Shown here one piece after another: positions 1 through 64,000 of a stretch of 64,000 bases of DNA (position 1 is its first letter; each line of letters begins with the position of its first letter). The DNA is from Rhabditoides inermis (taxonomy: Eukaryota; Nematoda; Chromadorea; Rhabditida; Rhabditidae): assembly GCA_963966185.1 (NCBI GenBank), contig CAWZYM010000190.1:345001-409000 (forward strand). The letters run 5' to 3'. The translations under genes were made by a program, and so were the position numbers. Under the pieces are notes generated by a model. That model worked only from the letters and a program-made list of their open reading frames with translations. It made no database searches and had not been told where the DNA came from.

Positions 1-1027
1 AGAAGATTCAGAAGAGTCAGAAGATTCAGAAGATTCAGAAGATTCAGAAGATTCAGAAGATTCAGAAGATTCAGAAGATTCAGAAGATTCAGAAGATTCA
101 GAAGATTCAGAAGATTCAGAAGATTCAGAAGATTCAGAAGATTCAGAAGATTCAGAAGATTCAGAAGATTCAGAAGATTCAGAAGATTCAGAAGATTCAG
201 AAGATTCAGAAGATTCAGAAGATTCAGAAGATTCAGAAGATTCAGAAGATTCAGAAGATTCAGAAGATTCAGAAGATTCAGAAGATTCAGAAGATTCAGA
301 AGATTCAGAAGATTCAGAAGATTCAGAAGATTCAGAAGATTCAGAAGATTCAGAAGATTCAGAAGATTCAGAAGATTCAGAAGATTCAGAAGATTCAGAA
401 GATTCAGAAGATTCAGAAGATTCAGAAGATTCAGAAGATTCAGAAGATTCAGAAGATTCAGAAGATTCAGAAGATTCAGAAGATTCAGAAGATTCAGAAG
501 ATTCAGAAGATTCAGAAGATTCAGAAGATTCAGAAGATTCAGAAGATTCAGAAGATTCAGAAGATTCAGAAGATTCAGAAGATTCAGAAGATTCAGAAGA
601 TTCAGAAGATTCAGAAGATTCAGAAGATTCAGAAGATTCAGAAGATTCAGAAGATTCAGAAGATTCAGAAGATTCAGAAGATTCAGAAGATTCAGAAGAT
701 TCAGAAGATTCAGAAGATTCAGAAGATTCAGAAGATTCAGAAGATTCAGAAGATTCAGAAGATTCAGAAGATTCAGAAGATTCAGAAGATTCAGAAGATT
801 CAGAAGATTCAGAAGATTCAGAAGATTCAGAAGATTCAGAAGATTCAGAAGATTCAGAAGATTCAGAAGATTCAGAAGATTCAGAAGATTCAGAAGATTC
901 AGAAGATTCAGAAGATTCAGAAGATTCGGAAGATTCAGAAGATTCAGAAGATTCAGAAGATTCAGAAGATTCAGAAGATTCAGAAGATTCAGAAGATTCA
1001 GAAGATTCAGAAGATTCAGAAGATTCA
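1..1027. repeat. 9-bp microsatellite, about 114 copies
   Basis: The unit AGAAGATTC is repeated head to tail almost without variation; the only substitutions I see are near positions 16 and 928. The left end is cut by the window edge, so the true length is unknown. The three forward frames are all open (Glu-Asp-Ser, Arg-Arg-Phe and Lys-Ile-Gln repeats), a trivial result of a 9-bp period without stops. The uniformity points to recent slippage expansion. An acidic Ser-rich exon cannot be excluded from sequence alone, but no flanking coding context supports one. Confidence 0.97.
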
Positions 1028-1301
1028 CTTGTCGCCGCTCACTTGAACCAGTCGAGATCTCTCTATCTCTCTCTCACTCACTCTCACTCTCTCCTCTCTA
1101 TCTTCTCCTTTCTCTTTCTTCACGATGATTATCATTTGTATCGAGGTACGATGGTAGTGACTGAAAGTGGTGCTGGTTGTAGTAGTTGGTGCGCATGTGT
1201 AGTGTGAAAGGGCAGTGTGTTCCGGGTGTGCGCAGTCTACCCGGCCGGCACGCAGCTCGCATTCGACGAGGAGAGCAGCGAGAGCGGCGTGTTGCAAGTC
1301 G
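1028..1301. other. Non-repeat spacer between two microsatellite blocks
   Basis: This 274-bp segment separates the long and short 9-bp arrays. It includes a pyrimidine-rich CT tract at about 1058-1120. Short ORFs cross it on both strands, but none looks like a known protein. I found no terminal inverted repeats or target duplication, so I cannot say whether it is an insertion or the original sequence next to which the repeat expanded. Confidence 0.6.
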
Positions 1302-1398
1302 AAGATTCAGAAGATTCAGAAGATTCAGAAGATTCAGAAGATTTAGAAAATTCAGAAGATTCAGAAGATTCAGAAGATTCAGAAGATTCAGAAGATTT
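1302..1398. repeat. Second, shorter block of the 9-bp microsatellite
   Basis: About ten copies of the AGAAGATTC unit, more diverged than the first block (changes near 1343-1350 and at the right end). A short + frame gives Glu-Asp-Ser repeats preceded by an unrelated stretch; I treat it as non-coding. Greater divergence here than in the long block suggests an older remnant or the edge of a formerly continuous array. Confidence 0.93.
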
Positions 1399-1475
1399 AA
1401 GATCTTCTTGTTCTTCTCTTGATCAGATGCTCTGAAATCATCGATTCATCAATACGACGCCAAACAAATGGATAA

Positions 1476-1870
1476 AGGGGGTTCTTAGCTACTCGGAAGA
1501 CCCTAACGCATGTTCGGACTTCTGCGCTCTCCGTGAAAGCACACTATTTCGTGTCTTCCGTGTTCGAGCTTCTATAGCATCGATAGACCCAAACGGGAGC
1601 GTTTGACCCCAACGAATCCCCATCACAATTCGAACGATAGAGGGTTGTTAGAAGGTTGATAGAGGCTCGCCTCTGTTCGAGGCACCCTCTATCAACCTTC
1701 TATTACCCCTCTATCGAGCCTCGAACGCGCTTCGATCAAGGGTCCTGTTTGGGTCTATCGATGCTGTAGAGGCTCGAACACGCGAGTGGAAAACGAAATA
1801 GTGTGCTTTCACGGAGAGCGCAGAGGTCCGAACAAGCGTTAGGCTCTACCGAGTAGCTAAGAACCCCCTT
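1476..1870. mobile_element. Fold-back / MITE-like palindromic element
   Basis: The two halves are inverted copies of each other over about 190 bp each. The left arm starts AGGGGGTTCTTAGCT and the right arm ends with its complement. Pairing continues to a central hairpin with stem GCCTC/GAGGC around loop TGTTC at 1669-1683. The halves differ by scattered substitutions and small indels. If the terminus is AGGGGG, both flanks read TAA (1473-1475 and 1870-1872, the last base of the arm being ambiguous), consistent with a 3-bp target duplication of the PIF/Harbinger type. No transposase is present, so it would be non-autonomous. The superfamily is a guess; the palindrome is certain. Confidence 0.8.
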
Positions 1871-2674
1871 AACTGACGGATGATCTGGCAGTCTCTGCTC
1901 CCTGGGGGTGAGCTGTCGCTGGGAAGTCTTATCCGGAACATCCGGCAGGAACGACACCTTGCGGGGAGTGCCCACTATAACAACATCAATCAATACCAAC
2001 CAATACTCGATCCGACTTACACTCCTCCGGACTGGGCTTGCTTCCGAAGAACCACGACCTGCTCTTTCCGTTCTCGGCTGCTCTGTGTTGCGCTACTGGT
2101 AGTGTCGCTAATGCACTCACTCGTCATCCTTTAGCTGATCGCACCGACTGCGCAAGTATCGAGCCGGCCGGTCGGCATGCTGGGCAGACAGCCAGAGGAG
2201 AGTGAGCGCCGCGGCATTCAGACGCGTGCGCCTGTCACGACGAAGCCGGCGTCTCGTGGCCAAGGAGAGCTCCGTCAAAGTATGTCGTTGTGAGCATACC
2301 CTGTAATCTTTGCGTTATGACTGTGACTGCCATGCATCCCAACCATACCCACTCCTCCTTTACATACGTTTCAATTTCAACACTAGATTATAATCACATA
2401 TTTTCCTTCTCTCACCCGTTTCTCATCACTCTCTCTCGCGAGTGACTCTCTCTCGCGAATCGCCCGAGTAAGGCTGCTTTTGCCCTACTCTCTCGCGCAT
2501 TTTGTCAGGTTATATTTCCGTACCCTATTCGTCCATTTGTCTACAGCTGATCTGCTTCTGCTCTGCCGTCAAGCTGCCCGTCTACATTGTCATCTACGAG
2601 CCGTCATGCTACCGGTTCCGGGCTCGAACGACCAACTGATTCTTCCGAGCCCTCAGATTGCGTGAGTTGGGGAT
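1871..2674. other. No recognised gene; probably includes LINE-1 5' UTR
   Basis: About 800 bp between the palindrome and the first LINE ORF. It has pyrimidine-rich stretches (roughly 2400-2500, with repeated CTCTCTCGCGA-like motifs) and a few short ORFs without recognisable similarity. The LINE 5' end must lie in here or upstream, but I see no target duplication that fixes it. Confidence 0.5.
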
Positions 2675-3510
2675 ATGACCAAGCGAAAGAGGACCGGGGG
2701 CATCTCTCGTCCCACCACCCCCTCCTTAGAGTCTGATACCCGTCTTGACGATCTTGAGCTCAAGCTTACTACCCTCGTTGACAAAGTGGCCAACCTCACC
2801 GACATGATGACCAAAATATTCGATCGATTGTCGTCTCCCTCTCAGTCTTTCACCCCACTGTCTACTGCCACCTCTCTGATCGATTGTTCTCTGACTAGTG
2901 CTCTGTCCGGCCCCTCTGCGTCTCTGCCCCGCCCGTGTTGTGCTCTTCCCTCCCGTATGGTCACCCGCCTCTCTCCCTCCAGCAGTTTGCCGAGGTTGCT
3001 CCCGGGGTGAAGGAGTTCTATCCGGCTGTCACTCTTATTGAGGGAATGAGGACGTGGGCGCAGCTGCAGGAGAAACAGCACATCGCCGTGATCGAGAAGC
3101 TGCCGGAGACGAACACGTATCTGGACGAGCCGCCCGCCGACTACGCCTTCGTCGGTCGACTACTCGAGGCGTGTCAGATGAGTGAGAGGGATGTGGAGTG
3201 CGTGTGGCGCATCCACTCTGCCAAGGAAGATCGCGCGCGCCCCCTCAAAATCAGATTCCGTGATCCCCGCTTGCGAGACAGATTCCTTACCCGGTACTAC
3301 AAGTGTTTCCCCCGCGACCTCAAGATCCACGGCAAGGTTATCCCCGTAGCTAGGCGGAATATGACGCGTCCCGAACTGAACCTACAGTACAACCTCCGCA
3401 AGCAAGTGTATGAGTACAATAAGTCCAAGGGAATCATCCAGTATGTCTACCGTGATCTGAATGTAGTTGAGCTTCCCACTCCGTTCCGCCCTTTCTTTGA
3501 CCGTGGTTAG
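2675..3510 (+). pseudogene. LINE-1 ORF1, frameshifted
   Basis: The start at 2675 opens a 111-codon frame with a basic N-terminus and a coiled-coil-like stretch (about residues 20-50: LDDLELKLTTLVDKVANLT), followed by a Ser/Pro-rich linker. That frame ends near 3010. The body of the protein continues in another frame from about 2935 to 3510, with an RRM-like segment (PLKIRFRD) and a basic C-terminal region (RRNMTRPELNLQYNLRKQV) as in LINE ORF1 nucleic-acid chaperones. The break lies between about 2890 and 3010. ORF1 proteins normally coat the LINE RNA. Assignment rests on position and on partial resemblance to the intact ORF1 at 17922-18767. Confidence 0.7.
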
Positions 3511-3519
3511 GACAATGGG

Positions 3520-6473
3520 GTGTGCCCTCAGAGCCGTAGTTCTACCCAGTACTCTTTCAATCATTGTTCTTCACCTCCCTATCCCCAGCCTGTACAGTTG
3601 ACCAAACATAGCAGTACTCACGCGACAGATAAGACATTGATAGTCTGCAGTTTTAATGCGCGTTCTATCGCGTCACGTTTTCGAATAGAATTACTCTTCC
3701 AGTTTTTAATTTCGCAAAAGATTGACATTTGTCTTATTCAAGAAACTTGGTTAGACAATTCAAAAATACCTGATAGCTTTTTTAATCACAAAACCTATAA
3801 TTTGATACGGAAAGACAGATATTTTGGTGAAAAGACATGTGGTGGCGGTATTCTTGCACTTATCAAAAAACAAATCAAGTTTGCTGAGATTGACACTTCT
3901 GCAGTCTAAAATAGTGATTTTGATTTAATGGCCTTTGATATTTACACGAAGAAACGCATTTTAAGGATCATAAATGTTTATCGACCACCTGATTGTAACG
4001 ACAGCGACCAATTAACTTCACAACTATCTAAATTGGTTACACCTAGTACTCTAATTGCAGGCGATTTCAATTTTCCCTCTATTGATTGGCAGTCTCTTAT
4101 GCCACCTCGCGACTTGAAGGCGCGCCACTTTCTCGAGTTTTTGAACGACAATTGTTTTGATCAGTATGTTAATTTTCCCTCGTTATGGAAAAACGAAAGT
4201 ACAAACATTTTAGATTTGATCTTAACAACTTTCTGAATTAGAAACTCGTCATTTGTTAAGACTGAAGCGTTTCATAAATCAGACCACGTTAGTGTGCTCT
4301 GTACATTGAACATAGCTGAAAATGATTATTCACATAATGTACTAAACCGCCTCAATTACAAAAAAGTTAAGTTCGAAGAAATAAATTCTGATTTGGCAGA
4401 AATAGATTGGTTAGCTCAACTTTCTTCTCAGTCAGTTCAGTCAGTAAATGACAACTATGCAACTTTCACAAAAATTGTAAATTCTATCGTCCAGAAATTT
4501 ACCCCAGTCATCAAATCACGGTGTGAAAAGAGTGATTTACCCAAATCAATTCATGATCTCTACTCTACATTCGCAAAAGAGAATTGTGGCGAGTTTATCA
4601 TCATTCTACTACGGCTAGAGCAGAATACAAAAAGTTATCTAAGAAGATCAAAAAAAGAAACAAAAAAATACTTTTCCAAAATCGAACACAAAACAGTAGA
4701 CGAATACAACGGGATATTCCGTTTTGTCAGAAGTAAATTAAAACTCCCAAATTCAATTCCAGCTTTAGTTTCTTCTGATGGAGCGAGTTTGTCTGATGGT
4801 GACAAGACAGAAACGTTCAAAAAACAGTTTCAATCAGCATTTACAGTGGATAATACTCAATCGATCCCAAACATGGACTCAAAATCCCCAGTATCACCAG
4901 TTCTCCATTTAGAACCATACGTCATATATCATTATCTAAAGAAGCAACCACTCAAGTTTTCGTTTTCGAAAGAAGGGTTGAATCAGTACATCCTTAAGAA
5001 ATGTGCTGTTCCACTAGCGGTTCCGTTGTCAATGATATTCACACAGTCTATATATCTATCCAAATTGCCAGATGATTGGAAGATAAGTTATGTTATTCGA
5101 ATTCACAAGAAAGGCATTAAATTCAAGCCAGAAAACTATAGACCAGTTTCTCTCACTTCTCCAGTCTGTAGAATGTTTGAGAGAATCATTGCTGATGCTA
5201 TCTATCAATCCGTTGGAAACCGTTTTGCTGATGTTCAATATGGTTTCTTGAAAAAGAGATCCTGTGTTACTCAATTATTATCCACAATTAGTGATTGGCA
5301 AGCTCATTTAGCCCAAAAATCCACCATATCTATAAAAATACACCACCTATAAAAATCCATGTATTTACTTCGATTTTCAAAAAGCTTTTGATAAAGTAAG
5401 CCGTACTAAACTCCTTTACAAGTTGGACAAATTCGGAATTGTGCAGAATAGTCCAGTTTTTAACTGGGTTCGGGCATTCCTATCTAACAGAGTGGCCTAC
5501 GTACGCATAAACGAATCCCTCTCTAGCCCGTTTGATGTAACTAGTGGAGTTCCACAAGGATCAGTCCTTGGGCCTCTTCTCTTTCTGATTTTCATTAACG
5601 ACATAGTAAAATGTAAGTATGGAGGAAGGCACCAGTTGCAACATGTTTGCAGATGATTTGAAAGCATACTCTAGTGATCAGAACTCTCTTCAAAAAACAA
5701 TAAATAATGTGGTTGAGTGGTCTCATAAATGGCAACTTCCACTAGCTGATAATAAACTTCAAGCTATAAGTATAAGAAATAAAAATACTCCCAGACATTA
5801 CAGTATCAAAGGTCAGCTTATAGAAAACGTTTCCACAGTTCGAGACTTGGGAATCAACATTGATTCTGATCTCAAATTCTCAGGTCACATTGAAACCATA
5901 ACAAAATCCACTACTGCTAAAGTCAATCACATCTTGCGTGCATTTTCCAGTACAGACACATCATTATATGTGAAATTGTTCAAAACTTATATTCGACCTT
6001 GTCTTGAATACGGTACAGAAATATTTAATCAGCCAAGTAATAGCAGTCTAACAAAACGCTTAGAGACACCATTGCGGTATTTCACAAAGGAGGTTTTCAA
6101 AAGATGTAATCCATCTTTACCTATACCATCATATCCAGATCGTCTTGCACTCATGGGTTTGCAGTCATTATATGAACGTAGGCAACATAACGATTTAGTA
6201 ACCTTGTACAAAATCCTTACAAACCGATTACATTTAGATCAAAACCATATTCCAGCCATTCATCACTCGAGATACAACACTAGATCTCACGAGAAACAAA
6301 TTGCGATTCCTAGAAATAAGTATAAAGATGAAAATTTCTATTTTAATCGTGTAGTTAAACCGTGGAACAACCTTCCGTTCAATCTTGATAACGCATATTC
6401 AATTTCCGAAATGAGAAAACTATTGTCGAACTGTGACGTATTAATGTTTGGTCAACTCCCCCACTTTTTGTAG
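3520..6473 (+). pseudogene. LINE-1 ORF2 (endonuclease-reverse transcriptase), broken
   Basis: ORF2 would nick target DNA and prime reverse transcription from the nick. The frame opening near 3520 carries the endonuclease motifs (SFNARSI about 3650, QETWL about 3740, VYRPP about 3980, GDFNF about 4062, ILDLIL about 4210). It is interrupted by TAA at 3907-3909 and TGA at 4234-4236, both in the same frame. RT begins in that frame (ENYRPVSL about 5130) until a stop at 5350-5352. It continues after a shift with FDFQKAFD (about 5373) and GVPQGSVLGPLLF (about 5546), then shifts again near 5620-5645 into the frame with FADD (about 5645-5656) and the C-terminal domain to 6473. Near 5310-5360 a short A-rich segment appears partly duplicated, which may have caused the first shift. 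Confidence 0.9.
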
Positions 6474-6570
6474 ACTTATTTATTCTTTGTCGTGTAATAT
6501 GTTGATGTTGATGTTATTTACCTATCATTTTGGAAGTTTTTATATAACGTGAGGGCCCCCCAATGAGTAG

Positions 6571-6591
6571 CTGACCACTTGCACTGGTCAG
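6571..6591 (+). other. 3'-UTR hairpin of LINE-1
   Basis: Perfect 7-bp stem CTGACCA / TGGTCAG around loop CTTGCAC, about 100 nt downstream of the ORF2 stop. CR1-group elements commonly have structured 3' UTRs recognised by their own RT. This role is inferred from position only. Confidence 0.55.
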
Positions 6592-6666
6592 CCTAGGGTT
6601 AGCCTTGTTTATCCACATATTTTTCATGCTTGCCTTTTATCGTTATCACTTCTCCCTTGCCGTGGA

Positions 6667-6672
6667 AATAAA
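6667..6672 (+). promoter_or_regulatory. Polyadenylation signal of LINE-1
   Basis: AATAAA lies about 10 nt before the sequence becomes satellite. This fits the 3' end of a LINE transcript and supports placing the LINE end at about 6681. There is no poly(A) tail or simple-repeat tail between it and the satellite. Confidence 0.55.
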
Positions 6673-6681
6673 CACTTCAAT

Positions 6682-7124
6682 AACAAACTGGAAAGCGGGT
6701 AGGTGAAACTGATCACTTTATTTTATACGGGCAGGAGTGGTCTGAATAAGTTTGTGATTTGTACTTAATTTGAATTTTCCAATCCAGTACGACAAAGTAA
6801 GCATCATTTGCATGTCAGGGAGAGAGAATGGAGTGCTGCGAACAATCTGGAAAGCGGGTTGGTGAAACGGATCACTTTATTTTAAACGGGCAGGAGTGGT
6901 CTGAAAAAGTTTGTGATTTGTATTTCAACTGAGTTTTCCAATCCAGTACGACAAAGTAAGCATCATTTCATTTGCATGTCCGGAAGAGATAATGGAGTGC
7001 TGCGAACAAACTGGAAAGCGGGTTGGTGAAACGGATCACTTTATTTTATACGGGCAGGAGTGGTCTGAATAAGTTTGTGATTTGTATTTAATTTGAATTT
7101 TCCAATCCAGTACGACAAAGTAAG
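6682..7124. repeat. 159-bp satellite, left remnant (about 2.8 units)
   Basis: A partial unit (6682-6796), a full 159-bp unit (6797-6955) and a 164-bp unit (6956-7119) with an extra 5 bp giving CATTTCATTTGCAT. Identity to the large array right of the LTR element is obvious by eye. The array is cut at a GTAAG that is repeated after the right LTR, so this remnant and the array from 19584 were contiguous before the insertion. Confidence 0.97.
7120..7124. other. Target site duplication, left copy
   Basis: GTAAG directly precedes the left LTR. It is part of the satellite consensus (ACAAAGTAAGCATC) and recurs at 19584-19588 directly after the right LTR, where the satellite resumes with GTAAGCATC. 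Five base pairs is a usual duplication length for BEL/Pao and other LTR elements. Confidence 0.95.
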
Positions 7125-7512
7125 TGTGCGGAACCAAGAATGGAACCATGTGCTATCCGGCGGTTCAGTGGATTTATAACACAACACTTGATGATCTTAT
7201 TTCCTACCAGTCCACCCTGGTTGGCACTATAGCGAGAGACGCCCATGAATGCCACAACAGCCTAATCCCCCACTCTCTCACCCCCTTACCCCCAATAACC
7301 ACTACTTAGATGGAACCACATCCCCAAAATGTCCACACTACTCAAATACGCGAAACACGAACATGAGCACTATCATATTTATTGGTGGGTGGAAAGGCGA
7401 GAGAGAAGAGCGAGAGGTCACTCTGCTCCGTGGAGGAACGGGGAACGACTCTTCTGTCCAGTTAGTGGCGGGGGCGGGGCCGCGCGCCATCGCGGTTCCA
7501 ATGACCGCGACA
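7125..7512 (-). repeat. 3' LTR (388 bp)
   Basis: Direct copy of 19196-19583, running from TGTGCGG to GCGACA on the + strand. I compared the two by eye and see one difference: T here near position 7380 where the right copy has C. On the sense (-) strand the LTR begins TGTCGCGG and ends CCGCACA. It has a GC-box-like CCCCGCCCCC near its 5' part and a TTATAAAT near its 3' part. Confidence 0.97.
7172..7179 (-). promoter_or_regulatory. TATA-like motif in the LTR (also 19243-19250)
   Basis: The - strand reads TTATAAAT in both LTRs, about 50 bp before the sense-strand 3' end of the LTR. A GC-box-like stretch lies at 7470-7480 (and 19541-19551) near the sense 5' end. If this TATA is used, R and U5 together would be very short. 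The role is inferred from motif and position only. Confidence 0.3.
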
Positions 7513-7521
7513 CTCCCGCGG
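7513..7521 (-). other. Candidate polypurine tract (weak)
   Basis: On the sense strand the bases directly before the 3' LTR are CCGCGGGAG. Only GGGAG is a pure purine run, shorter than usual for plus-strand priming. The position is right; the match is poor. Confidence 0.3.
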
Positions 7522-8345
7522 CGGCAGATGAAGTCGGCGGCCGGCGAGCTGGACAGGAACCGGAAGGCGCGGAGAACATCGGAGCGGACGAGCGACGGCG
7601 AATCCTCGGACGGCAGCTGCTGGGCGACTCCTGGGTGGTCGTTGTCGATCTGCTTCTCCGGGATTCCTCGATGAGTGATGTCGTCTCCTCGTCTCGTTGT
7701 CTCCGCGCAACCTTCTTCACATCATCGTCTGTTCTCTCGCTTTCTGAGCCCCACGCAGATGTGATCTTATGACAATCGGAGGAGTCGGGTGGCACAAGGA
7801 CATGATGAGATCAACATGCCATCTTCCTTGCATGGACACATGTCTGTTCACGAACCTTTGTGGCTCATTCTGTGTTTTACACTCACTTTCTGCAAAAAGA
7901 ACTTCAAATGACCAAATGCCCCATTTTCGTCCAATCCGATATCTGCGTGGTTTCCCACCAAAAATGACTACGAATAAACCATTACATAATATCAACATAG
8001 TGCCTCTCTATCAGGTACCCGCGCCGCTATCGCGCTATCACTGTCTGCGACGCGATGTGATCTCGTGCTGACTGTGAGAGGCCCTCTACGATCAGCGGGA
8101 CGAGAAGCGTTGTATCTCGTATCTTCCCATTGATCAGATGGGATCCTCCGCCGCCGGCCTATCTGCTGTCACTGTGATACTTGTTGTTGCTTTTGCGGCG
8201 TTGGCTCTTTGAGATAGATTGACAACAAATAAGAATACTGTCCTGGGAACCTTGCAGATACGACGTATCTTGCATTGTGAGAAAAAAAGGGGTTGTACGA
8301 AATACATAGAGAGTTGCTTATATACCATAATATCGTTGTCGTGTT
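7513..8345 (-). other. 3' untranslated region between env stop and 3' LTR
   Basis: About 830 bp without a recognisable gene. Several ORFs of 80-150 codons cross it on both strands, some running from the LTR into it; none resembles a known product or shows domain motifs. I see no tandem repeats here. Confidence 0.5.
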
Positions 8346-11300
8346 TTAGAGACACGCGATAGCGCACGGAATGACGACTTTCACTATAAAGAACACTATA
8401 GCCACTAGTACAGCCACGCTTCCAATAATTGTAGGAAGGTTTCGCACAAATTCCAGAATGGAAATGGCAAAGCTGGGTGTCTCTATCGTCTCCGTTCGCA
8501 CTACTTCGCCGTCGACTGTCGTTCCGAGAATGCTTCCAATCTCGTCTGCACCGGCATAGTGTAGAATTCCGTCTAGTTGAATGGCTGTCCTCTTTCCACC
8601 GCATCTCAGAGTGCAGGAGAACTTGCCCTCCGGCTGGCTGGACTTGAACCTTACAGTGTTGACGGTGCCTTTCGGCTCGCATCTGATCGTGTCTGTCAGC
8701 TGGCCGTTGCAGACCAGCTGTGCCGTGGTCGTTGTGTCCGTATCGGAGGCGCAAGTGACATTCACGTGGGCGCCACTCACACATGAGTAGCAACCACTGA
8801 GGTGTCCGTAAGACACTACAGTGCATCTGGAAACTGATTGCTCGGTTCTTGTTTTCAGATCCTTGTCCAGATTAACCTGCAGATGCACGTTGTTGTGCAT
8901 TGTGCGAAAGATTGGCAGCCTGCCAGCTTTGGACTGCAGGATCTCAAAGTGCCTTCCAATCAGCGGCAGTCGGCTGCTCTCATCTTCTACCAGCTTCGAA
9001 TAGTCAACTGGCTTTTTGCACGTGCACACCGCCGTGTCCTCTGCCGGGTTGCATCTGCATGTCTCGCGGTACGAGCACTTGTTGAATTGATCACAGAGCA
9101 ATAGGGGTGTTGGCAGCGTTGACCTCGCTAGCGCCAGCTTCTCCCTGAATGCAACAAACGTGTGGAGCATGTATCGTATTGGCTCTGTCGTTGCTTCAAT
9201 CACGGTGATATTACTTCTCTCTAGCACTGCTGTTCCTCCGTTGTCTACTATGAGAGTGTGATTTGCTCTTTTTCCTGCTCGTACCACCTCCACGTTTATC
9301 ACCGCCTGTCTGTCGAAATTCTCGCACTCAAACAATTCGACTGGGTCCGACACCGTTGGCACGACGTAGTTGGTCACAAATAGGCATCCGGGTGTGGGCA
9401 GCAGGCATCCACATTGCATAAACCCGCAAGATTCCATACAGTAAGACGCGCCTGCGTGACCCGCTGCCTGTGTCAGCTCGGGAATCACAGTGCTCGTGTT
9501 GACAGCTGCACACTTCTGCGCGGTGCATAGCGAGTTGCCCGCACATCGCTTCACGCTTGCGGTGTGGAGAGAGACGTTCTTTGTGTACATGACAGATCCC
9601 GGGACACACTTGCTGTCCACGTAGGAAAGCCGATACACATGTTTCTCCACGTCTGCGCCTTCTCCACCGATATGCAAGCATATCTCTCTCACTGTCGGAG
9701 TGAACATCAGCTCAACTGTCTTCCTTATCTTGCACTTGTTCCATGCGCACTGTTCCTCGCTGTGCGCAATGAGGATCGAGAGATCGCATGCCTGTGCGAT
9801 GGATAGGAGGGTGATCGTCGCTGCTATGAGTAGCATGCGATTCGGCGGAGTGCCTGTGCTCGCCATCCATGTTCTCATTTCAATATCGCCTGCGCGACCC
9901 TCTCGTCTCATGGACCCGAGTACCCTCCGGTGCAGAGGCGGCGTCTCTGATCCGATCAGTCCCTCTGTCTGCGCGCGCTCTCGCCTCGCTTCCATCCACT
10001 TGCGATGGGGGCAAAACACGCACCAGCACACAGCTACTCCCAGGAGAGTAAAGAACGCACAAACGTAAATTAGGAACAGACGGGTGTTACAATGGGGGTT
10101 CAACAGAATATGAGCAATGCATGTAACGCACTTCACTGTCTTGCAGTAATCCTTGGCGGGGCACGTCTTGGAGACTATCTGAGAGTGCGACTCTCCGACG
10201 CGTCTCCACTTCACAACGTGAGCTGTCGTTATCACGCTGATTGGGAGAATCACCTCCGTCTCATTCCCCGCTTCCAGACTGTGCAGGCAGTAGTGTTTTG
10301 AACACACATCGTATCTGCCCGAAGGCATCTTGTCTCGAAGGGTCACACCCGTTTCCGTGCAAACGATTACTGTTTCGTTTCCGGATTCGGTCACGTGCCG
10401 ATCATCTGTCTCGAACGGATCGTGAGATTTTATGTAATCAGTATGACTGTCCGCATCACCTGGGCTATCCACTACTCGATTGGAATCTTGCCAGCGGATC
10501 TCATTGCCCTTCGTTGCCAGCCGGCTGCGCAATTGAGTGCCCCTCATTAATCCAGCGAGATATGCCCTTTGGCTTCTCAAGTCACCATCTAGCCACTCGT
10601 CATCTGATGTTTCGTTGATCGGAGGGAGAGTGGTGACTGGTTTTGCCGGTGACTTCTTCGTGGATTGAATGTTTCCGATTCTCCTTGTTTCCACGCTACT
10701 CGCAGCCGAACTTGGCGGCTTTGTAGTTTGTACGGGATGAGAGAGAGAGGGGAGCGAGGTCATTGCGGTCGCGCGAGTCTTGGAGGGGTGCGGGGTCGAC
10801 TGCCCCGGTGGCAATGTTGTCTCCCATTTTCGCACTTCCTCGTTGTAGTCTCGCATTGCGTTCGCAGGGGAGAAGAGGGCGAACAATGACAAAACCGTAA
10901 TCAGCGCGGCCGCACGGTTGATTTTGACCGGCTTCTGTTTCGGCTTTGGCTGCGGTCTCTCGATCTCGTCCCGCCCTTCCTTCTGTCCCGTGACCAGTGC
11001 CGTCGGCCACTCAAGGCGCGACTTGTTCTTATCCCTGACCATATTACCCACAATGTTTCCATCCACGGTGTTTACTTGAGCCGTGTTCACCGATACGAAG
11101 TTCACGTCACTGACTGTGTTTTGTCCGACGATCACTCGGCCAAAAATCGTTGAAATGACCATCGCACCCGAAGGCAACACCACGCGGCTCGCTGGGTCGA
11201 CGACGTGCCAGAACACGTCTGCCCCGAGCAGGATGCCGGGCTTGCGCGCCTCCTCGTTGTTCGTCTCCATGCCCAACTTATTCAGTTCATCCAGGTCTTT

Positions 11301-11771
11301 TTTGTTGAGTTTAGAACTGCGCACAGGATTTGTGATTTTTTTCTTAGTGAGCAGTTTGCACTCCATTCTCTTTCCACTGGGGAGGAGGAATGTAGTCGGG
11401 CGCAGAGAGGATTCCTCCTTGACGGATACGCCGCCGAACACCGACAGGTGCAACGTCGTCTCCTCCAGCGAGGGTAGGCCGAGCTCGTTAGCAAGGCCCT
11501 CGTCAATGAAAGATCTCTCTGCTCCGCTGTCGAGCAGTACATCGACTGGCACCTCCTTTCCCAAGTGGGATAGAACACGGGCTCGCACGACCATCAGTCT
11601 GCCCGAGCCGCCTGCCACGTGATTGACAGCGAGCCCTTTCCAGAATGGCTTCTTCTTGTTCTGTTCATTGGAAGAGATCTCATTGCTGCTGTCCTGGATT
11701 TGGCTTTTCTGTTCCTTGTCACACATGGAGGTGTGATGCGAGCGACTGCAATGTTTGCACTTGGAAGACAT
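8346..11771 (-). CDS. Aspartic protease fused in frame to Gn/Gc-like envelope glycoprotein
   Basis: One 1141-residue ORF. Residues 1-20 continue the nucleocapsid zinc-knuckle region of Gag (CKHC, HHTSMC). A retropepsin of the DUF1758 type follows, with catalytic DSGA at 81-84 and a C-terminal part near 180-217. After about 220 comes a short low-complexity linker (221-284), not RT. Residues 285-305 are hydrophobic and end in a signal-peptidase-like SPANA. An ectodomain with Thr/Pro-rich start and a Cys-rich end runs from 306 to 563, then a membrane segment at 564-587. A second signal-like segment lies at 645-661, followed by a Cys-rich domain (662-1105) with a dense cysteine cluster at 778-796 and N-glycosylation sequons, then a membrane anchor at about 1113-1135 and a short tail. 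This two-glycoprotein layout and the cysteine pattern recall phlebovirus-type Gn/Gc, where Gc is a class II fusion protein; such envelopes are known in nematode BEL elements. RT, RNase H and integrase, normally between protease and envelope, are absent. The first ATG lies inside the gag overlap, so the true start may be by frameshifting from gag. Confidence 0.85.
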   Translation of the reverse strand: MSSKCKHCSRSHHTSMCDKEQKSQIQDSSNEISSNEQNKKKPFWKGLAVNHVAGGSGRLMVVRARVLSHLGKEVPVDVLLDSGAERSFIDEGLANELGLPSLEETTLHLSVFGGVSVKEESSLRPTTFLLPSGKRMECKLLTKKKITNPVRSSKLNKKDLDELNKLGMETNNEEARKPGILLGADVFWHVVDPASRVVLPSGAMVISTIFGRVIVGQNTVSDVNFVSVNTAQVNTVDGNIVGNMVRDKNKSRLEWPTALVTGQKEGRDEIERPQPKPKQKPVKINRAAALITVLSLFALFSPANAMRDYNEEVRKWETTLPPGQSTPHPSKTRATAMTSLPSLSHPVQTTKPPSSAASSVETRRIGNIQSTKKSPAKPVTTLPPINETSDDEWLDGDLRSQRAYLAGLMRGTQLRSRLATKGNEIRWQDSNRVVDSPGDADSHTDYIKSHDPFETDDRHVTESGNETVIVCTETGVTLRDKMPSGRYDVCSKHYCLHSLEAGNETEVILPISVITTAHVVKWRRVGESHSQIVSKTCPAKDYCKTVKCVTCIAHILLNPHCNTRLFLIYVCAFFTLLGVAVCWCVFCPHRKWMEARRERAQTEGLIGSETPPLHRRVLGSMRREGRAGDIEMRTWMASTGTPPNRMLLIAATITLLSIAQACDLSILIAHSEEQCAWNKCKIRKTVELMFTPTVREICLHIGGEGADVEKHVYRLSYVDSKCVPGSVMYTKNVSLHTASVKRCAGNSLCTAQKCAAVNTSTVIPELTQAAGHAGASYCMESCGFMQCGCLLPTPGCLFVTNYVVPTVSDPVELFECENFDRQAVINVEVVRAGKRANHTLIVDNGGTAVLERSNITVIEATTEPIRYMLHTFVAFREKLALARSTLPTPLLLCDQFNKCSYRETCRCNPAEDTAVCTCKKPVDYSKLVEDESSRLPLIGRHFEILQSKAGRLPIFRTMHNNVHLQVNLDKDLKTRTEQSVSRCTVVSYGHLSGCYSCVSGAHVNVTCASDTDTTTTAQLVCNGQLTDTIRCEPKGTVNTVRFKSSQPEGKFSCTLRCGGKRTAIQLDGILHYAGADEIGSILGTTVDGEVVRTETIETPSFAISILEFVRNLPTIIGSVAVLVAIVFFIVKVVIPCAIACL

Positions 11772-13206
11772 GCGAATCAGAGAGGCAGTTGAAACATAAT
11801 CTCAGCTCAGCCACTCTCCTCCGGCGTTCCTCCGGAGTTCTGTACTTCTTGCATTCGCCGGACCAGTGGTTGCTCATTGAACAGTATTTGCATGTCTTGC
11901 TGGCAGTGTCTGCGCTGGTAGTGAACACGACCGACTCGGTCTCGCGTTCTGCGGTCTTCCCTTCTGCCCTCTCAAACTCCTTTTCTTCCATTCTGTAGAT
12001 GATCAATTCGATCTCTCTTAGGAGCTCGTCTACATCGTCCTTATCGAGCAGGTCTTCCACCAGTTCCAGCTTGTCCCAGACAATGTCTGGGAATTTCCTT
12101 TTGATGGTTGTAAATAGGAAGGGGTTCTGGGTGGGTGCGAACTCGGCGAGTGACGCCACGAGCGCCACGAGCTCGTCGTGCATTGCACGCAGATCAGCCG
12201 GTTTCTTTGAAGTCACCGGCTTCAGACTGATTATCTTGTCGTGATAGATCTGACGCTGCCGTTCAGGCCTTGCGTACGTCCTCTGCAGGTGGGAAACGGC
12301 GTCGTGGTATCTCTCGCCCGATGCGGGGAAACGGCGGATGGCTGCGAGAGCAGGCCCGGAAAGACTAGATGTCAAAGCCGTCATCTTGACGACAGACTCG
12401 CCCTCACGGCGGTGTACCAACTCGTTGAACACTGCCCAAAATCTTGCCCATTCGCTGTACTCCCCCGAAAACACAGGGATTTCCAGCTTGTGAGACTTGG
12501 CCAGGACCACCGCCAGATCGAGCGCGCGCGGGGCGACGGCATTGTCTGTCCTCCTCGGAGGGCGGACAGGCGTGGTCTCTGCTGCCGCTGGCGCGAGCGC
12601 GGGTGCGACGCGCATTGCGGCTGTCGCCGATGCCATCTGCTCCCTGGCAGTGACTGACCTGCGAACCGCTCGCTTTACGGTGGCCGGCGTGTGTATTGTG
12701 GTCTCGTCAGATTCATCTGCACCCGTGCCCTCACTCTCTTCACTGGCGTCGGTGAAGAGGCTCTCTTCCAACACCAGACCCTCGAGGAATTTCGGGTGTT
12801 CGACTGCGGTGGCAGAGGGATCGAGCGCCGTGACTATGTTGTTCAGTTCATCGATTCGCCTTCTCATCCTTGCCACCACATTGGTCGCGGAGTTGATCAT
12901 GCGCATGGCCGAGTCTTTGATTGCGATGAACTCGTGTCGGCATGCGTTCTTCTCTTTTGCTGGCTTCGCAGAGAACAGCGTGTCTGTGCCATTCACATAG
13001 TCACACGCTTCTCGGCACTGCGCCTCCAGTGCCACAGTCGCCATCACAATCTCGGTCAACTTTTCCTTCATCTTCTTGAGGCTAGGCAAGGGAGTCTGCT
13101 TTCCGTACTTCTTCTCTAGTTTCACAATGTTTGCCTCCACCTTGCTGATCTTTCGCTTTGTTGCGAGACAGCCGACCGTAAAGGCCGGCGGGGGCACAGC
13201 TGCCAT
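11719..13206 (-). CDS. gag: Gag polyprotein (BEL/Pao, DUF1759-like)
   Basis: 495 residues. The N-terminal half is rich in Lys/Glu and predicted helical, with an acidic stretch near 155-170 and an Ala/Pro-rich linker around 190-225. Residues about 238-385 match the DUF1759-type BEL/Pao Gag core (motif PVFSGEYSEWARFWAVF, then the helical repeat region through FPDIVWDKLELVEDLL). A CCHC zinc knuckle, CX2CX4HX4C, is at 439-452. A second knuckle starts at C471 but is interrupted because this frame leaves the homologous sequence after residue 480; the remaining knuckle residues are in the frame of the 8346-11771 ORF, overlapping by 53 bp. Either a programmed ribosomal frameshift or a small deletion accounts for this. 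Gag assembles particles and packages element RNA. The ATG at 13206 is the first in frame. Confidence 0.88.
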   Translation of the reverse strand: MAAVPPPAFTVGCLATKRKISKVEANIVKLEKKYGKQTPLPSLKKMKEKLTEIVMATVALEAQCREACDYVNGTDTLFSAKPAKEKNACRHEFIAIKDSAMRMINSATNVVARMRRRIDELNNIVTALDPSATAVEHPKFLEGLVLEESLFTDASEESEGTGADESDETTIHTPATVKRAVRRSVTAREQMASATAAMRVAPALAPAAAETTPVRPPRRTDNAVAPRALDLAVVLAKSHKLEIPVFSGEYSEWARFWAVFNELVHRREGESVVKMTALTSSLSGPALAAIRRFPASGERYHDAVSHLQRTYARPERQRQIYHDKIISLKPVTSKKPADLRAMHDELVALVASLAEFAPTQNPFLFTTIKRKFPDIVWDKLELVEDLLDKDDVDELLREIELIIYRMEEKEFERAEGKTAERETESVVFTTSADTASKTCKYCSMSNHWSGECKKYRTPEERRRRVAELRLCFNCLSDSHVFQVQTLQSLASHLHV

Positions 13207-13336
13207 GTTGATGTCTGCGCTCTCTCACTCTTTCTGTTTCGCTATCTCCTCAGCAATCAGGCGATGACCGAATCACAAAGAGGCGTGCGAAAAGAAACTC
13301 GTTAAGACAGACAATAGTTCTTTTTTGTTTCCACGG
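13207..13336 (-). other. Leader directly upstream of gag
   Basis: 130 bp between the tandem repeats and the gag start. No motif recognised. Confidence 0.4.
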
Positions 13337-13887
13337 TCAGCCTTTGCAGGCGAGTGGCTACAGTTGGCTCAAGTTGCGAGTCTTCTTCCACAGTCAGCCT
13401 TTGCAGGCGAGTGGCTACAGTTGACTCAAGTTGCAAGCCTCTTCCACAGTCAGCCTTTGCAGGCGAGTGGCTACAGTTGGCTGAAGATGTGAGCCTCTTC
13501 CACAGTCAGCCTTTGCAGGCGAGTGGCTACAGTTGGCTCAAGTTGCGAGTCTTCTTCCACAGTCAGCCTTTGCAGGCGAGTGGCTACAGTTGACTGAAGA
13601 TGTGAGCCTCTTCCACAGTCAGCCTTTGCAGGCGAGTGGCTACAGTTGGCTCAAGTTGCGAGTCTTCTTCCACAGTCAGCCTTTGCAGGCGAGTGGCTAC
13701 AGTTGACTCAAGTTGCAAGCCTCTTCCACAGTCAGCCTTTGCAGGCGAGTGGCTACAGTTGGCTGAAGATGCGAGCCTCTTCCACAGTCAGCCTTTGCAG
13801 GCGAGTGGCTACAGTTGGCTCGAGTTGCGAGTCTTCTTCCACAGTCAGCCTTTGCAGGCGAGTGGCTACAGTTGACTCGAGTTGTAC
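13337..13887. repeat. Tandem repeat of 56/57-bp units in the leader, about 10 copies
   Basis: Units start at 13337, 13394, 13450, 13506, 13563, 13619, 13676, 13732, 13788 and 13845, each beginning TCAGCCTTTGCAGGCGAGTG. Spacing is 57 or 56 bp. A 57-bp type (with CTTCTTCCACAG) recurs among 56-bp types (with CCTCTTCCACAG), so part of the array repeats as a dimer of about 113 bp. They sit in the 5' leader of the LTR element on the sense-strand side of gag. Tandem repeats in a retroelement leader can act as enhancer-like or packaging sequence; there is no direct evidence for that here. Confidence 0.95.
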
Positions 13888-14815
13888 CGAATAGTTTGTC
13901 CAATCGTTATGTCTACCAAAGATTTTTCCTACTTCGTGGTGGAACGAAAGAGGAAAGACAACAACAGGGTACGAATCTCCGGACTCACAGTCTCCTTTTC
14001 TGCTACGCGGGACGGAAGACGCTTCGTAGATCTCACGGAAGTCTCTTCTCGTTCGGCGGTTGCAGGTGTGCTCGGAGCTGTGCGCGCGGCGGTCGGCTAG
14101 CTTGTTACAATGACCCTCTCTAGTGCCAACCCCGCAGCCTCGCCTTATCATAAATCTTGCGCGCCCGCTGCCTGTCAGGCAGTCGAGTCGTAAGGCCTGA
14201 CCCTGTGTTGCGCCACCGTGTGTTGCGCCATCCGGTCGGCGATCGCACAGTGCAAACACCGACTATCAGGCGACGCATGCCGCCAGAGATGCAGAATGTG
14301 ATACTGCAACCCTGGGATACAGTAATCCGCGCGCGTGTACTCAGCGTGAAACAAAGCTGAAATGCGGATGATAGTAGTCTAGTGCGGTAGTTACCAGCAA
14401 CGACGCTCCTCGGTCGTCCGGTGACTCGGCGTGCCACTCGCCGACGTCATCTACCTGTGGGGTACGGCTCGAACCGGCCGGTTCCGGCCCTCACCTACCC
14501 CGACCCCTAGCCGTGCGTTCTGCAAAGTGCACGGTGTGTCTGTGCTGTGCCAGACGGGTCAGTGTGTGTGTGTGTGTTAGACTAGCTAGTTTAGTTGCAC
14601 ACTTCCGATGTGTGCTCCTCTCTCGTATCCTCGTGCGTGATCACTGTGCAGGTGCAGCAGTGCTTGTTGTGAGTGTGCGTGACACTCCCCTCGGGGCATG
14701 ACCACTCCCAATCAGTGGTTTGACCCCAGCCGGCGTTGCGGCGGCAGTGCGAGATCGGTGATCAAGTCGGCCGCTCGACACGTGCCTGTGCATGTGAACA
14801 TGCGTGTGAATGTGG
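13888..14815 (-). other. Leader segment between LINE tail and tandem repeats
   Basis: About 930 bp with no convincing gene. It contains a 14-bp perfect GC-rich palindrome GAACCGGCCGGTTC at 14471-14484 and a short TG run at about 14564-14577. ORFs up to about 168 codons here have no recognisable similarity and run into the tandem repeats. Confidence 0.45.
14471..14484. other. GC-rich 14-bp palindrome in the leader
   Basis: GAACCGGCCGGTTC is self-complementary and lies upstream of gag in the presumed genomic RNA leader. Retroviral dimer-initiation sites are short GC-rich palindromes in this position, but here the flanking stem needed for a kissing loop was not established. Confidence 0.3.
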
Positions 14816-14842
14816 TAATAATAATAATATAATAATAATATA
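14816..14842 (-). repeat. (TAA)n / (TTA)n simple-repeat tail of LINE-2
   Basis: About nine TAA/TA-type units on the + strand, read as TTATTATT on the LINE sense strand. They lie at the end of the LINE 3' UTR. CR1-group LINEs often end in short simple repeats instead of poly(A), so I place the 3' boundary here. Confidence 0.7.
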
Positions 14843-15118
14843 TTTATCCATAGAAACAGAATCGCAATGACAACATTGGAAAGACAACAAAAGTTATGAT
14901 GAACGAGTGTCCAACATCAATCGGTTTCCTTCCCAGTGAGGCAAAGCGAATACTGCGGAAGCCACCTCCAGACACCTTGACGTGTTTGACAGAAGTGTAC
15001 TTCCTCCACAGGCACTCTCGCGACGACAACTGAAATGAGTGAGGAGGCAAGCGCCTCATCATTAGAATCACCCAATCAAGTCAAACCACCCTGGAGCTTC
15101 TATCACATTAACAGACTA

Positions 15119-17953
15119 TTACAAACGTGTGGGGTCTTGAAACCTCTTTTGGATGGTACTGAAGAAATGATCAATTGCGACTCCAAATTCTTTCTTAGAT
15201 AAACAGGTGACCACGCTTCTATCCAAATCATTCCAATACTGGACAGCTCTATATAATATAAAACTTTGGCCTATCGTAGTGCGAGGTGAAGGGGCTGTGT
15301 TCTTGAGTTTCAACCCATGATTTCGCAATGTACTCATTCTAGAACCAACCGGGACTAGAGCGAATGGACATTCCGAGTTGAAATAACCATAAATGTATCT
15401 ATGTACAAATCGAATATCACACTTAACCCGTCGTAACCAGAGAGTGTCTAAATTATATCGTTTTAGTCTGCTTTCGTAATCTAGTTTAGGGGCTATGTAA
15501 CGGGTGAGCTTGCGCTGAACTGCTTCTAGATCATTTATATGACCTTTGTTAATCAAACAAAGAACTTCTGAACCATATTCTAGTGCCGGTCTTATTTTAG
15601 TTTTGTAGAAATTTAAGTAAAGTTGCTCATTTACATGGAAATTTGCTCTCAGTGCTCCAATTTTGGAAGAGGCTTTTTGGATAGCCTTCCGGATATGTTC
15701 TGATGGGTCGAGAGTAGATGTTAGAATAACACCCAAATCCTTCACAGAATCAGAGCACGAGAGAGTTACATCACCACATTTATAAACCGACTTGATAGGT
15801 TTCTTTCCGAAATGAACAACTGTGCACTTGGCAGCAGATAGCGCTAGCTGTCGCTCAGATAGCCACGCATATACTTCATTAAAATCGGATTCAAGACAAT
15901 CATGGAAGTTCGGTCGATTCTGAGATATTGACAATTTCATATCATCAGCATACAGAAAATACCTACAGTGCTTCACCACTTCACCAATACCATTTACATA
16001 AATCAAGAATAGAAGGGGTCCTAGGACTGATCCTTGTGGTACTCCACTCAAAACATTCTCCCAGCTCGAGTAACATTGTCCGATTTTGACTGACTGTGTC
16101 CTATCAGTTAAAAATAAAGAAAGCCAATTCAAGAGTTTACCATCAATGCCATAGGAACGGCACACTTCTAAAACTCTCCTATGCACCACACTATCAAACG
16201 CTTTCTTTATATCTAAATATATAGTGTCTACACCACTATTGTTTCCCAAATGTTCTACTAAATAGCTTACATAATCTACCATTTGAGTTATTGTTCCACG
16301 ACCGTTTAAGAAACCATGTTGAAATTTACTTACTATATTATATTGCCAAAGATGGGAACGAATAGTGTAACAAATGATCCTTTCAAACACTCGACTGATA
16401 CAACACGTGAGAGTAATCGGGCGATAGTTCGTGAACCGAGTTTTGTCACCGGATTTATATACTGGTACCACAATGCCTTTCCTCCAAATATTAGGAATCA
16501 CACCACATTGATAGCATTCTTCGAATATAATTGATAGAGGTAAAGCGATGACAGTAGCCAGAGATTGTAACACAAGTGACGGTATGTTATCAAGTCCACA
16601 AGATAGTTTTCTGTTCGTTCGTTTCAAATATTCATACACCACATGAGGACTAAAATCTATCTCTCCTATCGACTTAACACCAGGGAAATCTTTTAGATTA
16701 AATGGTCTGTTATCATCTCTCGAAAACACCGATACAAAGAACTTATTGAAGTGTGAAGCACGTTCAGTATCTTCTGATATGATATTGTCATTACTATCTC
16801 GCATATCAGGAACAGGATCAGTAGGTGAAAGTTTAGACTTGATATAGTTCCAATAGCGAGCAGGAGAGCTGGACTTGAGAATATGAGCTTCTCTTTCCTT
16901 GATACACGCGGATAGACTCACTCTATATTCCTTCAATAAACGTGTGTAGTTTGCTCGATCCTGCTCAAGTTTAGTGAACTTTTGTTTCGCATGCAGCCTC
17001 TTGACCCTCTTTTTCAATCGAGATAACCAATGTGGGAAACGTGGGGTATTGTCAGAGTGCACTGTGCGAGTAGGTATACGAAACTGTAGCGCATCTTCCA
17101 ACACATTGCAGAAAGCAGAATATTTAGAATCGATGTCAGCGCAGTCTCTGAATACTTGCTGCCAGTCCACCAACGCTAAATCACAGTTTACTGCGCCATA
17201 GTCGCCGTTCCTGTAGTCAAGTGATGGCTGAGTAGTGATCTGGGAAGGCTTAGTGAATCCAATAGTGAGGTCGGCTTCTATAGAGTCATGATCACTGTAC
17301 CCTGTAGACGTATGCACGTTACACACCAACGACTTATCAGAACTCAAGATTAGGTCTAAGATGTTGTTACCACGAGTTGGTTCAGAGACCAGCTGATAGA
17401 GACCCTGATTAATACACCAATTCAAAAACAACTGGGAGATAGAGTCACTCGCGCTATGACATAACCAAGAAATGTCAGGATAGTTGAAATCACCTAATAT
17501 GAGAAGAGAAGGCACTCTGCCAAGGGTTTCTATAAAATCTGAGAACTGGGTAATGAAATTTGCATCTCGCCCTGGTGGTCTATATACGCCCACCACTACA
17601 AACTCCATACCATTAGCACACACTCGGACCGCAATTGAATCAAAGGAAGTGGAGGTGTGTTTTGTGATCACAGACGAGCGCGCCGTTTCCGGTATGCAAA
17701 TCAAAACACCACCACCTCTCTTATGCACACGTGAAACGGAATAACTACAGAAACCAGGGAATTTTGGGACATTACAAGAAGGAGAAAGCCAAGTTTCAGT
17801 TAAAACAGCTATACATGATGGAGAGTTACAAAGAAAATGAGAAATACACAATTGATCGTTATAACTTTTTAGAGATCGAACATTAGCTAATAATAGTCTG
17901 TAGTGAATACTCCGAGGACGGCTAGACATGACTAGGCGATCCCGCAGAATCAA
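15119..17953 (-). CDS. LINE-2 ORF2: endonuclease-reverse transcriptase
   Basis: 944 residues, full length for a CR1-type ORF2. The apurinic-type endonuclease occupies about 1-230 with N24 (ANVRSL), E53 (TETWL), VYRPP at 123-127, GDFN at 154-157, D200 (ILDLIL) and SDH at 220-222. Reverse transcriptase covers about 480-760: the NYRPITLT motif near 509, D581 in LDIKKAFD, GVPQGSVLGPLLF at 637-649, and catalytic YADD at 668-671. A C-terminal domain typical of the clade follows to the end. All expected catalytic residues are present and there is no internal stop. It overlaps ORF1 by 32 bp in another frame, so translation probably depends on reinitiation or ribosome shunting. The start is the first ATG in frame; a downstream ATG at residue 9 is also possible. 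It is the only intact reverse transcriptase in the window. Confidence 0.93.
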   Translation of the reverse strand: MILRDRLVMSSRPRSIHYRLLLANVRSLKSYNDQLCISHFLCNSPSCIAVLTETWLSPSCNVPKFPGFCSYSVSRVHKRGGGVLICIPETARSSVITKHTSTSFDSIAVRVCANGMEFVVVGVYRPPGRDANFITQFSDFIETLGRVPSLLILGDFNYPDISWLCHSASDSISQLFLNWCINQGLYQLVSEPTRGNNILDLILSSDKSLVCNVHTSTGYSDHDSIEADLTIGFTKPSQITTQPSLDYRNGDYGAVNCDLALVDWQQVFRDCADIDSKYSAFCNVLEDALQFRIPTRTVHSDNTPRFPHWLSRLKKRVKRLHAKQKFTKLEQDRANYTRLLKEYRVSLSACIKEREAHILKSSSPARYWNYIKSKLSPTDPVPDMRDSNDNIISEDTERASHFNKFFVSVFSRDDNRPFNLKDFPGVKSIGEIDFSPHVVYEYLKRTNRKLSCGLDNIPSLVLQSLATVIALPLSIIFEECYQCGVIPNIWRKGIVVPVYKSGDKTRFTNYRPITLTCCISRVFERIICYTIRSHLWQYNIVSKFQHGFLNGRGTITQMVDYVSYLVEHLGNNSGVDTIYLDIKKAFDSVVHRRVLEVCRSYGIDGKLLNWLSLFLTDRTQSVKIGQCYSSWENVLSGVPQGSVLGPLLFLIYVNGIGEVVKHCRYFLYADDMKLSISQNRPNFHDCLESDFNEVYAWLSERQLALSAAKCTVVHFGKKPIKSVYKCGDVTLSCSDSVKDLGVILTSTLDPSEHIRKAIQKASSKIGALRANFHVNEQLYLNFYKTKIRPALEYGSEVLCLINKGHINDLEAVQRKLTRYIAPKLDYESRLKRYNLDTLWLRRVKCDIRFVHRYIYGYFNSECPFALVPVGSRMSTLRNHGLKLKNTAPSPRTTIGQSFILYRAVQYWNDLDRSVVTCLSKKEFGVAIDHFFSTIQKRFQDPTRL

Positions 17954-18767
17954 CGCCTACCACCCCACCCACCTCCGAAGTCCTCGTCCCAGCACCCGCG
18001 GACGCACTGCTTGCCCCGCCCGGTCCAGTCACACGACGACGGTAGAGCAGCTCGATCGACATATTGCGAATACAATACCTAGGATGGAAGAGAGATGAGT
18101 TGACAGACTGGACATAACCCCTAAGCTGCTTCTCCCTCTTACGTTCCTCATAGGTCAGGTCGTCGCGAGCGAACCGTCCCGCGTTCCTTCCGATGGCAGT
18201 CTTCACCGCGAGACGATGGTCGTTGTCCCGCAGCTCGATCTTGACAGGTCTCCAGCCAGCTCCCTTCCTCTCCTTCGGATGACGATACGCTTTGACGATC
18301 AGATCCTCCGGAAGTCCGTTCTCTAGCATAATCTCCTTGAACTTGACGGTCAGTTCCTCGTCGGTCTCTCCTTTCTCCTCTCGCCCGATCAGAACAATGC
18401 GCGCGTCCTTGTTGTCTTCCCGACGCTCCCTCTCCCTCTCACCAGAACGACAGTACTCCTCGTATTCCGGGTTACGGGGCGCCCTTGCGATGATGTGCTC
18501 CAACTTGTAGGGGTCAAATGGTATCTTCTTCTCGGCGATCATCACAGTGGGCTCAGCCTTCCTCTCCGCCGACTCCTCCTTTGACTTCTTCAGATCCGCC
18601 ATCTCCGACGTCAGCCTCTCCATAGTGGAGGAGAGATTCATGACCGTCACCTTGCACTGGTTCAGCTCCATACACTTGCCCTCGTACTTCTCCTGCAGCA
18701 GCTTGTACTTCTTCAGCAGCTCCTTATAGTTCCGCTCAGCATCTGGTTCCGGAGACGTTTCCGCCAT
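17922..18767 (-). CDS. LINE-2 ORF1: coiled-coil RNA-binding protein
   Basis: 281 residues, highly charged. A heptad-like coiled coil spans about 12-80 (rich in Glu/Lys/Leu). After a charged linker comes an RRM-like segment (about 120-180, with ARIVLIG and RPVKIELRD as candidate beta strands). A basic region follows (RFARDDLTYEERKREKQLR, about 203-221), resembling the C-terminal domain of L1-type ORF1 proteins. The tail after about 245 is Gly/Ser/Ala/Val-rich. ORF1 proteins trimerise and bind LINE RNA as chaperones. The reading frame is GC-rich compared with ORF2. The ATG at 18767 is the first in frame and fits the coiled coil starting soon after. Confidence 0.82.
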   Translation of the reverse strand: MAETSPEPDAERNYKELLKKYKLLQEKYEGKCMELNQCKVTVMNLSSTMERLTSEMADLKKSKEESAERKAEPTVMIAEKKIPFDPYKLEHIIARAPRNPEYEEYCRSGERERERREDNKDARIVLIGREEKGETDEELTVKFKEIMLENGLPEDLIVKAYRHPKERKGAGWRPVKIELRDNDHRLAVKTAIGRNAGRFARDDLTYEERKREKQLRGYVQSVNSSLFHPRYCIRNMSIELLYRRRVTGPGGASSASAGAGTRTSEVGGVVGVDSAGSPSHV

Positions 18768-19177
18768 GATGACAAAAGGCGGACAGCGAAATAAATAACA
18801 CCCGACCGCACAGCGCGAGACAAAAACGGGGAATCTAAATACCTAGGATGATTTCAAATTCAAGCGGTGCTGCGATTCAAGAACTTTAGGTGCGCGAGAG
18901 TGATGATACAACCGAGCCGCGACAAAATGAAATCAGAACATACACGAGTGACGTCAAAAGAACCGCAAAATTGTACGCAGAGGAAGATTCACCCGTCGGT
19001 GAAACGAGAGTTAGACATACTATCACTGTATCAAATCAATATTAGAATACTGCGATCGCACAATATTCGATAACGGCACACGCGCTGTTGAGGAAAGATC
19101 AAAAAGACGCTAAAAAGCGACAAGTGAAGTGTAGAATGCTCATCGGGAGCAACGCGGAAAGCGACAAGAAAGAATGG
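18768..19177 (-). other. LTR-element leader plus LINE-2 5' UTR, boundary unknown
   Basis: About 410 bp between LINE ORF1 and the primer-binding site. Part belongs to the LINE 5' UTR and part to the LTR-element leader. No gene is supported; short ORFs on both strands have no recognisable content. Confidence 0.5.
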
Positions 19178-19195
19178 AATTTGGCCGTTGCACCA
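19178..19195 (-). other. Primer-binding site for minus-strand synthesis
   Basis: On the sense strand the sequence directly after the 5' LTR is TGGTGCAACGGCCAAATT. It begins with TGG, complementary to the CCA end of a tRNA, and there is no gap to the LTR. The implied tRNA 3' end is ...GGCCGTTGCACCA. I could not name the tRNA with confidence. Confidence 0.8.
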
Positions 19196-19583
19196 TGTGC
19201 GGAACCAAGAATGGAACCATGTGCTATCCGGCGGTTCAGTGGATTTATAACACAACACTTGATGATCTTATTTCCTACCAGTCCACCCTGGTTGGCACTA
19301 TAGCGAGAGACGCCCATGAATGCCACAACAGCCTAATCCCCCACTCTCTCACCCCCTTACCCCCAATAACCACTACTTAGATGGAACCACATCCCCAAAA
19401 TGTCCACACTACTCAAATACGCGAAACACGAACATGAGCACTATCATATTCATTGGTGGGTGGAAAGGCGAGAGAGAAGAGCGAGAGGTCACTCTGCTCC
19501 GTGGAGGAACGGGGAACGACTCTTCTGTCCAGTTAGTGGCGGGGGCGGGGCCGCGCGCCATCGCGGTTCCAATGACCGCGACA
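19196..19583 (-). repeat. 5' LTR (388 bp)
   Basis: Same length and, by eye, identical to 7125-7512 except for one base (C here near 19451). It would drive transcription leftward through the element. The satellite restarts at the next base with the duplicated GTAAG. Confidence 0.97.
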
Positions 19584-19588
19584 GTAAG
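19584..19588. other. Target site duplication, right copy
   Basis: GTAAG follows the LTR end ...GCGACA and matches 7120-7124. The satellite then continues with CATCATTTGCATG. Confidence 0.95.
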
Positions 19589-19592
19589 CATC

Positions 19593-19600
19593 ATTTGCAT
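19593..19600 (-). promoter_or_regulatory. Octamer motif ATGCAAAT in satellite units (first example)
   Basis: Most units carry ATTTGCAT on the + strand, the complement of the POU-factor octamer ATGCAAAT, at unit positions 10-17. On the - strand an ATTGG (inverted CCAAT) and then TATAAAATAAAG follow, the latter about 78 bp downstream of the octamer. Some unit types break the octamer (TTTGTATG, TTTGCAAG, TTCGCATG). Binding or promoter activity is inference only. Confidence 0.35.
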
Positions 19601-22600
19601 GTCCGGGAGAGAGAATGGAGTGCTGCGAACAAACTGGAAAGCGGGTTGGTGAAACGGATCACTTTATTTTATACGGGCAGGAGTGGTCTGAATAAGTTTG
19701 TGATTTGTACTTAATTTGAATTTTCCAATCCAGTACGATAAAGAAAGCATCATTTGCATGTCCGGGAGAGAGAATGGAGTGCTGCGAACAAACTGGAAAG
19801 CGGGTTGGTGAAACTGATCACTTTATTTTATACGGGCAGGAGTGGTCTGAATAAGTTTGTGATTTGTATTTAATTTGAATTTTCCAATCCAGTACGACAA
19901 AGTGAGCATCATTTGCATGTCAGGGAGAGATAATGGAGTGCTGCGAACAAACTGGAAAGCGGGTTGGTGAAACTGATCACTTTATTTCATACGGGCAGGA
20001 GTGGTCTGAATAAGTTTGTGATTTGTATTTAATTTGAATTTTCCATTCCAGTACGACAAAGTAAGCATCATTTGCATGTCTGGGAGAGAGAATGGAGTGC
20101 TGCGAACAAACTGGAAAGCGGGATGGTGAAACTGATCACTTTATTTCATACGGGCAGGAGTGGTCTGAATAAGTTTGTGATTTGTATTTAATTTGAATTT
20201 TCCAATCCAGTACGACAAAGTGAGCATCATTTGCATGTCAGGGAGAGAGAATGGAGTGCTGCGAACAAACTGGAAAGCGGGTTGGTGAAACGGATCACTT
20301 TATTTTATACGGGCAGGAGTGGTCTGAATAAGTTTGTGATTTGTATTTAATTTGAATTTTCCATTCCAGTACGACAAAGTAAGCATCATTTGCATGTCTG
20401 GGAGAGAGAATGGAGTGCTGCGAACAAACTGGAAAGCGGGTTGGTGAAACGGATCACTTTATTTTATACGGACAGGAGTGGTCTGAATAAGTTTGTGATT
20501 TGTATTTAATTTGAATTTTCCAATCCAGTACGACAAAGTAAGCATCATTTGCATGTCAGTGAGAGAGAATGGAGTGCTGCGAACAAACTGGAAAGCGGGT
20601 TGGTGAAACTGATCACTTTATTTTATACGGGCAGGAGTGGTCTGAATAAGTTTGTGATTTGTATTTAGTTTGAATTTTCCAATCCAGTACGACAAAGTAT
20701 TTGCATGTCCGGAAGAGATAATGGAGTGCTGCGAACAAACTAGAAAGCGGGTTGGAGAAACTGATCACTTTATTTTATATGGGCAGGAGTGGTCTGAATA
20801 AGTTTGTGATTTGTATTTAATTTGAATTTTCCAATCCAATACGACAAAGTAAGCATCATTTGCATGTCAGTGAGAGAGAATGGAGTGCTGCGAACAAACT
20901 GGAAAGCGGGTTGGTGAAACTGATCACTTTATTTTATACGGGCAGGAGTGGTCTGAATAAGTTTGTGATTTGTATTTAGTTTGAATTTTCCAATCCAGTA
21001 CGACAAAGTATTTGCATGTCCGGAAGAGATAATGGAGTGCTGCGAACAAACTGGAAAGCGGGTTGGAGAAACTGATCACTTTATTTTATATGGGCAGGAG
21101 TGGTCTGAATAAGTTTGTGATTTGTATTTAATTTGAATTTTCCAATCCAATACGACAAAGTAAGCATCATTTGCATGTCAGGGAGAGAGAATGGAGTGCT
21201 GCGAACAAACTGGAAAGCGGGTTGGTGAAACTGATCACTTTATTTTATACGGACAGGAGTGGTCTGAATAAGTTTGTGATTTGTATTTAGTTTGAATTTT
21301 CCAATCCAGTACGACAAAGTAAGCATCATTTGCATGTCCGGAAGAGATAATGGAGTGCTGCGAACAAACTGGAAAGCGGGTTGGTGAAACTGATCACTTT
21401 ATTTTATACGGGCAGGAGTGGTCTGAATAAGTTTGTGATTTGTATTTAGTTTGAATTTTCCAATCCAGTACGACAAAGTGAGCATCATTTGCATGTCCGG
21501 AAGAGATCATGGAGTGCTGCGAACAAACTGGAAAGCGGGTTGGTGAAACGGATCACTTTATTTTATACGGACAGGAGTGGTCTGAATAAGTTTGTGATTT
21601 GTATTTAATTTGATTTTTCCTATCCAGTACGACAAAGTAAGCATCATTTGCATGTCCGGGAGAGAGAATGGAGTGCTGCGAACAAACTGGAAAGCGTGTT
21701 GGTGAAACGGATCACTTTATTTTATACGGGCAGGAGTGGTCTGAATAGGTTTGTGATTTGTATTCAATTTGAATTTTCCAATTCAGTACGACAAAGTAAG
21801 CATCATTTGCATGTCAGGGAGAGAGAATGGAGTGCTGCGAACAAACTGGAAAGCGGGTTGGTGAAACGGATCACTTTATTTTATACGGCAGGAGTGGTCT
21901 GAATAAGTTTGTGATTTGTATTTAATTTGAATTTTTTAATCCAGTACGACAAAGTAAGCATCATTTGCATGTCAGGGAGAGAGAATGGAGTGCTGCGAAC
22001 AAACTGGAAAGCGGGTTGGTGAAACGGATCACTTTATTTTATACGGGCAGGAGTGGTCTGAATAAGTTTGTGATTTGTATTTAATTTGAATTTTCCAATC
22101 CAGTACGACAAAGTAAGCATCATTTGCATGTCCAGGAGAGAGAATGGAGTGCTGCGAACAAACTGGAAAGCGGGTTGGTGAAACTGATCATTTTATTTTA
22201 TACGGGCAGGAGTGGTCTGAATGAGTTTGTGATTTGTATTTGATTTGAATTTTCCAGTTCAGTACGACAAAGTAAGCATCATTTGCATGTCAGGGAGAGA
22301 GAATGGAGTGCTGCGAACAAACTGGAAAGCGGGTTGGTGAAACGGATCACTTTATTTTATACGGGCAGGAGTGGTCTGAATAAGTTCGTGATTTGTATTT
22401 AATTTGAATTTTCCAATCCAGTACGACAAAGTAAGCATCATTTGCATGTCCAGGAGAGAGAATGGAGTGCTGCGAACAAACTGGAAAGCGGGTTGGTGAA
22501 ACTGATCACTTTAATTTATACGGGCAGGAGTGGTCCGAATAAGTTTGTGATTTGTATTTAATTTGATTTTTCCATTCCAGTACGACAAAGTAAGCATCAT

Positions 22601-25600
22601 TTGCATGTCAGGGAGAGAGAATGGAGTGCTGCGAACAAACTGGAAAGCGGATTGGTAAAACTGATCACTTTAATTTATACGGGCAGGAGTGGTCCGAATA
22701 AGTTTGTGATTTGTATTTAATTTGATTTTTCCATTCCAGTACGACAAAGTAAGCATCATTTGCATGTCCAGGAGAGAGAATGGAGTGCTGCGAACAAACT
22801 GGAAAGCGGGTTGGTGAAACTGATCACTTTAATTTATACGGGCAGGAGTGGTCTGAATAAGTTCGTGATTTGTATTTAATTTGAATTTTCCAATCCAGTA
22901 CGACAAAGTAAGCATCATTTGCATGTCCAGGAGAGAGAATGGAGTGCTGCGAACAAACTGGAAAGCGGGTTGGTGAAACTGATCACTTTAATTTATACGG
23001 GCAGGAGTGGTCCGAATAAGTTTGTGATTTGTATTTAATTTGATTTTTCCATTCCAGTACGACAAAGTAAGCATCATTTGCATGTCAGGGAGAGAGAATG
23101 GAGTGCTGCGAACAAACTGGAAAGCGGATTGGTAAAACTGATCACTTTATTTTATACGGGCAGGAGTGGTCTGAATAAGTTTGTGATTTGTATTTAATTT
23201 GAATTTTCCAATCCAGTACGACAAAGAAAGCATAATTCGCATGTCCGGGAGAGAGAATGGAGTGCTGCGAACAAACTGGAAAGCGGGTTGGTGAAACGGA
23301 TCACTTTATTTTATACGGGCAGGAGTGGTCTGAATAAGTTTGTGATTTGTATTTAATTTGAATTTTCCAATCCAGTACGACAAAGTAAGCATCATTTGCA
23401 TGTCAGGGAGAGAGAATGGAGTGCTGCGAACAAACTGGAAAGCGGGTTAGTGAAACTGATCACTTTATTTTATACGGGCATGAGTGGTCTGAATAAGTTT
23501 GTGATTTGTATTTAATTTGAATTTTCCAATCCAGTACGACAAAGTAAGCATCATTTGCATGTCAGGGAGAGAGAATGGAGTGCTGCAAACGAACTGGAAA
23601 GCGGGTTGGTGAAACGGATCACTTTATTTTATACGGGCAAGAGTGGTCTGAATAAGTTTGTGATTTGTATTTAATTTGAATTTTCCAATCCAGTACGACA
23701 AAGTAAGCATCATTTGCATGTCCGGGAGAGAGAATGGAGTGCTGCGAACAAACTGGAAAGCGGGTTGGTGAAAATGATCACTTTATTTTATACGGGCAGG
23801 AGTGGTCTGAATAAGTTTGTGATTTGTATTTAATTTGAATTTTCCAATCCAGTACGACAAAGTAAGCATCATTTGCATGTCCAGGAGAGAGAATGGAGTG
23901 CTGCGAACAAACTGGAAAGCGGGTTGGTGAAACTGATCACTTTATTTTATACGGGCAGGAGTGGTCTGAATAAGTTTGTGATTTGTATTTATTTTGAATT
24001 TTCCAATCCAGTACGACAAAGTAAGCAACATTTGTATGTCAGGGAGAGAGAATGGAGTGCTGCGAACGAACTGGAAAGCGGGTTGGTGAAACGGATCACT
24101 TTATTTTATACGGGCAGGAGTGGTCTGAATAAGTTTGTGATTTGTATTTAATTTGAATTTTCCAATCCAGTACGACAAAGTAAGCATCATTTGCATGTCC
24201 GGGAGAGAGAATGGAGTGCTGCGAACAAACTGGAAAGCGGGTTGGTGAAACGGATCACTTTATTTTATACGGGCAGGAGTGGTCTGAATAAGTTTGTGAT
24301 TTGTATTTAATTTGAATTTTCCAATCCAGTACGACAAAGTAAACATCATTTGCATGTCAGGGAGAGAGAATGGAGTGCTGCGAACAAACTGGAAAGCGGG
24401 TTGGTGAAACGGATCACTTTATTTTATACGGGCAGGAGTGGTCTGAATAAGTTTGTGATTTGTATTTAATTTGAATTTTCCAATCCAGTACGACAAAGTA
24501 AGCATCATTTGCATGTCCGGGAGAGAGAATGGAGTGCTGCGAACAAACTGGAAAGCGGGTTGGTGAAACGGATCACTTTATTTTATACGGGCAGGAGTGG
24601 TCTGAATAAGTTTGTGATTTGTATTTAATTTGAATTTTCCAATCCAATTCGACAAAGTAAGCATCATTTGCATGTCCGGGAGAGAGAATGGAGTGCTGCG
24701 AACAAACTGGAAAGCGGGTTGGTGAAACTGATCACTTTATTTTATACGGGCAGAAGTGGTCTGAATAAGTTTGTGATTTGTATTTAATTTGAATTTTCCA
24801 ATCCAGTACGACAAAGTAAGCATCATTCGCATGTCCAGGAGAGAGAATGGAGTGCTGCGAACAAACTGGAGAACGGGTTGGTGAAACGGATCACTTTATT
24901 TTATACGGGCAGGAGTGGTCTGAATAAGTTTGTGATTTGTATTTAATTTGAATTTTCCAATCCAGTACGACAAAGTAAGCATCATTTGCATGTCCGGGAG
25001 AGAGAATGGAGTGCTGCGAACAAACTGGAAAGCGGGTTGGTGAAACGGATCACTATATTTTATACGGGCAGGAGTGGTCTGAATAAGTTTGCGATTTGTA
25101 TTTATTTTGAATTTTCCAATCCAATTCGACAAAGTAAGCATCATTTGCATGTCAGGGAGAGAGAATGGAGTGCTGCGAACAAACTGGAAAGCGGGTTGGT
25201 GAAACGGATCACTTTATTTTATACGGGCAGGAGTGGTCTGAATAAATTTGTGATTTGTATTTAATTTGAATTTTCCAATCCAGTACGACAAAGTAAGCAT
25301 CATTTGCATGTCCGGGAGAGAGAATGGAGTGCTGCGAACAAACTGGAAAGCGGGTTGGTGAAACTGATCACTTTATTTTATACGGGCAGGAGTGGTCTGA
25401 ATAAGTTTGTGATTTGTATTTAATTTGAATTTTCCAATCCAGTACGACAAAGTAAGCATCATTTGCATGTCCAGGAGAGAGAATGGAGTGCTGCGAACAA
25501 ACTGGAAAGCGGGTTGGTGAAACTGATCACTTTATTTTATACGGGCAGGAGTGGTCTGAATAAGTTTGTGATTTGTATTTATTTTAAATTTTCCAATTCA

Positions 25601-28600
25601 GTACGACAAAGTAAGCAACATTTGTATGTCAGGGAGAGAGAATGGAGTGCTGCGATCGAACTGGAAAGCGGGTTGGTGAAACGGATCACTTTATTTTATA
25701 CGGGCAGGAGTGGTCTGAATAAGTTTGTGATTTGTATTTAATTAGAATTTTCCAATCCAGTACGACAAAGTAAGCATCATTTGCATGTCCGGGAGAGAGA
25801 ATGGAGTGCTGCGAACAAACTGGAAAGCGGGTTGGTGAAACGGATCACTTTCTTTTATACGGGCAGGAGTGGTCTGATTAAGTTTGTGATTTGTATTTAA
25901 TTTGAATTTTCCAGTCCAGTACGACAAAGTAAGCATCATTTGCATGTCAGGGAGAGAGAATGGAGTGCTGCGAACAAACTGGAAAGCGGGTTGGTGAAAC
26001 GGATCACTTTATTTTATACGGGCAGGAGTGGTCTGAATAAGTTTGTGATTTGTATTTGATTTGAATTTTCCAATCCAGTACGACAAAGTAAGCATCATTT
26101 GCATGTCAGGGAGAGAGAATGGAGTGCCGCGAACAAACTGGAAAGCGGGTTGGTGAAACGGATCACTTGATTTTATACGGGCAGGAGTGGTCTGAATAAG
26201 TTTGTGATTTGTATTTAATTTGAATTTTCCAATCCAGTACGACAAAGTAAGCATCATTTGCATGTCCAGGAGAGAGAATGGAGTGCTGCGAACAAACTGG
26301 AAAGCGGGTTGGTGAAACTGATCACTTTATTTTATACGGGCAGGAGTGGTCTGAATAAGTTTGTGATTTGTATTTATTTTGAATTTTCCAATCCAGTACG
26401 ACAAAGTAAGCAACATTTGTATGTCAGGGAGAGAGAATGGAGTGCTGCGAACGAACTGGAAAGCGGGTTGGTGAAACGGATCACTTTATTTTATACGGGC
26501 AGGAGTGGTCTGAATAAGTTTGTGATTTGTATTTAATTTGAATTTTCCAATCCAGTACGACAAAGTAAGCATCATTTGCATGTCCGGGAGAGAGAATGGA
26601 GTGCTGCGAACAAACTGGAAAGCGGGTTGGTGAAACGGATCACTTTATTTTATACGGGCAGGAGTGGTCTGAATAAGTTTGTGATTTGTATTTAATTTGA
26701 ATTTTCCAATCCAGTACGACAAAGTAAGCATCATTTGCATGTCAGGGAGAGAGAATGGAGTGCTGCAAACGAACTGGAAAGCGGGTTGGTGAAACGGATC
26801 ACTTTATTTTATACGGGCAGGAGTGGTCTGAATAAGTTTGTGATTTGTATTTAATTTGAATTTTCCAATCCAGTACGACAAAGTAAGCATCATTTGCATG
26901 TCCGGAAGAGATAATGGAGTGCTGCGAACAAACTGGAAAGCGGGTTGGTGAAACTGATCACTTTATTTTATACGGGCAGGAGTGGTCTGAATAAGTTTGT
27001 GATTTGTATTTATTTTGAATTTTCCAATCCAGTACGACAAAGTAAGCAACATTTGTATGTCAGGGAGAGAGAATGGAGTGCTGCGAACGAACTGGAAAGC
27101 GGGTTGGTGAAACGGATCACTTTATTTTATACGGGCAGGAGTGGTCTGAATAAGTTTGTGATTTGTATTTAATTTGAATTTTCCAATCCAGTACGACAAA
27201 GTAAGCATCATTTGCATGTCCGGGAGAGAGAATGGAGTGCTGCGAACAAACTGGAAAGCGGGTTGGTGAAACGGATCACTTTATTTTATACGGGCAGGAG
27301 TGGTCTGAATAAGTTTGTGATTTGTATTTAATTTGAATTTTCCAATCCAGTACGACAAAGTAAACATCATTTGCATGTCAGGGAGAGAGAATGGAGTGCT
27401 GCGAACAAACTGGAAAGCGGGTTGGTGAAACGGATCACTTTATTTTATACGGGCAGGAGTGGTCTGAATAAGTTTGTGATTTGTATTTAATTTGAATTTT
27501 CCAATCCAGTACGACAAAGTAAGCATCATTTGCATGTCCGGGAGAGAGAATGGAGTGCTGCGAACAAACTGGAAAGCGGGTTGGTGAAACGGATCACTTT
27601 ATTTTATACGGGCAGGAGTGGTCTGAATAAGTTTGTGATTTGTATTTATTTGAATTTTCCAATCCAATTCGACAAAGTAAGCATCATTTGCATGTCCGGG
27701 AGAGAGAATGGAGTGCTGCGAACAAACTGGAAAGCGGGTTGGTGAAACTGATCACTTTATTTTATACGGGCAGAAGTGGTCTGAATAAGTTTGTGATTTC
27801 TATTTAATTTGAATTTTCCAATCCAGTACGACAAAGTAAGCATCATTCGCATGTCCAGGAGAGAGAATGGAGTGCTGCGAACAAACTGGAAAACGGGTTG
27901 GTGAAACTGATCACTTTATTTTATACGGGCAGGAGTGGTCTGAATAAGTTTGTGATTTGTATTTAATTTGAAATTTCCAGTCCAGTACGACAAAGTAAGC
28001 ATCATTTGCATGTCAGGGAGAGAGAATGGAGTGCTGCGAACGAACTGGAAAGCGGGTTGGTGAAACGGATCATTTTATTTTATACGGGCAGGAGTGGTCT
28101 GAATAAGTTTGTGATTTGTATTTAATTTGAATTTTCCAATCCAGTACGACAAAGTAAACATCATTTGCATGTCAGGGAGAGAGAATGGAGTGCTGCGAAC
28201 AAACTGGAAAGCGGGTTGGTGAAACGGATCACTTTATTTTATACGGGCAGGAGTGGTCTGAATAAGTTTGTGATTTGTATTTAATTAATTTAATTTGAAT
28301 TTTCCAATCCAGTACGACAAAGTAAGCATCATTTGCATGTCCGGGAGAGAGAATGGAGTGCTGCGAACAAACTGGAAAGCGGGTTGGTGAAAATGATCAC
28401 TTTATTTTATACGGGCAGGAGTGGTCTGAATAAGTTTGTGATTTGTATTTAATTTGAATTTTCCAATCCAGCACGACAAAGTAAGCATCATTTGCATGTC
28501 CAGGAGAGAGAATGGAGTGCTGCGAACAAACTGGAAAGCGGGTTGGTGAAACTGATCACTTTATTTTATACGGGCAGGAGTGGTCTGAATAAGTTTGTGA

Positions 28601-31600
28601 TTTGTATTTATTTTGAATTTTCCAATCCAGTACGACAAAGTAAGCAACATGTGTATGTCAGGGAGAGAGAATGGAGTGCTGCGAACGAACTGGAAAGCGG
28701 GTTGGTGAAACGGATCACTTTATTTTATACGAGCAGGAGTGGTCTGAATAAGTTTGTGATTTGTATTTAATTTGAATTTTCCAATCCAGTACGACAAAGT
28801 AAGCATCATTTGCATGTCCGGGAGAGAGAATGGAGTGCTGCGAACAAACTGGAAGGCGGGTTGGTGAAACGGATCACTTTATTTTATACGGGCAGAAGTG
28901 GTCTGAATAAGTTTGTGATTTGTATTTAATTTGAATTTTCCAATCCAGTACGACAAAGTAAGCATCATTCGCATGTCCAGGAGAGAGAATGGAGTGCTGC
29001 GAACAAACTGGAAAACGGGTTGGTGAAACTGATCACTTTATTTTATACGGGCAGGAGTGGTCTGAATAAGATTGTGATTTGTATTTATTTTGAATTTTCC
29101 AATCCAGTACGACAAAGTAAGCAACATTTGTATGTCAGGGAGAGAGAATGGAGTGCTGCGAACGAACTGGAAAGCGGGTTGGTGAAACGGATCACTTTAT
29201 TTTATACGGGCAGGAGTGGTCTGAATAAGTTTGTGATTTGTATTTAATTTGAATTTTCCAATCCAGTACGACAAAGTAAACATCATTTGCATGTCAGGGA
29301 GAGAGAATGGAGTGCTGCGAACAAACTGGAAAGCGGGTTGGTGAAAATGATCACTTTATTTTATACGGGCAGGAGTGGTCTGAATAAGTTTGTGATTTGT
29401 ATTTAATTTGAATTTTCCAATCCAGTACGACAAAGTAAGCATCATTTGCATGTCCAGGAGAGAGAATGGAGTGCTGCGAACAAACTGGAAAGCGGGTTGG
29501 TGAAACTGATCACTTTATTTTATACGGGCAGGAGTGGTCTGAATAAGTTTGTGATTTGTATTTATTTTGAATTTTCCAATCCAGTACGACAAAGTAAGCA
29601 TCATTTGCATGTCCAGGAGAGAGAATGGAGTGCTGCGAACAAACTGGAAAGCGGGTTGGTGAAACTGATCACTTTATTTTATACGGGCAGGAGTGGTCTG
29701 AATAAGTTTGTGATTTGTATTTATTTTAAATTTTCCAATTCAGTACGACAAAGTAAGCAACATTTGTATGTCAGGGAGAGAGAATGGAGTGCTGCGAACG
29801 AACTGGAAAGCGGGTTGGTGAAACGGATCACTTTATTTTATACGGGCAGAAGTGGTCTGAATAAGTTTGTGATTTGTATTTAATTTGAATTTTCCAATCC
29901 AGTACGACAAAGTAAACATCATTTGCATGTCAGGGAGAGAGAATGGAGTGCCGCGAACAAACTGGAAAGCGGGTTGGTGAAACGGATCACTTGATTTTAT
30001 ACGGGCAGGAGTGGTCTGAATAAGTTTGTGATTTGTATTTAATTTGAATTTTCCAATCCAGTACGACAAAGTAAGCATCATTTGCATGTCCAGGAGAGAG
30101 AATGGAGTGCTGCGAACAAACTGGAAAGCGGGTTGGTGAAACTGATCACTTTATTTTATACGGGCAGGAGTGGTCTGAATAAGTTTGTGATTTGTATTTA
30201 TTTTGAATTTTCCAATCCAGTACGACAAAGTAAGCAACATTTGTATGTCAGGGAGAGAGAATGGAGTGCTGCGAACGAACTGGAAAGCGGGTTGGTGAAA
30301 CGGATCACTTTATTTTATACGGGCAGAAGTGGTCTGAATAAGTTTGTGATTTGTATTTAATTTGAATTTTCCAATCCAGTACGACAAAGTAAGCATCATT
30401 TGCATGTCCGGGAGAGAGAATGGAGTGCTGCGAACAAACTGGAAAGCGGGTTGGTGAAACGGATCACTTTATTTTATACGGGCAGGAGTGGTCTGAATAA
30501 GTTTGTGATTTGTATTTAATTTGAATTTTCCAATCCAGTACGACAAAGTAAGCATCATTTGCATGTCAGGGAGAGAGAATGGAGTGCTGCAAACGAACTG
30601 GAAAGCGGGTTGGTGAAACGGATCACTTTATTTTATACGGGTAGGAGTGGTCTGAATAAGTTTGTGATTTGTATTTAATTTGAATTTTCCAATCCAGTAC
30701 GACAAAGTAAGCATCATTTGCATGTCCGGGAGAGAGAATGGAGTGCTGCGAACAAACTGGAAAGCGGGTTGGTGAAACGGATCACTTTATTTTATACGGG
30801 CAGGAGTGGTCTGAATAAGTTTGTGATTTGTATTTAATTTGAATTTTCCAATCCAGTACGACAAAGTAAGCATCATTTGCATGTCCAGGAGAGAGATTGG
30901 AGTGCTGCGAACAAACTGGAAAGCGGGTTGGTGAAACTGATCACTTTATTTTATACGGGCAGGAGTGGTCTGAATAAGTTTGTGATTTGTATTTATTTTG
31001 AATTTTCCAATCCAGTACGACAAAGTAAGCAACATTTGTATGTCAGGGAGAGAGAATGGAGTGCTGCGAACGAACTGGAAAGCGGGTTGGTGAAACGGAT
31101 CACTTTATTTTATACGGGCAGGAGTGGTCTGAATAAGTTTGTGATTTGTATTTAATTTGAATTTTCCAATCCAGTACGACAAAGTAAGCATCATTTGCAT
31201 GTCCGGGAGAGAGAATGGAGTGCTGCGAACAAACTGGAAAGCGTGTTGGTGAAACGGATCACTTTATTTTATACGGGCAGGAGTGGTCTGAATAAGTTTG
31301 TGATTTGTATTTAATTTGAATTTTCCAATCCAGTACGACAAAGTAAACATCATTTGCATGTCAGGGAGAGAGAATGGAGTGCTGCGAACAAACTGGAAAG
31401 CGGGTTGGTGAAACGGATCACTTTATTTTATACGGGCAGGAGTGGTCTGAATAAGTTTGTGATTTGTATTTAATTTGAATTTTCCAATCCAGTACGACAA
31501 AGTAAGCATCATTTGCATGTCCGGGAGAGAGAATGGAGTGCTGCGAACAAACTGGAAAGCGGGTTGGTGAAACGGATCACTTTATTTTATACGGGCAGGA

Positions 31601-34439
31601 GTGGTCTGAATAAGTTTGTGATTTGTATTTAATTTGAATTTTCCAATCCAATTCGACAAAGTAAGCATCATTTGCATGTCCGGGAGAGAGAATGGAGTGC
31701 TGCGAACAAACTGGAAAGCGGGTTGGTGAAACTGATCACTTTATTTTATACGGGCAGAAGTGGTCTGAATAAGTTTGTGATTTCTATTTAATTTGAATTT
31801 TCCAATCCAGTACGACAAAGTAAGCATCATTTGCATGTCAGGGAGAGAGAATGGAGTGCCGCGAACAAACTGGAAAGCGGGTTGGTGAAACGGATCACTT
31901 GATTTTATACGGGCAGGAGTGGTCTGAATAAGTTTGTGATTTGTATTTAATTTGAATTTTCCAATCCAGTACGACAAAGTAAGCATCATTTGCATGTCCA
32001 GGAGAGAGAATGGAGTGCTGCGAACAAACTGGAAAGCGGGTTGGTGAAACTGATCACTTTATTTTATACGGGCAGGAGTGGTCTGAATAAGTTTGTGATT
32101 TGTATTTATTTTGAATTTTCCAATCCAGTACGACAAAGTAAGCAACATTTGTATGTCAGGGAGAGAGAATGGAGTGCTGCGAACGAACTGGAAAGCGGGT
32201 TGGTGAAACGGATCACTTTATTTTATACGGGCAGGAGTGGTCTGAATAAGTTTGTGATTTGTATTTAATTTGAATTTTCCAATCCAGTACGACAAAGTAA
32301 GCATCATTTGCATGTCCAGGAGAGAGAATGGAGTGCTGCGAACAAACTGGAAAGCGGGTTGGTGAAACGGATCACTTTATTTTATACGGGCAGGAGTGGT
32401 CTGAATAAGTTTGTGATTTGTATTTAATTTGAATTTTCCAATCCAGTACGACAAAGTAAACATCATTTGCATGTCAGGGAGAGAGAATGGAGTGCTGCGA
32501 ACAAACTGGAAAGCGGGTTGGTGAAACGGATCACTTTATTTTATACGGGCAGGAGTGGTCTGAATAAGTTTGTGATTTGTATTTAATTTGAATTTTCCAA
32601 TCCAGTACGACAAAGTAAGCATCATTTGCATGTCCGGGAGAGAGAATGGAGTGCTGCGAACAAACTGGAAAGCGGGTTGGTGAAACGGATCACTTTATTT
32701 TATACGGGCAGGAGTGGTCTGAATAAGTTTGTGATTTGTATTTATTTTGAATTTTCCAATCCAGTACGACAAAGTAAGCAACATTTGTATGTCAGGGAGA
32801 GAGAATGGAGTGCTGCGAACGAACTGGAAAGCGGGTTGGTGAAACGGATCACTTTATTTTATACGGGCAGGAGTGGTCTGAATAAGTTTGTGATTTGTAT
32901 TTAATTTGAATTTTCCAATCCAGTACGACAAAGTAAACATCATTTGCATGTCAGGGAGAGAGAATGGAGTGCTGCGAACAAACTGGAAAGCGGGTTGGTG
33001 AAACGGATCACTTTTTTATACGGGCAGGAGTGGTCTGAATAAGTTTGTGATTTGTATTTAATTTGAATTTTTCAATCCAGTACGACAAAGTAAACATCAT
33101 TTGCATGTCCGGGAGAGAGAATGGAGTGCTGCGAACAAACTGGAAAGCGGGTTGGTGAAACTGATCACTTTATTTTATACGGGCAGGAGTGGTCTGAATA
33201 AGTTTGTGATTTGTATTTAATTTGAAATTTCCAGTCCAGTACGACAAAGTAAGCATCATTTGCATGTCAGGGAGAGAGAATGGAGTGCTGCGAACGAACT
33301 GGAAAGCGGGTTGGTGAAACGGATCACTTTATTTTATACGGGCAGGAGTGGTCTGAATAAGTTTGTGATTTGTATTTAATTTGAATTTTCCAATCCAGTA
33401 CGACAAAGTAAACATTATTTGCATGTCAGGGAGAGAGAATGGAGTGCTGCGAACAAACTGGAAAGCGGGTTGGTGAAACGGATCACTCTATTTTATACGG
33501 GCAGGAGTGGTCTGAATAAGTTTGTGATTTGTATTTAATTTGAATTTTCCAATCCAGTACGACAAAGTAAGCATCATTTGCATGTCCGGGAGAGAGAATG
33601 GAGTGCTGCGAACAAACTGGAAAGCGGGTTGGTGAAACGGATCACTTTATTTTATACGGGCAGGAGTGGTCTGAATAAGTTTGTGATTTGTATTTAATAT
33701 GAATTTTCCAATCCAGTACGACAAAGTAAGCATCATTCGCATGTCCAGGAGAGAGAATGGAGTGCTGCGAACAAACTGGAAAACGGGTTGGTGAAACTGA
33801 TCACTTTATTTTATACGGGCAGGAGTGGTCTGAATAAGTTTGTGATTTGTATTTAATTTGAAATTTCCAGTCCAGTACGACAAAGTAAGCATCATTTGCA
33901 TGTCAGGGAGAGAGAATGGAGTGCTGCGAACAAACTGGAAAGCGGGTTGGTGAAACGGATCACTTTATTTTATACGGGCAGGAGTGGTCTGAATAAGTTT
34001 GTGATTTGTATTTAATTTGAATTTTCCAATCCAGTACGACAAAGTAAACATTATTTGCATGTCAGGGAGAGAGAATGGAGTGCTGCGAACAAACTGGAAA
34101 GCGGGTTGGTGAAACGGATCACTTTATTTTATACGGGCAGGAGTGGTCTGAATAAATTTGTGATTTGTATTTAATTTGAATTTTCCAATCCAGTACGACA
34201 AAGCAAGCATCATTTGCATGTCCGGGAGAGAGAATGGAGTGCTGCGAACAAACTGGAAAGCGGGTTGGTGAAACTGATCACTTTATTTTATACGGGCAGG
34301 AGTGGTCTGAATAAGTTTGTGATTTGTATTTAATTTGAATTTTCCAATCCAGTACGACAAAGTAAGCAACATTTGCATGTCCAGGAGAGAGAATGGAGTG
34401 CTGCGAACAAACTGGAAAGCGGGTTGGTGAAACGGATCA

Positions 34440-37400
34440 CTTTATTTTATACGGGCAGGAGTGGTCTGAATAAGTTAGTGATTTGTATTTAATTTGAATT
34501 TTCCAATCCAGTACGACAAAGTAAGCATCATTTGCATGTCCAGGAGAGAGAATGGAGTGCTGCGAACAAACTGGAAAGCGGGTTGGTGAAACGGATCACT
34601 TTATTTTATACGGGCAGGAGTGGTCTGAATAAGTTTGTGATTTGTATTTAATTTGAATTTTCCAATCCAGTACGACAAAGTAAGCATCATTTGCATGTCC
34701 GGGAGAGAGAATGGAGTGCTGCGAACAAACTGGAAAGCGGGTTGGTGAAACGGATCACTTTATTTTATACGGGCAGGAGTGGTCTGAATAAGTTTGTGAT
34801 TTGTATTTAATTTGAATTTTCTAATCCAGTACGACAAAGTAAACATCATTTGCATGTCAGGGAGAGAGAATGGAGTGCTGCGAACAAACTGGAAAGCGGG
34901 TTGGTGAAACGGATCACTTTATTTTATACGGGCAGGAGTGGTCTGAATAAATTTGTGATTTGTATTTAATTTGAATTTTCCAATCCAGTACGACAAAGCA
35001 AGCATCATTTGCATGTCCAGGAGAGAGAATGGAGTGCTGCGAACAAACTGGAAAGCGGGTTGGTGAAACTGATCACTTTATTTTATACGGGCAGGAGTGG
35101 TCTGAATAAGTTTGTGATTTGTATTTATTTTGAATTTTCCAATTCAGTACGACAAAGTAAGCAACATTTGTATGTCAGGGAGAGAGAATGGAGTGCTGCG
35201 AACGAACTGGAAAGCGGGTTGGTGAAACGGATCACTTTATTTTATACGGGCAGGAGTGGTCTGAATAAGTTTGTGATTTGTATTTAATTAGAATTTTCCA
35301 ATCCAGTACGACAAAGTAAGCATCATTTGCATGTCCGGGAGAGATAATGGAGTGCTGCGAACAAACTGGAAAGCGGGTTGGTGAAACGGATCACTTTCTT
35401 TTATACGGGCAGGAGTGGTCTGATTAAGTTTGTGATTTGTATTTAATTTGAATTTTCCAGTCCAGTACGACAAAGTAAGCATCATTTGCATGTCAGGGAG
35501 AGAGAATGGAGTGCTGCGAACAAACTGGAAAGCGGGTTGGTGAAACGGATCACTTTATTTTATACGGGCAGGAGTGGTCTGAATAAGTTTGTGATTTGTA
35601 TTTAATTTGAATTTTCCAATCCAGTACGACAAAGTAAGCATCATTTGCATGTCAGGGAGAGAGAATGGAGTGCCGCGAACAAACTGGAAAGCGGGTTGGT
35701 GAAACGGATCACTTGATTTTATACGGGCAGGAGTGGTCTGAATAAGTTAGTGATTTGTATTTAATTTGAATTTTCCAATCCAGTACGACAAAGTAAGCAT
35801 CATTTGCATGTCAGGGAGAGAGAATGGAGTGCTGCGAACAAACTGGAAAGCGGGTTGGTGAAACGGATCACTTTATTTTATACGGGCAGGAGTGGTCTGA
35901 ATAAGTTTGTGATTTGTATTTAATTTGAATTTTCCAATCCAGTACGACAAAGTAAGCAACATTTGTATGTCAGGGAGAGAGAATGGAGTGCTGCGAACGA
36001 ACTGGAAAGCGGGTTGGTGAAACGGATCACTTTCTTTTATACGGGCAGGAGTGGTCTGATTAAGTTTGTGATTTGTATTTAATTTGAATTTTCCAATCCA
36101 GTACGACAAAGTAAGCATCATTTGCATGTCAGGGAGAGAGAATGGAGTGCTGCCGAACAAACTGGAAAGCGGGTTGGTGAAACGGATCACTTTGTTTTAT
36201 ACGGGCAGGAGTGGTCTGAATAAGTTAGTGATTTGTATTTAATTTGAATTTTCCAATCCAGTACGACAAAGTAAGCATCATTTGCATGTCCAGGAGAGAG
36301 AATGGAGTGCTGCGAACAAACTGGAAAGCGGGTTGGTGAAACGGATCACTTTATTTTATACGGGCAGGAGTGGTCTGAATAAGTTTGTGATTTGTATTTA
36401 ATTTGAATTTTCCAATCCAGTACGACAAAGTAAGCATCATTTGCATGTCCGGGAGAGAGAATGGAGTGCTGCGAACAAACTGGAAAGCGGGTTGGTGAAA
36501 CGGATCACTTTATTTTATACGGGCAGGAGTGGTCTGAATAAGTTTGTGATTTGTATTTAATTTGAATTTTCTAATCCAGTACGACAAAGTAAACATCATT
36601 TGCATGTCAGGGAGAGAGAATGGAGTGCTGCGAACAAACTGGAAAGCGGGTTGGTGAAACGGATCACTTTATTTTATACGGGCAGGAGTGGTCTGAATAA
36701 ATTTGTGATTTGTATTTAATTTGAATTTTCCAATCCAGTACGACAAAGCAAGCATCATTTGCATGTCCAGGAGAGAGAATGGAGTGCTGCGAACAAACTG
36801 GAAAGCGGGTTGGTGAAACTGATCACTTTATTTTATACGGGCAGGAGTGGTCTGAATAAGTTTGTGATTTGTATTTATTTTGAATTTTCCAATTCAGTAC
36901 GACAAAGTAAGCAACATTTGTATGTCAGGGAGAGAGAATGGAGTGCTGCGAACGAACTGGAAAGCGGGTTGGTGAAACGGATCACTTTATTTTATACGGG
37001 CAGGAGTGGTCTGAATAAGTTTGTGATTTGTATTTAATTAGAATTTTCCAATCCAGTACGACAAAGTAAGCATCATTTGCATGTCCGGGAGAGAGAATGG
37101 AGTGCTGCGAACAAACTGGAAAGCGGGTTGGTGAAACGGATCACTTTCTTTTATACGGGCAGGAGTGGTCTGATTAAGTTTGTGATTTGTATTTAATTTG
37201 AATTTTCCAGTCCAGTACGACAAAGTAAGCATCATTTGCATGTCAGGGAGAGAGAATGGAGTGCTGCGAACAAACTGGAAAGCGGGTTGGTGAAACGGAT
37301 CACTTTATTTTATACGGGCAGGAGTGGTCTGAATAAGTTTGTGATTTGTATTTAATTTGAATTTTCCAATCCAGTACGACAAAGTAAGCATCATTTGCAT

Positions 37401-37690
37401 GTCAGGGAGAGAGAATGGAGTGCCGCGAACAAACTGGAAAGCGGGTTGGTGAAACGGATCACTTGATTTTATACGGGCAGGAGTGGTCTGAATAAGTTAG
37501 TGATTTGTATTTAATTTGAATTTTCCAATCCAGTACGACAAAGTAAGCATCATTTGCATGTCAGGGAGAGAGAATGGAGTGCTGCGAACAAACTGGAAAG
37601 CGGGTTGGTGAAACGGATCACTTTATTTTATACGGGCAGGAGTGGTCTGAATAAGTTTGTGATTTGTATTTAATTTGAATTTTCCAATCC
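34440..37690. repeat. Higher-order repeat, 1750-bp period
   Basis: The stretch from about 34440 to 35940 recurs at about 36190 to 37690 with the same order of unit variants. Examples are the TTCTAATCCAG unit at 34821/36571, the AACATTTGTATG unit near 35162/36912 and the read-through TATTTAATTAG unit near 35281/37031. The offset is 1750 bp, eleven units plus one base; an extra C lies near 36153. The same CTAATCC variant returns at 39750, twenty units on. Confidence 0.85.
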
Positions 37691-40600
37691 AGTACGACAA
37701 AGTAAGCATCATTTGCATGTCCAGGAGAGAGAATGGAGTGCTGCGAACAAACTGGAAAGCGGGTTGGTGAAACTGATCACTTTGTTTTATACGGGCAGGA
37801 GTGGTCTGAATAAGTTTGTGATTTGTATTTAATTTGAATTTTCCAATCCAGTACGACAAAGTAAGCATCATTTGCATGTCCAGGAGAGAGAATGGAGTGC
37901 TGCGAACAAACTGGAAAGCGGGTTGGTGAAACTGATCACTTTATTTTATACGGGCAGGAGTGGTCTGAATAAGTTTGTGATTTGTATTTATTTTGAATTT
38001 TCCAATCCAGTACGACAAAGTAAGCAACATTTGTATGTCAGGGAGAGAGAATGGAGTGCTGCGAACGAACTGGAAAGCGGGTTGGTGAAACGGATCACTT
38101 TATTTTATACGGGCAGGAGTGGTCTGAATAAGTTTGTGATTTGTATTTAATTTGAATTTTCCAATCCAGTACGACAAAGTAAGCATCATTTGCATGTCCG
38201 GGAGAGAGAATGGAGTGCTGCGAACAAACTGGAAAGCGGGTTGGTGAAACGGATCACTTTATTTTATACGGGCAGGAGTGGTCTGAATAAGTTTGTGATT
38301 TGTATTTAATTTGAATTTTCCAATCCAGTACGACAAAGTAAACATCATTTGCATGTCAGGGAGAGAGAATGGAGTGCTGCGAACAAACTGGAAAGCGGGT
38401 TGGTGAAACGGATCACTTTTTTTATACGGGCAGGAGTGGTCTGAATAAGTTTGTGATTTGTATTTAATTTGAATTTTCCAATCCAGTACGACAAAGTAAA
38501 CATCATTTGCATGTCAGGGAGAGAGAATGGAGTGCTGCGAACAAACTGGAAAGCGGGTTGGTGAAACGGATCACTTTTTTTATACGGGCAGGAGTGGTCT
38601 GAATAAGTTTGTGATTTGTATTTAATTTGAATTTTCCAATCCAGTACGACAAAGTAAGCATCATTTGCATGTCCGGGAGAGAGAATGGAGTGCTGCGAAC
38701 AAACTGGAAAGCGGGTTGGTGAAACTGATCACTTTATTTTATACGGGCAGGAGTGGTCTGAATAAGTTTGTGATTTGTATTTAATATGAATTTTCCAATC
38801 CAGTACGACAAAGTAAGCATCATTTGCATGTCCAGGAGAGAGAATGGAGTGCTGCGAACAAACTGGAAAGCGGGTTGGTGAAACTGATCACTTTATTTTA
38901 TACGGGCAGGAGTGGTCTGAATAAGTTTGTGATTTGTATTTATTTTGAATTTTTCAATTCAGTACGACAAAGTAAGCAACATTTGTATGTCAGGGAGAGA
39001 GAATAGAGTGCTGCGAACGAACTGGAAAGCGGGTTGGTGAAACGGATCACTTTATTTTATACGGGCAGGAGTGGTCTGAATAAGTTTGTGATTTGTATTT
39101 AATTTGAATTTTCCAATCCAGTACGACAAGTAAGCATCATTTGCATGTCCGGGAGAGAGAATGGAGTGCTGCGAACAAACTGGAAAGCGGGTTGGTGAAA
39201 ATGATCACTTTATTTTATACGGGCAAAAGTGGTCTGAATAAGTTTGTGATTTGTATTTAATTTGAATTTTCCAATCCAGTACGACAAAGTAAGCATCATT
39301 TGCATGTCCAGGAGAGAGAATGGAATGCTGCGAACAAACTGGAAAGCGGGTTGGTGAAACTGATCACTTTATTTTATACGGGCAGGAGTGGTCTGAATAA
39401 GTTTGTGATTTGTATTTATTTTGAATTTTCCAATCCAGTACGACAAAGTAAGCAACATTTGTATGTCAGGGAGAGAGAATGGAGTGCTGCGAACGAACTG
39501 GAAAGCGGGTTGCTGAAACGGATCACTATTTATTTTATACGGGCAGGAGTGGTCTGAATAAGTTTGTGATTTGTATTTAATTTGAATTTTCCAATCCAGT
39601 ACGACAAAGTAAGCATCATTTGCATGTCCGGGAGAGAGAATGGAGTGCTGCGAACAAACTGGAAAGCGGGTTGGTGAAACGGATCACTTTATTTTATACG
39701 GGCAGGAGTGGTCTGAATAAGTTTGTGATTTGTATTTAATTTGAATTTTCTAATCCAGTACGACAAAGTAAACATCATTTGCATGTCAGGGAGAGAGAAT
39801 GGAGTGCTGCGAACAAACTGGAAAGCGGGTTGGTGAAACGGATCACTTTATTTTATACGGGCAGGAGTGGTCTGAATAAATTTGTGATTTGTATTTAATT
39901 TGAATTTTCCAATCCAGTACGACAAAGTAAGCATCATTTGCATGTCCGGGAGAGAGAATGGAGTGCTGCGAACAAACTGGAAAGCGGGTTGGTGAAAATG
40001 ATCACTTTATTTTATACGGGCAGGCGTGGTCTGAATAAGTTTGTGATTTGTATTTAATTTGAATTTTCCAATCCAGTACGACGAAGTAAGCATCATTTGC
40101 ATGTCCAGGAGAGAGAATGGAGTGCTGCGAACAAACTGGAAAGCGGGTTGGTGAAACTGATCACTTTATTTTATACGGGCAGGAGTGGTCTGAATAAGTT
40201 TGTGATTTGTATTTATTTTGAATTTTCCAATTCAGTACGACAAAGTAAGCAACATTTGTATGTCAGGGAGAGAGAATGGAGTGCTGCGAACGAACTGGAA
40301 AGCGGGTTGGTGAAACGGATCACTTTATTTTATACGGGCAGGAGTGGTCTGAATAAGTTTGTGATTTGTATTTAATTAGAATTTTCCAATCCAGTACGAC
40401 AAAGTAAGCATCATTTGCATGTCCGGGAGAGAGAATGGAGTGCTGCGAACAAACTGGAAAGCGGGTTGGTGAAACGGATCACTTTCTTTTATACGGGCAG
40501 GAGTGGTCTGATTAAGTTTGTGATTAGTATTTAATTTGAATTTTCCAGTCCAGTACGACAAAGTAAGCATCATTTGCATGTCAGGGAGAGAGAATGGAGT

Positions 40601-41040
40601 GCTGCGAACAAACTGGAAAGCGGGTTGGTGAAACGGATCACTTTATTTTATACGGGCAGGAGTGGTCTGAATAAGTTTGTGATTTGTATTTAATTTGAAT
40701 TTTCCAATCCAGTACGACAAAGTAAGCATCATTTGCATGTCAGGGAGAGAGAATGGAGTGCCGCGAACAAACTGGAAAGCGGGTTGGTGAAACTGATCAC
40801 TTTGTTTTATACGGGCAGGAGTGGTCTGAATAAGTTTGTGATTTGTATTTAATTTGAATTTTACAGTCCAGTACGACAAAGTAAGCATCATTTGCATGTC
40901 AGGGAGAGAGAATGGAGTGCTGCGAACAAACTGGAAAGCGGGTTGGTGAAACGGATCACTTTATTTTATACGGGCAGGAGTGGTCTGAATAAGTTTGTGA
41001 TTTGTATTTAATTTGAATTTTCCAATCCAGTACGACAAAG

Positions 41041-43580
41041 TAAGCATCATTTGCATGTCAGGGAGAGAGAATGGAGTGCCGCGAACAAACTGGAAAGCGG
41101 GTTGGTGAAACGGATCACTTGATTTTATACGGGCAGGAGTGGTCTGAATAAGTTAGTGATTTGTATTTAATTTGAATTTTCCAATCCAGTACGACAAAGT
41201 AAGCATCATTTGCATGTCAGGGAGAGAGAATGGAGTGCTGCGAACAAACTGGAAAGCGGGTTGGTGAAACGGATCACTTTATTTTATACGGGCAGGAGTG
41301 GTCTGAATAAGTTTGTGATTTGTATTTAATTTGAATTTTCCAATCCAGTACGACAAAGTAAGCATCATTTGCATGTCCAGGAGAGAGAATGGATTGCTGC
41401 GAACAAACTGGAAAGCGGGTTGGTGAAACTGATCACTTTGTTTTATACGGGCAGGAGTGGTCTGAATAAGTTTGTGATTTGTATTTAATTTGAATTTTCC
41501 AGTCCAGTACGACAAAGTAAGCATCATTTGCATGTCAGGGAGAGAGAATGGAGTGCTGCGAACAAACTGGAAAGCGGGTTGGTGAACCTGATCACTTTAT
41601 TTTATACGGGCAGGAGTGGTCTGAATAAGTTTGTGATTTGTATTTAATTGAATTTTCCAATCCAGTACGACAAAGTAAGCATCATTTGCATGTCAGGGAG
41701 AGAGAATGGAGTGCTGCGAACAAACTGGAAAGCGGGTTGGTGAAACTGATCACTTTATTTTATACGGGCAGGAGTGGTCTGAATAAGTTTGTGATTTGTA
41801 TTTATTTTGAATTTTCCAATCCAGTACGACAAAGTAAGCAACATTTGTATGTCAGGGAGAGAGAATGGAGTGCTGCGAACAAACTGGAAAGCGGGTTGGT
41901 GAAACGGATCACTTTATTTTATACGGGCAGGAGTGGTCTGAATAAGTTTGTGATTTGTATTTAATTGAATTTTCCAATCCAGTACGACAAAGTAAGCATC
42001 ATTTGCATGTCAGGGAGAGAGAATGGAGTGCTGCGAACAAACTGGAAAGCGGGTTGGTGAAACGGATCACTTTCTTTTATACGGGCAGGAGTGGTCTGAA
42101 TAAGTTTGTGATTTGTATTTAATTTGAATTTTCCAATCCAGTACGACAAAGTAAGCATCATTTGCATGTCCAGGAGAGAGAATGGAGTGCTGCGAACAAA
42201 CTGGAAAGCGGGTTGGTGAAACTGATCACTTTATTTTATACGGGCAGGAGTGGTCTGAATAAGTTTGTGATTTGTATTTAATTTGAATTTTCCAATCCAG
42301 TACGACAAAGTAAGCATCATTTGCATGTCAGGGAGAGAGAATGGAGTGCCGCGAACAAACTGGAAAGCGGGTTGGTGAAACGGATCACTTGATTTTATAC
42401 GGGCAGGAGTGGTCTGAATAAGTTAGTGATTTGTATTTAATTTGAATTTTCCAATCCAGTACGACAAAGTAAGCATCATTTGCATGTCAGGGAGAGAGAA
42501 TGGAGTGCTGCGAACAAACTGGAAAGCGGGTTGGTGAAACGGATCACTTTATTTTATACGGGCAGGAGTGGTCTGAATAAGTTTGTGATTTGTATTTAAT
42601 TTGAATTTTCCAATCCAGTACGACAAAGTAAGCATCATTTGCATGTCCAGGAGAGAGAATGGAGTGCTGCGAACAAACTGGAAAGCGGGTTGGTGAAACT
42701 GATCACTTTGTTTTATACGGGCAGGAGTGGTCTGAATAAGTTTGTGATTTGTATTTAATTTGAATTTTCCAGTCCAGTACGACAAAGTAAGCATCATTTG
42801 CATGTCAGGGAGAGAGAATGGAGTGCTGCGAACAAACTGGAAAGCGGGTTGGTGAACCTGATCACTTTATTTTATACGGGCAGGAGTGGTCTGAATAAGT
42901 TTGTGATTTGTATTTAATTGAATTTTCCAATCCAGTACGACAAAGTAAGCATCATTTGCATGTCAGGGAGAGAGAATGGAGTGCTGCGAACAAACTGGAA
43001 AGCGGGTTGGTGAAACTGATCACTTTATTTTATACGGGCAGGAGTGGTCTGAATAAGTTTGTGATTTGTATTTATTTTGAATTTTCCAATCCAGTACGAC
43101 AAAGTAAGCAACATTTGTATGTCAGGGAGAGAGAATGGAGTGCTGCGAACAAACTGGAAAGCGGGTTGGTGAAACGGATCACTTTATTTTATACGGGCAG
43201 GAGTGGTCTGAATAAGTTTGTGATTTGTATTTAATTGAATTTTCCAATCCAGTACGACAAAGTAAGCATCATTTGCATGTCAGGGAGAGAGAATGGAGTG
43301 CTGCGAACAAACTGGAAAGCGGGTTGGTGAAACGGATCACTTTCTTTTATACGGGCAGGAGTGGTCTGAATAAGTTTGTGATTTGTATTTAATTTGAATT
43401 TTCCAATCCAGTACGACAAAGTAAGCATCATTTGCATGTCCAGGAGAGAGAATGGAGTGCTGCGAACAAACTGGAAAGCGGGTTGGTGAAACTGATCACT
43501 TTATTTTATACGGGCAGGAGTGGTCTGAATAAGTTTGTGATTTGTATTTAATTGAATTTTCCAATCCAGTACGACAAAGT
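41041..43580. repeat. Higher-order repeat, 1270-bp tandem duplication
   Basis: 41041-42310 and 42311-43580 have the same series of eight unit variants, including two units each lacking one T (TTTAATTGAATT), which makes the period 1270 instead of 1272. I see one difference between the copies (GGATTG near 41392 against GGAGTG). This indicates a very recent multi-unit duplication. Confidence 0.9.
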
Positions 43581-46500
43581 AAGCATCATTTGCATGTCAG
43601 GGAGAGAGAATGGAGTGCTGCGAACAAACTGGAAAGCGGGTTGGTGAAACGGATCACTTTATTTTATACGGGCAGGAGTGGTCTGAATAAGTTTGTGATT
43701 TGTATTTAATTGAATTTTCCAATCCAGTACGACAAAGTAAGCATCATTTGCATGTCAGGGAGAGAGAATGGAGTGCTGCGAACAAACTGGAAAGCGGGTT
43801 GGTGAAACGGATCACTTTATTTTATACGGGCAGGAGTGGTCTGAATAAGTTTGTGATTTGTATTTAATTGAATTTTCCAATCCAGTACGACAAAGTAAGC
43901 ATCATTTGCATGTCAGGGAGAGAGAATGGAGTGCTGCGAACAAACTGGAAAGCGGGTTGGTGAAACGGATCACTTTATTTTATACGGGCAGGAGTGGTCT
44001 GAATAAGTTTGTGATTTGTATTTAATTGAATTTTCCAATCCAGTACGACAAAGTAAGCATCATTTGCATGTCAGGGAGAGAGAATGGAGTGCTGCGAACA
44101 AACTGGAAAGCGGGTTGGTGAAACGGATCACTTTGTTTTATACGGGCAGGAGTGGTCTGAATAAGTTTGTGATTTGTATTTAATTTAAATGTTCCAGTCC
44201 AGTACGACAAAGTAAGCATCATTTGCATGTCAGGGAGAGAGAATGGAGTGCTGCGAACAAACTGGAAAGCGGGTTGGTGAAACGGATCACTTTCTTTTAT
44301 ACGGGCAGGAGTGGTCTGAATAAGTTTGTGATTTGTATTTAATTTGAATTTTCCAATCCAGTACGACAAAGTAAGCATCATTTGCATGTCCAGGAGAGAG
44401 AATGGAGTGCTGCGAACAAACTGGAAAGCGGGTTGGTGAAACTGATCACTTTATTTTATACGGGCAGGAGTGGTCTGAATAAGTTTGTGATTTGTATTTA
44501 TTTTGAATTTTCCAATCCAGTACGACAAAGTAAGCAACATTTGTATGTCAGGGAGAGAGAATGGAGTGCTGCGAACGAACTGGAAAGCGGGTTGGTGAAA
44601 CGGATCACTTTATTTTATACGGGCAGGAGTGGTCTGAATAAGTTTGTGATTTGTATTTAATTGAATTTTCCAATCCAGTACGACAAAGTAAGCATCGTTT
44701 GCATGTCAGGGAGAGAGAATGGAGTGCTGCGAACAAACTGGAAAGCGGGTTGGTGAAACGGATCACTTTCTTTTATACGGGCAGGAGTGGTCTGAATAAG
44801 TTTGTGATTTGTATTTAATTTGAATTTTCCAATCCAGTACGACAAAGTAAGCATCATTTGCATGTCCAGGAGAGAGAATGGAGTGCTGCGAACAAACTGG
44901 AAAGCGGGTTGGTGAAACGGATCACTTTATTTTATACGGGCAGGAGTGGTCTGAATAAGTTTGTGATTTGTATTTAATTTGAATTTTCCAATCCAGTACG
45001 ACAAAGTAAACATCATTTGCATGTCAGGGAGAGAGAATGGAGTGCTGCGAACAAACTGGAAAGCGGGTTGGTGAAACGGATCACTTTATTTCATACGGGC
45101 AGGAGTGGTCTGAATAAGTTTGTGATTTGTATTTAATTTGAATTTTCCAATCCAGTACGACAAAGTAAGCATCATTTGCATGTCAGGGAGAGAGAATGGA
45201 GTGCTGCGAACAAACTGGAAAGCGGGTTGGTGAAACGGATCACTTTATTTTATACGGGCAGGAGTGGTCTGAATAAGTTTGTGATTTGTATTTAATTTGA
45301 ATTTTCCAATCCAGTACGACAAAGTAAGCATCATTTGCATGTCCGGAAGAGATAATGGAGTGCTGCGAACAAACTGGAAAGCGGGTTGGTGAAACGGATC
45401 ACTTTATTTTATACGGGCAGGAGTGGTCTGAATAAGTTTGTGATTTGTATTTAATTTGAATTTTCCAATCCAGTACGACAAAGTAAGCATCATTTGCATG
45501 TCAGGGAGAGAGAATGGAGTGCTGCGAACAAACTGGAAAGCGGGTTGGTGAAACGGATCATTTTATTTTATACGGGCAGGAGTGGTCTGAATAAGTTTGT
45601 GATTTGTATTTAATTTGAATTTTCCAATCCAGTACGACAAACTAAGCATCATTTGCATGTCCGGAAGAGATAATGGAGTGCTGCAAACAAAATGGAAAGC
45701 GGGTTGGTGAAACGGATCACTTTATTTTATACGGGCAGGAGTGGTCTGAATAAGTTTGTGATTTGTATTTAATTTGAATTTTCCAATCCAGTACGACAAA
45801 GTGAGCATCATTTGCATGTCCGGAAGAGATAATGGAGTGCTGCGAACAAACTAGAAAGCGGGTTGGTGAAACGGATCACTTTATTTTATACGGGCAGGAG
45901 TGGTCTGAATAAGTTTGTGATTTGTATTTAATTTGAATTTTCCAATCCAGTACGACAAAGTGAGCATCATTTGCATGTCCGGGAGAGAGAATGGAGTGCT
46001 GCCAACAAACTGGAAAGCGGGTTGGTGAAACGGATCACTTTATTTTATACGGGCAGGAGTGGTCTGAATAAGTTTGTGAATTGTATTTAATTTGAATTTT
46101 CCAATCCAGTACGACAAAGTAAGCATCATTTGCATGTCAGGGAGAGAGAATGGAGTGCTGCGAACAAACTGGAAAGCGGGTTGGTGAAACGGATCATTTT
46201 ATTTTATACGGGCAGGAGTGGTCTGAATAAGTTTGTGATTTGTATTTAATTTGAATTTTCCAATCCAGTACGACAAACTAAGCATCATTTGCATGTCCGG
46301 AAGAGATAATGGAGTGCTGCGAACAAAATGGAAAGCGGGTTGGTGAAACGGATCACTTTATTTTATACGGGCAGGAGTGGTCTGAATAAGTTTGTGATTT
46401 GTATTTAATTTGAATTTTCCAATCCAGTACGACAAAGTGAGCATCATTTGCATGTCCGGGAGAGAGAATGGAGTGCTGCCAACAAACTGGAAAGCGGGTT

Positions 46501-49500
46501 GGTGAAACGGATCACTTTATTTTATACGGGCAGGAGTGGTCTGAATAAGTTTGTGAATTGTATTTAATTTGAATTTTCCAATCCAGTACGACAAACTAAG
46601 CATCATTTGCATGTCCGGAAGAGATAATGGAGTGCTGCGAACAAAATGGAAAGCGGGTTGGTGAAACGGATCACTTTATTTTATACGGGCAGGAGTGGTC
46701 TGAATAAGTTTGTGATTTGTATTTAATTTGAATATTCCAATCCAGTACGACAAAGTAAGCATCATTTGCATGTCCGGAAGAGATAATGGAGTGCTGCGAA
46801 CAAACTAGAAAGCGGGTTGGTGAAACTGATCACTTTATTTCATACGGGCAGGAGTGGTTTGAATAAGTTAGTGTTTTGTATTTAATTTGAATTTTCCAAT
46901 CCAGTACGACAAAGTGAGCATCATTTGCATGTCCGGAAGAGATAATGGAGTGCTGCGAACAAACTAGAAAGCGGGTTGGTGAAACGGATCACTTTATTTT
47001 ATACGGGCAGGAGTGGTCTGAATAAGTTTGTGATTTGTATTTAATTTGAATTTTCCAATCCAGTACGACAAAGTGAGCATCATTTGCATGTCCGGGAGAG
47101 AGAATGGAGTGCTGCCAACAAACTGGAAAGCGGGTTGGTGAAACGGATCACTTTATTTTATACGGGCAGGAGTGGTCTGAATAAGTTTGTGAATTGTATT
47201 TATTTTGAATTTTCCAATCCAGTACGACAAAGTAAGCATCATTTGCATGTCAGGGAGAGAGAATGGAGTGCTGCGAACAAACTAGAAAGCGGGTTGGTGA
47301 AACGGATCACTTTATTTTATACGGGCAGGAGTGGTCTGAATAAGTTTGTGATTTGTATTTAATTTGAATTTTCCAATCCAGTACGACAAAGTGAGCATCA
47401 TTTGCATGTCCGGAAGAGATAATGGAGTGCTGCAAACAAACTGGAAAGCGGGTTGGTGAAACGGATCACTTTATTTTATACGGGCAGGAGTGGTCTGAAT
47501 AAGTTTGTGAATTGTATTCCATTTCAATTTTCCAATCCAGTACGACAAAGTAAGCATCATTTGCATGTCAGGGAGAGAGAATGGAGTGCTGCGAACAAAC
47601 TGGAAAGCGGGTTGGTGAAACGGATCACTTTATTTTATACGGGCAGGAGTGGTCTGAATAAGTTTGTGAATTGTATTTAATTTGAATTTTCCAATCCAGT
47701 ACGACAAAGTAAGCATCATTTGCATGTCAGGGAGAGAGAAAGGAGTGCTGCGAACAAACTGGAAAGCGGGTTGGTGAAACGGATCACTTTATTTTATACG
47801 GGCAGGAGTGGTCTGAATAAGTTTGTGAATTGTATTTAATTTGAATTTTCCAATCCAGTACGACAAAGTAAGCATCATTTGCATGTCAGGGAGAGAGAAT
47901 GGAGTGCTGCGAACAAACTGGAAAGCGGGTTGGTGAAACGGATCACTTTATTTTATACGGGCAGGAGTGGTCTGAATAAGTTTGTGAATTGTATTTAATT
48001 TGAATTTTCCAATCCAGTACGACAAAGTAAGCATCATTTGCAAGTCAGGGAGAGAGAATGGAGTGCTGCGAACAAACTGGAAAGCGGGTTGGTGAAACGG
48101 ATCACTTTATTTTATACGGGCAGGAGTGGTCTGAATAAGTTTGTGATTTGTATTTAATTTGAATTTTCCAATCCAGTACGACAAAGTAAGCATCATTTGC
48201 ATGTCAGGGAGAGAGAATGGAGTGCTGCGAACAAACTGGAAAGCGGGTTAGTGAAACTGATCACTTTATTTTATACGAACAGGAGTGGTCTGAATAAGTT
48301 TGTGATTTGTATTTAATTTTAATTTTCCAATCCAGTACGACAAAGTAAGCATCATTTGCATGTCAGGGAGAGAGAATGGAGTGCTGCGAACAAACTGGAA
48401 AGCGGGTTGGTGAAACGGATCATTTTATTTTATACGGGCAGGAGTGGTCTGAATAAGTTTGTGATTTGTATTTGATTTGAATTTTCCAATCCAGTACGAC
48501 AAACTAAGCATCATTTGCATGTCCGGGAGAGAGAATGGAGTGCTGCGAACAAACTGGAAAGCGGGTTGGTGAAACGGATCATTTTATTTTATACGGGCAG
48601 GAGTGGTCTGAATAAGTTTGTGATTTGTATTTAATTTGAATTTTCAAATCCAGTACGACAAAGTAAGCATCATTTGCATGTCAGGGAGAGAGAATGGAGT
48701 GCTGCGAACAAACTGGAAAGCGGGTTGGTGAAACTGATCACTTTAAATTTATACGGAAAGGAGTGGTCTGAATAAGTTCGTGATTTGTATTTAATTTGAA
48801 TTTTCCAATCCAGTACGACAAAGTAAGCATCATTTGCATGTCCGGGAGAGAGAATGAAGTGCTGCGAACAAACTGGAAAGCGGGTTGGTGAACCTGATCA
48901 CTTTATTTTATACGGGCAGGAGTGGTCTGAATAAGTTTGTGATTTGTATTTAATTTGAATTTTCAAATCCAGTACGACAAAGTAAGCATCATTTGCATGT
49001 CAGGGAGAGAGAATGGAGTGCTGCGAACAAACTGGAAAGCGGGTTGGTGAAACGGATCACTTTATTTTATACGGGCAGGAGTGGTCTGAATAAGTTTGTG
49101 AATTGTATTTAATTTGAATTTTCCAATCCAGTACGACAAAGTAAGCATCATTTGCATGTCAGGGAGAGAGAATGGAGTGCTGCGAACAAACTGGAAAGCG
49201 GGTTGGTGAAACGGATCACTTTATTTTATACGGGCAGGAGTGGTCTGAATAAATTTGTGATTTGTATTTAATTTGAATTTTCCAATCCAGTACGACAAAG
49301 TAAGCATCATTTGCATGTCCGGAAGAGATAATGGAGTGCTGCGAACAAACTGGAAAGCGGGTTGGTGAAACGGATCACTTTATTTTATACGGGCAGGAGT
49401 GGTCTGAATAAGTTCGTGATTTGTATTTAATTTGAATTTTCCAATCCAGTACGACAAAGTAAGCATCATTTGCATGTCAGGGAGAGAGAATGGAGTGCTG

Positions 49501-52500
49501 CGAACAAACTGGAAAGCGGGTTGGTGAAACGGATCATTTTATTTTATACGGGCAGGAGTGGTCTGAATAAGTTTGTGATTTGTATTTAATTTGAATTTTC
49601 CAATCCAGTACGACAAACTAAGCATCATTTGCATGTCCGGAAGAGATAATGGAGTGCTGCGAACAAAATGGAAAGCGGGTTGGTGAAACGGATCACTTTA
49701 TTTTATACGGGCAGGAGTGGTCTGAATAAGTTTGTGATTTGTATTTAATTTGAATTTTCCAATCCAGTACGACAAAGTAAGCATCATTTGCATGTCCGGA
49801 AGAGATAATGGAGTGCTGCGAACAAACTGGAAAGCGGGTTGGTGAAACTGATCACTTTATTTTATACGGGCAGGAGTGGTTTGAATAAGTTAGTGATTTG
49901 TATTTAATTTGAATTTTCCAATCCAGTACGACAAAGTGAGCATCATTTGCATGTCCGGAAGAGATAATGGAGTGCTGCAAACAAACTGGAAAGCGGGTTG
50001 GTGAAACTGATCACTTTATTTTATACGGGCAGGAGTGGTCTGAATAAGTTTGTGATTTGTATTTAATTTGAATTTTCCAATCCAGTACGACAAAGTGAGC
50101 ATCATTTGCATGTCAGGGAGAGAGAATGGAGTGCTGCGAACAAACTGGAAAGCGGGTTGGTGAAACGGATCACTTTATTTTATACGGGCAGGAGTGGTCT
50201 GAATAAGTTTGTGAATTGTATTTCATTTCAATTTTCCAATCCAGTACGACAAAGTAAGCATCATTTGCATGTCAGGGAGAGAGAATGGAGTGCTGCGAAC
50301 AAACTGGAAAGCGGGTTGGTGAAACGGATCACTTTATTTTATACGGGCAGGAGTGGTCTGAATAAGTTTGTGAATTGTATTTAATTTGAATTTTCCAATC
50401 CAGTACGACAAAGTAAGCATCATTTGCATGTCAGTGAGAGAGAATGGAGTGCTGCGAACAAACTGGAAAGCGGGTTGGTGAAACGGATCACTTTATTTTA
50501 TACGGGCAGGAGTGGTCTGAATAAGTTTGTGAATTGTATTTAATTTGAATTTTCCAATCCAGTACGACAAAGTAAACATCATTTGCAAGTCAGGGAGAGA
50601 GAATGGAGTGCTGCGAACAAACTGGAAAGCGGGTTGGTGAAACGGATCACTTTATTTTATACGGGCAGGAGTGGTCTGAATAAGTTTGTGATTTGTATTT
50701 AATTTGAATTTTCCAATCCAGTACGACAAAGTAAGCATCATTTGCATGTCAGGGAGAGAGAATGGAGTGCTGCGAACAAATTGGAAAGCGGGTTAGTGAA
50801 ACTGATCACTTTATTTTATACGAACAGGAGTGGTCTGAATAAGTTTGTGATTTGTATTTAATTTTAATTTTCCAATCCAGTACGACAAAGTAAGCATCAT
50901 TTGCATGTCAGGGAGAGAGAATGGAGTGCTGTGAACAAACTGGAAAGCGGGTTGGTGAAACGGATCATTTTATTTTATACGGGCAGGAGTGGTCTGAATA
51001 AGTTTGTGATTTGTATTTGATTTGAATTTTCCAATCCAGTACGACAAACTAAGCATCATTTGCATGTCCGGGAGAGAGAATGGAGTGCTGCGAACAAACT
51101 GGAAAGCGGGTTGGTGAACCTGATCACTTTATTTTATACGGGCAGGAGTGGTCTGAATAAGTTTGTGATTTGTATTTAATTTGAATTTTCAAATCCAGTA
51201 CGACAAAGTAAGCATCATTTGCATGTCAGGGAGAGAATGGAGTGCTGCGAACAAACTGGAAAGCGGGTTGGTGAAACGGATCATTTTATTTTATACGGGC
51301 AGGAGTGGTCTGAATAAGTTTGTGATTTGTATTTGATTTGAATTTTCCAATCCAGTACGACAAACAAAGTATCATTTGCATGTCAGGGAGAGAGAATGGA
51401 GTGCTGCGAACAAACTGGAAAGCGGGTTGGTGAAACGGATCATTTTATTTTATACGGGCAGGAGTGGTCTGAATAAGTTTGTGAATTGTATTTCATTTCA
51501 ATTTTCCAATCCAGTACGACAAAGTAAGCATCATTTGCATGTCAGGGAGAGAGAATGGAGTGCTGCGAACAAACTGGAAAGCGGGTTGGTGAAACGGATC
51601 ACTTTATTTTATACGGGCAGGAGTGGTCTGAATAAGTTTGTGAATTGTATTTAATTTGAATTTTCCAATCCAGTACGACAAAGTAAGCATCATTTGCATG
51701 TCAGGGAGAGAGAATGGAGTGCTGCGAACAAACTGGAAAGCGGGTTGGTGAAACGGATCACTTTATTTTATACGGGCAGGAGTGGTCTGAATAAGTTTGT
51801 GAATTGTATTTAATTTGAATTTTCCAATCCAGTACGACAAAGTAAGCATCATTTGCAAGTCAGGGAGAGAGAATGGAGTGCTGCGAACAAACTGGAAAGC
51901 GGGTTGGTGAAACGGATCACTTTATTTTATACGGGCAGGAGTGGTCTGAATAAGTTTGTGATTTGTATTTAATTTGAATTTTCCAATCCAGTACGACAAA
52001 GTAAGCATCATTTGCATGTCAGGGAGAGAGAATGGAGTGCTGCGAACAAACTGGAAAGCGGGTTAGTGAAACTGATCACTTTATTTTATACGAACAGGAG
52101 TGGTCTGAATAAGTTTGTGATTTGTATTTAATTTTAATTTTCCAATCCAGTACGACAAAGTAAGCATCATTTGCATGTCAGGGAGAGAGAATGGAGTGCT
52201 GCGAACAAACTGGAAAGCGGGTTGGTGAAACGGATCACTTTATTTTATACGGGCAGGAGTGGTCTGAATAAGTTTGTGAATTGTATTTAATTTGAATTTT
52301 CCAATCCAGTACGACAAAGTAAGCATCATTTGCATGTCAGGGAGAGAGAATGGAGTGCTGCGAACAAACTGGAAAGCGGGTTGGTGAAACGGATCACTTT
52401 ATTTTATACGGGCAGGAGTGGTCTGAATAAGTTTGTGAATTGTATTTAATTTGAATTTTCCAATCCAGTACGACAAAGTAAGCATCATTTGCAAGTCAGG

Positions 52501-55500
52501 GAGAGAGAATGGAGTGCTGCGAACAAACTGGAAAGCGGGTTGGTGAAACGGATCACTTTATTTTATACGGGCAGGAGTGGTCTGAATAAGTTTGTGATTT
52601 GTATTTAATTTGAATTTTCCAATCCAGTACGACAAAGTAAGCATCATTTGCATGTCAGGGAGAGAGAATGGAGTGCTGCGAACAAACTGGAAAGCGGGTT
52701 AGTGAAACTGAACACTTTATTTTATACGAACAGGAGTGGTCTGAATAAGTTTGTGATTTGTATTTAATTTTAATTTTCCAATCCAGTACGACAAAGTAAG
52801 CATCATTTGCATGTCAGGGAGAGAGAATGGAGTGCTGCGAACAAACTGGAAAGCGGGTTGGTGAAACGGATCATTTTATTTTATACGGGCAGGAGTGGTC
52901 TGAATAAGTTTGTGATTTGTATTTGATTTGAATTTTCCAATCCAGTACGACAAACTAAGCATCATTTGCATGTCCGGGAGAGAGAATGGAGTGCTGCGAA
53001 CAAACTGGAAAGCGGGTTGGTGAAACGGATCATTTTATTTTATACGGGCAGGAGTGGTCTGAATAAGTTTGTGATTTGTATTTAATTTGAATTTTCAAAT
53101 CCAGTACGACAAAGTAAGCATCATTTGCATGTCAGGGAGAGAGAATGGAGTGCTGCGAACAAACTGGAAAGCGGGTTGGTGAAACTGATCACTTTAAATT
53201 TATACGGAAAGGAGTGGTCTGAATAAGTTCGTGATTTGTATTTAATTTGAATTTTCCAATCCAGTACGACAAAGTAAGCATCATTTGCATGTCCGGGAGA
53301 GAGAATGAAGTGCTGCGAACAAACTGGAAAGCGGGTTGGTGAACCTGATCACTTTATTTTATACGGGCAGGAGTGGTCTGAATAAGTTTGTGAATTGTAT
53401 TTAACTTGAATTTTCCAATCCAGTACGACAAAGTAAGCATCATTTGCATGTCAGGGAGAGAGAATGGAGTGCTGCGAACAAACTGGAAAGCGGGTTGGTG
53501 AAACGGATCACTTTATTTTATACGGGCAGGAGTGGTCTGAATAAATTTGTGATTTGTATTTAATTTGAATTTTCCAATCCAGTACGACAAAGTAAGCATC
53601 ATTTGCATGTCCGGAAGAGATAATGGAGTGCTGCGAACAAACTGGAAAGCGGGTTGGTGAAACGGATCACTTTATTTTATACGGGCAGGAGTGGTCTGAA
53701 TAAGTTTGTGATTTGTATTTAATTTGAATTTTCCAATCCAGTACGACAAAGTAAGCATCATTTGCATGTCAGGGAGAGAGAATGGAGTGCTGCGAACAAA
53801 CTGGAAAGCGGGTTGGTGAAACGGTTCATTTTATTTTATACGGGCAGGAGTGGTCTGAATAAGTTTGTGATTTGTATTTAATTTGAATTTTCCAATCCAG
53901 TACGACAAACTAAGCATCATTTGCATGTCCGGAAGAGATAATGGAGTGCTGCGAACAAAATGGAAAGCGGGTTGGTGAAACGGATCACTTTATTTTATAC
54001 GGGCAGGAGTGGTCTGAATAAATTTGTGATTTGTATTTAATTTGAATTTTCCAATCCAGTACGACAAAGTGAGCATCATTTGCATGTCCGGAAGAGATAA
54101 TGGAGTGCTGCAAACAAACTGGAAAGCGGGTTGGTGAAACTGATCACTTTATTTTATACGGGCAGAAGTGGTCTGAATAAGTTTGTGATTTGTATTTAAT
54201 TTGAATTTTCCAATCCAGTACGACAAAGTGAGCATCATTTGCATGTCCGGGAGAGAGAATGGAGTGCTGCCAACAAACTGGAAAGCGGATTGGTGAAACG
54301 GATCACTTTATTTTATACGGGCAGGAGTGGTCTGAATAAGTTTGTGATTTGTATTTAATTTGAATTTTCCAATCCAGTACGACAAAGTGAGCATCATTTG
54401 CATGTCCGGAAGAGATAATGGAGTGCTGCAAACAAACTGGAAAGCGGGTTGGTGAAACGGATAACTTTATTTTATACGGGCAGGAGTGGTCTGAATAAGT
54501 TTGTGAATTGTATTTCATTTCAATTTTCCAATCCAGTACGACAAAGTAAGCATCATTTGCATGTCAGGGAGAGAGAATGGAGTGCTGCGAACAAACTGGA
54601 AAGCGAGTTGGTGAAACGGATCACTTTATTTTATACGGGCAGGAGTGGTCTGAATAAGTTTGTGAATTGTATTTAATTTGAATTTTCCAATCCAGTACGA
54701 CAAAGTAAGCATCATTTGCATGTCAGTGAGAGAGAATGGAGTGCTGCGAACAAACTGGAAAGCGGGTTGGTGAAACGGATCACTTTATTTTATACGGGCA
54801 GGAGTGGTCTGAATAAGTTTGTGAATTGTATTTAATTTGAATTTTCCAATCCAGTACGACAAAGTAAGCATCATTTGCAAGTCAGGGAGAGAGAATGGAG
54901 TGCTGCGAACAAACTGGAAAGCGGGTTGGTGAAACGGATCACTTAATTTTATACGGGCAGGAGTGGTCTGAATAAGTTTGTGAATTGTATTTAATTTGAA
55001 TTTTCCAATCCAGTACGACAAAGTAAGCATCATTTGCATGTCAGGGAGAGAGAATGGAGTGCTGCGAACAAACTGGAAAGCGGGTTGGTGAAACGGATCA
55101 CTTTATTTTATACGGGCAGGAGTGGTCTGAATAAGTTTGTGAATTGTATTTAATTTGAATTTTCCAATCCAGTACGACAAAGTAAGCATCATTTGCAAGT
55201 CAGGGAGAGAGAATGGAGTGCTGCGAACAAACTGGAAAGCGGGTTGGTGAAACGGATCACTTTATTTTATACGGGCAGGAGTGGTCTGAATAAGTTTGTG
55301 ATTTGTATTTAATTTGAATTTTCCAATCCAGTACGACAAAGTAAGCATCATTTGCATGTCAGGGAGAGAGAATGGAGTGCTGCGAACAAACTGGAAAGCG
55401 GGTTAGTGAAACTGATCACTTTATTTTATACGAACAGGAGTGGTCTGAATAAGTTTGTGATTTGTATTTAATTTTAATTTTCCAATCCAGTACGACAAAG

Positions 55501-58500
55501 TAAGCATCATTTGCATGTCAGGGAGAGAGAATGGAGTGCTGCGAACAAACTGGAAAGCGGGTTGGTGAAACGGATAACTTTATTTTATACGGGCAGGAGT
55601 GGTCTGAATAAGTTTGTGAATTGTATTTCATTTCAATTTTCCAATCCAGTACGACAAAGTAAGCATCATTTGCATGTCAGGGAGAGAGAATGGAGTGCTG
55701 CGAACAAACTGGAAAGCGGGTTGGTGAAACGGATCACTTTATTTTATACGGGCAGGAGTGGTCTGAATAAGTTTGTGAATTGTATTTAATTTGAATTTTC
55801 CAATCCAGTACGACAAAGTAAGCATCATTTGCATGTCAGGGAGAGAGAATGGAGTGCTGCGAACAAACTGGAAAGCGGGTTGGTGAAACGGATCACTTTA
55901 TTTTATACGGGCAGGAGTGGTCTGAATAAGTTTGTGAATTGTATTTAATTTGAATTTTCCAATCCAGTACGACAAAGTAAGCATCATTTGCAAGTCAGGG
56001 AGAGAGAATGGAGTGCTGCGAACAAACTGGAAAGCGGGTTGGTGAAACGGATCACTTTATTTTATACGGGCAGGAGTGGTCTGAATAAGTTTGTGATTTG
56101 TATTTAATTTGAATTTTCCAATCCAGTACGACAAAGTAAGCATCATTTGCATGTCAGGGAGAGAGAATGGAGTGCTGCGAACAAACTGGAAAGCGGGTTA
56201 GTGAAACTGATCACTTTATTTTATACGAACAGGAGTGGTCTGAATAAGTTTGTGATTTGTATTTAATTTGAATTTTCCAATCCAGTACGACAAAGTAAGC
56301 ATCATTTGCATGTCAGGGAGAGAGAATGGAGTGCTGCGAACAAACTGGAAAGCGGATTGGTGAAACGGATCACTTTATTTTATACGGGCAGGAGTGGTCT
56401 GAATAAGTTTGTGAATTGTATTTAATTTGAATTTTCCAATCCAGTACGACAAAGTAAGCATCATTTGCATGTCAGTGAGAGAGAATGGAGTGCTTCGAAC
56501 AAACTGGAAAGCGGGTTGGTGAAACGGATCACTTTATTTTATACGGGCAGGAGTGGTCTGAATAAGTTTGTGAATTGTATTTAATTTGAATTTTCCAATC
56601 CAGTACGACAAAGTAAGCATCATTTGCAAGTCAGGGAGAGAGAATGGAGTGCTGCGAACAAACTGGAAAGCGGGTTGGTGAAACGGATCACTTAATTTTA
56701 TACGGGCAGGAGTGGTCTGAATAAGTTTGTGAATTGTATTTAATTTGAATTTTCCAATCCAGTACGACAAAGTAAGCATCATTTGCATGTCAGGGAGAGA
56801 GAATGGAGTGCTGCGAACAAACTGGAAAGCGGGTTGGTGAAACGGATCACTTTATTTTATACGGGCAGGAGTGGTCTGAATAAGTTTGTGAATTGTATTT
56901 AATTTGAATTTTCCAATCCAGTACGACAAAGTAAGCATCATTTGCAAGTCAGGGAGAGAGAATGGAGTGCTGCGAACAAACTGGAAAGCGGGTTGGTGAA
57001 ACGGATCACTTTATTTTATACGGGCAGGAGTGGTCTGAATAAGTTTGTGATTTGTATTTAATTTGAATTTTCCAATCCAGTACGACAAAGTAAGCATCAT
57101 TTGCATGTCAGGGAGAGAGAATGGAGTGCTGCGAACAAACTGGAAAGCGGGTTAGTGAAACTGATCACTTTATTTTATACGAACAGGAGTGGTCTGAATA
57201 AGTTTGTGATTTGTATTTAATTTGAATTTTCCAATCCAGTACGACAAAGTAAGCATCATTTGCATGTCAGGGAGAGAGAATGGAGTGCTGCGAACAAACT
57301 GGAAAGCGGGTTGGTGAAACGGATCACTTTATTTTATACGGGCAGGAGTGGTCTGAATAAGTTTGTGAATTGTATTTAATTTGAATTTTCCAATCCAGTA
57401 CGACAAAGTAAGCATCATTTGCAAGTCAGGGAGAGAGAATGGAGTGCTGCGAACAAACTGGAAAGCGGGTTGGTGAAACGGATCACTTTATTTTATACGG
57501 GCAGGAGTGGTCTGAATAAGTTTGTGATTTGTATTTAATTTGAATTTTCCAATCCAGTACGACAAAGTAAGCATCATTTGCATGTCAGGGAGAGAGAATG
57601 GAGTGCTGCGAACAAACTGGAAAGCGGGTTAGTGAAACTGATCACTTTATTTTATACGAACAGGAGTGGTCTGAATAAGTTTGTGATTTGTATTTAATTT
57701 TAATTTTCCAATCCAGTACGACAAAGTAAGCATCATTTGCATGTCAGGGAGAGAGAATGGAGTGCTGCGAACAAACTGGAAAGCGGGTTGGTGAAACGGA
57801 TCATTTTATTTTATACGGGCAGGAGTGGTCTGAATAAGTTTGTGATTTGTATTTGATTTGAATTTTCCAATCCAGTACGACAAACTAAGCATCATTTGCA
57901 TGTCCGGGAGAGAGAATGGAGTGCTGCGAACAAACTGGAAAGCGGGTTGGTGAAACGGATCATTTTATTTTATACGGGCAGGAGTGGTCTGAATAAGTTT
58001 GTGATTTGTATTTAATTTGAATTTTCAAATCCAGTACGACAAAGTAAGCATCATTTGCATGTCAGGGAGAGAGAATGGAGTGCTGCGAACAAACTGGAAA
58101 GCGGGTTGGTGAAACTGATCACTTTAAATTTATACGGAAAGGAGTGGTCTGAATAAGTTCGTGATTTGTATTTAATTTGAATTTTCCAATCCAGTACGAC
58201 AAAGTAAGCATCATTTGCATGTCCGGGAGAGAGAATGAAGTGCTGCGAACAAACTGGAAAGCGGGTTGGTGAACCTGATCACTTTATTTTATACGGGCAG
58301 GAGTGGTCTGAATAAGTTTGTGATTTGTATTTAATTTGAATTTTCCAATCCAGTACGACAAAGTAAGCATAATTTGCATGTCAGGGAGAGAGAATGGAGT
58401 GCTGCGAACAAAATGGAAAGCGGGTTGGTGAAACGGATCACTTTATTTTATACGGGCAGGAGTGGTCTGAATAAATTTGTGATTTGTATTTAATTTGAAT

Positions 58501-61500
58501 TTTCCAATCCAGTACGACAAAGTGAGCATCATTTGCATGTCCGGGAGAGAGAATGGAGTGCTGCCAACAAACTGGAAAGCGGATTGGTGAAACGGATCAC
58601 TTTATTTTATACGGGCAGGAGTGGTCTGAATAAGTTTGTGATTTGTATTTAATTTGAATTTTCCAATCCAGTACGACAAAGTAAGCATCATTTGCATGTC
58701 CGGAAGAGATAATGGAGTGCTGCGAACAAACTGGAAAGCGGGTTGGTGAAACGGATCACTTTATTTTATACGGGCAGGAGTGGTCTGAATAAGTTTGTGA
58801 TTTGTATTTAATTTGAATTTTCCAATCCAGTACGACAAAGTAAGCATCATTTGCATGTCAGGGAGAGAGAATGGAGTGCTGCGAACAAACTAGAAAGCGG
58901 GTTGGTGAAACGGATCACTTTATTTTATACGGGCAGGAGTGGTCTGAATAAGTTTGTGAATTGTATTTCATTTCAATTTTCCAATCCAGTACGACAAAGT
59001 AAGCATCATTTGCATGTCAGGGAGAGAGAATGGAGTGCTGCGAACAAACTGGAAAGCGGGTTGGTGAAACGGATCACTTTATTTTATACGGGCAGGAGTG
59101 GTCTGAATAAGTTTGTGAATTGTATTTAATTTGAATTTTCCAATCCAGTACGACAAAGTAAGCATCATTTGCATGTCAGGGAGAGAGAATGGAGTGCTGC
59201 GAACAAACTGGAAAGCGGGTTGGTGAAACGGATCACTTTATTTTATACGGGCAGGAGTGGTCTGAATAAGTTTGTGAATTGTATTTAATTTGAATTTTCC
59301 AATCCAGTACGACAAAGTAAGCATCATTTGCAAGTCAGGGAGAGAGAATGGAGTGCTGCGAACAAACTGGAAAGCGGGTTGGTGAAACGGATCACTTCAT
59401 TTTATACGGGCAGGAGTGGTCTGAATAAGTTTGTGATTTGTATTTAATTTGAATTTTCCAATCCAGTACGACAAAGTAAGCATCATTTGCATGTCAGGGA
59501 GAGAGAATGGAGTGCTGCGAACAAACTGGAAAGCGGGTTAGTGAAACTGATCACTTTATTTTATACGAACAGGAGTGGTCTGAATAAGTTTGTGATTTGT
59601 ATTTAATTTTAATTTTCCAATCCAGTACGACAAAGTAAGCATCATTTGCATGTCAGGGAGAGAGAATGGAGTGCTGCGAACAAACTGGAAAGCGGGTTGG
59701 TGAAACGGATCATTTTATTTTATACGGGCAGGAGTGGTCTGAATAAGTTTGTGATTTGTATTTGATTTGAATTTTCCAATCCAGTACGACAAACTAAGCA
59801 TCATTTGCATGTCCGGGAGAGAGAATGGAGTGCTGCGAACAAACTGGAAAGCGGGTTGGTGAAACGGATCATTTTATTTTATACGGGCAGGAGTGGTCTG
59901 AATAAGTTTCTGATTTGTATTTAATTTGAATTTTCAAATCCAGTACGACAAAGTAAGCATCATTTGCATGTCAGGGAGAGAGAATGGAGTGCTGCGAACA
60001 AACTGGAAAGCGGGTTGGTGAAACTGATCACTTTAAATTTATACGGAAAGGAGTGAGTGGTCTGAATAAGTTCGTGATTTGTATTTAATTTGAATTTTCC
60101 AATCCAGTACGACAAAGTAAGCATCATTTGCATGTCCGGGAGAGAGAATGAAGTGCTGCGAACAAACTGGAAAGCGGGTTGGTGAACCTGATCACTTTAT
60201 TTTATACGGGCAGGAGTGGTCTGAATAAGTTTGTGATTTGTATTTAATTTGAATTTTCAAATCCAGTACGACAAAGTAAGCATCATTTGCATGTCAGGGA
60301 GAGAGAATGGAGTGCTGCGAACAAACTGGAAAGCGGGTTGGTGAAACGGATCATTTTATTTTATACGGGCAGGAGTGGTCTGAATAAGTTTGTGATTTGT
60401 ATTTGATTTGAATTTTCCAATCCAGTACGACAAACTAAGCATCATTTGCATGTCCGGGAGAGAGAATGGAGTGCTGCGAACAAACTGGAAAGCGGGTTGG
60501 TGAAACGGATCATTTTATTTTATACGGGCAGGAGTGGTCTGAATAAGTTTCTGATTTGTATTTAATTTGAATTTTCAAATCCAGTACGACAAAGTAAGCA
60601 TCATTTGCATGTCAGGGAGAGAGAATGGAGTGCTGCGAACAAACTGGAAAGCGGGTTGGTGAAACTGATCACTTTAAATTTATACGGAAAGGAGTGGTCT
60701 GAATAAGTTCGTGATTTGTATTTAATTTGAATTTTCCAATCCAGTACGACAAAGTAAGCATCATTTGCATGTCCGGGAGAGAGAATGAAGTGCTGCGAAC
60801 AAACTGGAAAGCGGGTTGGTGAACCTGATCACTTTATTTTATACGGGCAGGAGTGGTCTGAATAAGTTTGTGATTTGTATTTAATTTGAATTTTCAAATC
60901 CAGTACGACAAAGTAAGCATCATTTGCATGTCAGGGAGAGAGAATGGAGTGCTGCGAACAAACTGGAAAGCGAGTTGGTGAAACGGATCACTTTATTTTA
61001 TACGGGCAGGAGTGGTCTGAATAAGTTTGTGAATTGTATTTAACTTGAATTTTCCAATCCAGTACGACAAAGTAAGCATCATTTGCATGTCAGGAAGAGA
61101 GAATGGAGTGCTGCGAACAAAATGGAAAGCGGGTTGGTGAAACGGATCACTTTATTTTATACGGGCAGGAGTGGTCTGAATAAATTTGTGATTTGTATTT
61201 AATTTGAATTTTCCAATCCAGTACGACAAAGTAAGCATCATTTGCATGTCCGGAAGAGATAATGGAGTGCTGCGAACAAACTGGAAAGCGGGTTGGTGAA
61301 ACGGATCACTTTATTTTATACGGGCAGGAGTGGTCTGAATAAGTTTGTGATTTGTATTTAATTTGAATTTTCCAATCCAGTACGACAAAGTAAGCATCAT
61401 TTGCATGTCAGGGAGAGAGAATGGAGTGCTGCGAACAAACTGGAAAGCGGGTTGGTGAAACGGATCACTTTATTTTATACGGGCAGGAGTGGTCTGAATA

Positions 61501-61599
61501 AGTTTGTGATTTGTATTTAATTTGAATTTTCCAATCCAGTACGACAAACTAAGCATCATTTGCATGTCCGGAAGAGATAATGGAGTGCTGCGAACAAAA

Positions 61600-64000
61600 T
61601 GGAAAGCGGGTTGGTGAAACGGATCACTTTATTTTATACGGGCAGGAGTGGTCTGAATAAATTTGTGATTTGTATTTAATTTGAATTTTCCAATCCAGTA
61701 CGACAAAGTAAGCATCATTTGCATGTCCGGAAGAGATAATGGAGTGCTGCGAACAAACTGGAAAGCGGGTTGGTGAAACGGATCACTTTATTTTATACGG
61801 GCAGGAGTGGTCTGAATAAGTTTGTGATTTGTATTTAATTTGAAATTTCCAATCCAGTACGACAAAGTGAGCATCATTTGCATGTCCGAAAGAGATAATG
61901 GAGTGCTGCAAACAAACTGGAAAGCGGGTTGGTGAAACGGATCACTTTATTTTATACGGGCAGGAGTGGTCTGAATAAGTTTGTGAATTGTATTTCATTT
62001 CAATTTTCCAATCCAGTACGACAAAGTAAGCATCATTTCATTTGCATGTCAGGGAGAGAGAATGGAGTGCTGCGAACAAACTGGAAAGCGGGTTGGTGAA
62101 ACGGATCACTTTATTTTATACGGGCAGGAGTGGTCTGAATAAGTTTGTGAATTGTATTTAATTTGAATTTTCCAATCCAGTACGACAAAGTAAGCATCAT
62201 TTGCATGTCAGGGAGAGAGAATGGAGTGCTGCGAACAAACTGGAAAGCGGGTTGGTGAAACGGATCACTTTATTTTATACGGGCAGGAGTGGTCTGAATA
62301 AGTTTGTGAATTGTATTTAATTTGAATTTTCCAATCCAGTACGACAAAGTAAGCATCATTTGCAAGTCAGGGAGAGAGAATGGAGTGCTGCGAACAAACT
62401 GGAAAGCGGGTTGGTGAAACGGATCACTTGTTTTTATACGGGCAGTAGTGGTCTGAATAAGTTTGTGCTTTGTATTTAATTTGAATTTTCCAATCCAGTA
62501 CGACAAAGTAAGCATCATTTGCATGTCAGGGAGAGAGAATGGAGTGCTGCGAACAAACTGGAAAGCGGGTTGGTGAAACGGATCACTTTATTTTATACGG
62601 GCAGGAGTGGTCTGAATGAGTTTGTGAATTGTATTTAATTTGAATTTTCCAATCCAGTACGACAAAGTAAGCATCATTTGCATGTCAGGGAGAGAGAATG
62701 GAGTGCTGCGAACAAACTGGAAAGCGGGTTGGTGAAACGGATCACTTTATTTTATACGGGCAGGAGTGGTCTTAATAAGTTTGTGATTTGTATTTAATTT
62801 GAATTTTCCAATCCAGTACGACAAAGTAAGCATCATTTGCATGTCAGGGAGAGAGAATGGAGTGCTGCGAACAAACTGGAAAGCGGGTTAGTGAAACTGA
62901 TCACTTTATTTTATACGCGCAGGAGTGGTCTGAATAAGTTTGTGAATTGTATTTCATTTCAATTTTCCAATCCAGTACGACAAAGTAAGCATCATTTCAT
63001 TTGCATGTCAGGGAGAGAGAATGGAGTGCTGCGAACAAACTGGAAAGCGGGTTGGTGAAACGGATCACTTTATTTTATACGGGCAGGAGTGGTCTGAATA
63101 AATTTGTGATTTGTATTTAATTTGAATTTTCCAATCCAGTACGACAAAGTAAGCATCATTTGCATGTCCGGAAGAGATAATGGAGTGCTGCGAACAAACT
63201 GGAAAGCGGGTTGGTGAAACGGATCACTTTATTTTATACGGGCAGGAGTGGTCTGAATAAGTTTGTGATTTGTATTTAATTTGAAATTTCCAATCCAGTA
63301 CGACAAAGTGAGCATCATTTGCATGTCCGAAAGAGATAATGGAGTGCTGCAAACAAACTGGAAAGCGGGTTGGTGAAACGGATCACTTTATTTTATACGG
63401 GCAGGAGTGGTCTGAATAAGTTTGTGAATTGTATTTCATTTCAATTTTCCAATCCAGTACGACAAAGTAAGCATCATTTCATTTGCATGTCAGGGAGAGA
63501 GAATGGAGTGCTGCGAACAAACTGGAAAGCGGGTTGGTGAAACGGATCACTTTATTTTATACGGGCAGGAGTGGTCTGAATAAGTTTGTGAATTGTATTT
63601 AATTTGAATTTTCCAATCCAGTACGACAAAGTAAGCATCATTTGCATGTCAGGGAGAGAGAATGGAGTGCTGCGAACAAACTGGAAAGCGGGTTGGTGAA
63701 ACGGATCACTTTATTTTATACGGGCAGGAGTGGTCTGAATAAGTTTGTGAATTGTATTTAATTTGAATTTTCCAATCCAGTACGACAAAGTAAGCATCAT
63801 TTGCAAGTCAGGGAGAGAGAATGGAGTGCTGCGAACAAACTGGAAAGCGGGTTGGTGAAACGGATCACTTGTTTTTATACGGGCAGTAGTGGTCTGAATA
63901 AGTTTGTGCTTTGTATTTAATTTGAATTTTCCAATCCAGTACGACAAAGTAAGCATCATTTGCATGTCAGGGAGAGAGAATGGAGTGCTGCGAACAAACT
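61600..64000. repeat. Higher-order repeat, 1441-bp period
   Basis: Variants in order at 61861, 62031 and 62429 recur at 63302, 63472 and 63870. These are the GTCCGAAAGAGA unit, the 5-bp insertion CATTTCATTTGCAT, and the CTTGTTTTTATACGGGCAGTAG unit. The period is nine units plus two 5-bp insertions. The second copy runs off the window. Confidence 0.88.

What the first reader, a model, noticed from the sequence alone, without database searches (positions are those of the whole stretch)
8346..13206. LTR element encodes Gag-protease-envelope but has lost RT, RNase H and integrase
The protease domain ends near residue 217 of the 8346-11771 ORF. After a linker of about 65 residues the frame enters an envelope signal peptide, with the ORF open throughout. 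No LTR-type RT or integrase motif appears on either strand between the LTRs. Despite that, the LTRs differ by one base in 388, so the element inserted recently. It therefore used RT and integrase made by another element, or lost pol just before or after insertion. An in-frame pol excision that keeps capsid, protease and envelope is a defined, unusual type of non-autonomous retroelement.
Basis: partly seen in the sequence, partly recalled or inferred. Interest (0 to 1): 0.82.

Follow-up and report, generated by a model that had tools for sequence, protein, structure and literature searches.

The report
Pol-less BEL/Pao elements keeping Gag-protease-Env
A retrovirus-like mobile element in a probable roundworm genome has lost its copying enzymes but kept its shell, protease and envelope genes, and it belongs to a recently active family that probably borrows those enzymes from relatives.

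Summary
A BEL/Pao provirus lies on the minus strand (LTRs 7125-7512 and 19196-19583, 1 difference in 388; TSD GTAAG). It encodes Gag, protease and a phlebovirus-type envelope; RT, RNase H and integrase core are missing. Six loci including the window share the junction (95-100%). Five have paired LTRs with 0-1 substitutions; three carry Gag-PR-Env as one 1627-1632-aa ORF. Gag and Env changed under purifying selection after the loss; for protease this is unproven. Relatives show three more pol-less junction types: 14 pol-less against 2 pol-bearing copies were paired in this clade. All four junctions are in frame; breakpoints require at least two origins, ancestry suggests three or four. One type is recombinant, with its crossover at the junction. 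A pol-bearing relative has the same PBS and a 94%-identical leader, against about 78% in alignable LTR and 70% in protease. Best reading: a persistent non-autonomous family, packaged by its own Gag and copied with RT and integrase from relatives (trans-supply is inferred). Closest precedent: pol-less gag+env Athila elements of Arabidopsis. The window copy itself has a private LINE insertion and a private gag-PR frame break.

The parts
19196..19583 (-). 5' LTR (388 bp, TG...CA)
7125..7512 (-). 3' LTR (388 bp, 1 difference from the 5' LTR)
7120..7124 (.). target-site duplication GTAAG, left copy (in the 159-bp satellite)
19584..19588 (.). target-site duplication GTAAG, right copy
19183..19195 (-). 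primer-binding site, complementary to the 3' end of tRNA-Gly(GCC) plus CCA with one mismatch in 13 (none in sister copies C209 and C283)
18850..19195 (-). first part of the leader, PBS included; 93.9% identical to pol-bearing relative C331
14820..18848 (-). private nested CR1-like LINE (ORF1 18842-17922, ORF2 17956-15119 with endonuclease and RVT_1); ends approximate; not part of the family
13329..13884 (-). tandem repeats (~56/113 bp) in the leader, also in sister copies
11719..13206 (-). gag ORF (DUF1759); the frame of this copy is broken near its end, in the zinc-knuckle region
11050..11771 (-). aspartyl protease part of the second ORF
11041..11053 (-). pol excision junction (about 3.2 kb missing relative to a pol-bearing copy)
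10953..11048 (-). remnant of the integrase C-terminal tail (26 codons and 2 codons shorter than in L009, in frame)
10854..10928 (-). hydrophobic stretch, probable internal signal peptide of the envelope
8346..10853 (-). envelope: Gn-like part with hydrophobic anchor (10017-10073), then Gc-like class II fusion protein (Phlebovirus_G2) with C-terminal anchor (8370-8459)

Best explanation
The element is one copy of a multi-copy, recently active, non-autonomous family of env-bearing BEL/Pao elements. An ancestor that probably encoded Gag, PR, RT, RH, IN and Env as one polyprotein lost RT-RH-IN by an in-frame deletion or template switch, keeping the frame from Gag-PR into the internal signal peptide of Env. 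The RNA is translated into Gag-PR-Env; Gag packages the RNA; RT and integrase come in trans from pol-bearing relatives that share the tRNA-Gly PBS and leader. Shown: absence of pol, family structure, recency, frame retention, purifying selection on gag and env after the loss, shared PBS and leader, recombination between pol-less and pol-bearing lineages. Inferred: identity of the helper, packaging by its own Gag, translation of Env from the polyprotein.
For: Junction full length at 95-100% in 6 loci including the window. LTR pair substitutions 1/388, 0/387, 1/387, 1/387 and 1/365 in the five T1 copies with two LTRs; 5-bp TSDs perfect in four, 4 of 5 bases in C148. Gag, PR and env matches of C441, C283 and C209 each lie in one ORF of 1631, 1632 and 1627 aa. 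Variable sites among 6 T1 copies: omega 0.22 in gag (p 5e-6) and 0.30 in env (p 1e-8). Pol-bearing relatives have RT/RNase H (Peptidase_A17 4e-40, RVT_1) and IN (H2C2, rve, DUF5641) in this place. The first ~346 nt of the leader are 93.9-94.5% identical between five T1 copies and pol-bearing C331, against 78% over the 203 bp of LTR that align and 70-71% in PR and 66% in env against pol-bearing C341:739k. Four junction types, each in frame at the junction. T2 switches from 74-76% to 93-97.5% identity with the pol-bearing lineage at its junction, and PR and env trees disagree accordingly.
Against: No expression, particle or mobilisation data. Both pol-bearing copies found in this clade (C331, C341:739k) have interrupted frames, so no intact close helper is in hand. 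The genome-wide RT search did not complete (and 12 repeats). PR omega is 0.40 (p 0.02) with all six, but 0.51 (p 0.32) without the decayed C105a and 0.86 (p 0.73) in the four least decayed; env in those four is 0.50 (p 0.036). Four of four in frame has a chance probability of 1/81 only if the four are independent. Only 3 of 6 T1 copies, and none of the T2, T3 or T4 copies, has gag, PR and env matches in one stop-free ORF.
Confidence: 0.8

Rival explanations
1. Pure passenger: the deletion copies are moved entirely by proteins of full-length elements, and their gag and env are hitchhiking sequence not yet decayed.
For: Known deletion derivatives work this way (cattle D-type ERVK and others named in passages of PMC10924933). 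A second BEL lineage here has multi-copy partial pol deletions, some of lengths not divisible by three. The protease of T1 shows no firm constraint.
Against: Purifying selection on gag and env among copies that all share, and so postdate, the loss; three of six copies keep an ORF of about 1,630 codons.
Confidence: 0.14
2. The pol-less form is a retro-copied spliced RNA, the junction being an exon-exon boundary.
For: T1, T2 and T4 share nearly the same left boundary, as a fixed splice donor would give.
Against: For T4, whose parent lineage is 96% identical over PR, the parental sequence at the two breakpoints is not GT...AG. T3 has a different left boundary. The parents of T1 and of the left part of T2 were not found, so this is not tested for them.
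Confidence: 0.03
3. Assembly collapse or a single private deletion.
For: None beyond the general risk with repeats.
Against: Six loci on six contigs, five with paired LTRs and their own TSDs.
Confidence: 0.01

Closest known systems
Athila pol-less gag+env elements of Arabidopsis (PMC2410132, BMC Genomics 2008; passages read)
   Same: LTR elements lacking pol, with gag and env ORFs under purifying selection; also gag-only forms; recombination among lineages; mobilisation in trans inferred.
   Different: Ty3/Gypsy in a plant with separate Gag and Env ORFs. Here: BEL/Pao in a probable nematode, protease kept, one fused polyprotein, in-frame excision more than once.
Atlas virus and other nematode belpaoviruses with phlebovirus-like Env (PMC9094657; passages read)
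   Same: One continuous polyprotein through Env; Gn/Gc-like envelope; the window's Gc part matches chain 7a4a at 3.7e-27. That 7a4a is the Atlas Gc structure is recalled; the table names it only as an integrase-domain protein.
   Different: Atlas keeps pol. The paper gives YVDN as the RT motif of nematode belpaoviruses; the pol-bearing relative here reads YVDD.
Cattle ERVK[2-1-LTR] D-type, ETn/MusD, IAP I-delta-1 (PMC10924933; passages read)
   Same: Non-autonomous copies outnumber competent ones, keep the ends, and are mobilised in trans.
   Different: D-type elements have no functional genes; here gag and env remain coding.

Membership tests
BEL/Pao (Belpaoviridae) | LTRs of 0.2-1.2 kb with short TSD | tested here: met
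   388 bp, 5-bp TSD; LTR size range from PMC8742986, TSD length for the family recalled
BEL/Pao (Belpaoviridae) | PBS to tRNA-Arg or tRNA-Gly | tested here: met
   Two tRNA-Gly(GCC) genes examined end GGCCGATGCA; T1 PBS TGGTGCA(A/T)CGGCC (rule, which speaks of 18 nt; 12-13 nt match here)
BEL/Pao (Belpaoviridae) | BEL-type gag and protease domains (DUF1759, DUF1758; association with BEL recalled) | tested here: met
   DUF1759 1.2e-18; DUF1758 weak (0.009, below cut-off); Asp_protease_2 7.3e-5, just below cut-off
BEL/Pao (Belpaoviridae) | BEL-type RT/RNase H (Peptidase_A17) and integrase | tested here: not met
   Absent from the window element; present in relative C341:739k (L041/L009), whose PR and Env are 64% and 73% identical. 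A derivative of the family, not an autonomous member.
Nematode belpaoviruses with phlebovirus-like Env | Phlebovirus Gc-like class II fusion protein | tested here: met
   PF07245 9.1e-54; 7a4a 3.7e-27 and several phlebovirus Gc chains
Nematode belpaoviruses with phlebovirus-like Env | Single polyprotein through Env | tested here: met
   Sister copies C441, C283, C209; not the window copy, whose gag-PR frame is broken
Nematode belpaoviruses with phlebovirus-like Env | YVDN RT motif | tested here: not met
   Relative L041 reads YVDD; not applicable to the window element itself
Nematode belpaoviruses with phlebovirus-like Env | Nematode host | not tested
Athila-type pol-less gag+env elements | Multi-copy, pol absent, gag and env kept under purifying selection | tested here: met
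Athila-type pol-less gag+env elements | Ty3/Gypsy Athila ancestry in plants | tested here: not met
   BEL/Pao domains: works alike, not a member

The most novel reading that the evidence does not exclude
The clade behaves as a modular, multi-component system rather than as host plus parasite. Gag-PR-Env copies and gag-only copies supply surplus structural proteins, and a few Gag-Pol-Env copies supply enzymes. Because the full-length element makes one equimolar polyprotein with no frameshift to hold Pol down, splitting off pol-less copies would set the Gag:Pol ratio. That would explain why in-frame pol excision recurs, why gag and env stay under selection, and why pol-less copies outnumber pol-bearing ones.
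Probability: 0.25. Interest if true: 0.82.

Novelty: new variant of a known kind. Interest (0 to 1): 0.62.

Why it matters
Many non-autonomous LTR elements lose coding capacity altogether. Here a retrovirus-like clade in a probable nematode repeatedly discarded only its enzymes, kept Gag, protease and envelope in frame (gag and env under selection), and went on inserting. This parallels Athila in plants and suggests that enzyme-less elements evolve convergently. It gives a concrete case for asking whether such copies are parasites or suppliers of structural protein, how a retroelement with one polyprotein balances Gag against Pol, and how template switching between co-packaged RNAs makes new element types.

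Tried and rejected
Considered and rejected: assembly collapse (six loci on six contigs). A spliced-RNA retrocopy (no GT...AG at the T4 breakpoints in its close parent, another left boundary in T3; untested for T1 and T2, whose parents were not found). Hidden LTR-type pol between the LTRs: the only RT found is the LINE's. C426 LTRs (95% matches) as ends of full-length partners: in the two of three flanks looked at (L022, L024) I recognised no BEL reading frame of 100 aa or more. A protein search with residues 40-560 of the PR-Env ORF scored 7993 candidates (of 0.55-1.75 times the query's length) and none reached E 0.001. Chicken EAV-HP as a pol-deleted precedent is recalled only: one search gave a listing, and the one paper opened held none of the terms sought; not used. 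Searches for a printed pol-less BEL/Pao case: 25 of 29 papers listed; 20 of 26; 2 of 2; 15 of 1,174; 10 of 47; judged from titles, abstract starts and the passages cited, none described one, but most were not opened and subscription journals are mostly missing. In PMC3118150 (BEL/Pao survey) the words non-autonomous, deletion and incomplete did not occur. Some alignments had over-long ends and were replaced.
Full report
WHAT IS THERE. On the minus strand lies an LTR element, 5' LTR 19196-19583 and 3' LTR 7125-7512, 388 bp each, differing at one base, with a 5-bp duplication GTAAG, inserted in a 159-bp satellite. Its PBS is complementary to tRNA-Gly(GCC): the two such genes examined end GGCCGATGCA; with CCA added, the window mismatches at one of 13 positions and sister copies C209 and C283 at none. 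The coding part is a gag ORF (13206-11719, DUF1759) and a second ORF (11771-8346) with an aspartyl protease and a phlebovirus-like envelope. The Gc part matches chain 7a4a at 3.7e-27 (the Atlas virus Gc, by recall). Hydrophobic stretches fit an internal signal peptide (10928-10854), a Gn anchor, a Gc signal and a C-terminal anchor.

WHAT IS MISSING. Between protease and envelope the pol-bearing relative C341:739k carries about 3.2 kb more, with RT/RNase H (Peptidase_A17 4e-40, RVT_1 5e-13) and integrase (H2C2 4e-7, rve 2e-5, DUF5641 2.5e-16). The window element keeps only about 30 residues of the integrase C-terminal tail, 26 codons and 2 codons shorter than in that relative, both in frame. 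The only RT found between the LTRs belongs to a CR1-like LINE of about 4.03 kb in the leader, absent from the 4 other T1 copies whose leader was held.

A FAMILY (T1). A 301-bp query over the junction matched at full length in 6 loci including the window, at 95-100%, on six contigs (counts from this tool are lower bounds). Five have two LTRs, with substitutions 1/388, 0/387, 1/387, 1/387 and 1/365; four have perfect 5-bp TSDs and C148 matches at 4 of 5. So all five inserted recently, and the loss of pol is older than the insertions. In 3 of 6 (C441, C283, C209) the gag, PR and env matches lie in one ORF of 1631, 1632 and 1627 aa. The window copy has a private break between gag and PR; C148 is broken in env and C105a in PR and env. 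No pol-bearing T1 copy was found: after the six, the next-best PR match is 72% identical.

THE SAME LOSS IN RELATIVES. Three more pol-less junction types occur in this clade: T2 (C477, C105b, C413, C213, C409), T3 (C201) and T4 (two copies on C341, 99.4% alike). In T1, T2 and T4 the left breakpoint falls within about 13 bp just after the protease, and the right breakpoints spread over some 320 bp of the integrase end (read by eye). T3 keeps about 190 bp more on the left, from the stretch between PR and the RT domain. Each junction is in frame; in T4 a frame break just upstream, in PR, is separate from the junction. Four of four in frame would happen by chance once in 81 if the events are independent. 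T3 and T4 are not nested, so at least two losses are needed; T2 and T4 differ in left-hand ancestry, which makes three; T1 is probably a fourth. The PR tree does not resolve how T1, T2, T3 and the pol-bearing group branch. I paired 73 of the 101 env matches with 66 of the 111 PR matches (second pieces and weak matches were left out first): 14 env matches lie under 2.5 kb from a PR match (the 14 pol-less copies: 6 T1, 5 T2, 1 T3, 2 T4), 41 at 2.5 kb or more, and 18 had no PR partner. Of the 41, two belong to this clade, C331 and C341:739k, and both have interrupted frames. C145 has rearranged gag and PR matches and no env match, and a few env-only or gag-only matches were not placed.

RECOMBINATION. 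T2 copies are 74-76% identical to the pol-bearing lineage in PR but 93-97.5% from the junction into env. In the PR tree T2 is a separate branch (100/99). In the env tree it is not separated from the pol-bearing and T4 rows, although four rows there cover under half the columns. The crossover thus sits at the excision junction, as a template switch between two co-packaged RNAs would give (inference). Three further loci (C355, C393, C407) have gag followed directly by 3' UTR- and LTR-like sequence, without PR, pol or env; their 5' ends were not fetched. In C407 the first 1.6 kb held is 99.2% identical to pol-bearing C331, and the rest matches the other two.

SELECTION. Counted on parts of the genes (about 209 codons of gag, 209 of PR, 457 of env) among the six T1 copies, which share the loss: gag omega 0.22 (p 5e-6), env 0.30 (p 1e-8), PR 0.40 (p 0.02). 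Without the decayed C105a: gag 0.20, env 0.33 (p 3e-5), PR 0.51 (p 0.32). In the four least decayed: gag 0.15, env 0.50 (p 0.036), PR 0.86 (p 0.73). Constraint is firm for gag, good for env, not shown for PR.

THE HELPER. Pol-bearing C331 (11.96 kb, LTRs 332 bp and 99.4% identical, TSD GACAT) has the window's PBS. The first ~346 nt of the leader are 93.9-94.5% identical between five T1 copies and C331, and 94.4-94.7% between two T2 copies and C331; a more distant locus, C196, is at 88%. The next 550 nt of T1 leader are 85%, the LTR 78% over the 203 bp that align, PR 70-71% and env 66% against C341:739k, which is 99.2% identical to C331 over the 1.5 kb compared. The most conserved stretch is thus where the RNA is primed and perhaps packaged, as sharing one replication machinery predicts.

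HOW IT WORKS. Most likely (0.8): the RNA makes a Gag-PR-Env polyprotein; Gag packages the RNA; RT and IN come from polyproteins of pol-bearing relatives in mixed particles. Pure passengers (0.14) are disfavoured by selection on gag and env. A spliced-RNA copy (0.03) fails at the T4 and T3 breakpoints. The bold reading is a multi-component system in which pol-less copies supply structural protein and so set the Gag:Pol ratio.

COMPARISON. Athila in Arabidopsis (PMC2410132, passages) has the same two reduced forms, gag-only and gag+env without pol, with purifying selection and recombination; this is the closest precedent and lowers the novelty. Different here: BEL/Pao in a probable nematode, a protease still encoded, a single fused polyprotein, recurrent in-frame excision. 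Atlas virus (PMC9094657, passages) shows that nematode belpaoviruses can encode Gag-Pol-Env as one polyprotein. The literature searches listed no pol-less BEL/Pao family, within an open-access library and mostly from listings.

LIMITS. The RT search did not complete (13 tries). No expression or particle data exist here.

Noticed in passing
window 14820-18848: A CR1-like LINE (ORF1, and ORF2 with endonuclease and RT) nested in the leader of this copy, same strand, absent from four sister copies, with about 4 bases repeated at its ends.
   Followed up: partly
window 19583-64000 and 6645-7124: A 44-kb array of a 159-bp satellite (about 279 copies, 96% matches) into which the element inserted; GC skew +0.30 to +0.34 over 20-64 kb.
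   Followed up: no
window 1-1027 and 1301-1397: Nearly perfect 9-bp tandem array (AGAAGATTC, 114 copies, 99%).
   Followed up: no
window 2899-6473: ORF pieces that look by eye like a second, broken LINE, next to the satellite.
   Followed up: no
L060, L061, L062 (C355, C407, C393): Gag-only copies of the same clade with a shared Asp-rich, Cys-rich C-terminus followed by 3' UTR- and LTR-like sequence; C407 is a recombinant with the pol-bearing C331 lineage.
   Followed up: partly
G000 C127, C142, C295, C363, C428, C507 and others: A second env-bearing BEL lineage (env about 31% identical) with single ORFs of 3559 aa in some copies and several multi-copy classes of shorter PR-env spacing (3128, 3840, 4219, 4405, 5359 against 5497 bp), some differing by lengths not divisible by three.
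   Followed up: partly
window 13329-13884; L014, L016, L017: A ~56-bp tandem repeat in the leader just before gag, present in sister copies; tandem repeats also precede gag in relatives.
   Followed up: no
G000 C146:1136862-1235346: Long tandem runs of tRNA-Gly(GCC)-like genes, mostly 0.57-0.81 kb apart, on both strands (170 exact pattern matches genome-wide, first 100 or so listed).
   Followed up: no
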